A stretch of DNA of 64,000 nucleotides. Origin: Brevibacterium sp. 239c. GTDB taxonomy: Bacteria > Actinomycetota > Actinomycetes > Actinomycetales > Brevibacteriaceae. The position numbers were made by a program, and so were the translations under genes. Each line of letters opens with the position of its first letter. Position 1 is the first letter of the stretch. Below the pieces are notes generated by a model, which worked only from the letters and a program-made list of their open reading frames with translations, did no database searches and was not told the DNA's origin. This document shows positions 1 to 64,000 of this stretch, piece by piece. Location of the stretch: the NCBI RefSeq assembly GCF_900169365.1, contig NZ_FXZH01000016.1, forward strand, positions 1 to 64,000. Reading direction: 5' to 3'.

Positions 1-106
1 CTACGACTCCCGGTGACAACACCCCCCGGACCATGAACGGCTGGGGGCATGAATCATGCCGGGAATCTTAGGCCAGCGACCCCTTCTATCCTGACGGAAG
101 TCGGGG

Positions 107-610
107 CTACTTAAAAGGTAACGGGGGGGGGGAGTTCGCCAGCACGTTCGGACTGACTGCATTGATGCGGATGCCGCGCGGAAGTTCCGGAGCAGCGGAG
201 CTGACGAATGATTCGACGGCGCCGTTGACCAACGCCGCCGCAGCTGCAGTCGGCACGGGCTCGCGGCTGAGTACACCTGTGGTCAACGTGATCGAACCGC
301 CGTCATTGAGATAGTCGAGGCCCTGCGTCACGAATTCAACCTGGCCCAATGCTTTCGACACAAACGCACTCGTATAGTCCTCACGTGTGAGCTCGGTGAC
401 GGGTTTGAATGCCGCGGAGCCCACCGCAACAACGATCGCATCGATTCGACCGACCGCCTCAAGAAGCACTGCGATCGATTCAGGATCTGAGTTGTCTACT
501 CCGGGCTGCGTCGATCTGGATGCTGCAACCACGTGATGGTTTCGAGCCTCCAGCTCGGCCAACGCGATTCTTCCGACATGCCCTCCGGCGCCGACCAACA
601 AGATCTTCAT
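107..610 (-). pseudogene. Short-chain dehydrogenase, C-terminally truncated
   Basis: A 167-residue short-chain dehydrogenase/reductase. The N-terminal Rossmann glycine motif GAGGHVG is at residues 7-13, and the conserved segment RGIRINAVSPNVL lies near residue 145. Close family members run to about 200 residues, with a conserved tail after the SPNVL motif. Here the frame runs into ten consecutive C (coding strand; plus-strand G run 123-132) and stops 9 codons later. Neither other frame downstream gives a recognisable tail, so the end is lost and not merely shifted by one base. A good Shine-Dalgarno (AAGGAGGGA) precedes the ATG at 610. It may be a pseudogene, a phase-variable gene or an assembly error in the homopolymer. 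The substrate is unknown. Confidence 0.6.
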
Positions 611-647
611 GACAGGGCTCCCTCCTTGATGTGAAGGTCAGACCAAA

Positions 648-668
648 CAGGATTGACTGACAATCCTG
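648..668. promoter_or_regulatory. Perfect 8-bp inverted repeat, candidate operator
   Basis: CAGGATTG-N5-CAATCCTG is a perfect inverted repeat 37 bp upstream of the start of the truncated dehydrogenase. Its size and place fit a dimeric repressor site, for example of the HxlR or TetR type, which often control such dehydrogenases. No regulator gene is visible next to it, so the binding protein is unknown. Confidence 0.4.
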
Positions 669-717
669 AGCCTAGAGGATCAGGGGCGATCACACCAGGG
701 CTGAGGGCGCTCAGACG

Positions 718-762
718 AAAAACCCCCGCCTGCTCAGTGTTTGACTGGCCAGACGGGGGTAA
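718..762 (-). terminator. Rho-independent terminator after tRNA-Ser(GCU)
   Basis: Read on the minus strand, ACCCCCG and CGGGGGT form a stem followed directly by a run of T. It begins about 10 bp downstream of the tRNA 3' end. This is a classical intrinsic terminator. Confidence 0.75.
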
Positions 763-771
763 TTCACAACG

Positions 772-860
772 CGGAGTCGGAGGGATTTGAACCCTCGGTC
801 CCCAGTTCAAGGGACTTCACCTTAGCAGGGTGACGCTTTCGGCCGCTCAGCCACGACTCC
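772..860 (-). tRNA. tRNA-Ser(GCU)
   Basis: The gene is 89 nt on the minus strand. The acceptor stem GGAGTCG/CGACTCC closes it, with discriminator G and no encoded CCA. The T-arm is GGTTCAAATCC. The anticodon loop CTGCTAA gives anticodon GCU, which reads AGC/AGU serine codons. The long variable arm is the class II form expected for tRNA-Ser. An intrinsic terminator follows. Confidence 0.93.
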
Positions 861-1232
861 AATTACTGACTCGATACCTCTTGGCGAAGAGAGTGTCGAA
901 CCTGCAGTTATCACTACGGGGAACAGCCTATGCGAAACCAACGGCGAAGAGCAAAGCGTGCGCTCAAAGAGTGGGCTTGATCATAATCCGGTTAGAGTCG
1001 GATCACTGGATAAAAGGGGATCGCGACCGGACTCTTCTGCTCGCATACACGCGAATTCCAGCATTCATCAATCTACGGGCGTAAAATCGGTCTGAAGTGC
1101 TCTGCGGTTTGCTCTCTGACGGGTCTGGAAACGATGCTACGGAGGTGCCTCCTGCGCTGACATCGTTCATGATTCGCGTCGATAGCCAGCATCGCACAGA
1201 GCACGAGACGTAAACTACGAGGAGTTAAGAAC
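861..1232. other. Intergenic region between tRNA-Ser and LCP gene
   Basis: This 372-bp stretch has no convincing gene. It must hold the tRNA promoter at its left end and the LCP promoter at its right end. I see GGAGG-TG-CCTCC at 1141-1152 but cannot assign it a role. Short reading frames here lack ribosome sites and family features. Confidence 0.5.
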
Positions 1233-3470
1233 TTGCCAGAGATTCCCCCTGACAAGCAAGGGCCGAATGGGAACGACCCCAATTCTCGTCCTGCTGGTCA
1301 CCGTCTCCGCGCTTCTTCTCGCCCTCGATTCCGCGGTGATTCCACAGCCAGCGAGGATCAGTCGGCTTCACTCCGCCCATCATCGAACTCGCAGTCGCAG
1401 TCGCGTTCACACTCGCAGTCGCAGTCGCGTTCACAATCACGGCGAGCGTCTCCTCAGCCTCCGAGCTCATCGAGGCGGTCACAGAACTCATCCACGTCAC
1501 AGAATTCCGAATCCACTCAACGTCCGTCCTCGACCTCACAGCAGCCGGTCTCCCAGAACAATCAGTCGAAGGCACCGACGCCTCGTCCAGTTGCACCACG
1601 CACTCGCCGCGAAGCACGGATGCTTCGTGCCGCAGGAGCCAACGAAGCATCGGCCGCAGGGGTGGCATCGGCCGCCGAGGCCCAAGAACACAGGGCCAGG
1701 ACTTCGGAGCCCAACACCGACGCACCGGAACCAACTCGCCGCAATGCAGTCCAGCCCGCGGATGCACGCAAACGCGGCCCCGCCTCGGCGAGGGAATCTG
1801 CGGATCGAACCGCCGACGAAGCAAGCGCCGCACCGCGGCGCAGGGACCGCCGAGCTGACGAAGCCGCCGAGGAAGCTGAGGCTTCCCGGGCACGTCGCCA
1901 TTCATCACGAGTCGGAGAAGCATTCCCCAGCCTCGTCGGCTGGACCTCACTGAGCACCCTGCTCCCCGGCATCGGCCTGCTGCGCACACGATTCCGCCCA
2001 CTGGGCTTCATCCTCCTCGGCGGATTCGTCATCACCTTCCTCGTCGCCATCCTCTATGTCCTCATCAAGGGGCCAGTCCGCGCATTCGGCACCGTCGTCT
2101 CAAGTCCGACGCTGCTGACCTTCCTCGCAATCGTCCTCGCCATCATCGGCGTGATCTGGATCCTCGTGATCGTGATCTCCCACTTCGGGCTGCGCAAAGG
2201 CCACCGCTATGCCCCGTGGCAGAACAAGATGGCTGGGGTGCTCGTCGTCTCTCTCGCACTGATCGTCGGCATTCCCTTCGGCGTCGGCTCAGTCTACGCC
2301 CGAGTCCAAGGCGATACGGTCTCAAGCCTCTTCGGCGACAGCACGGGACATGCCAAGAACGCTGAAGATCTCTGGGCCGACAAGCCCTATATCAACGTCT
2401 TCCTCATGGGCCGCGACAACGGCGATGACCGTGAGGGTACACGCCCCGACACCATGCTCGTCGCCTCGATCGACACGAAGACTGGCAACACCGCCCTGAT
2501 CTCTGTGCCGCGTAACCTCGCGTTCCCGGTCTTCCCCGAAGGCAGCGAACTGGAGAAGGCCTGGCCCGACGGTTTCCGACCCACCGGCCAATCCTCGGTC
2601 GACCTCATCAACTCCGTCTGGCAGTGGGGCGAGGAGAACAAGGACGACATCGGCAACACCCACGGCATTGAGCCGGGCATGTTCGCCACGATGCAGGCTG
2701 TAGAGGGTTCGCTCGGCCTCAACCTCGACTATTGGGCTGCGGTCGACATGGCCGGGTTCGAAGACGTCGTCGATGCTATCGGCGGGGTGAAGATCGACGT
2801 CGAACGTCCGATCCCGATGGGCGGCGGCAAGTCCATGTCCGGAGTCTCCAACAAGATCTACGGCTGGGTCGATCCGGGCCCGCAGACGCTCAGGGGCAAG
2901 GACGCACTCTGGTATGTGCGGTCCCGTGAAGGCAGTGACAACTACGATCGCATGTGCCGTCAGCAGCGCATGATCAAGACCACCCTCGATCAGATCGACC
3001 CGCGCGAACTCGCTACGGCGTACCCTAAACTCGCGAATTCGGCGACCAAGAACATCGCCACGTCGATTCCGCAGAACGAGGTCCCGGCCTTCATCGAGCT
3101 CGCGATCTCCATGCAGAAGGGCGACGTCACCACGGTGCAGATCAACAACGACGTCACCCCCACCTACAACCCCGACTTCGACGTCCTCCACAAGTGGATT
3201 CTCGGTGAGGTCAAGGGCGCGTCCAAGGGCGAAGAGTCCGTGAAGCCGACGAACAAGCCAGCTCCCGACGAGAAGAAGGACACCGCCGCTGAGGAGCCTT
3301 CCGATGAGGCGTCTTCCGAGGACCAGCCGGCCGAGGAAAATGGTGGAGAACCGACCGAAACCACGAAGCCCGGTGAGCCGAACGCCGAGGGCAAGTGCTA
3401 CCCGAAGGGCTTCAAGCCCGGCGACGACTTCCCCGGCTATCCAGGCCCGGGAGCCGGAGATGAAGGGTGA
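1233..3470 (+). CDS. LCP (LytR-CpsA-Psr) family protein
   Basis: A 745-residue membrane protein that probably transfers cell-wall glycopolymers (arabinogalactan- or teichoic-type) from lipid carriers to peptidoglycan. The TTG start is supported by GGAG 9 bases upstream. Residues 1-240 are disordered and rich in Ser, Gln and Arg. Three hydrophobic segments lie near 256-280, 292-318 and 332-356. The LCP domain starts near 387 with NVFLMGRDN, whose Arg would contact pyrophosphate-lipid, followed by RPDTMLVASID and SVPRN. An acidic Pro/Glu tail runs from about 650. Most LCP proteins have one membrane segment; three, plus this long cytoplasmic head, is the actinobacterial variant. The stop overlaps the next start (GTGA), so the two genes are translationally coupled. 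Confidence 0.85.
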   Translation: MPEIPPDKQGPNGNDPNSRPAGHRLRASSRPRFRGDSTASEDQSASLRPSSNSQSQSRSHSQSQSRSQSRRASPQPPSSSRRSQNSSTSQNSESTQRPSSTSQQPVSQNNQSKAPTPRPVAPRTRREARMLRAAGANEASAAGVASAAEAQEHRARTSEPNTDAPEPTRRNAVQPADARKRGPASARESADRTADEASAAPRRRDRRADEAAEEAEASRARRHSSRVGEAFPSLVGWTSLSTLLPGIGLLRTRFRPLGFILLGGFVITFLVAILYVLIKGPVRAFGTVVSSPTLLTFLAIVLAIIGVIWILVIVISHFGLRKGHRYAPWQNKMAGVLVVSLALIVGIPFGVGSVYARVQGDTVSSLFGDSTGHAKNAEDLWADKPYINVFLMGRDNGDDREGTRPDTMLVASIDTKTGNTALISVPRNLAFPVFPEGSELEKAWPDGFRPTGQSSVDLINSVWQWGEENKDDIGNTHGIEPGMFATMQAVEGSLGLNLDYWAAVDMAGFEDVVDAIGGVKIDVERPIPMGGGKSMSGVSNKIYGWVDPGPQTLRGKDALWYVRSREGSDNYDRMCRQQRMIKTTLDQIDPRELATAYPKLANSATKNIATSIPQNEVPAFIELAISMQKGDVTTVQINNDVTPTYNPDFDVLHKWILGEVKGASKGEESVKPTNKPAPDEKKDTAAEEPSDEASSEDQPAEENGGEPTETTKPGEPNAEGKCYPKGFKPGDDFPGYPGPGAGDEG
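1389..1436 (+). repeat. 24-bp tandem duplication in the LCP gene
   Basis: Two 24-bp units, beginning TCGCAGTCGCAG and differing at the last base, lie head to tail. They encode the SQSQSR(S)H/Q repeats of the cytoplasmic head. The repeat is in frame and may vary in copy number between strains. Confidence 0.8.
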
Positions 3471-5836
3471 CAACTTCTTCACCACATTCGGTCGACGACA
3501 GCTCAACTGAGACGAACGGTTCGGGCGTGACGAACAGGTCAGGGGTGACGACCAGTTCGGGCACAGATGGTCTAGACGCGCGGGCCCACTCGGTTGCGAT
3601 CATCGGCGCCGGGCCCCGCGGACTCTCGATCCTCGAGAGACTCGTCGCCCTCGCCGTCGAACGACTCTCCGACACAGAAGCCGACGGAGCCGACTCTCCG
3701 GCCAGCATCGTTGTCCATCTCATCGATCCCTACCCGCCGGGTGCGGGCATCGTCTGGCGCACAGATCAGCCCAAGGCACTGTTGATGAACACGACCATCG
3801 GCGAGCAGACGATCTTCCCCGACTCGAGCTGCTCGTTCGTCTCTGCCGACACATCGGCTGATTTCTCCGAAGGTGCGTTGGGCTCTGTCGACGGGGTGCC
3901 CGATCGCTTCGGACTCGACGGCACATCCGATCGGTTCGGCCCCGATATGGCTCAGTGGTACCGGGAGATGGGTGGAACCGATCCCGTCGATGCCACGTTC
4001 CCCAGTCGGACTCTCTACGGCCGCTATCTCCGTGACGCCTATGCTCGCATCCGCGACATGGCACCTGCCTTCGTCGAGATCGTCGAGCATCCCACGAAGG
4101 TCGAATCGGTCATCGACCTTCCACCGGTCGAACCCCTGGGCCATACCTCAACGGATCCCGAGACCGTGCCACCGCAGCTGGTCCGATGCGAGGACGGCAC
4201 CGCCATCATCGCCTCCGCCGTCGTCCTTGCTGTCGGCCACATCCCCAGTGCGCAGACTGAGGAACGTGCCCGACTCGCGGCCTTCGCACAGCGGAAGGGC
4301 GGACTCTACATCCCGCAGGGGCTGCCGGCGGAAGCTCCCGTCGCCGAGGTGGCACCCGGCAGCCGTGTCATCGTCCGCGGCATGGGCCTGAACTACTTCG
4401 ACCTGCAGACACTGTTCACACACGAACGCGGAGGCCGGTTCGACCCGGACCCCGACGTTGCAGGCGAACTCCGCTATGTGCGCAGCGGTGAGGAACCTCG
4501 CCTGCTGCTCGGCTCCCGCCGTGGAGTTCCCTACCGCAGCAAACCCATCTGCCAAGCCCACCCGCGTTCATCCTGGCCCCTGCGCTACTTCACACGGGAG
4601 AACATCGCACTGCTCGCCGGTCTCGATGACCTCGACGGCGAGCGCAAGGCCGGGGCCCGCTTCAACGACCAGCTGTGGCCGCTCATCCTCGCCGATCTTC
4701 GTCTCGCCTACTACAGCACCCTGTCCCGGATCCGCCCCGACGCATTCGCCGGTGATCCCGGACAGCTGCGTGAAGCCATCGCCGAGGCGGTGTCCCGACA
4801 CCTGACCAGGCGCACCTGGCAAGAGACCCACCCGGAGTCACGCGATTCGCGCGAGACGCAGACCTCGCGGGCCACAGCCAGGGAAGATTCTGCGGCCACG
4901 GGCGCTGCGGAGTCCCGAGATCACGAAGCCGCCGAGGCTGCGCGCCAGGGCCGCGTCACCCGAGAGGCCTTCGCCTGGTCGGAGATCGAGGAGAGTCTCG
5001 TCCCCGATCCCGCTCACCGCATGTCACTGCACGAGCTGCTCAATCCTCTCGAGGGACGAGAGTTCGACAGCCGGGGGCCCAGGGAGGCGAACTCCCTGCA
5101 CGAGTGGATGCTCGACTTCCTCCGCACCGATCTCCACGACTCTCTGGCCGGGCCCGAGGGCAGCGCCGAAAAGTCTCTGTTCACCGTGCTCTGGCAGTCA
5201 CGACTGCTCCTCAAAGAACTCATCGTGGCCGGCCACATCGACCGCGTCAGCATCGACATGGAGATCTGCGGCTGGTTCGAAAGCTTCGTCTCCGGCATCT
5301 GCGACGGCCCTCCCCCGCAGCGCATCGCCGAACTACTTGCTCTAGCCGAAGCCGGCTTCGTCGAGTTCATCGGCCCGGACATGCGCATCGAAGCCACTCC
5401 CGACGGCGCTGCGAGCGCGGACGGGGATCACGCCTCGGCAAACGGGGATCCGTTGCCGCAGATATTCACTGTCACCTCGGCGCAGGTCACGGGCGGAATC
5501 ACGGGAAGTGTCGTCATCGATGCGGCGTCACCGACGAACGCGGTGTCTCGGGCCGCAGATGTGCTGGTGCGCGGGATGGTCGAGCGCGGTCAGCTCACAC
5601 CCGCACGGCTGACCTTGGACGACGGTCGCGAGAAATTCCTCAACGGACTCGCGCTCACCTCGCGGCCCTACCGCACCATCGACATCGAAGGTGTTGTGCA
5701 CCCCAGACGGTTCGCGCTGTCGATTCAGCTCTCCTCCGTCCAGTGGGGGCTGGCGATCGCAGCGAATCCCAATGCGAACGCAGCAACACTCGGCGACTCT
5801 CACGCCGCAGCACAGGCGATCCTCGACCTCATATGA
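3467..5836 (+). CDS. FAD/NAD(P)-binding protein, large
   Basis: A 789-residue protein of the FAD-NAD(P)-binding family typified by the motif GAGPRGLSILERL (residues about 45-58). The following PYPPGAGIVWR and LLMNT segments are also typical of this family. A second nucleotide-type glycine motif may be VRGMGLNYFDLQ near 304. A charged low-complexity insert lies near 455-495. No signal peptide or membrane segment is seen, so it should be cytoplasmic. The GTG start overlaps the LCP stop by 4 bases, which suggests co-translation. The substrate is unknown; family members are often annotated only as hypothetical oxidoreductases. Linkage to the LCP gene hints at envelope or lipid-carrier redox chemistry, but that is inference. 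Confidence 0.75.
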   Translation: MTTSSPHSVDDSSTETNGSGVTNRSGVTTSSGTDGLDARAHSVAIIGAGPRGLSILERLVALAVERLSDTEADGADSPASIVVHLIDPYPPGAGIVWRTDQPKALLMNTTIGEQTIFPDSSCSFVSADTSADFSEGALGSVDGVPDRFGLDGTSDRFGPDMAQWYREMGGTDPVDATFPSRTLYGRYLRDAYARIRDMAPAFVEIVEHPTKVESVIDLPPVEPLGHTSTDPETVPPQLVRCEDGTAIIASAVVLAVGHIPSAQTEERARLAAFAQRKGGLYIPQGLPAEAPVAEVAPGSRVIVRGMGLNYFDLQTLFTHERGGRFDPDPDVAGELRYVRSGEEPRLLLGSRRGVPYRSKPICQAHPRSSWPLRYFTRENIALLAGLDDLDGERKAGARFNDQLWPLILADLRLAYYSTLSRIRPDAFAGDPGQLREAIAEAVSRHLTRRTWQETHPESRDSRETQTSRATAREDSAATGAAESRDHEAAEAARQGRVTREAFAWSEIEESLVPDPAHRMSLHELLNPLEGREFDSRGPREANSLHEWMLDFLRTDLHDSLAGPEGSAEKSLFTVLWQSRLLLKELIVAGHIDRVSIDMEICGWFESFVSGICDGPPPQRIAELLALAEAGFVEFIGPDMRIEATPDGAASADGDHASANGDPLPQIFTVTSAQVTGGITGSVVIDAASPTNAVSRAADVLVRGMVERGQLTPARLTLDDGREKFLNGLALTSRPYRTIDIEGVVHPRRFALSIQLSSVQWGLAIAANPNANAATLGDSHAAAQAILDLI

Positions 5837-6262
5837 GGTTCACACGCAGGCCCGCACGGTCCACGAGGCTTGTTCCACTCAGGTTTGCTCCACGAAACCT
5901 CGGTCCATGCGGGCTCGCTTCACATAGCCTCGAGGCTGCGCAGCTGGGCTGGGCAGCCTGAGGCAGCAAGCTGAGCACTCTGAGCCAGACTGAGCTGGTT
6001 GCAAATCAACTCAGAGTGACTTAGACGGTAGAGCGCCGGCGCCCGCGGCACCGAGACGGGGTTCAGTACGCACGAACTGGCGCGCACGAGGAGTCTCAGC
6101 CAGATCGAGGTCTCGCTAAGGCTGCATCGAAGTTTCAGAGCTCGCGTTTAAACCAGAGCCCTGAAACTTCGGCCGAGCTGCTTCTCCGCATAGCCTTCCC
6201 AACACCTTCCCCCGCCTGAGCCCCACGGGCCTCACGCGGGTGCCCCACGCCGGGGTTTCCCC
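5837..6262. other. Intergenic region between convergent operons
   Basis: This 426-bp stretch separates two converging transcription units. It holds an imperfect hairpin near 5853-5915 (CCCGCACGG against a matching CCATGCGGG) and a strong hairpin at 6128-6171. No tRNA, ncRNA family or convincing small gene was found. Confidence 0.5.
6128..6171. terminator. 11-bp perfect hairpin at convergent gene ends
   Basis: CGAAGTTTCAG and CTGAAACTTCG form a perfect stem around a 22-nt loop. It lies between the FAD-protein gene (plus) and the YhgE gene (minus), so it could end transcription from either side. It lacks a long T-tract. Confidence 0.5.
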
Positions 6263-8680
6263 TTAGGCGTCGGCCATCTCGAGGGCAGTTTCGGGCTTCG
6301 TAGTCCTGGCTCGCACGATCGCGAGCAGGGACATCACGACTCCGATGATCGCCCAGGCCAGCAGGCCACCATAGGCGGCACCCACGCCTGTGGTTCCGGC
6401 GGTGATCGCGGCGAAGCCGTTCATCGCCGGCGTCAGCGGCAGGATCGGTGCAAGGAAGTCGAAGAAGCCGGGCACCGCGCCGATCGTTCGTCCGGCAACC
6501 GCGAGAACCACAGCGATCACGGACAGGAACCTGCCCACGCCGCCAAACCAAGCCACCAGGGCGAAGTTGAGCACCATGAACACCAGCGCGGAGACGAATG
6601 TCAGGATCGCGATGTCGAAGCCTTGGACGGCATCGATGTCCAGCACGCTCACCGCCAGAATCGACAGCACCAGCGCCTGCAGCAGTCCCACGATCACGCC
6701 CGGCACCAAGCCGCGCAGCCAGACGGCCACCGAGGACTTCGTCGAGAGCAGGGTCGAAGCTGGGATCGGCTTGAGCACCGTGTAGGTGACGAGTCCGCCG
6801 ACCCACAGGGCGAGCATGATGAGCAGTGCGAGCGTCGAGCCTTGCAGCACATTCGTCCCGGAGTCGGAAGTGCTGGGAGCCTTGATGTTCTGGGAGGCGA
6901 CGGTGGAGAGCTTGTCACGCTCCGGGGCCGAATAGGAGGGGACTTCGTCCGCGCCCTTCTTCACACCGTCGGCAAACTTGCCGACGCCTTGCGAATACTT
7001 GCCTGTGCCCTCGGACAGGGTATCCAGTCCGTTCGCAAGGTCAGAGGTGCCGGTTGCGGCGGTTGAGACTCCGGTCGTGTACTTGTCGAGTCCGGTGGAG
7101 AACTCGCCGAGTCCGTCGGAGAGCTGTCCTGCACCGTCGTCGAGTTCACTCGAGCCATCGGCGACCTTGGCGATGCCGTCACTGAGCTCCGGCATACCGT
7201 CAGCGAGCTTCTGATTGCCTTCGGCGACACCGGAGGCCCCATCACGCAAACCCTTCGAGGCCTCGAGCAGCTTCGGAGCGTTCTTCGAGATGTCCTCCAT
7301 GCCCTTGGTGAGTTTGCCGAGACCGTCTTCGAGGCCCTTGACGAACTTGCTCACGCCGTCGCTGAGTTCACCGGCTCCATCGGCGAGCTTGTCCGCTCCC
7401 CCGAGCAGGGACTGTCCGGTGTTCTCGTCCTTCTGTTCCAGACCATCGACGGCACTGTTCAGGCCGCCCGAGGTGCCCTGAAGCAGACCCTGAGCGTAAG
7501 CCTTCTCGATGCCAGCGCAGACCTCATCCGGAGTACCGGCAGGGCACATCTGAGCACGTGCTTGTTTGGCCTCGTCTTCAGTCATCACGCCCGCTGCAAC
7601 GAGTGAGTCCAGCCCGGTCACGGTTCCGCTCTTGGCGAGCTTATCGGCCTGGTCGGCCCCCTCCTGGAGACCGTCGCGGTACTTCCCGAGACCCGAAGAC
7701 AGACCCTCGGCGCCTTCGGAGACTCCCTTGGCCCCCTTGTCGAGGTCCTTGCCACCCTTGATCAGATCATCGACTCCTCCCTCACCTGAGCCGGATTCAC
7801 CTGCACCGGCAAAGCCCTTGATGATCGCATCGATGGATTTCGTGTATTTATCGACACCGCCGGAGAGCTCTCCGGCACCATCGGCCAGCTTCTGCGTGCT
7901 CTCAGGCAGGTCCGCGGTCTGCTTCTTCATGTCCTGCAGACCACCCGAGAGCTCGGACGTGCCCTTCGACAGTTCGTCAGCACCCTTGGACAGGCCACCG
8001 GCACCCTTGTTGAGTTCGGCGCCCGATGAGTCCAGCTTCTCCATGCCGTCGGAGAGTTCGTCTGCACCACTCGCGGACTTCTTCGTGCCCTTCGCCAGGT
8101 CCTTGCCGCCGTCGTCGAGTTCACCAGCGGCGTCGCCCAGATCCTTCATCTGGTCGCCCATGTCGTTGAAGCCGACGTACATCTTGTCGAGGTAGTTCTC
8201 GGTCATCTTCGTGTTGAATGTCGTGCGTGCCACCCCTGCCACGGACTGCGCGATCTGAGTATCGGCTGCCGGAGCGATTCCGGAGACGTCGACGTCGAGC
8301 TGAGTCTGCGTTGCAGATTTGGCGTCGCTGACCGAGGTCACGGCCCGAGAGAAGCCTTCGGGGATCGTCAGGGTCGCGGCGTAGGTTCCGTCAGACATGC
8401 CCTTCTCGGCATCGTCTTGGTCGGTGATGACCCAATGGATGTTCTTATCGTCTTCACCCACGAGCCCGCTGGTCAGCTGCCGGCCGATCGGCACGGTCTT
8501 ACCGTCCACCTTCGCGCCGTCATCATTGTTGACGATCGCGGCCTCGATCGTGTCGAGGCGATCGGTGCTGTTGTACGTGGCCATGATGAATCCGGCGGCC
8601 ACGATGATCGGGATGAGCACCAGACCGAAAAGGGACAGCCAGGTCACGGGCCGTTTCGAGTTCGCACGTTCGAGTCTCAC
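6263..8680 (-). CDS. YhgE/Pip family membrane protein
   Basis: An 805-residue protein with one N-terminal membrane segment (residues about 13-35), a long extracellular region, and about six C-terminal membrane segments from about 615. This is an ABC-2-permease-like topology. The extracellular part contains many copies of an 11-residue-like motif such as LSDGAGELSDG or LADGMPELSDG, expected to form long helical coiled rods. Family members include the phage-receptor Pip and YhgE, and many sit with ABC or MMPL transporters; their true function is unclear. The GTG start overlaps the MMPL stop by 4 bases (GTGA), so the two are translationally coupled. Two cysteines, in MCPAGTPDEVC, may form a disulfide. 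Confidence 0.85.
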   Translation of the reverse strand: MRLERANSKRPVTWLSLFGLVLIPIIVAAGFIMATYNSTDRLDTIEAAIVNNDDGAKVDGKTVPIGRQLTSGLVGEDDKNIHWVITDQDDAEKGMSDGTYAATLTIPEGFSRAVTSVSDAKSATQTQLDVDVSGIAPAADTQIAQSVAGVARTTFNTKMTENYLDKMYVGFNDMGDQMKDLGDAAGELDDGGKDLAKGTKKSASGADELSDGMEKLDSSGAELNKGAGGLSKGADELSKGTSELSGGLQDMKKQTADLPESTQKLADGAGELSGGVDKYTKSIDAIIKGFAGAGESGSGEGGVDDLIKGGKDLDKGAKGVSEGAEGLSSGLGKYRDGLQEGADQADKLAKSGTVTGLDSLVAAGVMTEDEAKQARAQMCPAGTPDEVCAGIEKAYAQGLLQGTSGGLNSAVDGLEQKDENTGQSLLGGADKLADGAGELSDGVSKFVKGLEDGLGKLTKGMEDISKNAPKLLEASKGLRDGASGVAEGNQKLADGMPELSDGIAKVADGSSELDDGAGQLSDGLGEFSTGLDKYTTGVSTAATGTSDLANGLDTLSEGTGKYSQGVGKFADGVKKGADEVPSYSAPERDKLSTVASQNIKAPSTSDSGTNVLQGSTLALLIMLALWVGGLVTYTVLKPIPASTLLSTKSSVAVWLRGLVPGVIVGLLQALVLSILAVSVLDIDAVQGFDIAILTFVSALVFMVLNFALVAWFGGVGRFLSVIAVVLAVAGRTIGAVPGFFDFLAPILPLTPAMNGFAAITAGTTGVGAAYGGLLAWAIIGVVMSLLAIVRARTTKPETALEMADA

Positions 8681-11547
8681 GACTGCACGCCTTCCATTTC
8701 GCTGCGACCGGCCGCATGCGCCTGCACGCCGCCGTTGTCATTGTCGGTTCCACGCTCAGCCTCGGGCTTGGCCTCATCGAGGTCGAGGTGGAAATAGTTC
8801 GTATGTGGGGACAGCACTCCGCTGACGTCACCGTCGGGCAGACCCAGCACGATTGCCGTGCCTTCGGCCTGCAGATCAAGGAGGAGTTCCCGAAGATCGC
8901 GTACGTCCCGGTCTTCCTCATCGGCCAGTGCACCGGCTTCGCTGATGATGAGCAGGTCCGGTGCCGAAGTACGCAGCTGTGAGAGCTCACGTGCCCCTGG
9001 CATCTTGCCCGGCCCCTTCTTATCCAGGTCGAAGTACGGAACTCGGCGACGGATTCGTCCAGCATGTTCGGGCAGAACCATGTCACCGATCTTCATCTCG
9101 CCGGCGGTCAGTCCTACGCGACCCGAGAGGGCGAGCAGAAGCGCCTTGCGGGCTTGGCCGCTGGCGACGAGGATCTGGCCCGGCAGCAGGGAGATGTCTA
9201 CCTGGGAGAATCCGCGTCGACCCGAGCTGACCGCGATGCCGCGGCCATAGACCCGGTACGCCGAGTCTGGTTCCGGCCAGTCCCGCAGCGCCACCTCGTG
9301 AGCCAGGCCCTCACCTTCGACGTCGAGTCTGGGCAGGATGCGGTCGAGCCACTTCGGCAGCCACCAGGCTTTGTCGCCGAGCATCTGCATGATGGCGGGT
9401 ACCAGGGACATGCGCACCAGGAAGGCATCGACGAAGATGCCGGAGGCCAGGGCGAGGGCGATGGATTTGATGATCGGCTCGCCCGCCGGGACGAAGGCGG
9501 CGAAGACGGAGAACATGATGATTGCCGCGGCCGAGACGACCCGAGCGGAGGAGGCGAAGCCGGCCTTGATCGCGTCGCGTGCGCTGGCTCCGTGGACATA
9601 GGCCTCACGCATGCCGGAGACGAGGAAGACCTCGTAGTCCATGGCGAGTCCGAACAGGATGCCCATGAGGATGATCGGCAGGAAGCTGATCACCGGTCCG
9701 GTCGAATCGATGCCCAGCGGACCGGCGAAGAGACCGTCGTGGAAGACGAGGACCACGGTTCCGAAGGAGGCGAAGACGGAGAGGAGGAAACCGCCTGTGG
9801 CCTTGATCGGCACCGCGATCGACCGGAAGACCATCATGAGCAGGATGATCGAGAGGCCGACGACGAAGATGCCGAAGGGAACCAATGCCTTGCCGAGTTG
9901 GTCGGAGACATCGATCTGGATGGCTGTGGCACCGGTGACTGCGGTCTCGAAGCCGTCTTCATCCTCGATGTCCGAGCTCAGCGCCCGGAGCCGGTCGACG
10001 GTGTCGAGAGTCGCGGGATCCTCGGAGCTGGTGGTGGGGATGATCTGGAACAGAGCCGTCGTCGCATCCCGGTTCGGGGTGGCGAGGATGACCTGGTCGA
10101 CTCCCTCGACGTCTTCGATCTCGTTCTCGATCTTCTCAACATCGTCGAGGGGGTCATCGGAGGTCACGATCTCACTCGTCATGACCAGCGGCCCGTTGAA
10201 GCCGGGGCCGAAGTGTTTGTCGACGAGGTCGTAGGTGGTGCGGGCGGGAGTGCCCTCCTCCTGGCTGCCTGCGGTCGGCAGGGAGAGCTGGAGGTTGGAG
10301 GCGGGGATCGCAAACAGTGCGAGTCCACCGACGATGATGACGACTGTGAGCAGCGGAATCTTCGTCACCACGCGCAGCCAGCCAGCGAAGAACTTATTCA
10401 TGATCGTCGGCGGGTACGGTTCACCTGCCTCAGCTTCCGCCTCGGCGGCAATCGAGTCCCGAGAAGTCGACTCGTCTGACTTCTTCTGGGCGCTTGCGAA
10501 GGCCCGGCGGTAGCGTTTGGTCGGTTTGGGTGTGATCTTGGCCTTGACCAGTCCCAGCAGCGCCGGAACCATCGTCAGGGAGATCAGGACTGCGATGACG
10601 ACCGAGCCGGAGGCACCGATGCCCATCACGGTGAGGAACGGGATGCCAGCCAGGGACAGTCCCAGCAACGCGATCATCACGGTCATACCGGCGAAGACCA
10701 CAGCCGATCCGGCGGTGGCAACGGCCCGTCCGGTGGCTTCGAGCGGGTCGTGTCCTTCGGCCAGGAGGGCCCGGGCTCTGGAGACGATGAAGAGGGCATA
10801 GTCGATGCCGACCGCCAGGCCCAACATCAGCGCCAACATGATAGAAGAGGAGTTGACCGCACCGAAGGCCGTGGACCCCACGACCAGAAGGACGGAGATG
10901 CCGACGCCGATGAGCGCTGTGATCAGGGGCATGCCGGCGGCTCGGAAGGATCCGAGTGTCAGCAGCAGGACGATGAAGGCGATGACGACGCCGATGCCTT
11001 CGACCCAGGAGATCGCGACACCGGTGATCTGGAAGAGTTCGCCGCCGCCTTCGACCTGGGCGCCGTCCGGCAGTGCGTCGCGGAGCGGATCCAGTTCGTC
11101 CAAGAGCTTATCTGGGGCGTCCTCGCCGACCTCCTGCTGGGTGCCGTCGTACTGCACGGAGATCATCGCGGCGGATTCGTCGTCGCTGATGGCGCCCTTG
11201 ACCATTTTGTCGAAGGGTGAGGTCACAGTGTCGACGTGCGGGAGGTCTTCGAGCCGATCGACTTCCTTCTTGATCTCATCCTTGTATGTGGGTGCCTTGA
11301 CCGAGTCACCATCGGCGGCGACGACGATGACGTCTGCGGCGACGCCCGAGGCTTCGGGGAAGGTCGCCTTCATCGAGTCAAGTGCGACCTGGGCTTCGGA
11401 CCCGGGGAGGGTGAAGTCGTCGTCGAAGTCCTTCGCGAAGGCTGCGACACCTGCACCGACGAGTCCGAAGATCACCAACCACAGAGCAATGAATCGGATG
11501 GGAGTGCGATAGGCACGACGACCCAGGGCGTACAAGAATGTTGACAC
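8677..11547 (-). CDS. MMPL/RND transporter with C-terminal pseudo-NBD
   Basis: A 956-residue MMPL-family (RND superfamily) exporter. It has two repeats of one plus five membrane segments, with typical segments GLAVGIDYALFIVSRAR and GLAMDYEVFLVSGMREAY. After the last membrane segment (about residue 730), an extra domain of about 190 residues aligns by eye with an ABC ATPase. It has DISLLPGQILVASG leading to ARKALLLALSGRVGL (about 794) where Walker A would be, then LLIISEAGALADEED (about 864) like Walker B plus D-loop. The Walker A GK[ST], signature LSGGQ and H-loop His are absent, so it should not hydrolyse ATP. Transport substrates may be lipids or envelope precursors, by family analogy. It is coupled to the YhgE gene and faces a TetR gene. 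Confidence 0.88.
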   Translation of the reverse strand: MSTFLYALGRRAYRTPIRFIALWLVIFGLVGAGVAAFAKDFDDDFTLPGSEAQVALDSMKATFPEASGVAADVIVVAADGDSVKAPTYKDEIKKEVDRLEDLPHVDTVTSPFDKMVKGAISDDESAAMISVQYDGTQQEVGEDAPDKLLDELDPLRDALPDGAQVEGGGELFQITGVAISWVEGIGVVIAFIVLLLTLGSFRAAGMPLITALIGVGISVLLVVGSTAFGAVNSSSIMLALMLGLAVGIDYALFIVSRARALLAEGHDPLEATGRAVATAGSAVVFAGMTVMIALLGLSLAGIPFLTVMGIGASGSVVIAVLISLTMVPALLGLVKAKITPKPTKRYRRAFASAQKKSDESTSRDSIAAEAEAEAGEPYPPTIMNKFFAGWLRVVTKIPLLTVVIIVGGLALFAIPASNLQLSLPTAGSQEEGTPARTTYDLVDKHFGPGFNGPLVMTSEIVTSDDPLDDVEKIENEIEDVEGVDQVILATPNRDATTALFQIIPTTSSEDPATLDTVDRLRALSSDIEDEDGFETAVTGATAIQIDVSDQLGKALVPFGIFVVGLSIILLMMVFRSIAVPIKATGGFLLSVFASFGTVVLVFHDGLFAGPLGIDSTGPVISFLPIILMGILFGLAMDYEVFLVSGMREAYVHGASARDAIKAGFASSARVVSAAAIIMFSVFAAFVPAGEPIIKSIALALASGIFVDAFLVRMSLVPAIMQMLGDKAWWLPKWLDRILPRLDVEGEGLAHEVALRDWPEPDSAYRVYGRGIAVSSGRRGFSQVDISLLPGQILVASGQARKALLLALSGRVGLTAGEMKIGDMVLPEHAGRIRRRVPYFDLDKKGPGKMPGARELSQLRTSAPDLLIISEAGALADEEDRDVRDLRELLLDLQAEGTAIVLGLPDGDVSGVLSPHTNYFHLDLDEAKPEAERGTDNDNGGVQAHAAGRSEMEGVQS

Positions 11548-11557
11548 GAAGACCTCG

Positions 11558-11588
11558 ATACAAAAGTGTATTGGATACAGTATTGTAT
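11558..11588. promoter_or_regulatory. Double palindrome, likely TetR operator
   Basis: Two 14-bp palindromes, ATACA-AAAG-TGTAT (11558-11571) and ATACA-GTAT-TGTAT (11575-11588), lie 17 bp apart centre to centre. Their inner arms also form TGTAT-TGG-ATACA. The array starts 10 bp upstream of the MMPL start and lies on the tetR side of it, where a TetR dimer pair would block both promoters. A TTGACT at 11594-11599 could be a -35 for tetR. Confidence 0.65.
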
Positions 11589-11742
11589 TGTTGTTGACTC
11601 ATAGCCCTCGGCGCAAATGCATCAGGAGATTCGTGCAGATTCCCATCGGATGCCCAGGCCCACACCCACTCGCAGCGTGCCCCAGCAGCAGCACCGCAGC
11701 TGCGACACCGCCACCGCTCCCGCCACGACGATGAAATGTTCG

Positions 11743-12390
11743 ATGAATACAGATAATCTCAGCGCCCGCAGACGGCACACCCGATCCACCCTGGTGGAGG
11801 CTGGTGTGTCCGTCTTTGCCGTCAAAGGCATCGATGGGGCCTCGATCGAAGAGATCTGCGAGGCGGCCGGGTTCACTCGCGGCGCGTTCTACTCGAATTT
11901 CTCCAGCCGCGACGATCTGGTCCTGGCCACGATCGAACAGCGCACCTCTCACGACCTCGACATGCTCGACGCCAGCATCGAACGGTGGCGCGATCGGCTC
12001 AACTCCAGCCGGCCTGAGGACATCGAAGGCTTCCTCAGAGAGTTCATCGACGACACGTTCAGTCAGAAGAGGGCCACCGCCGCCGAGGTGATCGCTGAGC
12101 ATGAGATCGAGCTGTACTGCCTGCGTACGCCGGGCCTTTATCCCAGGTACGCGGAGCTGAACTCCTTCCAGGGGCAGCGGATCCAATCGCTGATCGAAAA
12201 CGCCATCGGCTTCGCTGAAGCGGCAGCGACGATTCCACTCAGGGACCTCATCGAGGCCCTCACCGCCATCCATTCGCAAGCCTCCCTGCGCGCGGCTGCG
12301 GGGAAGAAGCTGCACGAGGTCGTTGACATCGACTCGACCCGGATGGTGCGCATCCTCAGTCGGCTGCTCGACTTCTCGCAGACGCCCTAG
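11743..12390 (+). CDS. TetR family transcriptional regulator
   Basis: A 215-residue TetR repressor from the chosen ATG. The helix-turn-helix is near residues 25-60 (GASIEEICEAAGFTRGAFYSNFSSRDDLVLA), followed by an all-helical ligand domain. Upstream in-frame starts at 11731 and 11617 exist, but the extra residues look non-homologous and rich in Pro, Thr and Gln. No start has a good Shine-Dalgarno, so the start is uncertain. It is divergent from the MMPL-YhgE operon, with a double palindrome between them, and so probably represses that operon and itself. The inducer is unknown. Confidence 0.85.
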   Translation: MNTDNLSARRRHTRSTLVEAGVSVFAVKGIDGASIEEICEAAGFTRGAFYSNFSSRDDLVLATIEQRTSHDLDMLDASIERWRDRLNSSRPEDIEGFLREFIDDTFSQKRATAAEVIAEHEIELYCLRTPGLYPRYAELNSFQGQRIQSLIENAIGFAEAAATIPLRDLIEALTAIHSQASLRAAAGKKLHEVVDIDSTRMVRILSRLLDFSQTP

Positions 12391-12432
12391 TCTCAGGCTC
12401 TCAACACCCCCGATCGGCGCCAAGGCACTAAA

Positions 12433-13461
12433 GTGGTGGCCGTGAATGAACTGCAGCGCGAATACTACGCTTTCCTCAACAACATGGATGTCCGCCTCGG
12501 CGCCTTCGTCCTCGCCGACCTTCCCGAAACCTTCGACAAAGAAGACGGGGAGACGGTGCCGTTCCCCAAGGACTTCGGCCCCAAGTCCCTGCCGATGCTC
12601 GAGCTCTTCACCCTCTCTCGCTTCTCCTCCCCCGACGAGGTGCTCGACCCGGAGAACCGCAGATTCGTCGAGGGGCTCATCCGCTATCTCGGCGAAACCT
12701 ATCTTCGTGCGATCGGTGGAGCCTGGGATCACGACGAGGAGACCGGAAACGGGATGCCCTTCATCCGCCCGGACACCGAGGAGGGTCCGCTGAAAGGTGA
12801 GCCCATCCCCATCCTGGCGATCATCCTCGCAGCGGTCGATGCCCGGACTGCCGAGGTCTTCGTGGCTGTCCTGGATAAGGCCCGCGAGAACCTGGGCGGT
12901 GACGGCGAGCCGAAGCGCAACTGCACCGGCCTCGTGATGGGGATGCTGAACACCGAGAACTCCAGCGAGGAAGAGGTCGAGTTCCTCTCACGCTTCATCG
13001 GCACCGTGGAACCGGGCATCGCCGCCTGGACCCAAGAGCAGGCCGATCCGACCTCGTGGGAGTTCGGGCGCGAGACCCTTGTACGGCTGGGCAAGCAGCT
13101 CAAGGCCCGCTATGACTCCCGCGATGAGATGATGGCCGAAGGCGAGACCGTGTTCGTTGCCGGAGCGATGCGCTTCATCGGCGAGTCCATCCGGCGGATC
13201 GGTTTCGGACAGTGGCGCTACGGTGCGGGCCTCGAGGCCGATGATCCCCGCAACGGGCAGCCCTTCATCCGATTCCAGGTCGGCGACCAGAACCTCGATA
13301 TGGTCCCGTGGCGCCTGGCCCAGACCGCGCTCGAGGATTCGAATTCGATCGCTTCGGGACTCGATACGATCGTCTCGATGCGTGAAGAGGAAGCCGCGAG
13401 CGAGGCGGCCGCCGAGGGCGAAGAGGCCAAGTCAGACGGCGCCGAGCCGGACCAGACCTGA
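12433..13461 (+). CDS. Hypothetical protein with an internal duplication
   Basis: A 342-residue acidic, soluble protein I do not recognise. Two halves share a pattern. FVEGLIRYLGETYLRAIGG, then NGMPFIRP and EPIPI, near residues 75-125 match FVAGAMRFIGESIRRIGFG, then NGQPFIRF and MVPWRL, near 238-300. The repeat unit is therefore about 165 residues and suggests an ancient tandem duplication. The C-terminus is a Glu/Ala-rich tail. The start is a GTG; a second GTG at 12442 is an alternative. It lies 42 bp after tetR on the same strand and may be co-transcribed. No signal peptide or membrane segment is seen. Confidence 0.7.
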   Translation: MVAVNELQREYYAFLNNMDVRLGAFVLADLPETFDKEDGETVPFPKDFGPKSLPMLELFTLSRFSSPDEVLDPENRRFVEGLIRYLGETYLRAIGGAWDHDEETGNGMPFIRPDTEEGPLKGEPIPILAIILAAVDARTAEVFVAVLDKARENLGGDGEPKRNCTGLVMGMLNTENSSEEEVEFLSRFIGTVEPGIAAWTQEQADPTSWEFGRETLVRLGKQLKARYDSRDEMMAEGETVFVAGAMRFIGESIRRIGFGQWRYGAGLEADDPRNGQPFIRFQVGDQNLDMVPWRLAQTALEDSNSIASGLDTIVSMREEEAASEAAAEGEEAKSDGAEPDQT

Positions 13462-13491
13462 TCGTTGCCGCTCAGAGCCGGCAGTCACTGC

Positions 13492-14652
13492 TCAGAGCTG
13501 GTAGCGACGGTTGCCCTGCATCCCATCTGCCGGTGAACCGGGTGCCAGGTCGATCTGCTTGCGCGCCGGATCGATCTGCACTGTGACCAGGGTCGCTGAC
13601 CGGTCCCCGTAGGCTGCACCAGGCTCGGGGGTACAGGACACCGGCGCTTCACCTGGCCCCGTGGTCAGAATGTCGATGAGATCGGCCGTGGACTCGGGAC
13701 CGCCGGAGGCCTCGGCCCCACCAGATGCTTCAGCCTGGATCGAAAAGTCCTCGAGGCGCTGCTCGAGGTGAGCCTGGCGTGCCCGCGAGGTCGACGTCGC
13801 ATTGAGCTCGAGGCTGCCGGGGATCAGGTCGAGGTGGAGGAAGTGGTTCGTGTGCAGCAGGAATCCTGAACCGGAATCGGCCCCCGGCACCGCGCCCGAA
13901 TCTCCGGCTCGACGCTCACGCTTCTCAGCGTTGGCGATCTCGACCTGGACCACTTCGTCGGCGGTGACCACCGTGATGATCGACGAAGACGTGGTGGGCG
14001 CGGAGTGGATGATCCCCAAGGCCTCTTCGAGGGTCCTCGCCGTCGACAGGACCCGTTCGAGGATCATGTGGATGGGCACTCCCCCGGCCTCGTCGCCCTC
14101 GTGTTTGAGGATGTTGAGCAGGACGCCGACGCCGGCTTCATTGAGTCCGATCTTGCCGAGCATCCCGTATTCGGCGATGCCCACGTGACGCAGTTGGCCA
14201 GGCACTGCACCCACATCGTTGATGTGCCACAGCGTCGAGAAGTCGGCGGCCCAGTCCCAGTTCTGCGCCGCCAGCGAGCCTCCCGGACGGGTGAAGCTCA
14301 CGGTTGAGCACTCCGTCGCCGAGGCTGGTGCCAGGGTCATGATCTCGGTCCGGGCGATGACCTCCATCAGCTCACCGACCGGTATCTTCGCACCTTCGGC
14401 TACGGCCGCGACCTCCTCGGCGGCTACTGGGGACCAGGCCTGGAGACGTGCGTGACTCGAGGCGGCAGCGGCACGAACATCCGCCTCGGAGATGGACAGG
14501 ACTTCGAAGTAGCGCCGGTAGCCGGTGATCGCAGATGCGATGCCCGTGGCCAGCTCACGTCCGCGCTGGATACCGCGTTGGACGTGGTCAGAGGCTCGGG
14601 AGGTGAAGGTCTCCGGCCTGATCTCGGCGGCGGGAACGTATTCAGTGCTCAT
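13492..14652 (-). CDS. C45-type Ntn hydrolase / acyltransferase-like protein
   Basis: A 386-residue protein of the C45 family (acyl-CoA:6-aminopenicillanate acyltransferase-like). The family is made as an inactive precursor that cleaves itself before a nucleophilic Cys. Here the expected nucleophile is Cys115 in ATECSTVSF, followed by GSLAAQNWDW, the family's NxDW motif. The later GKIGLNEAGVGVLLN and LLHTNHFLH segments also fit. The substrate is unknown; relatives act on beta-lactam side chains, N-acyl amino acids or peptides. It lies 34 bp downstream of an MBL-fold hydrolase on the same strand, and both face an APC permease, suggesting a small amide uptake and hydrolysis module. Confidence 0.82.
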   Translation of the reverse strand: MSTEYVPAAEIRPETFTSRASDHVQRGIQRGRELATGIASAITGYRRYFEVLSISEADVRAAAASSHARLQAWSPVAAEEVAAVAEGAKIPVGELMEVIARTEIMTLAPASATECSTVSFTRPGGSLAAQNWDWAADFSTLWHINDVGAVPGQLRHVGIAEYGMLGKIGLNEAGVGVLLNILKHEGDEAGGVPIHMILERVLSTARTLEEALGIIHSAPTTSSSIITVVTADEVVQVEIANAEKRERRAGDSGAVPGADSGSGFLLHTNHFLHLDLIPGSLELNATSTSRARQAHLEQRLEDFSIQAEASGGAEASGGPESTADLIDILTTGPGEAPVSCTPEPGAAYGDRSATLVTVQIDPARKQIDLAPGSPADGMQGNRRYQL

Positions 14653-14686
14653 GGGCGATTCCTCTTCTCACGTGGACGCGCTCGTC

Positions 14687-15829
14687 TCAGGACTGCGGGA
14701 CGAGCGACCCCACTCCGACGTCGATATCCAGGTAGTGCATGTGGGCGGCGGTCTCTGCCAGGGCTGCGAACAGGTTGAAGTTGTGCAGCGAGTCGAATCC
14801 GCGCGACCAGTGCAGGCCCTGCGCGATCGAGTAAACGCTGTGGTCTTCGGTGGCGTCCATGCGCTCAGTGATCTCATCCAGGCGCTGCTGGTGGTGCTCG
14901 ACGAGTTCGGCTCTGCGGTCGTGGAGTCCCTGGAACCGGAACCCGTGCGCGGGCAGGACAGCCACCTCGGTGTCCAACTGTCCGATCTTGTCCAGGGAGC
15001 CCAGGTAGTCGCCGAGGCTGTGTGTGATCGCGCCGCTGTCGAGTCCGATATTCGGGGTGATCGTCGGGAGCACGTGGTCACCGGAGAACAGCAGCTGGTC
15101 CTCATCGCGAACGAAGACCGAATGGCCGTAGGTGTGGCCCGGTGTCCACAGCGCCCGCAGGGACCCGGATTCCAGTGGCAGTTCGGAGCCGTCTTCGAGG
15201 ACGTTGACGGTGTCGGGCATGCTGCTCATCAGCAGTGCGAAGTCGTCCTTGGATCCGGCCGTGCCCTTGCCCTTCTTACTGCCGACCTGGAGGCTCTCGA
15301 CTTCGGCCCAGCGGTCCTCGGGGACTCCGTAGGCCTGAGCGAGGTTGATGCTCGGGTCGACGCCGGTGCCCAGGTCCACACTCTTGGAGAAGAACCGTTT
15401 GATCGAGCGCAGGTCCTCACCGTGCATGGCGACCCACATGTCGGGGTTCTTGTGCAGCAGCGCCGGTACCAGCCCGATGTGGTCGCGGTGGTAGTGGGTG
15501 ATGGCGATTCCGTGCACGTTCGCGACGGTGAATCCCAGGGATCCCAGCGCCGAGGTGAGCGCCAGGTATTGGTCCTTGCCGTCCCAACCGGGATCGATGA
15601 GGATCAGGCCCGAGCCATCGGCGATTCCGTAGCAGTAGGTGTAGACGAGCGGGTTGTTCGGGATCGGGACAGGGATCGCCCAGACGCCTTCGGCGACGTT
15701 CTCCACTGGGGGCAGAACTCGCTCTTTCCACGCCTTCGACTGCGCTGAACTGAGTGTTTCGATCGCCATTGTTCGCCGTTGCCTCTCTTCGTCGAGCATC
15801 ATGGTCAGGTCCGCTTCAGACCGGACCAT
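14687..15829 (-). CDS. MBL-fold metallo-hydrolase
   Basis: A 380-residue metallo-beta-lactamase-fold hydrolase. The zinc motif is THYHRDHIGL (about residue 108), followed by the downstream metal ligands in TPGHTYGHSVF and FSGDHVLP. The length and the C-terminal helical region resemble glyoxalase-II-like or N-acyl hydrolase members. The start is uncertain: ATG at 15829 has a weak GAGCGG upstream, while ATG at 15769 has GAGAGG 12 bases away. It is probably in one operon with the C45-type gene 34 bp downstream. The exact substrate cannot be read from sequence. Confidence 0.82.
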   Translation of the reverse strand: MVRSEADLTMMLDEERQRRTMAIETLSSAQSKAWKERVLPPVENVAEGVWAIPVPIPNNPLVYTYCYGIADGSGLILIDPGWDGKDQYLALTSALGSLGFTVANVHGIAITHYHRDHIGLVPALLHKNPDMWVAMHGEDLRSIKRFFSKSVDLGTGVDPSINLAQAYGVPEDRWAEVESLQVGSKKGKGTAGSKDDFALLMSSMPDTVNVLEDGSELPLESGSLRALWTPGHTYGHSVFVRDEDQLLFSGDHVLPTITPNIGLDSGAITHSLGDYLGSLDKIGQLDTEVAVLPAHGFRFQGLHDRRAELVEHHQQRLDEITERMDATEDHSVYSIAQGLHWSRGFDSLHNFNLFAALAETAAHMHYLDIDVGVGSLVPQS

Positions 15830-16004
15830 CGCGGCCGCTCAAATCTGCGGGCCACATTGCCAATGCTGATCAACCTACTCTCTTTTCACAGTTACTGAAA
15901 AGTCGTTCGATAGACGGGATGAGATCCACGACACAGGGGCGGGCGGTCGAGCGATGCGGGCGGGTCACCGCGTGGACCGAAGCCGCCTGCGGCGGGGTGG
16001 GTCG

Positions 16005-16056
16005 CCTCGGCGAGTTGGCGGGCGGCGAGGTGGGCCACCTCGGCGAGTTGGCGGGC
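16005..16056. repeat. 19-bp direct repeat, 33-bp offset
   Basis: CCTCGGCGAGTTGGCGGGC occurs at 16005-16023 and again at 16038-16056. The 33-bp offset is a multiple of three, but no gene is evident around it. Its role is unknown. Confidence 0.6.
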
Positions 16057-16147
16057 TTTGAGCTCATTCTGCAATCAGCAACGCAATCTACTGGATTCGT
16101 CGCCCTAGACACGCCGCAGGTGAAGTTATCGCATTGATTCGCGGTAA

Positions 16148-16223
16148 TGATTGCGTTTTCAGTTGATGACGGGATAGTATCTATGGCGCAGATCACTTCT
16201 ACGCCTGACCGAAAACGCAATCA
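16148..16223. promoter_or_regulatory. Widely spaced 13-bp inverted repeat upstream of APC permease
   Basis: TGATTGCGTTTTC (16148-16160) and its exact complement GAAAACGCAATCA (16211-16223) are 63 bp apart, start to start. That is six helical turns, so two bound regulators would face the same side of the DNA. The second copy ends 47 bp before the permease start. Confidence 0.5.
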
Positions 16224-16270
16224 GGTGCGATCACTGCGACAACCGGCAAGACTCATTGTGGAGGATTGAT

Positions 16271-17644
16271 ATGGCCGCGTCTGGCTCACTGAAACGTAAC
16301 CTCGGGCTGTGGTCCATCGTCGGACTCGGCCTCGGATATATGACGCCGACGGTGGTCTTCGATACGTTCGGAATCGTGTCCGGCGAAACCAACGGCGCCG
16401 TACCCGCGGCCTACCTCGTCGCTCTCATCGTTATGGTGTTCACGGCGTTCAGCTACGGCAAGATGGTCAAGGTCTTCCCCACTGCGGGATCGGCCTATAC
16501 ATACACTCGCGAGACCATGAGCCCAGGGCTCGGCTTCCTGGTCGGTTGGACCTCGCTCATGGACTACCTCCTGCTGCCGATGGTCAACTGCCTGATCGCA
16601 CGCCTGTATATGGAATCCTTGGTCCCCGATGCCCCCGCCTGGGTGTGGGTGGTCCTGTACACGGTGATCATGACCACCATCGTCTCCACGTCCATGCGCG
16701 GAACAGCCAACTTCAACGCAGTCCTCTTGGTCTTCGCAGTGACCATGGTCGCCCTCTTCTGCATCATCGCCATCGTCAATCTGACCAACGGCGAGGGAAC
16801 CGGAATCGTCTTCAGCGCCGAGCCTTTCATGCATGAGGGCGTGCGCATGTCCGCACTGCTCACCGGCGCCACCGTCGTCTGCTTCTCGTTCATCGGCTTC
16901 GATGCCGTGACCATGTACACCAATGAAGCCAAGCATGTGAATCTCATGCCCAAGGCGATTCTGCTCACGGTCCTCGCCGGTGGCCTCATCTTCCTCGTCG
17001 CCAGCTACTTCGCCCAGCAGCTCTTTCCCGACAATTCGCAGTTCAAAGTCGTCGACGATCCTCTGCCGGAGATCGGCCTCCTCACCGGAGGGCACCTGTT
17101 CATGGGCTTCTTCCTCGCCGCGGCCTTCGCCGCCACTGTCGCCTCGGGACTGGCCTCCCATGCTTCGGTCGCTCGCATGATGCTGGTGATGGGTCGCAAC
17201 GGCGTGCTGCCACGCAAGACATTCGGCTACATCCACCCTAAGACGCATACTCCGATGTTCAACATCATCCTCGTCGGCGTGGTCTGCCTATTGGCGATGT
17301 CGTTCAGCCTCGAGTTCATCTCCGCGCTCATCAACTTCGGAGCACTCATCGCTTTCACCTTCGTCAACCTCACGGTCATCGCACACTTCGCGTTCCGCAC
17401 CAGGCAGGTCGTCGACTTCAAGTCCGCGTTCAATTACGTGGTGATGCCTGCGATCGGCGCAATCCTGACAGGAGTCCTGTGGGTGAGCCTGCACCACACC
17501 GCTCTCATCGGCGGTGTCGTCTGGCTGGCCCTCGGTGTCATCTACCTGGCCGTGCTGACCCGTGGCTTCAAACGCACGGTCCGCAGCTTCGATGACCCCG
17601 CAGCCGACGCCGACATGTCCGAGCCGGAGGCCGTCCAGGAGTAA
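16271..17644 (+). CDS. APC family amino acid/polyamine permease
   Basis: A 457-residue inner-membrane permease with about 12 membrane segments. Typical APC motifs are LKRNLGLWSIVGLGLGYMTPTVV at the start and FSFIGFDAVTMYTNEAK near residue 205. It resembles the PuuP-like branch that takes up amino acids or polyamines by proton symport. The ATG at 16271 is preceded by GGAGG at the right distance; an upstream ATG at 16256 is less likely. It is divergent from the MBL/C45-type operon, so it may import a substrate of those enzymes or a product they release. Confidence 0.85.
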   Translation: MAASGSLKRNLGLWSIVGLGLGYMTPTVVFDTFGIVSGETNGAVPAAYLVALIVMVFTAFSYGKMVKVFPTAGSAYTYTRETMSPGLGFLVGWTSLMDYLLLPMVNCLIARLYMESLVPDAPAWVWVVLYTVIMTTIVSTSMRGTANFNAVLLVFAVTMVALFCIIAIVNLTNGEGTGIVFSAEPFMHEGVRMSALLTGATVVCFSFIGFDAVTMYTNEAKHVNLMPKAILLTVLAGGLIFLVASYFAQQLFPDNSQFKVVDDPLPEIGLLTGGHLFMGFFLAAAFAATVASGLASHASVARMMLVMGRNGVLPRKTFGYIHPKTHTPMFNIILVGVVCLLAMSFSLEFISALINFGALIAFTFVNLTVIAHFAFRTRQVVDFKSAFNYVVMPAIGAILTGVLWVSLHHTALIGGVVWLALGVIYLAVLTRGFKRTVRSFDDPAADADMSEPEAVQE

Positions 17645-17716
17645 GACAGGCACCGCTGGTCGCGCCAGGCGCTGTAGCGGCCAGCCCACCCAGGCGCCGC
17701 CGTGGCCACCCCAGAC

Positions 17717-17775
17717 TTTCACGGGAAGAGAACCTCGATTTTCGTACGGGAGATCGAGGTTCTCTTCCCGCGAAA
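17717..17775. terminator. Long hairpin, 18-bp perfect core stem
   Basis: A perfect 18-bp stem (17722-17739 with 17753-17770, core GAAGAGAACCTCGAT) surrounds a 13-nt loop. After one mismatch it extends by four more pairs (TTTC/GAAA). It lies between the convergent APC and VOC genes and is a likely bidirectional terminator. Confidence 0.7.
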
Positions 17776-17789
17776 TCCCCGCCTCTGGG

Positions 17790-18065
17790 TTAAGGAGACT
17801 CGGTCACGGGTTGGGCCTTCAGCTCCGGCAGGCGCGAACTCAGTAGGCAGAACTCGTTGCCTTCGGGATCGGCGAGGACGTGCCACGATTCTTCACCTGT
17901 TTGGCCGACATCGGCTGGTCGGGCGCCGAAGCCGGATTCCGGACCAATCTCTATGTCTGCGTCTTCGCGACCGAGTTCGACGTAACCGAGCACGTCGCAC
18001 CAAAAACGAGACAGCATCTCGGGGTCATGACAGTTCAGTACCAGTTCAGACAGATGACAGCTCAT
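17790..18065 (-). pseudogene. VOC-family protein with internal deletion
   Basis: A 91-residue protein of the glyoxalase-like VOC family. The N-terminal half (LSELVLNCHDPEMLSRFWCD, then VLGYVELGRED) and the C-terminal end (DVGQTGEESWHVLADPEGNEFCLL) are both well conserved. Normal members are about 120-130 residues. The middle strand-helix unit, roughly 40 residues between GFGA and RPADVGQ, is missing without a frame change. The missing part normally carries core strands and a metal-side residue, so the product is probably non-functional. The in-frame junction at GARPAD suggests deletion between short similar sequences. Confidence 0.65.
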
Positions 18066-18206
18066 GCGTCGAACCTAGACACGGACCGTCGTTCTGGCAA
18101 TGGTGCCGGCTCAGATAGTGCAGAGAAGGGCCGGATAGTTCGGTTGATAGGCCAGATTGCGTCTACAGGATAGGCCTCTTGCCCAGTAGGCGGGATCCCG
18201 GGAGTG

Positions 18207-18256
18207 AGAAAAGCCCCTGCCCGCAGTCGTTTTCACGATGCGAACAGGGGCTTTCA
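18207..18256 (-). terminator. Rho-independent terminator after tRNA-Ser(UGA)
   Basis: On the minus strand AAGCCCCTG pairs with CAGGGGCTT, followed by TTCTC. It begins about 6 bp after the tRNA 3' end. Confidence 0.75.
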
Positions 18257-18261
18257 CTTTG

Positions 18262-18349
18262 CGGAAGCGGTGGGATTCGAACCCACGGAGCGGGGTTGCC
18301 GCTCAATGGTTTTCAAGACCATCTCCTTCGGCCGCTCGGACACGCTTCC
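18262..18349 (-). tRNA. tRNA-Ser(UGA)
   Basis: The gene is 88 nt on the minus strand. The acceptor stem is GGAAGCG/CGCTTCC with discriminator G, and CCA is not encoded. The T-arm is GGTTCGAATCC. The anticodon is TGA in the loop after GATGGTC, reading UCA and UCG/UCU serine codons. A long class II variable arm is present. Confidence 0.93.
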
Positions 18350-18451
18350 AATGGTTCGCAATGAACCACGGCCTGCTCAGCGCGAGGCTGAGCCACAATA
18401 GTTTCTCACAAACCGATTGTCTTCTGCTAATCGTTTCCTGATGGACTGAAG

Positions 18452-20758
18452 TCAGTGCTTCCCTGAGCCACGATCCGACTCAGAATCCTCAGTCTGAGTC
18501 TGTGATCCTTCGGGCCCTTCAACCTGCGCGTTCTCGGAATCCTCTGCCCGTGGCTTCTCGTGCTTTCCCTCGTTCACGACGTGCCGACCGGTCGAATCCG
18601 AATCCTCTGAGGCAGCACCGCGCGCAGCGAAGGTAGCGGGCACGGGCGAGACGACGAACTCGTCCTCTTCGTCCTCAAACTCCTCATCGACGGTCTCGGA
18701 CTGCTCGGCGGGGCTCGGGCGGCGAATCCGGCTCTGCCTGGCAGCACCGCTCGAGGGCACCACCGGCTCCCGCTGGATGGTGGGTCGCGGCTGAGGCTCA
18801 GCCGATTCTGTTGTCTCGGCGTCACTGTCGATATTGGAGCTTGCGTCAACAGCAGTGTCCGCGTCAACGGCGGTGCTTGCGTCAGCGTCTGCGTCAACCA
18901 GAGCTTCGTCGGCTTCGACTACGAGATCGGGCTTCTCCGATTCGTCCGCGTCAGCATCCACAGCGGCAGACGAAGCATCCGTCGACACCTCAGCGTCGGC
19001 AGAAGTACCCGTTTCAGCAGAAGCGTCCGTCTCGCCTAGAGAATCCACCGCATCCGCAGCACCCACGGTGCCCGAGGCTGCTGCGGCGGTTTCAGGAACG
19101 CCGAGTTCCGCCTCGGCGGGGGCATCACCGGAACGAGCCGGCTTGCCCTTGAGCACGAGAGCCAGAGTCGACAGCGGAACCGAAAGCCAGTTGGGACGAT
19201 TGCGCAGTTCGGTGACGACCTCGACGAGCAGCCTGTCGATGAGAGCCGCGCGCAGGACGGGGTCGCCCAGGCCCAGGCTTTCGCCTCGGGCACGGGAATA
19301 CCCGCTGAGCAGCGAGTTCTGCACTTGCGAGGCCCAGAGGAACTCCGGGGAATCGTAGATGGTCCGCAAAGCGGAGGCGTCACTGCCGAAGCCGTTGACG
19401 ACGAGTCCGCCGTCCTCCGAATCAAGTTCGCCGGTCCGCTGCAGACGGGCGAAGCCGGCCGCGTAATCGACGCTGCGCAGCAGAGCCACGAGGTCGAGTG
19501 CCACCGGTTTCGGATCCGAGTTCGTCGAGTCCGTGAACTTCACGACCGAATAGCCGTCGGTTCCTGAACTCACCACGTGATCAAGTGTCAGCTCGCCATG
19601 GATCTTCTGCAGCACACCGATCGTGTCCAATGACTGCAGCTTCGCACGGTGGGCCCGCAGCTCGGGCACCAGGGAATCCAGGGCCAGCGGAGCACGGCCC
19701 AGGGCCCAATCGATGCGCTCGATCCACTTCTTGGCCAGGAGTTTCGTCGGTTCTCCGCGACCTTCGACGATGCCGAATTCGGCGGCCATGTCGGAGTGGA
19801 GTTCGCCGATGCGGCGGCCCATCTCCGCGGCCTGTGCGTTATAGGCACCGATTGATCCCGAATCAACAGCGCACACGATGTCAACGGCTTCGCGCCAGGC
19901 AGGTTCGGCATCGACGTCGACATGAGATAGCAACGCCATCGGGGCTTCCATCTCGGTGACTTCGAACATGTCGTACCACCGGCCAGAGCCCCAGCCGATC
20001 ACCTCGGGAACACTGCGGGAGCCCGCCTCGGTGAGCAGAACAGGGATCGTCAGCGATGACGGCATCCCGTTCTCCAGCACACGGAAGAAGCTGAGCTCCA
20101 TCGGCTCGTACTCGTCGTGGATGATGACCGTCGTTTTGTGGGCACCAGCGTCAGAGACCTCGATCGGGCGGACGTCGATGTTGAGCTCTTCACGGGAATC
20201 CGCAACCAACGCAGCCTTCGATGGCTTCGGCGGGACCACCTCGGAGGGAGAATCATTGAAGCCTGCTGGCGCCCGAGAAGACGGTGCCTGAGACGACGCT
20301 TCCGGGGAAGACTGCTTGTCCCGTGAGACAGCCTTCTCCTGGCTGTGGCGCAGTGATTCTGTGCTCAGCTGGCCGCCGTCGAAGACCTTGCGCTTCGTGA
20401 TCGCGTCGGCCATGAGATTGACGAACACGGGATCTGCCGCACCGTCATAGACGTAGACGTGGCCCAGTGCCAGGTCATCGATCTGACCGATCAGCGACTT
20501 TCGCAGGTGGATGTCTTCGACGCCGCGCAGTGAGAGCGGGATGTTGAGCCGACGCAGGGTCGGGCCGTCACCGACAGAGATCACGGTCACGAGACCGGCG
20601 AAACCACCGAGCTCCTCGGCCTTGTATACGAAGGCGCGAGCCACCGACATCGGGGTGATATCGGGGTCGGTTCCGAAGTCTGCGGCGAGCTTGGGAAACC
20701 ACGACTGCCGAGGTATCCAGCTGGCTAACAGTTGCTCCAGCTCACTGCTGATGGCCAT
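18452..20758 (-). CDS. Maltokinase-like pseudokinase with acidic tail
   Basis: A 768-residue protein. The N-terminus (ASWIPRQSWFPKL, then AEELGGFAGLVTVI) matches the cap domain of maltokinases. A kinase-like region follows, to about residue 480. The catalytic loop expected as HGDLHLGQ reads HGELTLDHV, so the catalytic Asp is Glu. The metal-binding DFEG position reads VKFTDST, so its Asp is missing. LVALLRSVDYAAGFA is the conserved helix after it. Charged linkers near 140-190 and a long Asp/Ala/Ser tail (about 540-768) are extra. It probably does not make maltose 1-phosphate and may bind sugar or serve as a scaffold. The ATG has a strong AAGGAGG. No trehalose or glycogen genes are nearby. Confidence 0.75.
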   Translation of the reverse strand: MAISSELEQLLASWIPRQSWFPKLAADFGTDPDITPMSVARAFVYKAEELGGFAGLVTVISVGDGPTLRRLNIPLSLRGVEDIHLRKSLIGQIDDLALGHVYVYDGAADPVFVNLMADAITKRKVFDGGQLSTESLRHSQEKAVSRDKQSSPEASSQAPSSRAPAGFNDSPSEVVPPKPSKAALVADSREELNIDVRPIEVSDAGAHKTTVIIHDEYEPMELSFFRVLENGMPSSLTIPVLLTEAGSRSVPEVIGWGSGRWYDMFEVTEMEAPMALLSHVDVDAEPAWREAVDIVCAVDSGSIGAYNAQAAEMGRRIGELHSDMAAEFGIVEGRGEPTKLLAKKWIERIDWALGRAPLALDSLVPELRAHRAKLQSLDTIGVLQKIHGELTLDHVVSSGTDGYSVVKFTDSTNSDPKPVALDLVALLRSVDYAAGFARLQRTGELDSEDGGLVVNGFGSDASALRTIYDSPEFLWASQVQNSLLSGYSRARGESLGLGDPVLRAALIDRLLVEVVTELRNRPNWLSVPLSTLALVLKGKPARSGDAPAEAELGVPETAAAASGTVGAADAVDSLGETDASAETGTSADAEVSTDASSAAVDADADESEKPDLVVEADEALVDADADASTAVDADTAVDASSNIDSDAETTESAEPQPRPTIQREPVVPSSGAARQSRIRRPSPAEQSETVDEEFEDEEDEFVVSPVPATFAARGAASEDSDSTGRHVVNEGKHEKPRAEDSENAQVEGPEGSQTQTEDSESDRGSGKH

Positions 20759-20878
20759 GTCGCCTCCTTGAAGGAATTACGGGCATCTTCCATCCAATCA
20801 TGTTACGGCCTTTGCACTGTTCAGGGCGCACCCGAAATCATCAACTCAGCCCCACATTCCATACCGGCAGCACACCTT

Positions 20879-20908
20879 TCATTCAGCGCCCGCTCATTCA
20901 GCGCCCGC
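20879..20908 (+). repeat. 15-bp tandem repeat in the ilvA leader
   Basis: TCATTCAGCGCCCGC occurs twice in a row, starting 107 bp before the ilvA start. It may be a regulatory element or a chance duplication. Confidence 0.5.
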
Positions 20909-20985
20909 GTGCTGGTGTGCGGCCAGCAGAGTGTCCTTATCCCGGAACGACTTGCAAAAGAGCAAGACAGAAGGAGCACAATGGA

Positions 20986-22275
20986 GTGGTGTTGAAAAAT
21001 GACGTATCACCCCAGCAGCAAACACTCGCGCACGAGGTCGAAGCGGCCGCGGCGCGAATTGCCGACTCTGTGATCATGTCTCCCCTGCAGATTTCGGAGC
21101 GGCTGTCCGCCGCGACCGGCTCCACCGTCTACCTCAAGCGCGAGGACCTGCAGATGGTGCGCTCGTACAAGATCCGCGGCGCCTTCAACTTCATGCTTCA
21201 GCTCGACGAGACCGAGCGCGCCCGCGGAGTCGTGTGCGCCTCGGCGGGCAACCATGCCCAGGGCTTCGCCCGTGCCTGCAAGGAGCTGGGCATCCAGGGC
21301 ACCATCTTCGTCCCCAAGACCACGCCGAGGCAGAAGGTCGAACGCGTCCGCCATTTCGGTGGCGAATGGGTCACGATCGAAATCTCCGGTTCCACCTATG
21401 ACGACGCATCAGCTCTGGCCCACCGGCACGCCGAGCGCAATGACGCCCTCCTTGTCTCCGCCTTCGATGACCTGCGCACCATCGCCGGCCAGGGCACGGT
21501 CGCGGTGGAGGTCGCCAACCAGCTCGAGGTCGCCCCCGACTACATCATCGTGCCCGTCGGTGGTGGCGGAGTGATCTCTGGAATCGCGGCCTATGCGGCC
21601 GAGCACCTCCCCAATACCACCGTCATCGGTGCCGAACCGGCCGGTGCGGCCTCGATGATCGCAGCGCTCAAGGCCGGCCGACCAGTCACCTTGGAGAACA
21701 TCGACCCCTTCGCCGACGGCACCGCGGTCAAACGCGCCGGCGCTCTGACCTACGACATCGTCTCCGACCTCAACGTCGATGTCCGCCCGGTTGCCGAAGG
21801 TGCCGTGGCCACAGAGATGCTCGACATGTACCAGGTCGACGGCATCATCGCCGAACCTTCCGGAGCCATCGCCTCGGCGGCCATCGGGGCACCGGGCACG
21901 AGCAAGCCGATCGCCATCGAACCGGGATCGACCGTCGTGTGCCTGGTCTCCGGCGGAAACAATGACATCTCCCGATATCCGGAGATTCTCGAACGCTCGC
22001 TCGTCCACGAGGGCCTCAAGCACTACTTCATCGTCGACTTCCCACAGGAGCCCGGCGCTCTGCGTCGCTTCCTCAACGAGATCCTCGGCCCCGACGATGA
22101 CATCGCGATGTTCGAGTACGTCAAACGCTCCGACCGTGAGACCGGACCTGCCTTCGTCGGCATCGAACTCGGTTACGCCGAGGATCTGCCGAACCTGCTC
22201 GAACGCATGGACGCCTCCCAGATCGAGATCGAACGAGTCCACCAGAACTCACCGATGTTCCGCCTCTTCGCCTGA
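20986..22275 (+). CDS. ilvA: Threonine ammonia-lyase (threonine deaminase)
   Basis: A 429-residue PLP enzyme that deaminates threonine to 2-oxobutyrate, the first step to isoleucine. The PLP lysine lies in RSYKIRGAFNF. The glycine-rich phosphate loop is VPVGGGGVISG. A single C-terminal ACT-like regulatory part starts at about HYFIVDFPQEPGALR. The length matches the short corynebacterial IlvA and not the two-ACT E. coli form. The GTG at 20986 is 9 bases after AAGGAG, so I chose it; the open frame upstream has no start context or similarity. The gene stands alone, away from other branched-chain genes. Confidence 0.92.
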   Translation: MVLKNDVSPQQQTLAHEVEAAAARIADSVIMSPLQISERLSAATGSTVYLKREDLQMVRSYKIRGAFNFMLQLDETERARGVVCASAGNHAQGFARACKELGIQGTIFVPKTTPRQKVERVRHFGGEWVTIEISGSTYDDASALAHRHAERNDALLVSAFDDLRTIAGQGTVAVEVANQLEVAPDYIIVPVGGGGVISGIAAYAAEHLPNTTVIGAEPAGAASMIAALKAGRPVTLENIDPFADGTAVKRAGALTYDIVSDLNVDVRPVAEGAVATEMLDMYQVDGIIAEPSGAIASAAIGAPGTSKPIAIEPGSTVVCLVSGGNNDISRYPEILERSLVHEGLKHYFIVDFPQEPGALRRFLNEILGPDDDIAMFEYVKRSDRETGPAFVGIELGYAEDLPNLLERMDASQIEIERVHQNSPMFRLFA

Positions 22276-22322
22276 TCCCAGATGCCTCGGCCGAAATCGG
22301 GCTGAACCACTAGAGTGGAATC

Positions 22323-23369
22323 ATGCGAGCAATCACGATTTCTGAACCAGGCGGCCCCGACGTCCTCCAGATCACCGAGGAGCCGACCCCGGACATCGCG
22401 GCCGACGAAGTCCTGATCACCGTGCATGCGGCCGGTGTCAACCGCGCCGACCTGCTGCAGCGCCAAGGCTTCTACGACCCACCCGCCGGTGCCACACTGA
22501 TCCCCGGTCTCGAGGTCTCGGGAACGATCGCTGAACTCGGCTCTGAGGTCACCGGCTGGAAGGTCGGCGACCGAGTCGCGGCCCTGCTCTCCGGTGGAGG
22601 ATACGCCGAATCTGTCCCCGTCCCTGCAGGTCAGCTCCTTCCCGTACCGGACAGCCTCGACCTCACCGAGGCGGCGGGACTGCCAGAGGTCCTGTCCACG
22701 GTCCATTCCAATATCGTCGGCAACGCGAACATCCAGGCCGGCGAATGGCTCCTCGTCCACGGCGGCGGTTCGGGAATCGGCACGGCCGCGATCCAGATCG
22801 CCAAGCATCTGGGTGTGAAGATCGCTGTCACGGTCGGGTCCGAACGCAAGGCGGAATTCTGCCGCAACCTCGGCGCCGATGCCGTCATCAACTACCGCGA
22901 CGAGGACTTCGTCGAACGCGTCCACGAGATCTGCGTGCGCCCCGACGGCTCCACCGGCGCCGACGTCATCCTCGACATCATCGGCGCGAAATACCTGAAG
23001 TCCAACATCAAGGCTCTGGGCACCGACGGGCGCCTCGTCATCATCGGCATGCAGGGCGGCGCGAAGGCCGAACTGAGTATCGCCTCGCTCATGCAGCCGC
23101 GCAAATCGGTCGCGGGAACGACGCTGCGAGCCCGCCCCAAGGAGCAGAAGATCGAGATCGTCACCGAGGTGGCCGCACGGTTATGGCCGGCCGTGATCTC
23201 CGGTGACATCCGCCCGATCATCCATGAGACGATGCCGTTGTCCGAGGCACCCAAGGCACATACCGCGTTGGAAGAGGGCACGAGCATCGGGAAGGTGCTG
23301 CTCATTGCTGACGAGTCAGCGCCGTCAACGAAGTCAGCGTCGGCCACGAAGTCAGCGCAGCACGTCTGA
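22323..23369 (+). CDS. NAD(P)H-quinone oxidoreductase, MDR family
   Basis: A 348-residue medium-chain dehydrogenase/reductase without catalytic zinc. It resembles the PIG3/QOR branch: AAGVNRADLLQRQGFYDPP, then PGLEVSGTI, and a Rossmann motif HGGGSGIGTAAIQIAKHLG near residue 147. It should reduce quinones or enals with NADPH in the cytoplasm. The C-terminus has a short Ser/Thr/Ala-rich tail. It follows ilvA by 47 bp and precedes bpa by 61 bp on the same strand, so the genes may be co-transcribed. Confidence 0.88.
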   Translation: MRAITISEPGGPDVLQITEEPTPDIAADEVLITVHAAGVNRADLLQRQGFYDPPAGATLIPGLEVSGTIAELGSEVTGWKVGDRVAALLSGGGYAESVPVPAGQLLPVPDSLDLTEAAGLPEVLSTVHSNIVGNANIQAGEWLLVHGGGSGIGTAAIQIAKHLGVKIAVTVGSERKAEFCRNLGADAVINYRDEDFVERVHEICVRPDGSTGADVILDIIGAKYLKSNIKALGTDGRLVIIGMQGGAKAELSIASLMQPRKSVAGTTLRARPKEQKIEIVTEVAARLWPAVISGDIRPIIHETMPLSEAPKAHTALEEGTSIGKVLLIADESAPSTKSASATKSAQHV

Positions 23370-23430
23370 GATTCATTGAGGCTGAGACCCGGCCAGTCTG
23401 AGGTTCAGCGCAGGAGGAAGGTGTTCGATC

Positions 23431-24051
23431 ATGTCCAGCAATCCCGGTCAGTCCGAGAACCCACCTGATCAGGCAGAGGCGTCGTCTGGTCAGACCCAGG
23501 CGTCGTCTGGACAGCAGGGGGATTCCCCCGACCAGTCGGTGAGTCCTGTTGCTCAGTCGCCAGGTTCTGCCGGTGAGTCGGTTGAGGAGTCCTCGGCTCA
23601 GGCCGATGTGTCCTCCCCTGCGAAGGTGATGCGGATCGGGACTATGGTCAAGCAGCTCCTCGAAGAGGTCCGCAGCACCGACCTCGATGAAAAGGGTCGC
23701 GAACGTCTGGCGAAGATCCACCGCCGGTCGATCGACGAGCTCGAGGATGGCCTGTCGAAGGATCTCATCGACGAACTCGAACGCCTCGATCTGCCGTTCG
23801 ACGCCAGTGAAGGACCGCCGACGAATTCCGAGCTGCGCATCGCTCAGGCCCAGCTGGTCGGCTGGCTGGAGGGACTCTTCCACGGCATTCAGGCCGCGAT
23901 CGTAGCGCAGCAGGCCATGGCGCAGCAGGGACTCGCCGGACACGGGCAGCTGCCACCTGGAATGGTGCCACCTGGCACTGCACCGAACGCAGCTGCGAAC
24001 GACCAGACACAGGACGATTCCGACGACCCTCGCCCAGGCAACTACCTGTGA
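23431..24051 (+). CDS. bpa: Bacterial proteasome activator Bpa-like protein
   Basis: A 206-residue protein matching the ATP-independent proteasome activator Bpa. After a disordered Ser/Gln-rich head comes the helical core, from MRIGTMVKQLLEEVRSTDLDE to AIVAQQAMAQQG. Bpa forms a dodecameric ring that opens the 20S gate through a C-terminal GQYL-like motif. Here the chain ends in PGNYL, which conserves Gly, Tyr and Leu, so docking on a 20S core is expected. The proteasome genes are not in this window. The ATG follows AGGAGGAAGG. The stop overlaps the next start (GTGA), which links the next gene to it. Confidence 0.85.
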   Translation: MSSNPGQSENPPDQAEASSGQTQASSGQQGDSPDQSVSPVAQSPGSAGESVEESSAQADVSSPAKVMRIGTMVKQLLEEVRSTDLDEKGRERLAKIHRRSIDELEDGLSKDLIDELERLDLPFDASEGPPTNSELRIAQAQLVGWLEGLFHGIQAAIVAQQAMAQQGLAGHGQLPPGMVPPGTAPNAAANDQTQDDSDDPRPGNYL

Positions 24052-24566
24052 AGAACATCTTCTCCGGTCTGCGAAAGCCAGGTGGCTCCTCCTCGCGTAA
24101 GGGCCCTGACCAGCAGTTCGGCACTGGACTGTGGCGGCACAACCGTGACAGATTCATCCGTGCCGTCGACCGCTACTACACCACCTCGGTGGCCATCCAT
24201 AAGCTTCCCGCCGACGGCCAGGATCCCTCTGCCGACGCGAACACGATCATCGATGGGACACGGCGCCTCAATGATCTGGTGCCGATCGTCGACGAGGTCA
24301 CCGCATGGCTCCACACCAATCATCCGGTCTCCGGGCAGGTCGTTCCCGGCCACACCCGCAATGCAGTCGGAGACACTCCGGAACTGCTGACCAAGGCCTC
24401 ATCGAAGGTCGCCGAGGCGGTGCTCGCAGCATCGATGGCCCGCACCGAGATCATCGCCGACAGGCCGATCGGCCCCAGCGCAAAGGCGACCGAGCGGTTC
24501 ATCTCCGAGGCCGCGCAGCTGCTCGAACGCGCCCAGGCCGCCACTGAAGGTGGTCAAGAATCATGA
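24048..24566 (+). CDS. Hypothetical protein coupled to bpa
   Basis: A 172-residue, mostly helical, soluble protein I do not recognise. It has an N-terminal basic stretch (KNIFSGLRKPGGSSSRKG), and helical segments such as RFIRAVDRYYTTSVAIHKL near residue 35 and PELLTKASSKVAEAVLAASMARTE near 110. The GTG start overlaps the bpa stop, and its own stop overlaps the next start (ATGA). The three genes are therefore translationally coupled. A role as Bpa partner or substrate handler is only a guess from context. Confidence 0.65.
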   Translation: MKNIFSGLRKPGGSSSRKGPDQQFGTGLWRHNRDRFIRAVDRYYTTSVAIHKLPADGQDPSADANTIIDGTRRLNDLVPIVDEVTAWLHTNHPVSGQVVPGHTRNAVGDTPELLTKASSKVAEAVLAASMARTEIIADRPIGPSAKATERFISEAAQLLERAQAATEGGQES

Positions 24567-25396
24567 CGAAGGCGATGATGACACCCCCGGAGAATTTCGA
24601 CCTCGGTCTGGTCGCCAGCGACATCGACGGCACGCTCCTACTTGATTGGAGGCCCATCTCCACGGCCACTATCGATGCGATCCATCGCTGCCAGAACATG
24701 GACATCCCCTTCGTGCTCGTCACCGGCAGACCGATCAGGTGGCTCGAGGCGATCGCCTCTCAGATCCCCGATCTCGGCCGTGTCATCTGCCTCAACGGAG
24801 CAGTCGTCTATGACATCGCCTCGGCGAGTGTGGTCTCGGCGCACACCATCGACTTCTCCGAAACCGAGGAGATCGTCTCCGCAATCACCGCCTCCCATCC
24901 GGAAGCGCACTTCGCGTTCGAGACCCTCACCGGCGGACTCGTCGACAAGAACTTCATCTCACGCAACCCCCGCCAGGCCCACGTGATGGAAGACCTGTCC
25001 GAGCTGGCCACACGGGACGTTGTGAAGATCCTCGTCAGCATCGGCTCTGAGGATTCGGAGGCCCTTCACGATCTGCTCGATCCCCTCATCGCCGCCAACT
25101 GCCATGCCTCGTTCTCCGATCCCGTCAACGGACTCGTCGAACTGGCTCCGGCCGGTGTGACGAAGGCGAAGACGCTCGAGGCACTGTGCAACGGCCTCGG
25201 CGTGGCTCGAGAACAGGTGATGGCGTTCGGGGACATGCCCAACGACATCGAGATGCTGACCTGGGCCGGGCATGGTGTGGCCATGGGCAACGCCCTGCAG
25301 TCGGTGAAGGACTGCGCAGCCACCGTCACCGCCGCCGTCGATGAGGATGGTGTCGCACGTTATCTGGGCGCTGTACTCGACGCACACCAACGCTAA
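24563..25396 (+). CDS. HAD superfamily (Cof-type, IIB) hydrolase
   Basis: A 277-residue cytoplasmic phosphatase of the Cof type. Motif I is SDIDGTLLL (about residue 19), motif II VTGRP (about 53), motif III includes KAKTLEALC, and motif IV is FGDMPNDIEML (about 226). The large C2B cap between motifs II and III fits sugar-phosphate or nucleotide phosphatases; the substrate is unknown. The start overlaps the previous stop. It faces a paralogous HAD gene across a long hairpin. Confidence 0.88.
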   Translation: MTKAMMTPPENFDLGLVASDIDGTLLLDWRPISTATIDAIHRCQNMDIPFVLVTGRPIRWLEAIASQIPDLGRVICLNGAVVYDIASASVVSAHTIDFSETEEIVSAITASHPEAHFAFETLTGGLVDKNFISRNPRQAHVMEDLSELATRDVVKILVSIGSEDSEALHDLLDPLIAANCHASFSDPVNGLVELAPAGVTKAKTLEALCNGLGVAREQVMAFGDMPNDIEMLTWAGHGVAMGNALQSVKDCAATVTAAVDEDGVARYLGAVLDAHQR

Positions 25397-25462
25397 ACCT
25401 CCCCGACGTCACTATTACCGCCCGGCGCCAGGCGCAATTAGTGACGTCGGGGAGGTTTAGCG
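25391..25462. terminator. 24-bp perfect hairpin between facing HAD genes
   Basis: Positions 25391-25414 and 25439-25462 are exact inverted repeats (core AACCTCCCCGACGTCACTA) around a 24-nt loop. The left arm contains the TAA stop of the left HAD gene. The right arm ends 22 bp from the stop of the right HAD gene. It is a likely bidirectional terminator and mRNA 3' stabiliser. Confidence 0.8.
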
Positions 25463-25483
25463 GATGAGTTGTCTGAGCTGTCC

Positions 25484-26332
25484 TCAGCCGCGGGTGTCGC
25501 GGGAGCCGCTGAGTTCGAGAACCGCCGGGTCGAGGTCGAAGTAGTCGACGAGGGCCACGGCCAGACCATCGTCGTCGATGGACTTCGTCACGACCGAGGC
25601 GTGCTGCTTGAGCACGTCCTTCGACTGGCCCATGACGATCCCGTGGTGGACCCATTCGATCATTTCGATGTCGTTGAGTCCGTCACCGGCACCGATGCTC
25701 AGCTCGTGGTCGATGCCGAGTTCGGATTCGACGAGTTCGAGGCCGCTGGCCTTCGAAACTCCGTCCGGGGCGATGTCGAGCCAGTTACTCCAGCCCACCG
25801 AATAGCTGACTTCGTGAAGTCCGAGACGATCGACAGCCTCGGCGAACTCCTCCGCAGTGCCGTTGACCTCACGCATCACGATGCGGGTGGCCCGCTTGTT
25901 GAGGAGCTGTTCGAAGTCGACGATGTCGAGTGTGTCCGATTCCGCGAGCTCACCCGAAGGGAACGGTCCTGAGGCCCAGCGGTGCAGGTCTGGGTCTTCG
26001 ACGAGGAACAGTGCGCTCGGCAGCGCATCGTGCATCTTCTCCAGCGCATCCTTCGGGTCGAAGGACACGACATGGTGCATCTCCCAACCCAACGGCGAAG
26101 CCGGGTCGAGCTTGACGACGACTGACCCGTTCGAGCACACGACGAAACCATCTTTGAGGCCGAGTGCGTGCACGACCTCAAGCGCTCCGGGCAGTGCCCG
26201 CCCGGTGGAGATGACGAGGTGATGACCAGCTTCGGCGAGCTGGGTCAGGACCTGGCGGACAGGTTCGGACAGTGCACCGTCGTAGTTGACGATGGTGCCG
26301 TCGATGTCGAGCGCGATGAGGTGTTCGGGCAA
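25484..26332 (-). CDS. HAD superfamily (IIB) hydrolase
   Basis: A 282-residue Cof-type phosphatase. Motif I is LDIDGTIVNYD near residue 8, motif II ISTGRALPG near 43, and motif IV GAGDGLNDIEMI near 220. The start is a TTG with GGAGAG just upstream. It lies 28 bp downstream of serS and is probably co-transcribed with it. It shares fold and motif spacing with the facing gene at 24563, but identity looks low, so this is not a recent duplicate. Confidence 0.87.
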   Translation of the reverse strand: MPEHLIALDIDGTIVNYDGALSEPVRQVLTQLAEAGHHLVISTGRALPGALEVVHALGLKDGFVVCSNGSVVVKLDPASPLGWEMHHVVSFDPKDALEKMHDALPSALFLVEDPDLHRWASGPFPSGELAESDTLDIVDFEQLLNKRATRIVMREVNGTAEEFAEAVDRLGLHEVSYSVGWSNWLDIAPDGVSKASGLELVESELGIDHELSIGAGDGLNDIEMIEWVHHGIVMGQSKDVLKQHASVVTKSIDDDGLAVALVDYFDLDPAVLELSGSRDTRG

Positions 26333-26360
26333 TTTCTCTCCAAGCTTGAGGATCGGGACT

Positions 26361-27641
26361 TCAGTAACGCGGACCCTCTGGCCCCTGGGCGGTCATGCCG
26401 CCGAGGTAGGGGCGCAGCGCCGCGGGAACCGTGACCGAACCGTCTGCCTGCTGGTGGTTCTCCAGGATCGGGACGAGCCAGCGGGTGTTGGCCATGGTTC
26501 CGTTGAGTGTGGCGACGGGGCGGGTGGCACCGTCGTAGCGTTCGCGGACCTGCAGGCGGCGCGCCTGGAAGGTCGTGCAGTTCGAGGTCGAGGTCAGCTC
26601 ACGGTAGGTGCCCTGTGTCGGCACCCAGGCTTCGCAGTCGAACTTGCGGGCTGCAGAGTCACCGAGGTCTCCGGCTGCCGTGTCGATGACGCGGTAGGGC
26701 AGTTCGCACAGGCCCAGCATCTTCTCCTGCAGGGAGAGCATGCGCTCGTGCTCAGCCTCGGCGTCCTCGACCTCGACGTAGGCGAACATCTCCACTTTCT
26801 GGAACTGGTGGACGCGGATGATTCCGCGGGTGTCCTTGCCGTAGGAACCTGCCTCACGGCGGTAGCAGGAGGAGATTCCGGCGTAGCGCAGTGGGCCATC
26901 GGACAGGTCGATGATCTCGTCCATGTGGAGTCCCGCCAGGGGCACCTCGGAGGTGCCGACGAGGAACAGGTCATCGGCTTCGAGTCGGTAGATCTCATCG
27001 GCGTGCTCGCCGAGGAAACCGGTGCCGCGCATGACCTCGGGCTTGACCAGCGTAGGTGTGATGGTCGGGATGAACCCGGCTTCTTCTGCCACATCGCGGG
27101 CCAGGTTGAGCAGCGCCATCTCCAGCTTGGCGCCGAACCCGGTGAGGTAGTGGAAGCGTGAACCTGCGACCTTGGTGCCGCGTGCGGTGTCGATAGCTTT
27201 GAGCGTCTCACCGATTTCGAGGTGGTCGGCCGGTTCGAAGCCGTCGGTGCTGAAGTCGCGGGGTTCGCCCACGGTCTTCAGGGTCACGAAGTTCTCTTCG
27301 CCGCCGGAGGGGATCCCTTCGATGATGAGGTTCGAGAGCTTGCCAGCGAGCTTCTCGAATGCGAAGTTCGCTTCTTCGGACTCGGACTGCAGCGACTTGA
27401 CCTTGGCTGATTTTTCCTTGCCCTCTGCGATGAGTGCGGGCTTGTCCTCTTTAGGCGCCTTCGCGATCTGGGAGGAGAAGGACTTCTGATCGGCGCGTGC
27501 GTCCTCGTACGCGGTGATGGCAGAACGGCGTGCGGAATCCGCGGCCAGGACTTCGTCTACGAGGTCGACGGACGAGCCGCGGGCCTCCTGCGATGCCTTG
27601 AACAGGTCCGGGTTTTCTCTGAGGAGCGCTAGATCGATCAC
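26361..27641 (-). CDS. serS: Seryl-tRNA synthetase
   Basis: A 426-residue class II aminoacyl-tRNA synthetase that charges tRNA-Ser. The N-terminal long helical arm (residues about 30-105) binds the class II variable arm of tRNA-Ser. Motif 2 is [15 protein letters not shown] followed by [11 protein letters not shown]. Serine- and ATP-binding residues follow in [12 protein letters not shown], and motif 3 includes [18 protein letters not shown]. The length is normal. The start is GTG. Two tRNA-Ser genes are in the same window but not in the same operon. Confidence 0.96.
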
Positions 27642-27737
27642 CCTCTCAGCTTAACGGCCCTGGAGTCTTTTCGACATTCGGGCCCTTCTCCGGTGGGTGG
27701 CAGCTCGCACCCAAGTTCGGCACGGTAAATTTGAGAC

Positions 27738-28853
27738 ATGACCGTTGCTTTGGACCCCATGATGACGTGGTTCGTTATCGCCGGCATCGTCGTGGTGCTG
27801 CTGACCGCGTTCATCGTCGGCCACCGGACGGGGACTCGTCGTGCCCTGAACCGTGTTCGGCAGTACGCCCGTGGCTCCGATCCCGAAGCGCTCGAAGGCG
27901 AGCACCCCGGTCGCTACCGGGCCGCTATCGTCGTGAATCCGACGAAGACCGATGTCAGCAGACTGTCCTCGACCGCCGAGGCGATCTGTCGCTTCGAAGG
28001 CTGGAACCCGCCTTTGGTCATCGAGACCACCATCGAGGATTCCGGCGAAGGCGCCGCCTCCCGCGCACTCGACGAGGGGGTCGACGTCGTCATTGCTGCC
28101 GGCGGTGACGGTACTGTCCGAGCCGTCGCCTCGGCGCTGGCCGGGTCAGAGACACCGATGGGGATCATTCCGCTGGGAACGGGAAATCTGCTCTCACGAA
28201 ACCTCGAGATCGTGCTCGACAAAACCGAGTGGGCGCTGCGCATTGCGCTGTGGGGCCGCAATCGGAGGATCGACGTCGGAACCGCCAAGACCGCCGAGGA
28301 TGCGGACACTCACGTATTCACCGTCATGACCGGATTGGGATTCGATGCGGCCGTCATGGCCGATACCAATTCCGACCTGAAATCCCGCCTCGGCTGGCTG
28401 GCCTATGTCGAGGCTGGATCGCGCAAGCTCGCCGGCCGCCCCAGTCACGTGAAGGTGACCTTCGATGACGACTATCGGATTTCGGCACGCGTGCGGTCGG
28501 TGCTCGGCGGCAACTGCGGGAAGCTGCAAGGCGGCATTCAGCTGCTGCCACAGGCCGTCATCGACGACGGTATGCTCGATGTCCTCATCGTCAGCCCGAA
28601 GAACCTGGGCCAGTGGGTAGGCGTTCTCGCCTCTGTCCTGGGCCGACAGACGTCGAAGGGTCTGCACACGAACATTCGCAAGTGCCAGAAGGTCGTCATC
28701 GAATCCGGTGAGGAACTCGATGTGCAGCTGGACGGGGATCCGATCGGCCAGTCGGGGTATCTGGCAATGGAGGTCATGCCCGCAGCGCTGACCGTGCGCG
28801 TGCCCACTGTGGAGCAGCGCAAACAGATCCGGGCCGAGGCCTGGCCGGTCTGA
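27738..28853 (+). CDS. Diacylglycerol/lipid kinase family protein
   Basis: A 371-residue membrane-linked lipid kinase (DagK/LCB5 family). One N-terminal membrane segment (residues about 9-27) is followed by the catalytic domain. The ATP loop is AAGGDGTVRAVASAL near residue 117, then IIPLGTGNLLSRNL. The C-terminal part includes QLDGDPIG, which holds conserved acidic residues. It would phosphorylate diacylglycerol, a glycolipid or a phosphatidylinositol-type lipid. It is divergent from serS, with 96 bp between them. Confidence 0.85.
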   Translation: MTVALDPMMTWFVIAGIVVVLLTAFIVGHRTGTRRALNRVRQYARGSDPEALEGEHPGRYRAAIVVNPTKTDVSRLSSTAEAICRFEGWNPPLVIETTIEDSGEGAASRALDEGVDVVIAAGGDGTVRAVASALAGSETPMGIIPLGTGNLLSRNLEIVLDKTEWALRIALWGRNRRIDVGTAKTAEDADTHVFTVMTGLGFDAAVMADTNSDLKSRLGWLAYVEAGSRKLAGRPSHVKVTFDDDYRISARVRSVLGGNCGKLQGGIQLLPQAVIDDGMLDVLIVSPKNLGQWVGVLASVLGRQTSKGLHTNIRKCQKVVIESGEELDVQLDGDPIGQSGYLAMEVMPAALTVRVPTVEQRKQIRAEAWPV

Positions 28854-28870
28854 GAGAGCGACCGCTGGCA

Positions 28871-28887
28871 GCGCTGAGGTTCAGCGC
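28871..28887 (+). terminator. Small hairpin after the lipid kinase gene
   Basis: GCGCTGA-GGT-TCAGCGC forms a perfect 7-bp stem 18 bp after the stop. It has no T-tract. It is a possible weak terminator. Confidence 0.35.
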
Positions 28888-29127
28888 TGAGGTTCTGGCA
28901 ACGCTGCGGCTCTGGCCGCGCTGTGAGTACGGCTGACTGTCACCCTACGGTCATAGCTACTGACTGGTCACATCACGAGAGCGTCTCGACGGGGTCACTT
29001 CGTTCACCAAAGTGTTACCGCTATTCACCCTGAACTAAACGTACATAAGTAGTTTGGGGGATTCTCTGTATCTAGGATGGCTATCAGATGTGCAGCCCCT
29101 CACACTCTCAAGATTGAAGGCACTCCA

Positions 29128-31047
29128 ATGAAGAAGCTCATTCTCGCGCCGGCCGTGGCCCTCGCGTTCACAGGTCTGGTGGCCGCCCCAGTCGCCGCCG
29201 CCGAGACTCCCACCACCCAGTCTGCATCTGCCAAGGCTGAAGCCGAGCAGATCAAGAAGGAAAAAGCCGAGAAGGCCGAGAAGCTCGCCGAGGAGGCTGA
29301 GCAGAAAAAGGCCGCCGAGGACAAGGGTGCAGCCGAGAAGGCAGCTAAGGAAAAAGCTGCCAAGGAAAAGGCTGAGCAGGACAAGAAGGACGCAGCCGAT
29401 AAGAAGGCTGCTGATGCGAAAGACGCAGCCAAGAAAGCAGCCGACAAGAAGAAGGCTAACGACAAGGCAGGTAAGAAGTCCGGCGACGACGCCAAGGATT
29501 CGAAGAAGCCTGCACCCAAGGATGACGATTCCAAGGAATCGAAAGACTCCAAGAAGGACGACTCCGACGCCAAGGACGACGTCGAAGAGATCAATGCTTC
29601 TGTGAGTGTCGCTTCATCAATTGCCGCCGAAGACCTCGCCGATGAGGGCCTCGATGTCACCGTCACCAATCTGAAAAAGGGCGACAGGGTGGAGGTGAAG
29701 GGCAGCGATCTCTCCGCCGAGTCCACGACAGCAACAGGTCAATCTGCAACCGTGACTTTGCAGACCGAGAAAGCTGCTAAGCAGATCGATGAGGGTGCAA
29801 TAGCTCTCTCGATCAAGCTCACAAGGGCCAGCGAGTCCGGCGAATCTACCACGCAGAACCTCACCGAGTCCTTAGAAATCCAGGCTGTCGAAGCAGACCC
29901 GAAGGTCTCGCTCTCGACCAATAAGATCTCGGTAGAGGACTTCAAGAAGGACGGACTCAAGTTCACAGGCGAGGGATTCAGCCCTAACGGCACCGTCAGC
30001 GTCACCGGCCAAGCTGTTTCGACGCAGCGCGCCGCTGCTCAGGCCAAAAAGCCCACTGCCGACGAAGATGGAAATGTCAGCGGCGTTGTGACCGCACCTG
30101 AATCGATCGAGGCGGGCAAGTACTCGCTCACCTTTATCGACGACAAGACCAGCGAGGAGTCGGCTCCCGTCGAAGTCACCGTCACCGAGGACGATGCAGT
30201 CGATCCCATCGACGCCTCGCTGAAGGTCGATCCAAAGAAGATCACGGCAGCGGATCTCGCTAACAAAGACAAGGGCGTCACCGTCACCGTCTCGGGCGTC
30301 AAGAAGGGCGACAAGGTCAGGGATTCACTAACTGGAGACACCGAGACAGCCGACTCCGATGGCGACTACAAACTCCACCTCTGGTACGAAGGCAACCCGA
30401 AGAACCTCGAAGAAGGCAAGGTTCCGTTCACGGTCACCATCGACCGCGAAGGCACCGAGTCGAAAACCCTTAAAGGCAACATCAATGTTGTCGCCGAAGA
30501 CAAAGAAGACGGCGACGACGGAGACAAGGGCAATAATAAGGACACTCCCGAGGCTCCCGCAGAAGCGTCCTTCACGGTCACACCGAAGACGCTTGAGGCC
30601 GCAGACTTCGCCAACGACAAGAAGGGTGTCACCCTGGCCGTCGAGGACTGCGAACCAGGTGCGGATGTGCACTTCGCGGTTAAACCAAAGGGCATCCAGG
30701 TCACCGCATACGAGAACACGGTCAAGGCAGATGACGAGGGCAAGGCTTCGGTCAGTGTCTTCGGCACCTCCGACAATGTTTCGGCCTACGTCGGCGCCTA
30801 CACAGCCCGCGCAACCTGCGGCGACGACACGATGAAGGAGTCGTTCACCGTCACGGCCGGGGCCAATGGTGGCGGCAGTGGCGGCAGCGATGATGACGGC
30901 AACGGCAGCGATGGAAGCCAGCTGCCACGCACCGGTGCAGACCTCGGCGGTCTTGCTTCAGGAGCGATGCTCCTCCTCATCGGTGGAGCAGCAATTGCTA
31001 TGACCGGTCGACGCAAGAAGGTCGGACAGTTGCCCACCGACTTCTGA
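29128..31047 (+). CDS. LPXTG-anchored repeat surface protein, Lys/Ala stalk
   Basis: A 639-residue secreted protein. The signal peptide (KKLILAPAVALAFTGLVAAP) ends near AAA at residue 28. Residues about 35-150 are a Lys/Ala/Glu/Asp-rich helical stalk. Four repeats of about 95 residues follow; the last starts EASFTVTPKTLEAADFANDK. The sorting signal is LPRTG (about 598), then a hydrophobic segment and RRKK. Eight residues, VGQLPTDF, follow the basic tail. It should be linked to peptidoglycan by a sortase. The ATG has GAAGG 8 bases upstream; an ATG further upstream would spoil the signal peptide. The gene next door is a shorter paralogue. The binding target is unknown. Confidence 0.85.
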   Translation: MKKLILAPAVALAFTGLVAAPVAAAETPTTQSASAKAEAEQIKKEKAEKAEKLAEEAEQKKAAEDKGAAEKAAKEKAAKEKAEQDKKDAADKKAADAKDAAKKAADKKKANDKAGKKSGDDAKDSKKPAPKDDDSKESKDSKKDDSDAKDDVEEINASVSVASSIAAEDLADEGLDVTVTNLKKGDRVEVKGSDLSAESTTATGQSATVTLQTEKAAKQIDEGAIALSIKLTRASESGESTTQNLTESLEIQAVEADPKVSLSTNKISVEDFKKDGLKFTGEGFSPNGTVSVTGQAVSTQRAAAQAKKPTADEDGNVSGVVTAPESIEAGKYSLTFIDDKTSEESAPVEVTVTEDDAVDPIDASLKVDPKKITAADLANKDKGVTVTVSGVKKGDKVRDSLTGDTETADSDGDYKLHLWYEGNPKNLEEGKVPFTVTIDREGTESKTLKGNINVVAEDKEDGDDGDKGNNKDTPEAPAEASFTVTPKTLEAADFANDKKGVTLAVEDCEPGADVHFAVKPKGIQVTAYENTVKADDEGKASVSVFGTSDNVSAYVGAYTARATCGDDTMKESFTVTAGANGGGSGGSDDDGNGSDGSQLPRTGADLGGLASGAMLLLIGGAAIAMTGRRKKVGQLPTDF

Positions 31048-31097
31048 TGAGAGACTCCAAAGTAATCACTCGACGAGACTGATTATGCGAGCGCTTG

Positions 31098-31137
31098 AAT
31101 GGGTGTGGCTCCGGCTCCGGTCGGGGCCACACCCATT
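31098..31137 (+). terminator. 12-bp hairpin between LPXTG genes
   Basis: AATGGGTGTGGC and GCCACACCCATT form a perfect 12-bp stem about 50 bp after the first LPXTG gene. It separates the two paralogues into individual transcription units. Confidence 0.7.
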
Positions 31138-31291
31138 TCCGACAAGCTCACCGTCATAATCAATCAACAACGCATGTAGCTATGCTGAACAACACGTGTG
31201 AACAAAACGAACACAACTATGCTCGTTGTAACTATTTCATTATCGTTACCTGCGTAGGAGATCATTCTAAGCTGTAAGAACGAAGGACTCT

Positions 31292-32635
31292 ATGAAGAAG
31301 CTGGCACTCGCCCCCGCAGTGGCCCTGGCCATCACCGGCCTCGCCGCATCCCCCGTAATGGCTGCACCCACAGCCCCCACCGCCGACGCTTTCGGACAGA
31401 CCAACTTCGTGGTCAGCCAGAACGAGAGCCAGGAAGATGAAACCGACCCTGCCAAGGACGCTAAAGACGGCGCCGAGGACCAGGCCGCGCTCGAAGCATC
31501 CGTCTCGGTGTCACCGGAGAAGATCACCCAGACCGACCTCGCTGACAAGGCCAAGGGCGTCAAAGTCACGGTCTCGGGTCTCGAAGCTGGCGACACCGTC
31601 ACCGACAACGTGTCCTTCGAAGGTAAGGAACCGCAGACCGCAGAAGGCGACACCGTCGAGTACACCATCTACAACAAGACCGGTGATCCCTCCGCCATCG
31701 ATCCTCAGATGCTCAATTTCACCGTGACCGTTATACGCGGCGAAGAGAAGCAGGAAATTCCGGCTGAATTCGAAGTCACCGCCGACGACGAAAAACCAGA
31801 AGCACCCGCCGTCGACCCCAAGGTCTCGATCTCCGACAAGAAGATCAGCGAGAGCGACTTCAAGAAAGACGGCCTCAAGGTCACCGGCGAGGGCTTCACT
31901 CCCGACAGCGCAGTCAGCGTCTCCGGTGAAGCCACCCAGTCTCCGTTCTACGAGGACGAGGTCAAGGCAGACGAAGACGGCAAGTTCAGCACAACGGTGA
32001 AGGCGCCCGAAGGCGGCCTCGAGCCCGGAGACTACTCGGTCACCGCATTCGACGCTGAGAGCGAAGAAGCCTCGAACGCCGCGAAGTTCACAGTCACCGA
32101 AGACGAGACCAAAGAGCCCAAGCCAACCATCCCAGCGGCCGAAGCCACCCTGAAAGTTTCGCCTGAAACCATCGAAGCCGCTGACTTCGTCGTAGAGAAC
32201 AAGGGCGTCACCCTGGCCGTTGAGAACTGCGAACCAGGCAGCGACGTCCACTACGTGGTCTCTCCCAAGGGCAACTCCGACGTCGCCGCCTACGACAACA
32301 CTGTCAAGGCCGATGATGAGGGCAAGGCATCCGTCAACGTCTACGGCACCTCTGCCAATGACCCGTCGGCCTACCTCGGCGACTATGACATCACCGTCAC
32401 CTGCGGCGAGGACGAGATGACCGGAGCCTTCACGGTCGGCGAAGATGCCAACACCGGCGGCAACGACGGAAACGACAACGGAAACAGCGACGGACACGGC
32501 GGCGGCGATCTGCCTCGCACCGGTACCGAACTCACCGGGCTCGTCGGTGGAGCCGGCCTCCTCCTCGTCGGTGGAGTCGCAGTTGCTCTGACGGTGCGTC
32601 GCAAGAAGGGACCTCAGGATCCTTCGGAGCTCTGA
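31292..32635 (+). CDS. LPXTG-anchored repeat surface protein
   Basis: A 447-residue secreted, wall-anchored protein. The signal peptide KKLALAPAVALAITGLAASP ends near MAA at residue 28. Three repeats of about 95 residues follow, starting near ASVSVSPEKITQTDLADK, DPKVSISDKKISESDFKKDG and ATLKVSPETIEAADFV. The sorting signal LPRTG is near 406, then a hydrophobic segment and VRRKK. It lacks the Lys/Ala stalk of its upstream paralogue. The second and third repeats are closest to repeats two and four of that paralogue, so the pair arose by gene duplication with repeat loss or gain. The last repeat of each protein has a conserved cysteine pair (VENCEPGSD and VTCGED). Confidence 0.85.
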   Translation: MKKLALAPAVALAITGLAASPVMAAPTAPTADAFGQTNFVVSQNESQEDETDPAKDAKDGAEDQAALEASVSVSPEKITQTDLADKAKGVKVTVSGLEAGDTVTDNVSFEGKEPQTAEGDTVEYTIYNKTGDPSAIDPQMLNFTVTVIRGEEKQEIPAEFEVTADDEKPEAPAVDPKVSISDKKISESDFKKDGLKVTGEGFTPDSAVSVSGEATQSPFYEDEVKADEDGKFSTTVKAPEGGLEPGDYSVTAFDAESEEASNAAKFTVTEDETKEPKPTIPAAEATLKVSPETIEAADFVVENKGVTLAVENCEPGSDVHYVVSPKGNSDVAAYDNTVKADDEGKASVNVYGTSANDPSAYLGDYDITVTCGEDEMTGAFTVGEDANTGGNDGNDNGNSDGHGGGDLPRTGTELTGLVGGAGLLLVGGVAVALTVRRKKGPQDPSEL

Positions 32636-32683
32636 TCCCATCAGCTGATCCCAACAATGGCACCGGAGACAGCATCCGGGCAT

Positions 32684-32723
32684 GATGAAGGGGGCGAATC
32701 CAATTGGATTCGCCCCCTTCATC
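32684..32723. terminator. 40-bp perfect palindrome
   Basis: The whole 40 bp is its own reverse complement, with arms GATGAAGGGGGCGAATCC around AATT. It lies between the second LPXTG gene and hspR, which converge, and should terminate both. Confidence 0.85.
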
Positions 32724-32760
32724 GCAACCAGTTCCGGGTTGAGCGCGGCAAGCAGTCAGC

Positions 32761-33198
32761 TCACCGGCGCCGGAACCTGTTGTAGAGAACCATAGCGCCC
32801 GGCTCGGGTCGCCCTTGCGGACGTCTGCCGCGCGAGATCGAGACAACCTCACCGGCAGAGCCGGCAGCGAAGACTCGCGCCTCACGTTCCTTCGCTGACA
32901 TGCGAGACCGCACTTCCTTCTCAAGTTCCTCGTTGCGGCTCTTGAGCTGATCCACCTGGTTCTGCAGATCAATGATCTTCTTGATCCCCACCAGGTTCAC
33001 GCCCTCGTCCTGCGAGAGCTGCTGGATCAGCCGGAGTTTGGCAATGTCTCGCCCCGAGTACCGCCGGCCTCTGCCGGCGGTACGTTCTGGGATGACGAGA
33101 CCTAGACGGTCATACTGTCGCAGCGTCTGCGGGTGCATTCCTGCCAGGTCCGCCGCCACCGAAATGACGTACACCGCTGCACTGGTCGATATGTGCAT
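32761..33198 (-). CDS. hspR: HspR heat-shock repressor, MerR family
   Basis: A 145-residue MerR-type regulator. The winged helix-turn-helix occupies residues about 8-80 (AADLAGMHPQTLRQYDRLGL, then GRGRRYSGRDIAKLRLIQ). A coiled coil (QNQVDQLKSRNEELEKEV) and a basic tail follow. HspR binds HAIR sites upstream of dnaK, with DnaK acting as co-repressor. It is last in dnaK-grpE-dnaJ-hspR, 14 bp after dnaJ. Two HAIR-like sites are present upstream of dnaK, which closes the feedback loop. Confidence 0.93.
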   Translation of the reverse strand: MHISTSAAVYVISVAADLAGMHPQTLRQYDRLGLVIPERTAGRGRRYSGRDIAKLRLIQQLSQDEGVNLVGIKKIIDLQNQVDQLKSRNEELEKEVRSRMSAKEREARVFAAGSAGEVVSISRGRRPQGRPEPGAMVLYNRFRRR

Positions 33199-33212
33199 CG
33201 TGCTTCACCACC

Positions 33213-34235
33213 TCAACTGGCCTTGGCTTTGTCGAGCAGTCCGCCCCGTGGATCCTCGTCCTCGGTCGCGGCCTTGAACGATTCGACAGCTGCTTTGGCG
33301 TCCTTCGACAGGTTCTGCGGGACGACGATCTCTGCGGTCACCAGCAGGTCGCCGGTGCCCTTCTTCGACTTCACGCCCTTGCCGCGCAGACGCATGGTCC
33401 GTCCCGATGGTGTGCCCGGGGCGATCTTCATCGTCACCGGCAGTCCATCGAGCGTCGGGACCTTGACCTCGGCACCCAGGGCAGCCTCGTCGAAGCTCAC
33501 CGGCAGGTCCATCCGCAGGTTGTCACCATCGCGGGTGAACACGGGGTGGGGCTTGACCTTGATCGTGAGGATCACGTCGCCGGCCTCACCGCCATTGGGA
33601 CTGGTCTTGCCCTTGCCTGCCAAACGGATCTTCTGCCCGTCCTTGACGCCGATGGGCGTGCGCACGGTCAGCGGCTTTCCGCCCGGCATGTTCAGCTTCA
33701 CCGAAGCGCCGTTGATGGCCTCCGTGAAGGACAGGGTGGTGCTGGACTTGATGTCGCCGCCCTTGACCGGTGGCGAATATCCGCCGCCGAAACCACCGCC
33801 GCCGTAGCCGCCTCCGCCGAATCCATTGAGCAGGTCAGCGAGGTCAGGGGGTACGTCTCCCCCGCCTCCGCCGTAGGGCGAGCGGGTCCGTGTCCGTCCG
33901 CCTCCGCCGCCGAAGAGGTCGGAGAATACGTCGTCGAATCCACCGCCGGCGCCGCCTCCAGGTCCTCCGGAACCGGTGAACCTGGCTCCGCCGCCCATGG
34001 CGCGGACCTGATCGTACTGTTCTCGAGATTCCTTGTCAGAGAGCACCTGATGCGCCTGGCCGAGCTCTTTGAACTTGTCTTCAGCCTTGGAATCACCGGG
34101 ATTGGCATCCGGGTGATACTTGCGTGCCAGCTTACGGTAGGCCTTCTTGATCTCTGCGTCGGAAGCATCTTTGGAGACGCCGAGGGTCTTGTAGAAGTCC
34201 TTCTCGAACCAATCATTCTGAGGACCGGTATTCAC
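33213..34235 (-). CDS. dnaJ: DnaJ-type co-chaperone without zinc finger
   Basis: A 340-residue J-domain protein that stimulates DnaK ATPase. The J domain is at residues about 10-75 with the HPD motif in [13 protein letters not shown] long Gly/Phe-rich linker follows (about 85-185), then two C-terminal substrate-binding beta domains. There is no CxxCxGxG zinc-finger repeat, and I see no cysteine at all, so this is the class B (CbpA/DnaJ1-like) form normal for the actinobacterial dnaK operon. The GTG start has a strong AAGGAGGTG. A 173-bp gap with a long hairpin separates it from grpE. Confidence 0.93.
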
Positions 34236-34330
34236 CTGGCACCTCCTTCCGTGTCTTCTTCATCAGTGTATTCAATTGTCTCCTCACAATCCGCAGCCCC
34301 GGGATCACAATCCCGGATGATCCGGACCGC

Positions 34331-34396
34331 CGCCGAGGTGGTTCCCACGTTCACGACGTCAGTTCAGTGACGCTGTGCCGTGGGACCACCTCGGCG
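34331..34396 (-). terminator. Cruciform-like hairpin between grpE and dnaJ
   Basis: An 18-bp stem (34331-34349 with 34379-34396, core GCCGAGGTGG) contains one bulged base. Inside it, CGTCA and TGACG form a second small stem. Its place within the operon suggests partial termination or an RNA processing site that lowers dnaJ and hspR relative to dnaK and grpE. Confidence 0.6.
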
Positions 34397-34408
34397 AGGG
34401 TGTGGTTC

Positions 34409-35119
34409 TCAGTCCTCCGGCTGCTGCACGCCGACGCGCGCCGCACGGATGACTCGGTCTCCGAGGCGGTAGCCCGGCTGCATGACCAGGAAGACGGTCG
34501 GAGTCTCGACGTCGTCCGAAGGCTGCTGCATGAGAGCCTCATGCAGTCGCGGATCGAACTCGTCGCCGACGTCACCGTACTGCTCGACGCCGACCTTGTT
34601 CAGCGAGTCGACCAGCTTGTTCACGTGGGTCTCGAATGGCCCGGTGACGTCGCCGTTCTCCTGCGCCAGGCGCACTTCGTCGAGCACAGGGATCAATGCC
34701 TCAATGGCCTTGATCGTGCCACCGGTGGCGGCTCGCTCGCGTTCGCGATCGGTCCGCATCCGGTAGGCGGCGTACTCGGCATTGATGCGCTTGAGGTCGG
34801 CCAGGTACGCTGCGGCCTCAGTTCCCGGTTCGGGTTCGGCGGCCTCTTCGCCCGGCGCGGCCTCGGTGTCATTCAACGTCGAAGCATCGGTTGGAATGTC
34901 AACGCCGAGGTCACTGGCATCGGCCAGATCCTCATCGGCATTCTGGACGTCGTCGGTGCCATCGGCACCGGCTGCGACATCGGCCTCACCGGCCTCCGCC
35001 GAGGCCGACGCTGAGTCGGCCTCTGGGCGGAGCTCGCCGGTGTCCGGATCAATTCGGCGCTTGTCGCTGAAGGTGAAGCCTGGCTCCTCGGACGACGGAT
35101 CGTTGCCCTCGGCAGTCAT
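34409..35119 (-). CDS. grpE: GrpE nucleotide-exchange factor
   Basis: A 236-residue co-chaperone that releases ADP from DnaK. The N-terminal half is acidic and disordered. The helical region is near residues 105-165 (AAYLADLKRINAEYAAYRMR), followed by the beta wing (GDVGDEFDPRLHEALMQQP). Its ATG shares one base with the dnaK stop (TAATG), so the two are translationally coupled. The acidic head is longer than in E. coli GrpE but usual for actinobacteria. Confidence 0.94.
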   Translation of the reverse strand: MTAEGNDPSSEEPGFTFSDKRRIDPDTGELRPEADSASASAEAGEADVAAGADGTDDVQNADEDLADASDLGVDIPTDASTLNDTEAAPGEEAAEPEPGTEAAAYLADLKRINAEYAAYRMRTDRERERAATGGTIKAIEALIPVLDEVRLAQENGDVTGPFETHVNKLVDSLNKVGVEQYGDVGDEFDPRLHEALMQQPSDDVETPTVFLVMQPGYRLGDRVIRAARVGVQQPED

Positions 35120-36981
35120 TACTTCTTCTCCTCGTCCTCTTCGTCGACAACCTCAGCGTCGACGACATCGTCGTCGGCACTTGCATCTGCACCAGCGGTG
35201 GCCTCTTCACCAGCGGCGCCTTCGGCACCCTGCTGGCTGTAGATGGCTTCGCCGATCTTCTGCTGGTTCTCAACGAGCTTGTCGTAGGCCGTCTTCACGG
35301 CGTCGTCGTCTTCACCCTTGAGTGCTTCCTTGAGAGCTTCAACGTCCGAGTTGATCTCGGTCTTGACCTCTTCAGGCAGCTTGTCCTCGTTGTCCGTGAC
35401 GAGCTTCTCGGTCTGGTAGGCGAGGTTTTCCGCATTGTTGCGGGTATCAGCGGCCTCACGGCGCTTCTTGTCCTCGTCTGCGTTCTCTTCGGCTTCCTTG
35501 ACCATGCGGTCAATGTCTTCCTGCGGCAGTGCGGAACCGCCGGTGATCGTCATCGACTGCTCGGTGCCGGTGCCCTTGTCGGTGGCCGACACGTGCACGA
35601 TGCCGTTGGCGTCGATGTCGAAGGCGACCTCGATCTGCGGCACGCCGCGAGGCGCCGGAGCGATACCGGTCAGCTCGAAGGTGCCCAGGTTCTTGTTGTC
35701 GCGAGTGAACTCACGCTCACCCTGGAAGACCTGGATCGACACGGAGGGCTGGTTGTCCTCGGCCGTGGTGAAGGTTTCCGAACGCTTGGTCGGGATCGGG
35801 GTGTTGCGCTCGATGAGCTTGGTCATCACGCCACCCTTGGTCTCGAGTCCGAGCGAGAGCGGGGTGACGTCGATGAGCAGAACGTCCTTACGTTCGCCCA
35901 CGAGGACACCGGCCTGCACGGCAGCACCGATTGCCACGACCTCATCGGGGTTGACGCCCTTGTTGGGCTCCTTGCCTCCGGTGAGTTCGGTGACGACGGT
36001 GGTGACGCCTGGCATACGGGTCGAACCGCCGACGAGGACGACGTGGTCGATCTCGGAGACGGACACGCCTGCGTCCTTCATGACTGCGTGGAACGGAGCC
36101 TTGGTGCGCTCGAGAAGGTCCTTGGTCAGGTCCTCGAACTTCGCGCGGGTCAGGGTCTCATCCAGGTGGATGGGTCCGTTCTCGCTCATCGACAGGTACT
36201 GCAGCGAGATGTTGGTGCTGGTGGCAGAGGAGAGTTCCTTCTTGGCCTGCTCCGAAGCTTCCTTCAGACGCTGGATTGCGGTCGCGTCCTTGCTCAGATC
36301 GACGCCGTATCCGTTCTTGACCTCGCCGACGAGCCAGTCGACGATGCGCTGATCCCAGTCGTCGCCGCCGAGGCGGTTGTCACCTGAGGTCGCACGGACC
36401 TGAATCGTAGAGAAGTCGTCTTCGTCCTTGCCGACTTCGAGCAGGGAGACATCGAAGGTACCGCCACCGAGGTCGAAGACGAGAATGGTTTCGTCTTCCT
36501 TGCCACGCTCAAGGCCGTAGGCCAGAGCTGCAGCGGTGGGCTCGTTGATGATGCGCGAGACCTTGAGTCCTGCGATCTCACCGGCATCCTTCGTGGCCTG
36601 ACGCTCGGCGTCATTGAAGTATGCGGGAACAGTGATGACTGCGTCGGTGACGTCTTCCTGCAGGTATTCCTCAGCGTCGTGCTTGAGCTTCTGCAGGATA
36701 CGAGCCGAAACCTCAGGTGCCGACATCTTCTTGCCGCCGATTTCGGTGGACCAGTCGGTTCCCATGTGGCGCTTGACCGAAGCCACGGTGTTCTTGATGT
36801 TGGTGACGGCCTGGCGCTTGGCGATTTCGCCGACCAGGGAGTCGCCGTTCTTGTTGACAGCTACGACGGATGGGGTCGTGCGACCGCCTTCCGCGTTTGC
36901 GATGACCTTGGGGTCGCCGCCTTCGAGGACTGTGACGACGGAGTTCGTGGTTCCGAGGTCGATTCCAACTGCACGTGCCAT
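35119..36981 (-). CDS. dnaK: Hsp70 chaperone DnaK
   Basis: A 620-residue Hsp70. The nucleotide-binding domain starts [21 protein letters not shown] and includes [14 protein letters not shown] and [12 protein letters not shown]. The interdomain linker [15 protein letters not shown] is near residue 370. A substrate-binding domain and an acidic, Ala-rich lid follow. The C-terminal EEVD-like acidic end ([10 protein letters not shown]) is standard for the family. It is the first gene of dnaK-grpE-dnaJ-hspR. The ATG is preceded by GGAGAC. Confidence 0.97.
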
Positions 36982-37001
36982 AACGTTGTCTCCTTACATA
37001 T

Positions 37002-37022
37002 CGTGAGTAATCTCGACTCGAA
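37002..37022 (-). promoter_or_regulatory. Second HAIR-like site, degenerate
   Basis: CGTGAGT-N7-ACTCGAA differs from the HAIR consensus (CTTGAGT-N7-ACTCAAG) at three of 14 positions. It lies 21 bp upstream of the dnaK start, inside the leader. It may be a lower-affinity HspR site. Confidence 0.45.
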
Positions 37023-37107
37023 TGTGTGCGATCGGGCGGATCCACCACCTGGCTTCCACGACATTTCCTGCCACGGGGACGAGTGGTGGACCCACTCGAC
37101 CGCACAC

Positions 37108-37128
37108 ATTGAGCCAACTGCACTCAAG
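37108..37128 (-). promoter_or_regulatory. HAIR operator (HspR binding site)
   Basis: On the plus strand the site reads ATTGAGC-N7-ACTCAAG, one arm perfect and the other with two changes from the HspR consensus. It abuts the -10 of the dnaK promoter, so bound HspR would cover the start point. Confidence 0.8.
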
Positions 37129-37155
37129 TATTATCTTCGTGATCCAAGCAGTCAA
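37128..37155 (-). promoter_or_regulatory. dnaK promoter
   Basis: On the minus strand TTGACT (37155-37150) and TAATAC (37133-37128) are separated by 16 bp, close to the vegetative sigma consensus. This fits repression by HspR rather than a dedicated heat-shock sigma factor. Confidence 0.7.
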
Positions 37156-37311
37156 GCCCAGCATCACCAAAGTTGCGTACACTAGACTCAACTTTGCGGA
37201 GTGAGGGTTTATTCCGCGGGGGAGAAAAAGTTTTTGAAAGCGCTTCCTGCTGCCCCTCGCCCGGGTCTGCAACGTCGCACGACAACCACACGCTGATCCT
37301 GATTTCACAGC

Positions 37312-37347
37312 GAAAGCGGCCCGCGGAGAGTCCCGCAGGCCGCCTTC
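37312..37347 (-). terminator. GC-rich terminator after lldD
   Basis: GCGGCC and GGCCGC, with further GC pairs inside, form a hairpin 21 bp downstream of the lldD stop. On the minus strand it is followed by TTTCG. Confidence 0.55.
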
Positions 37348-37367
37348 ACAGTGGAAATAGCGATGGA

Positions 37368-38636
37368 TCAGATCTGGCCGGCCGGTGGAGTCGCACCGTC
37401 CAACTGCCCATCGCGGCTGAACCGACGCAGCTGGGTCACGTGGCTCGGATTGAGCTCGGAAACGTTGGCCACCTGAAGCAGCTTCATCGTCCGCTCGACC
37501 TGTTCGCTGAGGATCGCGATCGTGCGATCGACGCCTTCCCTTCCACCGGCCATGAGCCCGTAGAGGTAGGCACGGCCGATGAGTGTGAAGTCCGCGCCCA
37601 GAGCCATGGAGGCGACGATATCGGCACCATTGCGGATTCCCGTATCGACGATGATCTCGAGGTCCTTGCCGACCTCCTTCGCCACCGAGGGAAGCAGCTC
37701 GAAGGGAACCGGAGCACGATCGAGCTGTCGCCCGCCATGGTTCGACAACACGATGGCATCGACGCCGAGGTCGGCGAGTTTCCTGGCATCGGCAACGGTC
37801 TGAACACCCTTGATCGCCAGCTTGCCCGGCCACATCTTTCGGATCGTGGCCAAATCATCGAAGTCGATCGACGGGTCCATGGCCGAGTTGAGCAGCTCGC
37901 CCACAGTCCCACCTGTCTCGGACAGGGAAGCGAACTGCAGCTTCTCCGTCGTCAGGAAGTCCCACCACCACCAGGGACGCGGAATGGCATTGAGAACGGT
38001 CTTCGGTGAGAGCTGCGGCGGGATGGAGAACCCGTTGCGACTGTCTCTCAGGCGAGCGCCGGCGATCGGAGTGTCGACGGTGAAGAAGAGAGTGTCATAG
38101 CCTGCCGCTGCGGCCCGTTCAACCAGACCGTACGAGATTTCCCGCTGGCGCATGACGTAGAGCTGGAACCAGTTCCGGCCATCCGGGTTGACCTTCTTCA
38201 CGTCCTCGATCGAGGTCGTTCCCAACGTCGACAGGGTGAATGGAATGCCTGCCGCGCCGGCAGCGGAGGCACCGGCGATCTCACCTTCAGTCTGCATCAG
38301 CCGGGTGAACCCAGTCGGTGCTATACCGAAGGGCATCGCCGAACTGCCGCCGAGGATCTGTGTCGTCGTATCGACCTGTGACACATCGTTGAGGATCGAC
38401 GGGTGGAACTCGATGTCCTGGAAGGACTGCACCGAGCGCTCCATCGAGATCTCCCCCTCTGCCGCGCCGTCCGTGTAGTCGAACGCGGCAGCGGGAGTGC
38501 GCCGTTTGGCTATCTGGCGCAGGTCCTCGATCGTCAACGCCGATTCGAGACGGCGTTTCCGAGAGTCGAGTTCGAACTTCTTGAACTTCATCAGCTCGAA
38601 GATCTCGGACGGATTGGGCAATTGCCTCTTGACCAT
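37368..38636 (-). CDS. lldD: L-lactate dehydrogenase (quinone), FMN-dependent
   Basis: A 422-residue FMN alpha-hydroxy-acid dehydrogenase that oxidises L-lactate to pyruvate and feeds the quinone pool. Typical segments are the N-terminal [12 protein letters not shown], the FMN-binding [18 protein letters not shown], and the active-site [13 protein letters not shown], which has the catalytic His and the Arg that binds the carboxylate. [13 protein letters not shown] and [16 protein letters not shown] complete the FMN phosphate site. It lies 75 bp downstream of lctP in one operon. The N-terminal 35 residues ([20 protein letters not shown]) are the actinobacterial extension. Confidence 0.93.
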
Positions 38637-38711
38637 GAGTGGGTCTCTTTCTCTTCAGTTCGCACACTTCAGTGCAGGGGGTTCAATGCTCAGTCTTCGG
38701 CGGGCGAGGCC

Positions 38712-40403
38712 TCATGCTCCACCGGGCACCATCCAGGACAGAACGGTCGACTGCAGGCCAACCAGCAGACACATTGCGATGAGCATGCCGACCGACCACC
38801 ACAGCACGCGGCGGAGAATGGCCGATTCCTGTCCCAGAAGCCCCACCGCAGTCGCGGCAATGGTGAGGTTCTGCGGACTGATCATCTTGCCGACCACACC
38901 GCCGGAGCTGTTGCCGGCGACGAGGAGAACAGGGTCGATTCCAGCCTTGGTCGCCGCCGCCTGCTGCAGGGTGGCGAAGAGGGCGTTAGCGCTGGTGTCC
39001 GATCCGGTCACTGCGGTTCCCAGCCAGCCGAGGATTGGCGAGAGGAACGCGAACAGAGCACCGGTTCCGGCAATCCACGTACCGATGGTGATTGTCTGCC
39101 CGGACAGGTTCATGACATAGGCCAGCGCCAGGACGAACCCGACGGTCAGGATCGAGAACCGCATCTTGATGAGGTTGTCGATGAAGACCTTGAAGGCCAC
39201 TCCGGCCGAAATCTTGAACACGATTGCCGTGATGATTCCTGAAATCAGGAGCAGGGTGCCCGGCGTCGACAGCCACTGGAAGTTATAGACAGTGCTTGTC
39301 GACACCTCGCCGGCAGAGTTGAGGATGTTCCCGTCCAGCCCTGGCCAAGGAATCTTGATGTCGGTGCTGGCCAACCATTCACTGAGGAATGGAACCAGCT
39401 TCGAGATCGAGAAGATCACGATGACGAGCAGGTAGGGGAAGAGAGCCAGGAACACTCGTGATCCGGTCAGCGGTGAGGTCTTCTGATCCACGGCGGTGTC
39501 CACGGCACCCCCTGCGCCACCGGCATCGGGCGCGGACGCCTTTTCCGTCTTCTTCTCTTCCGCCATCGTGTCCAGCGCATCCTGCCCGCCGACGGGCTTC
39601 CACACTTGGAGCATGAGCACGGCGGCGCCGAGGCTGACCAAGGAGGCGATGATGTCGGTGAGTTCTACCGACAGGAAGTTCGACGAGAGGTACTGGGCCA
39701 CACCGAAGGCGATTCCGACGACGAGCGCCAGCGGCCATAGCTGGCGCAGTCCGCGCTTGCCGTCGACGAGGAGGACCAGGAACAGCGGGACGATGAAGGC
39801 CAACAGCGGAGTCTGGTGACCGACCATGGCGCCGATGTCCTGGTAGTCAATTCCGGTGAGGTTTCCGGCGGTGATGATCGGGATGCCGATCGCGCCGAAG
39901 GCAACCGGTGCGGTGTTGGCCACGAGAACGACCATGGCGGCTCGCATGGCAGTGAATCCAACTGCGACGAGCATGATGCCGGTGATGGCCACCGGCGCCC
40001 CGAACCCTGCGAGCGCTTCGAGCAGTGCGCCGAAGCAGAAGGCCACAAGAATGGCCTGCACTCGGGGGTCATCGGAGATCACGTTGATGACGAGCCTCAG
40101 GTCCTGGAACCGACCAGACGTCACGGTCAGTTCGTAGAGCCAAATGGCTGCGACCACGATCCACATGATCGGGAACAAACCGAAAGCGAAGCCCTGGGCT
40201 GCGGAGAGCCCGGCCAATCCGGCGGGCATGTCGTAGACGAAGATGGCGATGATCAGGGCGACGGCCACAGCGGCGAGGCCGGCCCAGTGAGCCTTCCATT
40301 TCAAGATTCCGAGGGTGACGAACATGGTCAGAAGCGGCAGCACGGCGATCAGAGATGACCACAGAAGACTGTCTGCAAGTGGGGCGATTTCAGGAGTGTA
40401 CAT
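38712..40403 (-). CDS. lctP: L-lactate permease
   Basis: A 563-residue lactate:proton symporter of the LctP/GlcA family with about 13-14 membrane segments. Family segments include FPIMWIVVAAIWLYELTV, GALLEALAGFGAPVAITG and SPQNLTIAATAVGLLGQE. A charged loop near residues 290-325 (DTMAEEKKTEKASAPDAGG) is cytoplasmic. The ATG at 40403 follows AGGAGACACC; an upstream in-frame start would add arginine-rich residues that do not fit the family. It is first in the lctP-lldD operon, with promoter and operator visible upstream. Confidence 0.93.
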   Translation of the reverse strand: MYTPEIAPLADSLLWSSLIAVLPLLTMFVTLGILKWKAHWAGLAAVAVALIIAIFVYDMPAGLAGLSAAQGFAFGLFPIMWIVVAAIWLYELTVTSGRFQDLRLVINVISDDPRVQAILVAFCFGALLEALAGFGAPVAITGIMLVAVGFTAMRAAMVVLVANTAPVAFGAIGIPIITAGNLTGIDYQDIGAMVGHQTPLLAFIVPLFLVLLVDGKRGLRQLWPLALVVGIAFGVAQYLSSNFLSVELTDIIASLVSLGAAVLMLQVWKPVGGQDALDTMAEEKKTEKASAPDAGGAGGAVDTAVDQKTSPLTGSRVFLALFPYLLVIVIFSISKLVPFLSEWLASTDIKIPWPGLDGNILNSAGEVSTSTVYNFQWLSTPGTLLLISGIITAIVFKISAGVAFKVFIDNLIKMRFSILTVGFVLALAYVMNLSGQTITIGTWIAGTGALFAFLSPILGWLGTAVTGSDTSANALFATLQQAAATKAGIDPVLLVAGNSSGGVVGKMISPQNLTIAATAVGLLGQESAILRRVLWWSVGMLIAMCLLVGLQSTVLSWMVPGGA

Positions 40404-40517
40404 GGTGTCTCCTACACGTTCTCTCCTACATGCTCGGTACTCGACTACAGCGTCTGCGGTTCGACGTTGAACGCGCCCGATCATGCATACTCGACGATTT
40501 TCAGTATGTCCTTTATG

Positions 40518-40530
40518 TGGTCAGACCACT
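40518..40530. promoter_or_regulatory. LldR/FadR-type operator
   Basis: GTGGTCAGACCAC is an exact palindrome (arms GTGGT and ACCAC around CAG) of the TGGT-N3-ACCA form bound by LldR and other GntR/FCD regulators. It lies just after the -10 of the lctP promoter and 102 bp before the divergent regulator gene. Confidence 0.8.
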
Positions 40531-40537
40531 AAGGTGA

Positions 40538-40566
40538 GTGTATTGCCGAATGTGACCCAGGTCAAG
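40538..40566 (-). promoter_or_regulatory. lctP-lldD promoter
   Basis: On the minus strand TTGACC (40566-40561) and TACACT (40543-40538) have a 17-bp spacer. The operator follows within about 20 bp of the predicted start. The -35 overlaps a CRP/GlxR-like half-palindrome (TGTGA-N6-TCAAG at 40552-40567 on the plus strand). Confidence 0.65.
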
Positions 40567-40632
40567 GTTTCATTCATGGTCGGCCAATGTCTCACACATG
40601 GAATGATGAACAGGTGCGAAAAATGAGTACTC

Positions 40633-41484
40633 ATGCCCAATGAATCAGTCAGCAGCGGATCGGTCAGCAAGGACACCGGCGCTGCCCTAGGTCAGGCCCT
40701 CAACATGTCCCAGACGCCGGAATGGAAACCGGTTGCGCGATCGAGCACCCACGAACTCGTCATCAATGCGATCGAGGAGCAGATCACCTCCGGATCTCTG
40801 ACTGTCGGCGATCCACTCCCCTCGGAGCGGGAGCTGGCCGCCAAACTCGAAGTCAGTCGTGCAGCAGTGCGTGAGGCCCTGCGTGTGCTGGAGTCTCTCG
40901 GCGTGGTCGTCTCGAACGTCGGGTCCGGCAAGTCCGCTGGCACCTTCATCGCGTCCATGCCCAAGGAAGCGCTGACTCGTTTCCTGCGTCTGCATGTGGC
41001 TCTGGCGAACTTCAGCATCGAGGAGGCCATCGAGACACGCATCCAATTGGAGCGCTCAAGCACCGCGCTGGCCACGGGGCGGGTCCACGAAGACGCCTTG
41101 GCCGGCATGAATGCCTCACTGGCGATCATGGACACTCCCGGGGTCAGCCTCGAGACCTTCAACGACGCTGACACTGCCTTCCACGTCGCCATCGCCCACG
41201 CCTCCGAGAATCAACTGCTCTCCGATCTCACCGAGGCCATCCGAGGTTCGCTGCGTCGGCCCATCCTCGATGCCTTCCACCAGGTCGAGGATCCGCGTGC
41301 ACTGATGGCACAGCTGCAGGAGGAGCATCATGCGATCCTGCAGGCGATCGTCGAGGGCGATACCGATCACGCGGTGCAGCTGACCGAAGATCACATCCGA
41401 TCAGCCACCGCCGCCCTGCCGCAGCTGACGCAGGGCCGGACAGAAGCGCGGCTGAGCGCGGGCGTCAACCGGTCACACCGGTGA
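40633..41484 (+). CDS. lldR: FadR/GntR family regulator, probable lactate regulator
   Basis: A 283-residue regulator of the GntR/FCD family. A winged helix-turn-helix is at residues about 38-100 (GDPLPSERELAAKLEVSRAA, then VREALRVLESLG), followed by a helical FCD ligand domain with metal-ligand-type residues (DADTAFHVAIAHASEN and EEHHAILQAI). It is divergent from lctP-lldD, and a TGGT-N3-ACCA palindrome lies between them, so it most likely represses that operon until lactate binds. The start is ATG at 40633; M25 at 40705 is possible. Its 3' end overlaps the convergent aztD gene by 20 bp. Confidence 0.85.
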   Translation: MPNESVSSGSVSKDTGAALGQALNMSQTPEWKPVARSSTHELVINAIEEQITSGSLTVGDPLPSERELAAKLEVSRAAVREALRVLESLGVVVSNVGSGKSAGTFIASMPKEALTRFLRLHVALANFSIEEAIETRIQLERSSTALATGRVHEDALAGMNASLAIMDTPGVSLETFNDADTAFHVAIAHASENQLLSDLTEAIRGSLRRPILDAFHQVEDPRALMAQLQEEHHAILQAIVEGDTDHAVQLTEDHIRSATAALPQLTQGRTEARLSAGVNRSHR

Positions 41485-42715
41485 CTTCGTTGCTGGCGTG
41501 CGGCAGTTCGGCGCTCTTCTCCACCTCACCGGTGGCCAGATCCACAATGTGGAGCTGGCTCTTGTCCGGTTCGGAGACATAGGCCTTCTGCCCCTGCACG
41601 AACAGCGTCGGCCGGGGCTGCTGCCAGTCGACGGGTTCCTTCCATGCTTCGGTGACCGGATGTGAGCCGGTGATCTTGCCGGACTCCGGGTCGATGACGT
41701 TGAGCTTGCCGTCGGTGTCGAGCACGAGTGCCTCGCCTTCGGGCCCGCGGGCCAGGGAACGGAAGCTGTACGAGGAGTCGAGGTCGACGAGCTTCATCTT
41801 CCCGGTCTCGGTGTTCGTCAGTGTGACCTTCTCCGGGCGTTCGAGCTCGGCATCCTCGTCGACCTTGTAGTCGCCGAGCACGACCGGCGAGTCATCGGAT
41901 CCTGCCTGATTGCCGATCCGACCGTAGCTGTCCGGGGAGTCGACCTTCGTGAACTTCCCATCCTTGTAGTAGAGGATTCCATCCTCACAGCCGACGGCGA
42001 TCGCCTCGTTCTGGGCAGCGGCCTCCCCATGGACGCCCGGGCAGTCCTCATTGCGGGCGATCTCCTTGCCTTCGGCATCAACGACCTTCGCACCCGAGCG
42101 CTCCTCTTCATTGCCGATGGTGTGCAGCACGTCGCCGTTCTCCAACTGCACCGCCACACCGTGGTGTGCCTCCTCGGCCTCTTTGACTTCGGGTTCGGGT
42201 GCGCCATCGTGGAAGGCGTCGGTGTCGAAGATCTGCATACGCCCGTCGCCGTCGCCGAAGAGCACTGTCGAACCGCCGTGGCGCACAATGTGACCTGGGG
42301 TATCGGTTTCATAGACCTTGTCAGTCAGGCGCGGTGAGCCGGCAAAGCTGTGGGTATGGTCGCCGTGCTCTTCGGTCCAGACACCGGCGTCGAAGAGCTG
42401 GAACCCGTTCGCCACCGACACCATCGCATGTCGTCCATCGCCGACCGGATTCACTCGGTTGAAGCCCTCGAGCTTCGTGTCGTCGATGACCTCGAGCGTC
42501 CTCGCGTCCAGAGTGAGGATGCCGCCGTCATAGGTAGTGATCAGCCGTGGCTGCGTTTCCTCGACCTGTTCGGCGTCCGAGGGTTCTGCTGTGTCTGCCT
42601 GCTCGCCGCTGTCGGGGTCGGCCTCCGCACCGGTAGTGCCGCATCCGCTCAGCAGGAGGGCGGTGACGGCCGCGCTGGCAGCCAGTGGTGCGATCAGGGT
42701 TCGTTGTGTTCTCAT
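41465..42715 (-). CDS. aztD: AztD-like zinc metallochaperone lipoprotein 1
   Basis: A 416-residue exported lipoprotein. The signal ends in the lipobox LLLSGC, acylated on Cys26. The rest looks like a beta-propeller with repeats such as GGILTLDARTLEVID. Histidine clusters EEHGDHTHSF (about residue 115) and EEAHHGVAV (about 183) fit the zinc sites known for AztD, which hands zinc to the solute-binding protein AztC. It lies 82 bp downstream of aztC. A second AztD-like gene lies on the other side of aztC. Conserved cysteines occur in RNEDCPGVHG and VGCEDG. Confidence 0.85.
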   Translation of the reverse strand: MRTQRTLIAPLAASAAVTALLLSGCGTTGAEADPDSGEQADTAEPSDAEQVEETQPRLITTYDGGILTLDARTLEVIDDTKLEGFNRVNPVGDGRHAMVSVANGFQLFDAGVWTEEHGDHTHSFAGSPRLTDKVYETDTPGHIVRHGGSTVLFGDGDGRMQIFDTDAFHDGAPEPEVKEAEEAHHGVAVQLENGDVLHTIGNEEERSGAKVVDAEGKEIARNEDCPGVHGEAAAQNEAIAVGCEDGILYYKDGKFTKVDSPDSYGRIGNQAGSDDSPVVLGDYKVDEDAELERPEKVTLTNTETGKMKLVDLDSSYSFRSLARGPEGEALVLDTDGKLNVIDPESGKITGSHPVTEAWKEPVDWQQPRPTLFVQGQKAYVSEPDKSQLHIVDLATGEVEKSAELPHASNEVTGVTG

Positions 42716-42797
42716 TCTTCTCTCTTCCCTATTTCCATGATGGTGTGTCCGTAATCTGTGGTGGAGCGAGGCCGTGTGCCGCGCTGAGAAGGGCTCG

Positions 42798-43718
42798 TCA
42801 GCGGGGAACGAGTCCGTCTGCGATGGCCTGCGCGTTGGTTCGCTGCATGTCGATGTAGGTTCCGGCCTCCCCGTCGGCTTCGGTCAACGATTCCGAGAAC
42901 AGCGGTGTCACTTCGACATCGAGGTCGACTTCCTCAGACAGGGCCTCGGCGAGCTTCTGCGGCTGCGAGGAGTCCGCAAAGATCGTGGGCACCCCCGCGT
43001 CCTCGACCGTGCGGGCAAGCTCCTCGAGATCGGCTGCCGAGGGTGATGCCAGTGTGGTCCCGCTCGGCAGCACCGCCCCGATGACCTCGAAGTCGAAGCG
43101 GTTCGCGAAGTAGCCGAACACGTGATGGTTCGTCACGAGCTTCCGGTTCTCGGCAGGGATCGTCTCGGCGATCTCTTCGATTTCGGCATCGAGGTCTTGA
43201 AGTTGCCCTCGATACGAGGCTGCGGACGCTTCGATCGCCTCGGCGAGGCCATCACCGACCTCCTCCCCCAGCGCCGAGGTGATGACATCGACGGCGGCGA
43301 CCATCCGCGCGGGATCGGTCCAGAAGTGCGGGTCAGGTGCCCCCGCACTGCCACCCGAGGTGTACTCAAGGGGATCGATGTGTTCACCGACTTCGAGGAC
43401 GCGCACCCCTTCGCTGCGCGCGTTGTCGAGGTTCGCCGACAGCCCCTCTTCAAGCCCCAGCCCGTTACTGATGATGAGATCGGCGTCCTCCATTGTTCCG
43501 GCTTCCTTCGCCGAGATGCCGAAGGAATGCGGATCGGAGTTCGGCTTCATCAGCACCGTGAGAGCTGCGTGGTCTCCGACGAGGCTGTGCACAACATCGC
43601 CGAGGATGTTCGTCGTCACCACGATCGACGGCTCCTCGCCTCCTTCCGCGCAGGCGGTCAGTGCTCCGAGCATGGCCAACGTGAGCGCCACCGCTGTGAG
43701 GTGGTGCCGTGTGCCCAT
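42798..43718 (-). CDS. aztC: Zinc ABC transporter substrate-binding protein AztC
   Basis: A 306-residue cluster A-I metal-binding lipoprotein (lipobox LGALTAC). Metal-ligand histidines expected in the family are in NSDPHSFGISAKE, PDPHFWTDPARM and KLVTNHHVFGYFANRFDF, with an acidic ligand in PTIFADSSQ. It has no His-rich loop, which matches AztC-type proteins that receive zinc from AztD, unlike ZnuA. The ATG at 43718 overlaps the upstream aztD2 stop (TGATG), so the two are translationally coupled. Confidence 0.9.
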   Translation of the reverse strand: MGTRHHLTAVALTLAMLGALTACAEGGEEPSIVVTTNILGDVVHSLVGDHAALTVLMKPNSDPHSFGISAKEAGTMEDADLIISNGLGLEEGLSANLDNARSEGVRVLEVGEHIDPLEYTSGGSAGAPDPHFWTDPARMVAAVDVITSALGEEVGDGLAEAIEASAASYRGQLQDLDAEIEEIAETIPAENRKLVTNHHVFGYFANRFDFEVIGAVLPSGTTLASPSAADLEELARTVEDAGVPTIFADSSQPQKLAEALSEEVDLDVEVTPLFSESLTEADGEAGTYIDMQRTNAQAIADGLVPR

Positions 43719-44950
43719 CACCGCCCCGTCACAGCCAGGCTTGCGGGTGCCCCACCGAGGTCGAAGCTGCGCGCCTCACGCAGCCCATCGGCCGGGTCGA
43801 GTTCAAGCACTGCCCCCGACGCAGGGTCGCTGACATAGGTGCGTTCGCTGTCCACGGCCACCGAGGGTCCGTCTCCGTGACCCTGGCTCTCGGCGTCGAA
43901 GGGTGCAATGAGCTTCTTCTTCGTCAGCACCTTCCCGGTCTCTGGATTCAGCGAATAGACGGCCCCGTCTTCGTCCAGGGCCACGACCGCGGAATCGTCG
44001 GGGGCGATGCCGGCGGAGACCACCTCGGCGTCGGTGTCGGCGAAGGTCCACTCATCCGTCGTCGCATCGAGGATCCCGATGCCACCATCGTCGAAGGGGG
44101 TCGCGGCGAGGTCCCGACCGACCTCGACGGACCACGCGCGCTCATCGGTGCCCTCGGGGTAGGGCAGCACCTCGGCGTCGAAGTCTTCGTTGACCCTGAT
44201 CACGCCGTCGGCGCAAGCGAAGACCAGCCCATCACGCGTGACGCCGGTGCCGTGGATCTCGTCGCATCTCGCATCGATCGGTGAGGCCTGGCCCTTGTCG
44301 TCGTACACGGTGAGTTCGGAGGGCAGATCCTCGGCCTTGTCTCCTGGAAGTGTGGACACGAAGTGGTCTTCGAAGGGGATCGTCACTCCGTGGTGGGCAC
44401 CGGGTTTCACTGTGCCGAGCTGGCTGAGTTCGCCATCGCCGAATGCGCTCCGGTCATAGATCTTCGCTCGGCCCTCTCTGTCGAAGAAGAAGGCCACCTC
44501 CGTCGGCGTCGAGACGACGTGCGCGGGGTCTGCCCCGTCGCTCTGACCGATGGTCTTCGGCTCGGCCTTGTAATAGTGCCTGTGGTCGCCGTGGTCGACC
44601 GTCCATACCCCCGTGTCGACGGCTGTGACCGTTCCGGCTTCACCATCGCCGAGGTAGAGATATCGGGAATCCGCGCCCGACAGGGTCGTCGACGGCGAGC
44701 CTTCGACCTTTTCCACAATGTCCTCGGTGAGCAAGTCGACGACCGAGACTGCGCCGGTCTTCGCATCGCTGACGGCCAGGCGCAGCTGCGGCTCATCGGC
44801 CTCCTCCGCGCCTTCGACATATCCGTGGGGAGCCGTCGACTGGCCGGGACTGCCGGCCCCGTTGGATGATTGCTGTCCCTGGCACCCGGTGAGGGCGAGC
44901 AGTGCGATCAGTGCCGCGCTCGGCGCGGCGAATCCTGTTGTCCTCGTCAT
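43718..44950 (-). CDS. aztD: AztD-like zinc metallochaperone lipoprotein 2
   Basis: A 410-residue AztD paralogue. The lipobox is LLALTGC (acylated Cys23). Histidine clusters VDHGDHRHYYK (about residue 119) and KPGAHHGVTIP (about 185) line up with those of the other AztD at 41465. Conserved cysteines occur in DARCDEIHG and FACADG. The fold is a beta-propeller with repeats such as GGIGILDATTDEW. It is first in the minus-strand zinc operon (aztD2-aztC-aztD1), just after aztB, and has a Zur-like box at 44964-44984, upstream of its start. Confidence 0.85.
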   Translation of the reverse strand: MTRTTGFAAPSAALIALLALTGCQGQQSSNGAGSPGQSTAPHGYVEGAEEADEPQLRLAVSDAKTGAVSVVDLLTEDIVEKVEGSPSTTLSGADSRYLYLGDGEAGTVTAVDTGVWTVDHGDHRHYYKAEPKTIGQSDGADPAHVVSTPTEVAFFFDREGRAKIYDRSAFGDGELSQLGTVKPGAHHGVTIPFEDHFVSTLPGDKAEDLPSELTVYDDKGQASPIDARCDEIHGTGVTRDGLVFACADGVIRVNEDFDAEVLPYPEGTDERAWSVEVGRDLAATPFDDGGIGILDATTDEWTFADTDAEVVSAGIAPDDSAVVALDEDGAVYSLNPETGKVLTKKKLIAPFDAESQGHGDGPSVAVDSERTYVSDPASGAVLELDPADGLREARSFDLGGAPASLAVTGR

Positions 44951-44959
44951 GAGATCTTT

Positions 44960-45811
44960 CTATTGATAATGGTTCTCATTGTGATGAGAGTATCGTAGCG
45001 CACTTCTCACCCTCCTCGCGACGAGCACCACGAAGAAGACGAGGACGGTGAGCAGCGCAATGGTCGCACCGGCAGATGTCTGGGCGTACCAGCTCACAAG
45101 CAGCCCCAAGAAGCACGCGATCGCACCGATCGCCGAGGCGGCCGCCATGATCACTCCGACGCGGTCGAAGAGAAGGCAGGCCGTGGCCGGGGGGCCGATG
45201 AGGAGCCCGAAGACGAGGAGAGTGCCGACGACCTGGAACGATGCGACGACTGCCAGGGCCGTGAGCATGAGCATCGCAATATGAGTCCAGCCGGGCCGCA
45301 TGCCCAGAGTTGCCGCCTTGCGCTCGTCGAAGGCGAGCGCAAGGAACGGTCGGTGCAGGAGCGCGCAGGCCAGCACGCTCAGGCAGGCCGCGACAGCGAG
45401 GACGATCAGGTCCTGACCGCGGACACCGAGCACGTCACCGAACAGGAAGCCCGTGAGGTCGACGGCGAAGGATTGAGAATGGGACACGATGACCACGCCG
45501 ACGGCCAGCATTCCGACGAAGAGCAGTCCGATGCCGACATCCTGGGACAGCTTCGACTCGCGAGACACCCAGGTGATCCCGGCGGCCATCACCAGGGCAC
45601 TGGCCGCTGCGCCGACCATGAGGTGACCGCCAAGGAGCGCCGCGATTGCGACTCCCGGCAGCATCCCGTGCGACATCGCGTCCCCGAAGAAGGCCAGACC
45701 GCGCAGGACGACCCAGGTGCCGATGCACCCGCACAGCACGGCAGCGAGCACACCGGCGATGAGGGCGCGGAGGACGAAGGACACCTCGAAGGGTGCGAAC
45801 AGGAATTCCAT
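44960..45811 (-). CDS. aztB: Zinc ABC transporter permease AztB
   Basis: A 283-residue ABC-3 family permease with about eight membrane segments. The family loop LRGLAFFGDAMSHGMLPGVAIA that contacts the ATPase is near residue 36. DLTGFLFGDVLGVRG and VGTLLVFGLLIGPPATA are also typical. It is divergent from aztA with 29 bp between starts, and a Zur-like box lies in that gap. It is probably co-transcribed with aztD2, whose start is 9 bp beyond its stop. Confidence 0.92.
   Translation of the reverse strand: MEFLFAPFEVSFVLRALIAGVLAAVLCGCIGTWVVLRGLAFFGDAMSHGMLPGVAIAALLGGHLMVGAAASALVMAAGITWVSRESKLSQDVGIGLLFVGMLAVGVVIVSHSQSFAVDLTGFLFGDVLGVRGQDLIVLAVAACLSVLACALLHRPFLALAFDERKAATLGMRPGWTHIAMLMLTALAVVASFQVVGTLLVFGLLIGPPATACLLFDRVGVIMAAASAIGAIACFLGLLVSWYAQTSAGATIALLTVLVFFVVLVARRVRSALRYSHHNENHYQ
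44964..44984 (-). promoter_or_regulatory. Zur-like box upstream of aztD2
   Basis: A 21-bp imperfect palindrome, TGATAATGGTT followed by CTCATTGTGA. The symmetric core AATG-N5-CATT matches the boxes near aztA/aztB, zur and rpmJ in this window. It overlaps the aztB 3' end, so aztD2-aztC-aztD1 can have its own zinc-controlled promoter. Confidence 0.65.
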
Positions 45812-45812
45812 T

Positions 45813-45833
45813 CGATGATGATAACCATTATTG
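45813..45833. promoter_or_regulatory. Zur-like box between aztB and aztA
   Basis: On the minus strand the site reads CAATAATGGTT then ATCATCATCG. It agrees with the box at 44964 at 14 of 21 positions, including all of ATAATGGTT. It overlaps the leaders of both divergent genes. Confidence 0.65.
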
Positions 45834-45840
45834 TTATGGT

Positions 45841-46473
45841 GTGGACAATCCGATCACCCTCACCAACCTCAGCGCTCACTATGGTGCCCATCTCGCCCTC
45901 GACCGGGTCACCCTGGCCGCTCCCCTGGGCCGAGTCACGGCACTCGTCGGCGCCAACGGCTCAGGCAAGTCAACGGTGCTCATGGCACTGGCAGGCCTGC
46001 TCAAACCGACACACGGATCGATATCCGGCCTGCCGTCCAATGTGGCTTTCGTGCCCCAGCGCGGTTCTGCTCCGGACCACCTCCCGATCACCGTCAGGCA
46101 GGTCGTGGCCATGGGCAGATGGAGCGCACGGAGCCTCTTCGTCCGCCTCGGCAGTGATGATCAGCGGATCGTCGACGACTGCCTCGCCCAGCTGCGCATC
46201 GACGACCTCGCCTCGCGTCGCCTCGGTTCACTTTCCGGGGGTCAGCGTCAGCGTGCCCTGGTGGCGCAAGGTCTGGCACAACGCGCGGACCTGCTGCTCC
46301 TCGACGAACCTCTGGCCGGAATCGATGCTCGTGCGACCGAGGACATCACCTTGGCCATCGACTCCGAGCGCAGCCGCGGCGCCACGATCGTCATGGCCAC
46401 GCACGAGCGCACCCAGGCAGCTCGGGCCGACCACGTCGTCCATCTGCGCCAGGGTGCGCTCGCGTTTCGGTGA
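45841..46473 (+). CDS. aztA: Zinc ABC transporter ATPase AztA
   Basis: A 210-residue ABC ATPase. Walker A is GANGSGKST, the Q-loop is VPQRG, the signature LSGGQRQR, Walker B LLLLDEP, and the H-loop THER, so it is complete. I chose the GTG at 45841, which lies 29 bp from the divergent aztB start; the frame also opens upstream at 45793 inside aztB, which is unlikely. It powers AztB for zinc import in low zinc. Confidence 0.9.
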   Translation: MDNPITLTNLSAHYGAHLALDRVTLAAPLGRVTALVGANGSGKSTVLMALAGLLKPTHGSISGLPSNVAFVPQRGSAPDHLPITVRQVVAMGRWSARSLFVRLGSDDQRIVDDCLAQLRIDDLASRRLGSLSGGQRQRALVAQGLAQRADLLLLDEPLAGIDARATEDITLAIDSERSRGATIVMATHERTQAARADHVVHLRQGALAFR

Positions 46474-46520
46474 GCACTCACCAGAACTCCCGCGGCAGTG
46501 AACCGTCGCCGCACGGAACC

Positions 46521-49500
46521 TCACTCATCTACGGGACGGGCGGCCACCTCGGCGGTCTCTTCATCGATTCTGTGCTGATCGGCCTCATGCTTAGCCGCAG
46601 CCTTCGCCTCTTTGTGTTCCGCCCGGCGCTCCTTGCGCCGCTCGACGAGGAGGTAGAGGGCGGGCACAAGGATCAGGGTCAGCACGGTCGAGGAGGTGAG
46701 GCCGCCGATGACGACGATCGCCAGCGGCTGGGAGATGAAGACTCCCCCGCCGGTGAGTCCCAGTGACATGGGCACGAGGGCGAAGACCGTGGCGGCGGCA
46801 GTCATCAGGATCGGGCGCAGTCGCAGTCGGGTGCCGTGGATGATCGCGTCCCACAGTCCCATCCCGTGCTCGCGCAGCTTGTTGACGAGGTCGATGAGCA
46901 CGATCGCGTTGGTCACCACGATGCCGATGAGCATGAGGAGGCCGATGAGCGAGGGGATGCCCAGCGGCGTGCCGGTCAGCAGCAACAGCAGCACGGCACC
47001 GGTCGCGGCGAACGGAATCGACACGAGCAGGATGAGCGGCTGGACGAAGCTGCGGAAGGTCGCGATCATGACGAGGAAGACCAGCGCGATCGCCACGAGC
47101 ATGGCCCATCCGAGCTGGGCGAAGGAGTCGGCCTGCTCCTGGCTCGCACCTCCGACGTCGAAGCTCACGCCATCGGGCAGATCCATGCTCGAGGTCAGTT
47201 CCTGTGCCTTCGCGGAGACCGGGTTGAGCTGTCCTTCGGCAGGGGTGGCGAACACTGTGACCTGACGGTTTCCGTCCTCCCGGGTGACGGTGGCTGGGGT
47301 TTCGGTCTCGTCGACGCTGGCGATCTCATCGACCGTGATCGGGTCGCCCTTGATGTCGGGGATCGCCGCCTGTTCGTCTGCGAGGTCCTGCTCCTCGGCC
47401 TGGCTCTCCTCCTGCTCACGCTGGCTGTCGACGAGGTCGTCGATGGCGTCGTTGGCCTCGTTCAGGCTCTTCTCTGCCTGTTCGACGCCTTCTTCTGCCT
47501 GTTCCACCTGGTCGGCTGCCATGTCGCCGGGGCTCGGAGCCGGCGGTGGATTCTGGGCATCTCGCAGAGCCTTCCGTGCTTCTTCGAGCTGATCGGCGGC
47601 GTTGTCTCGGGCCTCCCGGGCCGAGTCAAGCTGGTCGGCTGATTCCTCTTCGGCTTTAGCCTTGGCTTCCTCGGCCCTGCGGTCGGTCTTCTCCTCAACG
47701 GCATCGGTCGCGTCTTCCTGGGCATTCTGCGTCTGCACCTCGGTGACCGGAAGCTCCAAAGCTCGGATCTCGTCTGGAGTCGCATCGGGGTGGGTCGGGG
47801 CGAGGAAGATATCTCGCTCCTTGCCCTCCAGCGTCAGAGTTCCGGCTTCACTTCCGTGCAGGGCTGCCGCAATGGCCTGCCCCACCTCTGCCTGGCTGTA
47901 GCCGTAGTCCGCGGCCTTCTCCCGGTTCACATCGACGTGGATGATCGGCTGATCGGAGGCGAGGTCATTGCGGGCGTTCGTCACGCCCTCGGTCTCACTC
48001 ATCTTCTTCGTCACGGAATCGGCGGCCTCGCCCAGCGCTGACAGATCAGAGCCGGAGAGTTTGATCTCCACGTCCTCATTTGCACTGCCTGAGGCGTCTT
48101 GGAGATCGATCTCGCCGACATCGTCGCCGAGTCCGTCGATCTGGTTCGACAGCCGGTTCGTTGCGACCTCCGCTTCGGAATCATCCTTCAGGGTGATGTT
48201 GAAGGAGTTCTCGGAACCGGTTTCGGGTCCGTTGACGGTCGTCGAGTAGGTGTCGACGTCCGGGTCGGAGGCGAGAACGTCTTCGATCTTCTTCGCCGCC
48301 TCATCACTGGCCTCGAGCGAGGCTCCGGCTGGCAGAGTCTGCGCGATGTAGAGAGAGTTCTGCCCTGCAGCCCCGAGGAGATCAGTCTTGAGGAAGCTGG
48401 CCATCATCATCGTCACGGCGAAGATCGCCACGGAGATGACGATCGTGCGCCATGGGTGTCGAAGTGCGGCCAGGATAGCCGGCAGGCTTCGCTGCTGCAG
48501 ACGGTCGACCCTGTCCGAGGCCTCACCGTCACCAGGCATCGGCGTCACCGGAGCATCGGCAGTCGCCGCCGGGAGCAGCGTCTTGCCCTTGGCGCCGCGT
48601 TTGGCATTCTTCCTGTCGATCCTCGACTGTCGTTTCTCAGCGCGCTTGATGCCCTTCTCCCGATGCTTTCGGGCCCATGCCTCATAGCTTGCGTCGGTGG
48701 CAGCCTGGCGCTTCGGCGACAGGGGCTTCGGGCTCTTCCGCAGGACCCAGTAGCTGAAGACCGGAACGATCGTCAGCGCGACAAGGAGCGAACCGAGCAG
48801 AGCCAGTGTCACGGTCACGGAGAATGGTCGGAACAGCTGTCCGGCGATGCCGTCGACGAAGGCGATGGGCAGGAACACGGCCACAGTGGTCAGGGTCGAG
48901 GCCGTGATGGCTCCGGCCACCTGCTTGACAGAGGCGACGATGTCATCGACCGTCAGGTCGCTCGTACCCTGCCGTCTGCGGATGTTCTCGATGACGACGA
49001 TGGAGTCGTCGACGACACGGCCGACGGCGATGGTCAGGGCTCCCAGGGTCAAGATGTTCAAGGTGTATTCGCCGACCATGAGACCGATCATCGCGATCAG
49101 CAGCGACATCGGGATCGAGATCGCGGCGACCACGGTAGATCGGAAGGAGCCGAGGAAGGCCAGGATCACGAGGATCGCAAAGAACAGTCCCAGCCCGCCT
49201 TCGACCGACAGGTCATGGATCGACTTCTCGATCTCGGGAGCCTGGTCGAAGATCGTGGAGAAGGAAATGTCGTCGCCGAGTTCGGGTCCCATCCTCTCAA
49301 GGACCTCATTGACTCCGTGGGAGACCTCAACGACGTTGTCGTCCTGGCCCTTGGTCACCGACACCGTCACGGCATCCTTGCCATCGGCGCGCGAGTACGA
49401 GGTCTTATCCACGGAGTCGAGTTCGACATCGGCGACGTCGCCTAGCAGGACCGTACCGTCAGCGGTGCGCAGCGGGGTCTTCTCGATCTCCTTGACGGCG

Positions 49501-50201
49501 TCCAGTTCGGTACCGACCTCCACAGACAGTGATTTGCTCCCCTGTGCGCTCTGACCTGCGGGCACGACGCTTCCGGCGGCCGTGAGTTCGTCCGGCACCG
49601 AGGTGGTGACGACGTTCTTATCGTTGACGTCGTCGGGACGGAAGCTGATGTTGACTCGCTGCTCGTTCTGCCCGGCCACGTCGACGCTGGATACGCCCGC
49701 GACGCTTTGGAGCTCGGGGACGAGTTCAGTCTCAACGAGATCGCCGAGCTTCTGCGAGTCCTCTCCCCCGGAGACGGCGAACATGACCACCGGAACGTCG
49801 TCGATCTGCTGGGAGAGCACCTCCGCCTCGGCGCCGTCGGGAAGGTCTGCCTTCGCAGAGTCGACGGCGGAGCGCACAGAGTCCGTCATCTCCTCGGCAT
49901 CCTTGCCGAAGGGCCAGGTGACGTTGGCCGACATCGATCCCGCCGAGGAGGTTGTGCTCACCGTCTCGAGGTCTCCGACCCCTTCGAGCGCGGTTTCGAT
50001 CGGTTTGGTCACCGATTCCTCGACGACCTCGGGTGAGGCTCCCGGAACCGTGACCTGCACCGAGGTGCCTGGCAGCTCGACCGAGGGCATCGTCTCCTGG
50101 TTGAGCGAGGTGGTCGCAATGACGCCGAAAACGGCGATCACAAGGGTGAGCAGGCCGACGATGAGGCGGTTCTTCAGACTCATCCTGGTGATCAGGGACA
50201 C
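46521..50201 (-). CDS. RND efflux permease (HAE1/AcrB-like) with insertions
   Basis: A 1226-residue RND pump with 12 membrane segments. The first membrane helix is near MSLKNRLIVGLLTLVIAVFG. The proton-relay motif GRVVDDSIVVIENIRRR is in TM4. Two parts are unusual. A basic cytoplasmic loop (about residues 480-570) carries KREKGIKRAEKR-like sequence. The second external half carries an added acidic coiled coil of about 125 residues (about 820-945: EEAKAKAEEESADQLDSARE). No adaptor (MFP) gene is adjacent. The GTG at 50201 has GGAGG 5 bases upstream. It is downstream of the COG0523 gene but separated from it by 315 bp. The substrate is unknown. Confidence 0.88.
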   Translation of the reverse strand: MSLITRMSLKNRLIVGLLTLVIAVFGVIATTSLNQETMPSVELPGTSVQVTVPGASPEVVEESVTKPIETALEGVGDLETVSTTSSAGSMSANVTWPFGKDAEEMTDSVRSAVDSAKADLPDGAEAEVLSQQIDDVPVVMFAVSGGEDSQKLGDLVETELVPELQSVAGVSSVDVAGQNEQRVNISFRPDDVNDKNVVTTSVPDELTAAGSVVPAGQSAQGSKSLSVEVGTELDAVKEIEKTPLRTADGTVLLGDVADVELDSVDKTSYSRADGKDAVTVSVTKGQDDNVVEVSHGVNEVLERMGPELGDDISFSTIFDQAPEIEKSIHDLSVEGGLGLFFAILVILAFLGSFRSTVVAAISIPMSLLIAMIGLMVGEYTLNILTLGALTIAVGRVVDDSIVVIENIRRRQGTSDLTVDDIVASVKQVAGAITASTLTTVAVFLPIAFVDGIAGQLFRPFSVTVTLALLGSLLVALTIVPVFSYWVLRKSPKPLSPKRQAATDASYEAWARKHREKGIKRAEKRQSRIDRKNAKRGAKGKTLLPAATADAPVTPMPGDGEASDRVDRLQQRSLPAILAALRHPWRTIVISVAIFAVTMMMASFLKTDLLGAAGQNSLYIAQTLPAGASLEASDEAAKKIEDVLASDPDVDTYSTTVNGPETGSENSFNITLKDDSEAEVATNRLSNQIDGLGDDVGEIDLQDASGSANEDVEIKLSGSDLSALGEAADSVTKKMSETEGVTNARNDLASDQPIIHVDVNREKAADYGYSQAEVGQAIAAALHGSEAGTLTLEGKERDIFLAPTHPDATPDEIRALELPVTEVQTQNAQEDATDAVEEKTDRRAEEAKAKAEEESADQLDSAREARDNAADQLEEARKALRDAQNPPPAPSPGDMAADQVEQAEEGVEQAEKSLNEANDAIDDLVDSQREQEESQAEEQDLADEQAAIPDIKGDPITVDEIASVDETETPATVTREDGNRQVTVFATPAEGQLNPVSAKAQELTSSMDLPDGVSFDVGGASQEQADSFAQLGWAMLVAIALVFLVMIATFRSFVQPLILLVSIPFAATGAVLLLLLTGTPLGIPSLIGLLMLIGIVVTNAIVLIDLVNKLREHGMGLWDAIIHGTRLRLRPILMTAAATVFALVPMSLGLTGGGVFISQPLAIVVIGGLTSSTVLTLILVPALYLLVERRKERRAEHKEAKAAAKHEADQHRIDEETAEVAARPVDE

Positions 50202-50516
50202 GGGTTCCTCCGGGTTTTGGGCATGCGGGAGCTGCGGATGGGTGTTCAAGTGATTCTGTGGGGCGGTGTGTCGATGGGGATGGTCCGGGCGAGGGTGGAA
50301 CGAGTTCAGTCTTTCAGGCCGGGCTGGTCGACGCGTCCCCCGAAAGTTGTCTTCTTTCTCCCCCAAAAGGCTGAGTGAGGCGTTGGAGATCGGTCATGAT
50401 TCGATCATATGAGCGCCGTGTGCTGCGGGCGCGGGTGTTTTCCTCCGTCTTGGATTCCGGAAACACCACAGTCGTCGGTGTGACGGGTCTCGGCGCAGAT
50501 CGGCGCCTCACTGCTC
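50202..50516. other. Intergenic region, COG0523 gene to RND permease
   Basis: This 315-bp region contains a terminator-like hairpin (GGTGTTT at 50434 and AAACACC at 50461) and, near 50396-50408, the palindrome ATGAT-TCG-ATCAT. The palindrome may mark a separate operator for the RND gene. No small gene is convincing. Confidence 0.5.
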
Positions 50517-51668
50517 TCAGCTGTGCAGGCGTACGTAGTGGCGGAGTCGCTCCACTCCGTTCGCGCCTCCGTCGTTGCGCAACGCGGCCTTCAGCCTCGC
50601 CCTGACAGCCCCTTCGTCGAAGGACTCGCCGATGACGACCAGCGCACTGTCCCAGCGCTCCTTCTGCGGTGCGGCTGTCGATTGCGGCGCAACCGCCGAC
50701 ACATAGACGTTCGGGCCTACCGCTTGGAGCCCATAGCGCCTGCTTCCGGCTCTGTCGTCGACAAGAATCGAGCCCTTCACCCGGTAGACCCCGGCAGGCA
50801 GGTCCTCAAGGAAGTCCAGCACGGCACCAGCATCAGCAGACCCGCCGCCAGTGATCGTCACCGACTGTGCGTGATGGTGGACGGGGGCGCTCTCACCTTC
50901 GCCGTCGAAGCCCGTCTGAGCGGCCGCGGCGTAAGCCTGTCGGATGAGTTCCCGGATCGGAAGTTCCGCTTGGATGGGGTCTGCGCTTGCGCCTGCATCC
51001 CCGGTTGAACTGTCACCCGACCGTGTTCCGTCGCCGCCTCGTTCGGCCCCTGAACCGGGGTCGAAGATCAGCGCCGGGTCGAGACAGCCGTAGCTGGTGC
51101 CGACGACCAGGAGTCGCGGATTGCGCTGATGGACCCGTTCCCGGATCGCAGCGACAGCCGTGTCCCGGTCTGCGACGGGGAGCTGATCGAGCTTGTTGAC
51201 AAGCACCAGGGTCGTCGCCGCGTAGCGCATCGGCGGTGCGGTTTCGGTGTCGACCGTGGCGGCATGCATGGTGGCGTCGACGACGTCGATGACCCCGCCG
51301 AGGTGGAAGCGGTGGTGGCCCATGCGGGTAACCATCCGGGCCAGTGTCAGCGGTTCGGCGAAACCGCTGGCTTCGACGATGATGGCGTCGAGACGCAGCC
51401 GTGGTTTCGCAAGTGCGGTGAGTGCGTCTTCGAGCGAAGTGTCATCATCAAGGCAGCAGATGCATCCGCCCGAGATGGAGAAGGGCTCATCGACCTGCCC
51501 GACGACGAGGCCCGCGTCGATGTTGAGGTCGCCGAAGTCATTGACGACGACTCCGATGCGCGCATCGGGATGGCGCAGCAGGTGATTGAGCAGACTGGTC
51601 TTACCCGCCCCCAGGTAGCCAGTCAGGAGGATCACCGGGACGGCTCCTGCAGACTGCTTCGTGTTCAC
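50517..51668 (-). CDS. COG0523 (CobW-type) GTP-binding zinc chaperone
   Basis: A 383-residue G3E-family GTPase. Walker A is GYLGAGKTSLL (residues about 17-27). The metal-binding CxCC motif is in SGGCICCLDDD (about 70). NKLD (about 157) gives guanine specificity, and a CobW C-terminal domain follows. Zur-controlled members deliver zinc to proteins during zinc limitation. It is divergent from zur, with a Zur-like box between them, so it fits that role. Confidence 0.88.
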   Translation of the reverse strand: MNTKQSAGAVPVILLTGYLGAGKTSLLNHLLRHPDARIGVVVNDFGDLNIDAGLVVGQVDEPFSISGGCICCLDDDTSLEDALTALAKPRLRLDAIIVEASGFAEPLTLARMVTRMGHHRFHLGGVIDVVDATMHAATVDTETAPPMRYAATTLVLVNKLDQLPVADRDTAVAAIRERVHQRNPRLLVVGTSYGCLDPALIFDPGSGAERGGDGTRSGDSSTGDAGASADPIQAELPIRELIRQAYAAAAQTGFDGEGESAPVHHHAQSVTITGGGSADAGAVLDFLEDLPAGVYRVKGSILVDDRAGSRRYGLQAVGPNVYVSAVAPQSTAAPQKERWDSALVVIGESFDEGAVRARLKAALRNDGGANGVERLRHYVRLHS

Positions 51669-51710
51669 ATCTCCTCCACATCTGCCATCGGGACGCTCGT
51701 CATCCGCTAA

Positions 51711-51731
51711 TGGTAATGTTTTTCATTAATA
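51711..51731. promoter_or_regulatory. Zur-like box between COG0523 gene and zur
   Basis: A 21-bp imperfect palindrome, TGGTAATGTTT then TTCATTAATA. It has the symmetric TAATG-N5-CATTA core. It lies 43 bp upstream of the COG0523 gene and about 70 bp before zur, so zinc-bound Zur could control both genes. Confidence 0.65.
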
Positions 51732-51801
51732 TTGGAACATATCAACGTATGCGCATATGCTCACAGGACCAACTGCGCTGCAGCGTCGGAGGCACAAGGA
51801 C

Positions 51802-52215
51802 ATGACGGCTGAAGAGCCCAAGAAGACCCGCAGTACGGCTCAGAAGGCCGTGATCCGCTCCGCCCTCGAGAGCGAGAAGCGCTTCGTCTCCGCCCAACAG
51901 CTGCATCGGACGCTTGAGGATCAGGGACACACAGTGGGGCTGGCCACCGTCTACCGACAGCTCAACTCCCTGAGCGAGTCCGGGCACGCCGACTCCATCA
52001 CCATTGCCGAGAAACAGCTGTTCCGCGCCTGCACCCAGGATGAACATCACCACCACCTGGTGTGCGAAAACTGCGGCAAAGCCGTTGAGGTGGAACCGCC
52101 CAGCGAGGACTGGATCACCACCACGGCACAATCACATGGATTCGAAGTCACTCGACATGTGTTCGAGATCTTCGGTCTCTGCGCTGAGTGCGCCGCCCTG
52201 GCCAAGAACCGGTAG
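51802..52215 (+). CDS. zur: Zinc uptake regulator, Fur family
   Basis: A 137-residue Fur-family repressor. The winged helix domain is in residues about 10-80 (RFVSAQQLHRTLEDQGHTVG, then LATVYRQLNSLSESG). The metal-binding part has DEHHHHLVCENCG and LCAECAAL, two CxxC pairs for structural zinc. The neighbours (COG0523, MRF-like, zinc-free L36) and the boxes argue for zinc, not iron. The ATG at 51802 has GGAGG 9 bases upstream, and an upstream start at 51757 is less likely. The stop lies inside a 24-bp tandem repeat, so the tail may once have been longer. Confidence 0.85.
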   Translation: MTAEEPKKTRSTAQKAVIRSALESEKRFVSAQQLHRTLEDQGHTVGLATVYRQLNSLSESGHADSITIAEKQLFRACTQDEHHHHLVCENCGKAVEVEPPSEDWITTTAQSHGFEVTRHVFEIFGLCAECAALAKNR

Positions 52216-52275
52216 CGGTCGCCAGCGATGAACCGGTTGCAATCGCCAGCGAAGAACCAGTTGCAGTCGTCGGCG
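52204..52275 (+). repeat. Three 24-bp imperfect tandem repeats at the zur stop
   Basis: Three 24-bp units run 52204-52227, 52228-52251 and 52252-52275. Read in the zur frame, the second and third encode MNRLQSPA and KNQLQSSA. In the first, the matching Leu codon TTG is TAG, the zur stop. Confidence 0.75.
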
Positions 52276-52291
52276 GACAGCATCGGCGAAC

Positions 52292-53377
52292 CTACGTCGC
52301 CGTTGTGCTCCACGCCGGAAATTCGTCGGGGTAGCCCGCCCACTCCATCGGCCCGGCCTCCAGCTCCGCATCGCTGAGGGCGGCCTCGTCGAGGACCTGC
52401 CGCAGCCGGAGCTCGTCGAGTCCGGTGCCGATGAACGCCAGGTCCTGACCGAACGCGAGAAACTCGGCCCCAGCGCCGGGGCTGTCGTCGAACGCCAATG
52501 GAGAAAGCGTGAATATGCGGCCGACCTGATCCCACTGAGCGGTGATGTGCGGACGTGTGGCCAATCGTGCAAATCCGGCCGAGCGCAGAATGTGACCGCA
52601 GTGCCCCTGAAACAGGCATGCCTTCAGCGCGTGATTCAGGCGACCTGGGTGGAAGGGACGATACTGCTCGTACCGAATGGCTTCGACCACGCAGGATTGC
52701 CGCTGCGGTGGAAATTCTTGGTTGAGGATCGCCACCCAGCCGGCATCCGGTGGCCGCTGCACGTAGGTCCTCCCGGCACGACCGAGCACTTCGAAACCGT
52801 CGCGACCGCCGAGACCGTCGCGACCGTGCCGGCTGCAGGGATTCGCGACGAGTCTCTGCTCAGCACTTGGGGCTAGATGGCTGAGCAGCGAGGCAGCCCG
52901 CTCGAGCGCCTTCGGCTGGAGCGAGCTTCCGTTTACAACTGCGATCGTCGAAGCGAATTCGATCTGAGCGACGAGCAGCTCAGCCTTCGAGGCGATGACG
53001 CCTCCGTCCCTCGCATCACTCGCCAGGGGGACTCTGATGAGCTCCTCAGAGTCAAGATCAGCAAGCATACATCCCACGTCGAGGACGCAGACGAGGTCGA
53101 GGAGAGCCGTCCCCGCGTCCGGAGCCGTGAGGAAGCCGACGATCTCCATCACCGGCACCTCCAGTGGGTATTCCAGGACGACGCCGGGAACGTGGATCGC
53201 CTTGCGCATCAGATTGACTGCCCTGTCGACGGCTTCGAGTCCTTGACCCGTCTGCTCGGCAGGGACGAAGACGAATCCCCGGACTTCCGCTATGCTCCGG
53301 GCGCACCTGCCCCTCTCCTGGGCACACGCGCCAGTCACCGCAATCACATCGACATCGGCATCACTTGACTCTGGCAT
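52292..53377 (-). CDS. MRF-like COG0523 relative (ribosome hibernation)
   Basis: A 361-residue protein with a recognisable CobW-type C-terminal half (SCVVEAIRYEQYRPFHPGRL, then IFTLSPLAFD). The N-terminal half lacks the P-loop GxxGxGK and CxCC motifs of active COG0523 GTPases. In mycobacteria, a similarly placed Zur-controlled protein (MRF) next to zinc-free ribosomal proteins recruits hibernation factor to the ribosome. The same context holds here: it is divergent from the zinc-free bL36 gene with a Zur-like box between them. The ATG at 53377 is chosen because the Shine-Dalgarno touches the upstream ATG at 53383. The MRF identity is inference from context plus C-terminal similarity. Confidence 0.7.
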   Translation of the reverse strand: MPESSDADVDVIAVTGACAQERGRCARSIAEVRGFVFVPAEQTGQGLEAVDRAVNLMRKAIHVPGVVLEYPLEVPVMEIVGFLTAPDAGTALLDLVCVLDVGCMLADLDSEELIRVPLASDARDGGVIASKAELLVAQIEFASTIAVVNGSSLQPKALERAASLLSHLAPSAEQRLVANPCSRHGRDGLGGRDGFEVLGRAGRTYVQRPPDAGWVAILNQEFPPQRQSCVVEAIRYEQYRPFHPGRLNHALKACLFQGHCGHILRSAGFARLATRPHITAQWDQVGRIFTLSPLAFDDSPGAGAEFLAFGQDLAFIGTGLDELRLRQVLDEAALSDAELEAGPMEWAGYPDEFPAWSTTAT

Positions 53378-53401
53378 TGGCATCCTTCCCTCAAAGAATC
53401 T

Positions 53402-53419
53402 ATTGTTAAGCCTAACAAT
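53402..53419. promoter_or_regulatory. ATTGTTA inverted repeat beside Zur-like box
   Basis: ATTGTTA-AGCC-TAACAAT is an exact inverted repeat between the MRF-like gene and rpmJ. It overlaps the Zur-like box by 4 bp. It may be a second regulator site or a hairpin in the MRF leader. Confidence 0.4.
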
Positions 53420-53436
53420 ACTCATTCTCATTAAGG
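53416..53436. promoter_or_regulatory. Zur-like box between MRF-like gene and rpmJ
   Basis: The site reads CAATACTCATT then CTCATTAAGG on the plus strand. It matches the aztD2 box in ATA-x-T and TTCTCATT. It is the weakest of the four boxes in its left arm. Confidence 0.5.
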
Positions 53437-53445
53437 AGATCAGTC

Positions 53446-53568
53446 ATGAAGGTTCGCAGATCTCTGCGCTCGATCAAGAAGCAGCCGGGTTCACAGGTCG
53501 TGCGCAGACGCGGCCGCGTCTATGTCATCAACAAGCTCAATCCCCGATTCAAGGCACGTCAGGGCTGA
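53446..53568 (+). CDS. rpmJ: Zinc-free ribosomal protein bL36 (C-minus paralogue)
   Basis: A 40-residue ribosomal protein L36, beginning [20 protein letters not shown] and ending RFKARQG. The usual L36 has a zinc ribbon with three Cys and one His. Here those positions carry no Cys or His, so it needs no zinc. Such copies replace the zinc form under zinc starvation and are Zur-controlled. The ATG follows AAGGAG 7 bases upstream. It is divergent from the MRF-like gene. Confidence 0.93.
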
Positions 53569-53575
53569 TCCGAGC

Positions 53576-54283
53576 TCAGCGCGAACGCCTGGGGCCGCCC
53601 GCACTGCCGTGCGTGAAGATCTCGGGGTTGAGCTCAACGAGCTTTCGGGTGTGGCGAATATGCAGGGCCATCATCGCCTCCGCGGATTCGACATCGCCAT
53701 CGATCACGGCCCGAAGGATCATGCGGTGCTCGGCGAAGATGTCCTCCCGCCGGGAACGTCGGGTGATTCCGTCCGGAGCCAGCAGCTGCCTGCGGTAATA
53801 GTGGGTGAGATTCCACAGGTGCTCGACAGTGTCGTGGAGCCTGATCGTCGTCGGGCCTGCCATCAGTGCCCGATGGAAATCATGGTCACACTCAAGGAAG
53901 TCACCACTCGACGTCGCCGCCTCCACCCGCTGGGCACTGGCTTCGAACTCGGCAAAGGAATCTGCAGTGTGAGTGGGCATCGCCATCCCCAGCAGCAGCG
54001 GCTCCAGCCGTTCCCGCATCAGGTAGATCTCCCGGCATTCGTCAAGATTAAGCGTTGACACCCACGCTCCAGTCGATGCCACCAGGGTGACCAGTCCAGA
54101 GGATTCGAGGATGTGCAGGGTCTCCCTGATCGGCAGCCTGCTCACGCCGAATTCCTCGGCGATCTCCTCCTGCCTGATCCTGGTTCCAGGGACGAGAACT
54201 CCCTTGATGATCCGCGACCTCAGCTCGGCCGCGATTCTGGCGCTGGCCGCCTGATCGTGTGTCACAGTTCGCATCCCTTTCAT
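53576..54283 (-). CDS. GntR family regulator, FCD subfamily
   Basis: A 235-residue regulator. The winged helix is in residues about 10-75 (GTRIRQEEIAEEFGVSRLPI, then RETLHILESSG), followed by an FCD ligand domain (DFHRALMAGP and EHRMILRAVIDGD, expected metal-site residues). The ATG at 54283 follows GAGGGCG; an upstream start would add poor sequence. It is divergent from a large APC permease, with three small palindromes between them, and probably controls that permease. Its stop is 7 bp from rpmJ. Confidence 0.85.
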   Translation of the reverse strand: MKGMRTVTHDQAASARIAAELRSRIIKGVLVPGTRIRQEEIAEEFGVSRLPIRETLHILESSGLVTLVASTGAWVSTLNLDECREIYLMRERLEPLLLGMAMPTHTADSFAEFEASAQRVEAATSSGDFLECDHDFHRALMAGPTTIRLHDTVEHLWNLTHYYRRQLLAPDGITRRSRREDIFAEHRMILRAVIDGDVESAEAMMALHIRHTRKLVELNPEIFTHGSAGGPRRSR

Positions 54284-54716
54284 ACTTTCGCCCTCTGCCG
54301 TGAAGCATAGTCGCCCACACGCTGCGAGACGGCGGATCCCAAGGTCCGCAATGATCATCGACTCGAGACACTCCGCGCCGATTGCAATCAAACTGCAATC
54401 TGGGCCCATTTGGACCAAAGGCACCTGAACTGCGGAACTGCTGCCTGGGAATTCTGAGCATAATTGGATCCAATCTGGCAACTGGGCATTCAGCGATGAC
54501 AGATATTAATGGGCTCTATAGCGAAGCCTGTTTCGGCATTGGATCCATTCGACGCGATATCTTGTCGTTGTTCGAAAGCCTGACTATCGACCCAGGTCAC
54601 ATGCGGTATATATGCGCGCCCCCGAGGGCCGGAAATCACTATCAACGTGATTGACATCACCCACTCCAGGAGAGAAACTTCAAAAGTTGAAAGCTATTTA
54701 CACAATTGAAAGGGCA
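54284..54716. other. Regulatory intergenic region, GntR gene / APC permease
   Basis: This 433-bp region holds no convincing gene. It contains three palindromes suited to GntR regulators: TTTGG-A-CCAAA at 54409, ATTGGATCCAAT at 54463 and a degenerate ATTGGATCCATT copy near 54539. It also has AT-rich stretches just before the permease gene. Confidence 0.55.
54409..54474. promoter_or_regulatory. Candidate GntR operators (two palindromes)
   Basis: TTTGG-A-CCAAA (54409-54419) and ATTGGATCCAAT (54463-54474) are exact palindromes 54 bp apart. Both have the TTGG/CCAA arms. They lie 126-180 bp upstream of the GntR start and 240-300 bp before the permease. Confidence 0.45.
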
Positions 54717-56372
54717 ATGATGTCCACAATCATTCCCCCGGCGTCCGGACGACCAACGAAGGTCGAAGTCCGGGCCGATAAGGGGCTCAAGAGAGACATC
54801 GGAAAAATCGGTCTCCTATTCACCGGCGTCGGTTCGATCATCGGCTCCGGTTGGCTCTTCGGCGCGTTCAACGCCTCCGTGATGGTCGGTCCGGCATCAC
54901 TCATCTCCTGGGCGCTCGGCGCCGTCATGATGATCTTCGTGGCGCTGAACTATGCGGAGCTCGGCGTGATGTTCCCCGTCGCCGGTGGCGTCATTCGCTT
55001 CCCCCACTTCTCCTTCGGCTCATTCGCCAGCTTCACCAGCGGGTGGATCACCTGGCTGTCTGTGGCGGCGACCGTGCCCATCGAGGTCATGGCCGCCGTT
55101 CAGTACGCGTCGAGCTACCTTCCCTGGCTGATGCACACCGTCGATGACGTCGCCGTCCTCACAGGCCCGGGCATTGCGGTGAGCATTGCTCTGATGCTGG
55201 TCTTCAGCTTCATCAATCTCTACGGAGTCCAGCTCTTCGCTCGGTTCAACAACGTCCTCGTGTGGTGGAAGCTCGCCGTCATCCTGCTGGTCATCGTCGT
55301 GTTCTTCGCTCTCTCGTTCAACCCCGGTCACTTCGCGAGCCAGCAGTTCGGCGGATTCGCACCCAACGGAATCGGACCGATCTTCGCAGCCCTGCCTGCT
55401 GCCGGCATCGTCTTCTCCTACCTCGGTTTCCGTCAAGGCGTCGAGTTCGCCGGTGAGACGACGAACCCGCAGAAGAATGTCCCCTTCGCAGTCATCGGAT
55501 CGATCCTCGTCACCGGCGTCATCTACATCGCACTGCAGGCGGCCTTCATCGGCGCACTGCCCTCGGACCTCCTCGACGGTGGTTGGGCGAAACTGGCCTT
55601 CACCAACGATGCGGGTCCTCTGGCTGAGATCTCCCTGCTGCTGGGCGCCGTATGGCTGGCAGTCATCCTCTACGGTGATGCGATCGTCTCCCCCGCTGAC
55701 ACCGGCCTGATCTACACCGCGCTGGCTCCTCGCCTGTCCTATTCACAGGCGAAGGTCGGCAACGCCCCACGCGCCCTGGCCAAGCTCAACAAGCACGGCG
55801 TCCCCTGGATCTCACTGCTCGTCGTCTTCATCGTCTCCTGCATCATGTTCCTGCCCTTCCCCTCATGGGCGAAACTGGTCGGATTCATCACCTCCGGCAC
55901 CGTACTCTCATTCGCCACGGGCCCGGTGGTCGTCGCCGCGCTGCGGCGTCAGCTGCCTGAGCAGGAACGTCCGTTCAAACTGCCTGGCAACGACGTGCTG
56001 CCCATCATCGGCTTCATCTGCGCGAACCTCATCGTCTACTGGACAGGATGGGAAACGAACTGGAAGCTCTTCCTCGCCGTCGCGATCGGTTACGTCGTCA
56101 TGATCCTCCACCACATCTTCGCCAAGGACAAGGCTCGCCTGCCGGACCTGAAGATGCGCTCCGGCTGGTGGATGATCCTGTGGATGGTCGGCCTGGTCCT
56201 TCTCAGCCTCATCGGCCATTACGGCGGCGGACTCGACATCATGGGCTTCGTCTGGGGTGAGATCGTCACTGTGATCTTCTCGGTCATCGTCTTCTACGTC
56301 GGCATCAGCTGCCGACTGACCCCAGAGGAGTCGGTCGAAGCCATCGAGCAGACTCAGCGCGTGGACGACTGA
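54717..56372 (+). CDS. APC family amino acid permease, large
   Basis: A 551-residue permease with about 14 membrane segments. The APC signature in TM1 is GVGSIIGSGWLFGAF, and TM6 has the conserved FSYLGFRQGVEFAGET. The length and VAGGVIRFPHFSFGSF loop resemble aspartate:proton symporters of the YveA type, but the substrate is not certain. The start is ambiguous: ATG at 54717 and 54720 follow GAAAGGGC, while TTG at 54687 follows AGGAGA at a long distance. It is divergent from a GntR/FCD regulator. Confidence 0.85.
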   Translation: MMSTIIPPASGRPTKVEVRADKGLKRDIGKIGLLFTGVGSIIGSGWLFGAFNASVMVGPASLISWALGAVMMIFVALNYAELGVMFPVAGGVIRFPHFSFGSFASFTSGWITWLSVAATVPIEVMAAVQYASSYLPWLMHTVDDVAVLTGPGIAVSIALMLVFSFINLYGVQLFARFNNVLVWWKLAVILLVIVVFFALSFNPGHFASQQFGGFAPNGIGPIFAALPAAGIVFSYLGFRQGVEFAGETTNPQKNVPFAVIGSILVTGVIYIALQAAFIGALPSDLLDGGWAKLAFTNDAGPLAEISLLLGAVWLAVILYGDAIVSPADTGLIYTALAPRLSYSQAKVGNAPRALAKLNKHGVPWISLLVVFIVSCIMFLPFPSWAKLVGFITSGTVLSFATGPVVVAALRRQLPEQERPFKLPGNDVLPIIGFICANLIVYWTGWETNWKLFLAVAIGYVVMILHHIFAKDKARLPDLKMRSGWWMILWMVGLVLLSLIGHYGGGLDIMGFVWGEIVTVIFSVIVFYVGISCRLTPEESVEAIEQTQRVDD

Positions 56373-56398
56373 GTCCACGTCTGCTTCCCGAACCGCAC

Positions 56399-56448
56399 AC
56401 CCGTGGCATCACCTCGGCGAACTTTGCCGTCGGGGTGATGCCGTGGGT
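56399..56448 (+). terminator. Long hairpin after the APC permease
   Basis: ACCCGTGGCATCACC and GGTGATGCCGTGGGT form a 15-bp stem with two G-U pairs, and pairing continues toward the loop. It lies 27 bp after the permease stop. Confidence 0.65.
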
Positions 56449-56521
56449 ATCGAATAGTCACGGTCGAAATCACCGCACGGCCGCTCGGGCATGAACTATG
56501 GTCAGTCACCAAGGAGGAGAC

Positions 56522-56851
56522 ATGGCCACGGATTACTCACCCGAGCGACTTGCCTTGATGGCAGAGGAACTGTTCGCCGCCGCTCAGGCGCTGGGGATCA
56601 GTCTGCCCCAAAGCGGCACACCCAGCACTGTGCCAAATGATGAAGCTGACATCGAGTCGGATGCCTCGGGGCTGGTCACAACGCTTCTGGACTCCAGTTC
56701 GACCTGGGCGGCGACTATAGGCTCACGCGCGGCCGCCCCCTTCGGTGCTTTCCTCGCCGGATCCCGTTCAGACGCACAAACTAAAACGGCGGCCAGTGCC
56801 TGTGCGCGCGTCGAGGACGTCATCGCCGCACTCAGTCGCTGCGACGAGTGA
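56522..56851 (+). CDS. Small protein resembling the MobA C-terminal domain
   Basis: A 109-residue soluble protein of the kind annotated DUF6457. The segment AAPFGAFLAGSRSDAQTKT near residue 75 resembles LSPVLAAFLAGRVHAGG of the facing MobA tail. The two also share a preceding helical stretch. The ATG follows AAGGAGGAGAC. It overlaps the convergent mobA gene by 20 bp. A role in molybdopterin dinucleotide synthesis is inferred from genomic context only. Confidence 0.6.
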   Translation: MATDYSPERLALMAEELFAAAQALGISLPQSGTPSTVPNDEADIESDASGLVTTLLDSSSTWAATIGSRAAAPFGAFLAGSRSDAQTKTAASACARVEDVIAALSRCDE

Positions 56852-57755
56852 GGACCTCCTCGACCTTCCGCAGCGACTCCTCGACGGACGTCGGAGCACC
56901 GGCTGAGCCTCCGGCATGTACCCTGCCGGCGAGGAACGCAGCGAGGACCGGGCTCAAGGACGACTGCGAATGTTTGATCCTCGAAGCGAACTCGAGGATC
57001 GCGGCAACCTCGCCATCGTCTATCTCAGACTCCGCATAATCCCGGATCTGCAGGACCTCCGCAGGTACCGGCCGAACTCTATCGGCTGCAGAGCCATTGC
57101 CAGCAGGGCCCTCGTCAGCAGCGGAGACCTCGGCAGAGATCTGCTCGAACTCTTCCGGCGTGTCGAAGTCGACGATCGTCCCGGGATCGACCTCCACTGA
57201 GGTCACTTCAACCCCGCGGAAGAGCAGCTTGACCGCTTTGTCGCGTGTGTCGCCGATATCGGCCAGTCGTGAACGCAGCAACCCTGTCGGCCACGCCGCA
57301 CACAGGAACTGAAGCTTTCCTCTGTCGTCGACACCGGCCGCAGGCTTCTCGGTCTCCCGGCACGAGGCGATGAGCGCTTGCAGATGATCCTCACTGACCA
57401 GCGGCATGTCACCGGCCAGGATGAGGGTGACGTCGGAAGCCTCACGGCTACGCTGTGAGGCACCACTCTGCCTCTGTTCGTGCTGGTCTCTGACGGCGCG
57501 CACGCCGGCATCGATTCCGGCCAGAGGACCAGAGAAAATCGGTTCCTCACGGACCGTGTACACCTCAGCCTGCTCGGCCTGCGAGAGCCCCTCGGCCGGA
57601 CCTGCCAGCCAGATCTTCGCATCGGGCACCGCCGAGCGCACGGTCGCGATGATCCGCGAGATCACCGATCGCTCGCCGAGGAGGACGCCAGGCTTATGGA
57701 CCCCGCCGAAGCGACGGGATCGGCCACCACTGAGAACTATAACCGTGTTCGCCAT
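56832..57755 (-). CDS. mobA: Molybdenum cofactor guanylyltransferase with C-terminal extension
   Basis: A 307-residue protein. The nucleotidyltransferase domain (about 1-200) has VLSGGRSRRFGGVHKP, LILAGDMPLVSEDH and VDFDTPEEFEQI. It links GMP to molybdopterin to make the bis-MGD cofactor. The last 100 residues (from about QIRDYAESEIDDGEVAAILE) are an added helical domain like the small protein at 56522. The ATG at 57755 starts the MANTVIVLSGG consensus; an in-frame start further upstream is unlikely. It is near narGH, whose product needs bis-MGD. Confidence 0.88.
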   Translation of the reverse strand: MANTVIVLSGGRSRRFGGVHKPGVLLGERSVISRIIATVRSAVPDAKIWLAGPAEGLSQAEQAEVYTVREEPIFSGPLAGIDAGVRAVRDQHEQRQSGASQRSREASDVTLILAGDMPLVSEDHLQALIASCRETEKPAAGVDDRGKLQFLCAAWPTGLLRSRLADIGDTRDKAVKLLFRGVEVTSVEVDPGTIVDFDTPEEFEQISAEVSAADEGPAGNGSAADRVRPVPAEVLQIRDYAESEIDDGEVAAILEFASRIKHSQSSLSPVLAAFLAGRVHAGGSAGAPTSVEESLRKVEEVLTRRSD

Positions 57756-57772
57756 GGTCCGATCATACGCTT

Positions 57773-57789
57773 TTCTACGATTCGTAGAA
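57773..57789. promoter_or_regulatory. 17-bp palindrome upstream of mobA
   Basis: TTCTACG-ATT-CGTAGAA is an exact inverted repeat 18 bp upstream of the mobA start and 190 bp upstream of narK. No regulator is next to it. It is a plausible repressor site for mobA. Confidence 0.45.
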
Positions 57790-57978
57790 TCGAGCATGAT
57801 TCTTTTCCGTATATCGGATTGTGACCATATCTGCGGTTCTCACCGACTCTCCGAACCATCGTGCCACCACGCTCTTTGACAGGGTTCGGATTAAACACGG
57901 TCGAAACTGTTCCCTATTCCTGCGAACTCTGGTCATATCGAGACTAACAATCAGATCAGTTCACTCAGGAGGCCGGGG

Positions 57979-59223
57979 ATGTCACCAACGCAGATGCCCG
58001 ATGCCGCGCGTCCCAGTACCGCGTCTCATGTTGTTTCGGGTGGTCAGAGGACGAAGGCACTGATCTTCGCGACACTCGGCTTCATGGTCACTTTCTGGGC
58101 CTGGTCGCTGATCAGCCCGCTCGGGCCGCATTTCGTCGAGGAGGGCTTCACTGACAACTCCGCTCTCCTCGTGGCTGTGCCGGTCCTCGTGGGATCGCTT
58201 GGACGGATCATAGTCGGCTCGCTCACCGACCGCCTCGGCGGGCGATTCATGATGCCGTTCATCGCCATCGTGACCGTGATCCCAGTGCTGTTCGTCGGGT
58301 TCATCGGTCAGTACACCTACCCGGCCCTCCTCGTCGGGGGCCTGTTCCTGGGCGTGGCGGGTACGAGCTTCGCCGTCGGCGTCCCCTACGTCAATCGCTG
58401 GTTCCCCCCGCAGCGCCGCGGATTCGCAATCGGCGTCTACGGGATCGGCATGGGCGGCACCGCCATCGCCGCTTTCGCCACGGTGCCGCTCCATGACATC
58501 TGGCCCAAACTGCCATTCGTGCTCGCCGCCGGAGTCCTGCTCATCTACGCCGTCGTCGCCTACACCATCATGCGCAACCCTCCCGATTGGACGCCGTCGC
58601 GCCAGAGCCTCGCGGAAACGACGGCCCAGACCATGCGGATCCGCCTCACCTGGCAGGCCTGCTATCTCTACGCCCTGACCTTCGGCGGCTACGTCGCGTT
58701 CTCCGTCTACCTGCCCACGATGCTCCACAACAGCTACGGACTGGACCCCGCTGATGCCTCGCTGCGCATGGCCGGATTCGTCCTCGTCGCGGTCGTGCTC
58801 CGTCCCATCGGAGGCGGGCTGTCCGACAAATTCGGCGCCATCGCCATCCTCAGCATCAGCTATGTGCTCATTCTCATCTGCGCCTTGGTCTTGGCCTTCG
58901 ACCCCGAGCACTTCATCGTCTATACCTCAGCCTTCATTCTCATGTCCGCGGCATTGGGCATGGGTGCCGGAGCGACCTTCGCCCTCATCGCACAGCATTC
59001 CGACCCTGCGAAGATCGGCTCGATCACCGGTTTCGTCGGTGCCGCCGGCGGCCTCGGCGGATTCGTCCCGCCCCTGCTGCTCGGCTCGCTGTGGTCGGCC
59101 CTGGGCAGCTATTCCATCGGACTCATCCTCCTCGGAGGAACCACAATCATCGCTCTGCTCATCACACTCTGGGTGGGCCGCGAAGCGAAGCAGCGCATCA
59201 CAGACACGGAGGCAGCACAATGA
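57979..59223 (+). CDS. narK: Nitrate/nitrite MFS transporter
   Basis: A 414-residue MFS transporter of the nitrate-nitrite porter family with 12 membrane segments. NNP motifs are GLFLGVAGTSFAVGVPYVN (about residue 117) and GFVGAAGGLGGFVPPLLLG (about 352). The conserved arginines expected for nitrate binding fall in helices II and VIII (GSLGRIIVGSLTDRLGGR). The ATG at 57979 follows AGGAGG. Its stop overlaps the narG start (ATGA), so the two are translationally coupled. Confidence 0.93.
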   Translation: MSPTQMPDAARPSTASHVVSGGQRTKALIFATLGFMVTFWAWSLISPLGPHFVEEGFTDNSALLVAVPVLVGSLGRIIVGSLTDRLGGRFMMPFIAIVTVIPVLFVGFIGQYTYPALLVGGLFLGVAGTSFAVGVPYVNRWFPPQRRGFAIGVYGIGMGGTAIAAFATVPLHDIWPKLPFVLAAGVLLIYAVVAYTIMRNPPDWTPSRQSLAETTAQTMRIRLTWQACYLYALTFGGYVAFSVYLPTMLHNSYGLDPADASLRMAGFVLVAVVLRPIGGGLSDKFGAIAILSISYVLILICALVLAFDPEHFIVYTSAFILMSAALGMGAGATFALIAQHSDPAKIGSITGFVGAAGGLGGFVPPLLLGSLWSALGSYSIGLILLGGTTIIALLITLWVGREAKQRITDTEAAQ

Positions 59224-62200
59224 CGACCCAATCATCCGAACCCTCGTCCCCACTCCCCGGCAGCTCCACTCCCGGCACGCATAATTCGCTCATGGACGCG
59301 CTCATCGGCAGCCGCAAGTTCTTCACCCCACGAGCAAAGGTCTCCGAGGACAAACGCGAGCTCCACCTCGAAGGCGGGCGTCAGGGCGACTCCTTCTATC
59401 GCAACCGCTGGTCGCATGACAAAGTCGTCCGTTCGACCCACGGCGTCAACTGCACGGGTTCGTGCTCCTGGCACGTCTACGTCAAGGACGGACTGATCAC
59501 CTGGGAGTCCCAAGCCACCGACTATCCGAGTGCAGGCCCGGACATGCCCGAATACGAGCCCCGTGGCTGCCCACGGGGAGCCTCATTCTCCTGGTACACC
59601 TACTCCCCCACACGTGTGCGCTACCCCTACGTCCGCGGTGCCCTGCTGCGCCTGTTCCGTGAGGCCAAGGCCGCCAACGGCCATGACCCGGCGATGGCCT
59701 GGAAGTCGATCGTCGAAGACCCAGTCAAGGCCCGCCGGTACAAGTCGGTGCGCGGCAAGGGCGGACTGGTGCGCGCCACCTGGACCGAGGCCGTGGAGAT
59801 CGCCGCCGCCGCCTACGTCTACACCGTGAAATACCTCGGCCCCGACCGCACCACAGGCTTCTCCCCGATCCCCGCGATGAGCCCGGTGTCGTTCTCCTCC
59901 GGCGCCCGCTTCCACCAGCTCATCGGCGGTTCCATGCTCTCCTTCTACGACTGGTACGCCGACCTGCCGCCCGCCTCACCACAGGTCTTCGGCGACCAGA
60001 CCGATGTCCCCGAATCCGGTGATTGGTGGAACTCCTCGTACCTCATGATGTGGGGTTCGAACGTACCCCTGACCCGGACCCCGGATGCCCACTGGATGGC
60101 CGAGGCGCGCTATCACGGGCAGAAGGTCATCTCGATCGCCCCCGACTACGCGGAGAATGTGAAGTTCGCCGACGAGTGGCTCGCCCCTGCCACCGGCACC
60201 GACGGCGCTCTGGCCATGTCGATGGGTCACGTCATCCTCAAGGAGTTCTTCGTCGACGCCACGACCGAGTACTTCGACTCCTACGTGCGCAGATACACAG
60301 ATCTGCCCTTCATCGTCGAACTCGAAGCGGCCGCAGACGGGACCTACCGCCCCGGACGTTTCGTCACCGCTACGGACCTCGGTTCGAGTTTCACCGCCGA
60401 AGCAGACACGGAGAACGCCGATTTCAAACCCGCCGTCTGGGACCTGCGCACCAATGCTCCCGCCATCCCCAATGGGACGCTGGGGCACCGCTTCGCGGCC
60501 GATGGTGAGGGCAAGTGGAACCTCGATCTCGGCGAGATCGACCCGGCCTTGTCGATCCGCGAGGCCGGTGCGACGACGAACGATGCCGGCGACATTTCGA
60601 CCCCGCACAGCACCGCCGCCGAGGCAGTTGAGATCACCCTCCCCCGTTTCGACACCGCCACTCAAGGTCAGATCGACGATGTGGTCCGTGGTGTCCCGGT
60701 CCGTCGCCTCGGCGAGCGCGTCGTGACGACGGTCTTCGACCTGCTGCTGGCCGAATACGGTGTTGCCCGTGAGGGCCTGCCGGGACAGTGGCCTGAGAGC
60801 TATGAGGACGCGTCCAGCCCGCACACCCCGGCTTGGCAAGAGGCCATCACGGGTGTCCCCTGGCAGGCGGCGGCCCGGATCGCCCGCGAGTTCGCGGCCA
60901 ATGCCCGCGACTCCAAGGGTCGTTCGATGATCATCATGGGGGCGGGCACGAACCATTGGTTCCACTCGGACCAGACGTACCGCACGTTTCTCACCCTGAC
61001 CACCCTCTGCGGAACTCAGGGTGTCAACGGCGGCGGATGGGCCCACTACGTCGGGCAGGAGAAGATCCGACCCTTCACCGGTTGGCTGCACCTGGCGAAT
61101 GCGCTCGACTGGGTGCGTCCGCCGCGGCAGATGACGCAGACGACGTACTGGTACATGCACTCCGACCAGTGGCGCTACGATCAGTTCGGCGCCGACATGC
61201 TCTCGGCCCGGGCCGGACAGGGCAAGTTCTCGGGTATGTCCACCGCCGATGCGGTGGCCCAGTCCGCCCGGCTCGGCTGGCAGCCCTACTACCCGACCTT
61301 CGACGCCAATCCCCTGGACCTCGCCGAGGCGGCTGCGGCGGCTGGTCAATCGAGCGCTGATCACATCGTCGACCGGCTCAAAGACGGCAGTCTCAAATTC
61401 GCTGCCGAGGATCCCGATGCGCAGAACAACTACCCGCGAATCTGGTCGATGTGGCGTGCGAACACCCTCGGTTCCTCGGCGAAGGGGGATCAGTACTTCC
61501 TCAAGCACCTCCTCGGCGTGGACAATTCGGCCAGCGCCGAAGAGACGCCGGAGCACCTGCGTCCCCGGGACGTGACGTGGCGGGAGGAGGCTCCAGAAGG
61601 CAAGATCGACCTGCTGCTCACGCTCGACTTCAGGATGACGACGACGACTCTGCATTCCGATGTCATCTTCCCGGCCGCAACCTGGTATGAGAAGCACGAC
61701 CTGTCGACGACCGATATGCACCCGTTCGTGAACACGTTCAACCCGGCGATCTCCACCCCCTGGCAATCGCGCAACGACTGGGATACCTGGGCGGCGATCG
61801 CGGAGAAGTTCTCTGAACTCGCACGCACCCACCTGGGCACCTGCAAGGACGTTGTCGCCGTTCCCCTCCAACACGACAGCCCCGATGCGCTCAACACCCC
61901 GCATGGGCGCGTCAAAGACTGGAAATTCGGCGAATGCGAGCCGGTCCCCGGGGTGACGATGCCCAAACTCGTCGAGGTCGAACGCGACTACACGGCCATC
62001 TATGACCAATACACGACGATCGGTCCCCTCCTCGAATCTCAGGGGATGAACTCCCGCGGCATCCGCTACGACGTCGACCACCACGTCGAGCGGCTGCGCC
62101 GGCTCAACGGTGTGGCGAAGAAGGGCGTGGGCAAGGGGCAGCCCCTGCTGGTCACCGACCGGCAGGCCGCGGACTTCATCCTCGGGCTGTCCGGGACGAC

Positions 62201-63020
62201 GAACGGCGTGATGGCCACCGAGGGATTCACCACCCTGGAGAGACGCACGGGTATGGAGCTCGCGGACCTGGCCGCCGAGCACGAGGGCAAGCAAGTCTCC
62301 TTCGACGATGCCAAGGCTGCACCGGTACCGGTCATCACCTCTCCCGAGTGGTCCGGTTCGGAATCCGGGGGTCGGCGGTACTCGCCGTTTACGATCAACG
62401 TCGAGCGGCTCAAACCCTGGCACACTCTGACCGGGCGCTACCAGTTCTACATCGACCACGACTGGTTCATCGAGATGGGAGATTCTCTGCCGGCCTTCCG
62501 TCCTCCTCTGGACATGAACGCATTGTTCGGGGAACCGCAGGTCGGAGAGTCCGACGGCACGTCGATCTCAGTTCGCTATCTGACCCCGCACAACAAGTGG
62601 GCGATCCACTCGATGTACCAGGAGAACTTCTTCATGATGAGCCTGGGTCGCGGCGGGCAGACGATCTGGATGAGCGTTGAGGACGCCGAGGCCGTGGGTA
62701 TTGCCGACAATGACTGGATCGAGGCGATCAACCGCAACGGCGTCGTCGCCGCCCGGGCCGTGGTCTCACACCGGATGCCGAAGGGAACGGCGTTCATGCA
62801 CCACGCGCAGGAGCGGACCGTCAATGTCCCCCTGACAGAGACGACGGGTCAGCGCGGTGGCATCCACAACTCGCTGACGCGGATCATGATCAAGCCGACC
62901 CACCTCGTCGGTGGCTATGGGCAGCTGTCATTCGCCTTCAACTACTACGGTCCGACCGGAAACCAACGCGATGAGGTGACCGTGATCAGGCGCCGGACCA
63001 ATCAGACCGTCGAATACTGA
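59220..63020 (+). CDS. narG: Respiratory nitrate reductase alpha subunit
   Basis: A 1266-residue membrane-bound nitrate reductase subunit with bis-MGD and the FS0 [4Fe-4S] cluster. The cluster ligands lie in HGVNCTGSCSWHVY (about residue 74) with a later Cys in EPRGCPRGASF. The Mo-Asp region is YADLPPASPQVFGDQTDVPE (about 245). The C-terminal molybdopterin part includes YLTPHNKWAIHSMYQENFFM. The start is the ATG overlapping the narK stop. It carries out nitrate to nitrite reduction on the cytoplasmic face, with electrons from quinol via NarI and NarH. Confidence 0.96.
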   Translation: MTTQSSEPSSPLPGSSTPGTHNSLMDALIGSRKFFTPRAKVSEDKRELHLEGGRQGDSFYRNRWSHDKVVRSTHGVNCTGSCSWHVYVKDGLITWESQATDYPSAGPDMPEYEPRGCPRGASFSWYTYSPTRVRYPYVRGALLRLFREAKAANGHDPAMAWKSIVEDPVKARRYKSVRGKGGLVRATWTEAVEIAAAAYVYTVKYLGPDRTTGFSPIPAMSPVSFSSGARFHQLIGGSMLSFYDWYADLPPASPQVFGDQTDVPESGDWWNSSYLMMWGSNVPLTRTPDAHWMAEARYHGQKVISIAPDYAENVKFADEWLAPATGTDGALAMSMGHVILKEFFVDATTEYFDSYVRRYTDLPFIVELEAAADGTYRPGRFVTATDLGSSFTAEADTENADFKPAVWDLRTNAPAIPNGTLGHRFAADGEGKWNLDLGEIDPALSIREAGATTNDAGDISTPHSTAAEAVEITLPRFDTATQGQIDDVVRGVPVRRLGERVVTTVFDLLLAEYGVAREGLPGQWPESYEDASSPHTPAWQEAITGVPWQAAARIAREFAANARDSKGRSMIIMGAGTNHWFHSDQTYRTFLTLTTLCGTQGVNGGGWAHYVGQEKIRPFTGWLHLANALDWVRPPRQMTQTTYWYMHSDQWRYDQFGADMLSARAGQGKFSGMSTADAVAQSARLGWQPYYPTFDANPLDLAEAAAAAGQSSADHIVDRLKDGSLKFAAEDPDAQNNYPRIWSMWRANTLGSSAKGDQYFLKHLLGVDNSASAEETPEHLRPRDVTWREEAPEGKIDLLLTLDFRMTTTTLHSDVIFPAATWYEKHDLSTTDMHPFVNTFNPAISTPWQSRNDWDTWAAIAEKFSELARTHLGTCKDVVAVPLQHDSPDALNTPHGRVKDWKFGECEPVPGVTMPKLVEVERDYTAIYDQYTTIGPLLESQGMNSRGIRYDVDHHVERLRRLNGVAKKGVGKGQPLLVTDRQAADFILGLSGTTNGVMATEGFTTLERRTGMELADLAAEHEGKQVSFDDAKAAPVPVITSPEWSGSESGGRRYSPFTINVERLKPWHTLTGRYQFYIDHDWFIEMGDSLPAFRPPLDMNALFGEPQVGESDGTSISVRYLTPHNKWAIHSMYQENFFMMSLGRGGQTIWMSVEDAEAVGIADNDWIEAINRNGVVAARAVVSHRMPKGTAFMHHAQERTVNVPLTETTGQRGGIHNSLTRIMIKPTHLVGGYGQLSFAFNYYGPTGNQRDEVTVIRRRTNQTVEY

Positions 63021-63049
63021 GCAGAACCACGAAACAGGAGGCATGAGCG

Positions 63050-64000
63050 ATGAGAGTCATGGCGCAGATGGCGATGGTGATGAACCTTGACAAGTGCATC
63101 GGCTGCCACACGTGCTCTGTCACGTGCAAGCAGGCATGGACGAACCGCAAGGGCACGGAATACGTGTGGTTCAACAATGTCGAGACCCGGCCCGGGCAGG
63201 GCTATCCTCGCGGCTACGAAGATCAGGAGAAGTGGCAGGGCGGGTGGGCCCTGAGTAAGAACGGTCGGCTCAAGCTCAAGGCAGGTGGCAAGCTCAAGAA
63301 GCTCGCCAGCATCTTCTCGAACCCTAAGCTGCCGGGCATCGAGGACTACTACGAACCGTGGAGTTACGAATACGACAATCTGCTCTCCTCCCCTGAGCAG
63401 AAGAACATCCCCACGGCTCCCCCGAAGTCTCTGCTCACCGGGGAGCGCCTCGACATCAAGTGGTCAGGCAACTGGGATGACGATCTCGGTGGGACCTACG
63501 CCAATCCGGATCTCGATCCGATGCTCAGGTCCATCTCCGACAAGGTCAAACTCGAGTTCGAAGAGACCTTCATGTTCTACCTCCCGCGGATCTGTGAGCA
63601 CTGCCTCAACCCTTCCTGCGTCGCCTCCTGCCCGTCCGGTGCGATCTACAAGCGCGAGGAGGACGGCATCGTCCTCGTCGATCAGGACTCCTGCCGCGGC
63701 TGGCGCATGTGCATCTCGGGCTGCCCGTATAAGAAGATCTACTTCAACCATGTCACCGGCAAGGCCGAGAAGTGCACGTTCTGCTACCCCCGCATCGAGA
63801 ACGGCGAACCGACCGTGTGCGCGGAGACCTGCGTGGGGCGACTGCGCTACATCGGCCTCGTCTTCTACGATGCGGACAAAGTCACCGAGGCGGCTTCGGT
63901 GCCCGATGAGAAGGACCTGTTCGCGGCGCAGAAGGACCTCATCCTCGACCCCAACGATCCAAATGTCATGGATGCCGCCGAGCGGGCAGGCATCCCCCAT
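63050..64000 (+). CDS. narH: Respiratory nitrate reductase beta subunit, partial
   Basis: The first 317 codons of the iron-sulfur subunit, running off the window end. Cysteine clusters are CIGCHTCSVTC (residues 16-26), CEHCLNPSCVASCP, CRGWRMCISGCP and CTFCYPRIENGEPTVCAETC. The Trp in the third cluster (CRGWRMC) marks the [3Fe-4S] site typical of NarH. The ATG at 63050 follows AGGAGG 8 bases away and is 29 bp after narG. narJ and narI are expected next. Confidence 0.96.
   Translation, partial: MRVMAQMAMVMNLDKCIGCHTCSVTCKQAWTNRKGTEYVWFNNVETRPGQGYPRGYEDQEKWQGGWALSKNGRLKLKAGGKLKKLASIFSNPKLPGIEDYYEPWSYEYDNLLSSPEQKNIPTAPPKSLLTGERLDIKWSGNWDDDLGGTYANPDLDPMLRSISDKVKLEFEETFMFYLPRICEHCLNPSCVASCPSGAIYKREEDGIVLVDQDSCRGWRMCISGCPYKKIYFNHVTGKAEKCTFCYPRIENGEPTVCAETCVGRLRYIGLVFYDADKVTEAASVPDEKDLFAAQKDLILDPNDPNVMDAAERAGIPH

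Follow-up and report, generated by a model that had tools for sequence, protein, structure and literature searches.

What is the domain at the C terminus of this MMPL protein, and to which transporter does it belong? RND/MMPL and ABC exporters are regarded as distinct superfamilies that draw on different sources of energy; in this protein, parts of both share one chain. The locus (Table 1) lies in a stretch of 64,000 nucleotides from Brevibacterium sp. 239c, hereafter the window. An earlier note on the window had proposed that the tail is a dead ABC nucleotide-binding domain (NBD), perhaps tied to the coupled YhgE protein, which was given an ABC-2-like topology, and that together with the TetR regulator these proteins form an uncommon hybrid export unit. 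As described below, the first of these claims held, those concerning YhgE gained support, with docking still inferred, and the word 'uncommon' in the last proved wrong.

Table 1. Coordinates of the MMPL-NBD fusion gene, its parts and its neighbors in the window
Feature	Position	Strand	Remarks
MMPL-NBD fusion gene	8677..11547	minus	956 aa ORF, GTG start
MMPL (RND-type) transporter part	9325..11547	minus	residues 1-741; Asp-Tyr pairs D249-Y250 and D637-Y638
Tail of the MMPL protein	8680-9324	minus	last ~190 residues are a degenerate NBD
Junction DVEGEGLAHEVALRDWP	9274..9324	minus	equivalent motif in tail-less MMPL relatives
Core of the degenerate ABC NBD (helical subdomain absent)	8776..9258	minus	identified by profile and fold
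Walker A / P-loop remnant SGQARK	9145..9162	minus	three residues short of a real P-loop
Conserved stretch VLPEHAGRIRRRVPYF adjoining the former Q-loop	9031..9078	minus	conservation above domain mean, as in several neighboring segments
Walker B-like strand LLIISE	8938..8955	minus	LVVID or LVVDD in relatives
YhgE/Pip protein	6263..8680	minus	805 aa; ABC-2/type-V-like membrane domain and long coiled-coil ectodomain (membrane domain predicted by model)
TetR-family regulator	11617..12390	plus	divergent from the operon; TetR_N E 3e-12

A degenerate nucleotide-binding domain at the end of an MMPL protein

The fusion protein met the criterion for MMPL membership, matching the Pfam MMPL profile (PF03176) at E 1.9e-84 (283.9 bits, cut-off 20.5). 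Its best NCBIfam match was MmpL3, but with 217 bits against an equivalog cut-off of 1400 it is not MmpL3. Because the alignment with the MmpL3 profile stopped near residue 743, at the junction, the tail is unlike the MmpL3 C-terminal domain. The presence of both Asp-Tyr pairs, which we take to be the presumed proton relay, a role known from work on MmpL3, makes proton drive of the MMPL part plausible. Under strict patterns, the first Asp-Tyr motif was found in all 62 fused rows of our MMPL set and the second in 52 of them, and 8 of 17 tail-less MMPL rows had both. Two further MMPL proteins are encoded in the window's genome, both without an NBD tail. The start of yhgE overlaps the end of the fusion gene by 4 bases, and a tetR-like gene was also present near many related loci.

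Searched as a single sequence, the window tail had no match in Pfam, and the Pfam, NCBIfam and PDB searches together revealed no ABC relationship; phmmer against PDB returned only MmpL3-type chains aligned at the junction and one weak unrelated match. The relationship emerged with a family profile based on an alignment (A1) of 30 of the 40 available tails from the genus. This profile matched 220 PDB sequences at E<=10, the best being FtsE at 2.7e-5, and 59 of the 60 best-listed matches were ABC-type by name, the other being labelled 'Lipase B'. In the reverse direction, ABC_tran matched 11 of the 30 A1 members weakly (best E 0.001), the window tail not among them. With an AF2 model of the tail (mean pLDDT 81.3), Foldseek found 586 PDB matches at E<=1e-3 (best E 2.5e-9), and the 50 listed were ABC proteins by title except for 7ekl and 7ekm ('Mitochondrial outer membrane protein'). 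VIA gave Z scores up to 15.3 (156 residues aligned, rmsd 3.4 Å), with Z>=8 in 983 of 998 chains.

The domain is also decayed. The motif-like pieces listed in the earlier note were all present in the stated order, and the features it listed as missing, GK[ST], LSGGQ and the H-loop His, were all absent. The Walker A pattern GxxxxGK[ST] was not met, with SGQARK in its place, and in 10 of 10 Brevibacterium rows the P-loop was three residues shorter than in real NBDs. Both the LSGGQ signature and the helical subdomain were missing: the corresponding region had 17 residues in the window tail and 15-17 in Brevibacterium tails, versus 63-99 in full-length relatives. Also missing were the Walker B Asp, the catalytic Glu and the H-loop His (LLIISEAG and LGLPD stand instead). 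The tail thus fails all tested hallmarks of a functional ABC ATPase, an inference from sequence alone. A1 had 25 invariant columns, including junction DVEGEGL, G49, G56, G68-R69, G75, K78, V83, P85-E86, R92 and P96. We conclude, with respect to both fold and decay, that the C-terminal ~190 residues form a degenerate ABC NBD.

Linkage of the domain to yhgE in Actinobacteria

Relatives of the tail outside the genus indicated which transporter it came from. At the order level, 12 of 20 further stretches contained a free-standing, signature-less NBD directly upstream of yhgE. The other eight comprised two fused copies (one a fragment), two plain flanks without matches and four ordinary ABC ATPases; the last (L119, L121, L123 and L126), which have the usual motifs and no YhgE, were rejected as unrelated. 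An alignment of 11 of these free-standing YhgE-linked NBDs (A2) matched A1 in a profile-profile comparison with probability 99.3 and E 1.3e-20. At the class level, all 20 stretches picked from the stronger matches had the NBD adjoining yhgE; the overall class-level tally of 389/394 should not be read as a family count, since ordinary ABC ATPases inflate it. As a side observation, the class-level NBDs of L172-L176, L178 and L180, which adjoin yhgE, had GR instead of GK in the P-loop.

When named genomes were scanned with an NBD alignment, 80 loci were obtained, 20 fused to MMPL and 60 free-standing. In 78 of them yhgE followed the NBD on the same strand, the matched domains being 21-178 bases apart. 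In the remaining two, both free-standing, the NBD frame ran to the end of the stretch, so that 58 of 60 free-standing loci had yhgE downstream. Free-standing NBD-yhgE pairs occurred in Brevibacterium, Kineococcus, Streptomyces, Mycobacterium, Micromonospora, Herbiconiux, Cryobacterium, Slackia and Eggerthella, among others. Because these loci were found with patterns that included GKT, their Walker A count (77/80) is biased; Walker A was present in 23 of 33 NBDs found by profile. Considering fusion loci alone, yhgE lay downstream of the fusion gene in 79 of 80, and the remaining stretch ended 85 bases past MMPL. The link of the NBD to the neighboring yhgE is thus shown, and we regard it as nearly certain that the tail is, and originated from, the NBD of YhgE. 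Both kinds of homolog that the earlier note had suggested looking for, those with the domain as a separate gene and those with an intact Walker A, were found.

The YhgE protein itself matched pip_yhgE_Nterm (148.4 bits, cut-off 96.15), fell below the cut-off for pip_yhgE_Cterm (78.4 versus 102.2 bits) and matched the ABC-2 family ABC2_membrane_3 (PF12698) at E 1.1e-21 (77.7 bits, cut-off 31.6). Profile matches and an AF2 model give it an ectodomain in the form of a long coiled coil that contains XXXLXXG repeats. Because of this long ectodomain, plain Foldseek with the YhgE model returned mainly coiled coils, and the ABC-2 protein PmtCD appeared only at rank 38 (E 0.57). In VIA, all 50 listed rows were ABCG, ABCA, Pdr5-Cdr1 or ABCH proteins (Z 15.6-18.1), and Z 8 was reached by 143 of 877 aligned chains. 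The model superposed on ABCG5/G8, ABCG2, Pdr5, ABCA and ABCH, with ~220 residues at ~4 Å for most rows. It should be kept in mind that VIA merely re-ranks Foldseek matches and that Foldseek's own list for YhgE was led by coiled coils. The membrane part of YhgE is therefore predicted, by model, to be ABCG/ABCA-like and hence type-V-like; ATP-driven transport with a cognate NBD is inferred.

A probable single fusion, repeated decay and selection on the tail

Relatives of the fusion protein included free NBDs, complete fused NBDs, and partly and fully decayed fused NBDs. Sixteen tail-less MMPL relatives ended 16-74 residues past the start of the motif equivalent to the junction, which places the fusion point at, or close to, the original end of MMPL. 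A tree of the MMPL part with 78 rows separated these 16 from the 62 fused rows by one branch (support 100/99), and this split was present in 200/200 and 1000/1000 bootstrap trees. L085, whose MMPL match is in pieces, was omitted from the tree, and the careful version also omitted L181, which has a very long branch. In the NBD tree, a branch with an SH-aLRT of 96 grouped 26 of 27 fused rows to the exclusion of all free-standing ones. The exception, L188, had a very long branch and was placed elsewhere, and many branches of this tree were weak. It appears probable that the NBD was fused to MMPL only once. Among 20 MMPL loci searched, 16 of them tail-less, none had mmpl, nbd and yhgE side by side as three genes. 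In one tail-less locus without YhgE (L191, genome G534), a 210-aa ORF (6395-7027, minus strand) convergent to the MMPL gene showed weak similarity to the fused NBD profile (E 1e-10).

Some of the decay preceded the fusion. Among 113 full-length NBDs (85 free-standing and 28 fused), GK[ST] was present in 100, LSGG in none and a DE Walker B in one. These NBDs are not independent, since named loci and other genomes overlap. The absence of LSGG and, in nearly all, of the catalytic Glu implies that decay began before fusion. Unusual traits of the YhgE NBD thus predate the fusion, and its ancestor was perhaps no vigorous ATPase.

The fused copies showed the later steps. Eight rows (L163-L170) had a complete NBD with both Walker A and the helical region; in named loci of Aeromicrobium and Planobispora, the fused NBD was likewise complete, with Walker A intact and the same junction. 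In L166 and L163, a single chain scored above the Pfam cut-offs of MMPL and ABC_tran alike. Two fused rows, L183 and L078, kept Walker A and had lost the helical region, and L183 gave no ABC_tran match at E<=0.001 despite its Walker A. Conversely, L188 (G076) kept the helical region and had lost Walker A, and L185 (G547) had lost Walker A and partly kept the helical region, indicating that the two losses occurred in either order. Of the 62 fused rows, the remaining 50, including that of the window, had neither feature; L125, with 13 residues in the helical region, was counted as having lost it. On the tree, and with regain excluded, the minimum number of losses was 5 for Walker A (3-6 over 1000 bootstrap trees) and 3 for the helical region (2-4), the latter rising to 4 (3-6) if the partial region of L185 counts. 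A search of plasmids with the fused NBD of L166 found nothing. A separate observation concerns a Propionibacteriaceae MAG (L282), in which a fused NBD had an intact Walker A and matched only query residues 1-114; it is possibly another copy that lost the helical region.

The tail core is under purifying selection. In 161 close pairs (dS 0.1-0.6, identity >80%), the median dN/dS was 0.267 for the tail core (range 0.056-0.693) and 0.168 for the MMPL part; an estimate on 637 pairs (core 0.60, MMPL 0.37) was discarded because it included saturated pairs. When 52 fused tails without the helical region were divided into seven segments, conservation was highest at the junction (2.66 versus 1.44 overall) and also exceeded the overall mean in the segment beside the former Q-loop (1.96), the segment adjoining it on the preceding side (1.94) and the P-loop region (1.78).

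The fusion is also widespread, and it was here that the description as 'uncommon' failed. The gene occurred in 57 of 57 genomes of the genus, with matches reaching the tail, although some were in pieces in the search table. Of the 297 genomes of the order, no fewer than 60 (24 from Brevibacterium; 8 families) had fused copies at E<=1e-15, counting genomes with a match starting at profile position 1. Weaker matches in two further families of the order were also fused, as judged by sequence; the 62 fused tree rows represent ten families within the order and another three within the wider class. As the genome searches scored only part of the candidates (e.g., 10 or 11 per genome), these counts are lower bounds.

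Brevibacterium genomes offered a natural test of whether YhgE has another NBD. In 8 of 12 genomes there was one YhgE and no strong free-standing YhgE-type NBD besides the dead tail, the best free-standing match being 3.5e-20 or weaker, which leaves YhgE there without a recognizable NBD except that tail. The other four, including that of the window, had one extra YhgE-type NBD (1.4e-60 or better) and a second YhgE. In the window's genome, this second yhgE and its NBD (L161, G000:C19:79033-82135) lie on the same contig ~70 kb away, and the NBD keeps its Walker A (GPAGSGKT); the two form a paralogous system. At the DNA level, this second YhgE region showed ~85% identity over 7.5 kb to a B. aurantiacum sequence and 83-86% to the next seven matches. 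The 12 genomes were not a random sample: eight had been chosen for a single match in the order-level search, of which G056 proved to have a second NBD, and G008, among the other four, proved to have none. Gene pieces were counted once, and one assembly (G013) was fragmented. In addition, each of the 12 genomes contained many weaker ABC matches, and generic NBDs could in principle serve YhgE.

Possible role of the tail and known systems

The account that we consider likely is that a former NBD of YhgE was fused to MMPL, decayed there, and now acts as a clamp to YhgE; the contact is inferred, without a complex model or an experiment. In this scenario, the nbd gene of a YhgE exporter joined the 3' end of mmpl, probably once. 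Separate losses of Walker A and the helical subdomain followed in several lineages, the window copy losing both, with the core fold retained, including the stretch near the former Q-loop. In ABC transporters, it is near the Q-loop that the NBD receives the coupling helix of the membrane domain. The tail would thus be a cytoplasmic clamp that holds MMPL against YhgE at the NBD-permease contact site, a docking role that is inferred and that we think likely. Energy would come from the proton-driven MMPL, and YhgE, which combines a membrane domain with a long extracellular coiled coil, would be the permease or an envelope-spanning partner. Two MMPL tails per YhgE dimer would be expected, the operon is presumably under TetR control, and a lipid or some other hydrophobic compound is the probable cargo; all three points are inferred.

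The stepwise loss of the ATP site in fused NBDs suggests that one transporter's engine was replaced by another's. That proton drive took over from ATP as the energy source for YhgE is inferred, and here our confidence falls slightly short of even. The same reservation applies to a bolder reading, for which the balance of evidence is not quite sufficient: a proton-driven RND-type pump would have covalently captured the NBD of an NBD-YhgE exporter and would power export, whereas the NBD would have lost ATP binding about five times and survived as a coupling only. If docking is true, a primary transporter was turned into a secondary one by motor replacement, and YhgE/Pip, known mostly as a phage-infection protein, gains a role as an ABC-type membrane domain with a partner. 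If the bolder reading is also true, there is a proton-powered RND/ABC hybrid exporter that is widespread in Actinobacteria and undescribed in the literature searched. We found no description, by title or abstract, of an MMPL-NBD fusion or of an NBD for YhgE in that literature, which left out most subscription papers and preprints.

Several observations speak against the clamp. The tail core has a higher dN/dS than the MMPL part, it has lost the helical subdomain, which forms part of the usual docking groove, and conservation on the Q-loop side hardly exceeds that of the adjoining segment or the P-loop region. Also to be weighed against it are the decay that preceded fusion, the other ABC NBDs of the cell that might serve YhgE, the lack of a genome with mmpl, nbd and yhgE as separate neighbors, and the coiled coils that led the plain Foldseek list for YhgE. 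The rival that best survives is that the dead NBD is a regulatory or sensor domain within MMPL that does not dock to YhgE. It is unlikely but possible: the fusion puts the tail beneath the MMPL membrane domain, and none of the seven segments is as conserved as the junction itself. However, the free-standing NBD is linked to yhgE and not to mmpl, and yhgE stands behind the fusion gene in nearly all fusion loci. Less likely is an asymmetric NBD dimer in which the dead tail pairs with a live NBD in trans, e.g., from a second YhgE operon. The Walker A-bearing free NBD of the window's genome fits this idea, but 8 of 12 (non-random) Brevibacterium genomes lack a second such NBD, and the tail has lost the helical subdomain, on which a canonical NBD dimer depends. 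Finally, a functionless relic persisting by chance would fit the repeated loss of catalytic features and a dN/dS above that of the MMPL part, but is very unlikely given the retention of the tail in all 62 fused tree rows across those families, its dN/dS of 0.267 in close pairs and its invariant positions outside the ATP site.

The fusion protein can be compared with several known systems. It shares MMPL domains and Asp-Tyr pairs with MMPL/MmpL3-type RND transporters, but differs from MmpL3 in its score, far below the equivalog cut-off, and in its tail. The window YhgE has the ABC-2 membrane domain in common with type-V ABC exporters (ABCG, ABCA), and differs from them in its ectodomain, the long repeat-bearing coiled coil. 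In other Actinobacteria, the NBD gene adjoins yhgE, whereas in the window the NBD sits on another transporter and has no ATP site. By analogy, the closest functional parallel is mycobacterial MmpL7 with DrrABC. DrrABC, which has been assigned to the type V ABC exporters, is required for PDIM export, a process that also involves the RND protein MmpL7 (PMC11539658). As in the arrangement proposed here, an RND/MMPL protein and a type-V ABC exporter take part in one export pathway. However, DrrABC includes a dedicated ATPase subunit, DrrA, and MmpL7 is not known to carry a fused NBD; the fusion protein has its NBD within the MMPL polypeptide, with no ATP site left. If docking is true, the fusion offers a physical model for cooperation between RND and ABC transporters, such as that of MmpL7 with DrrABC.
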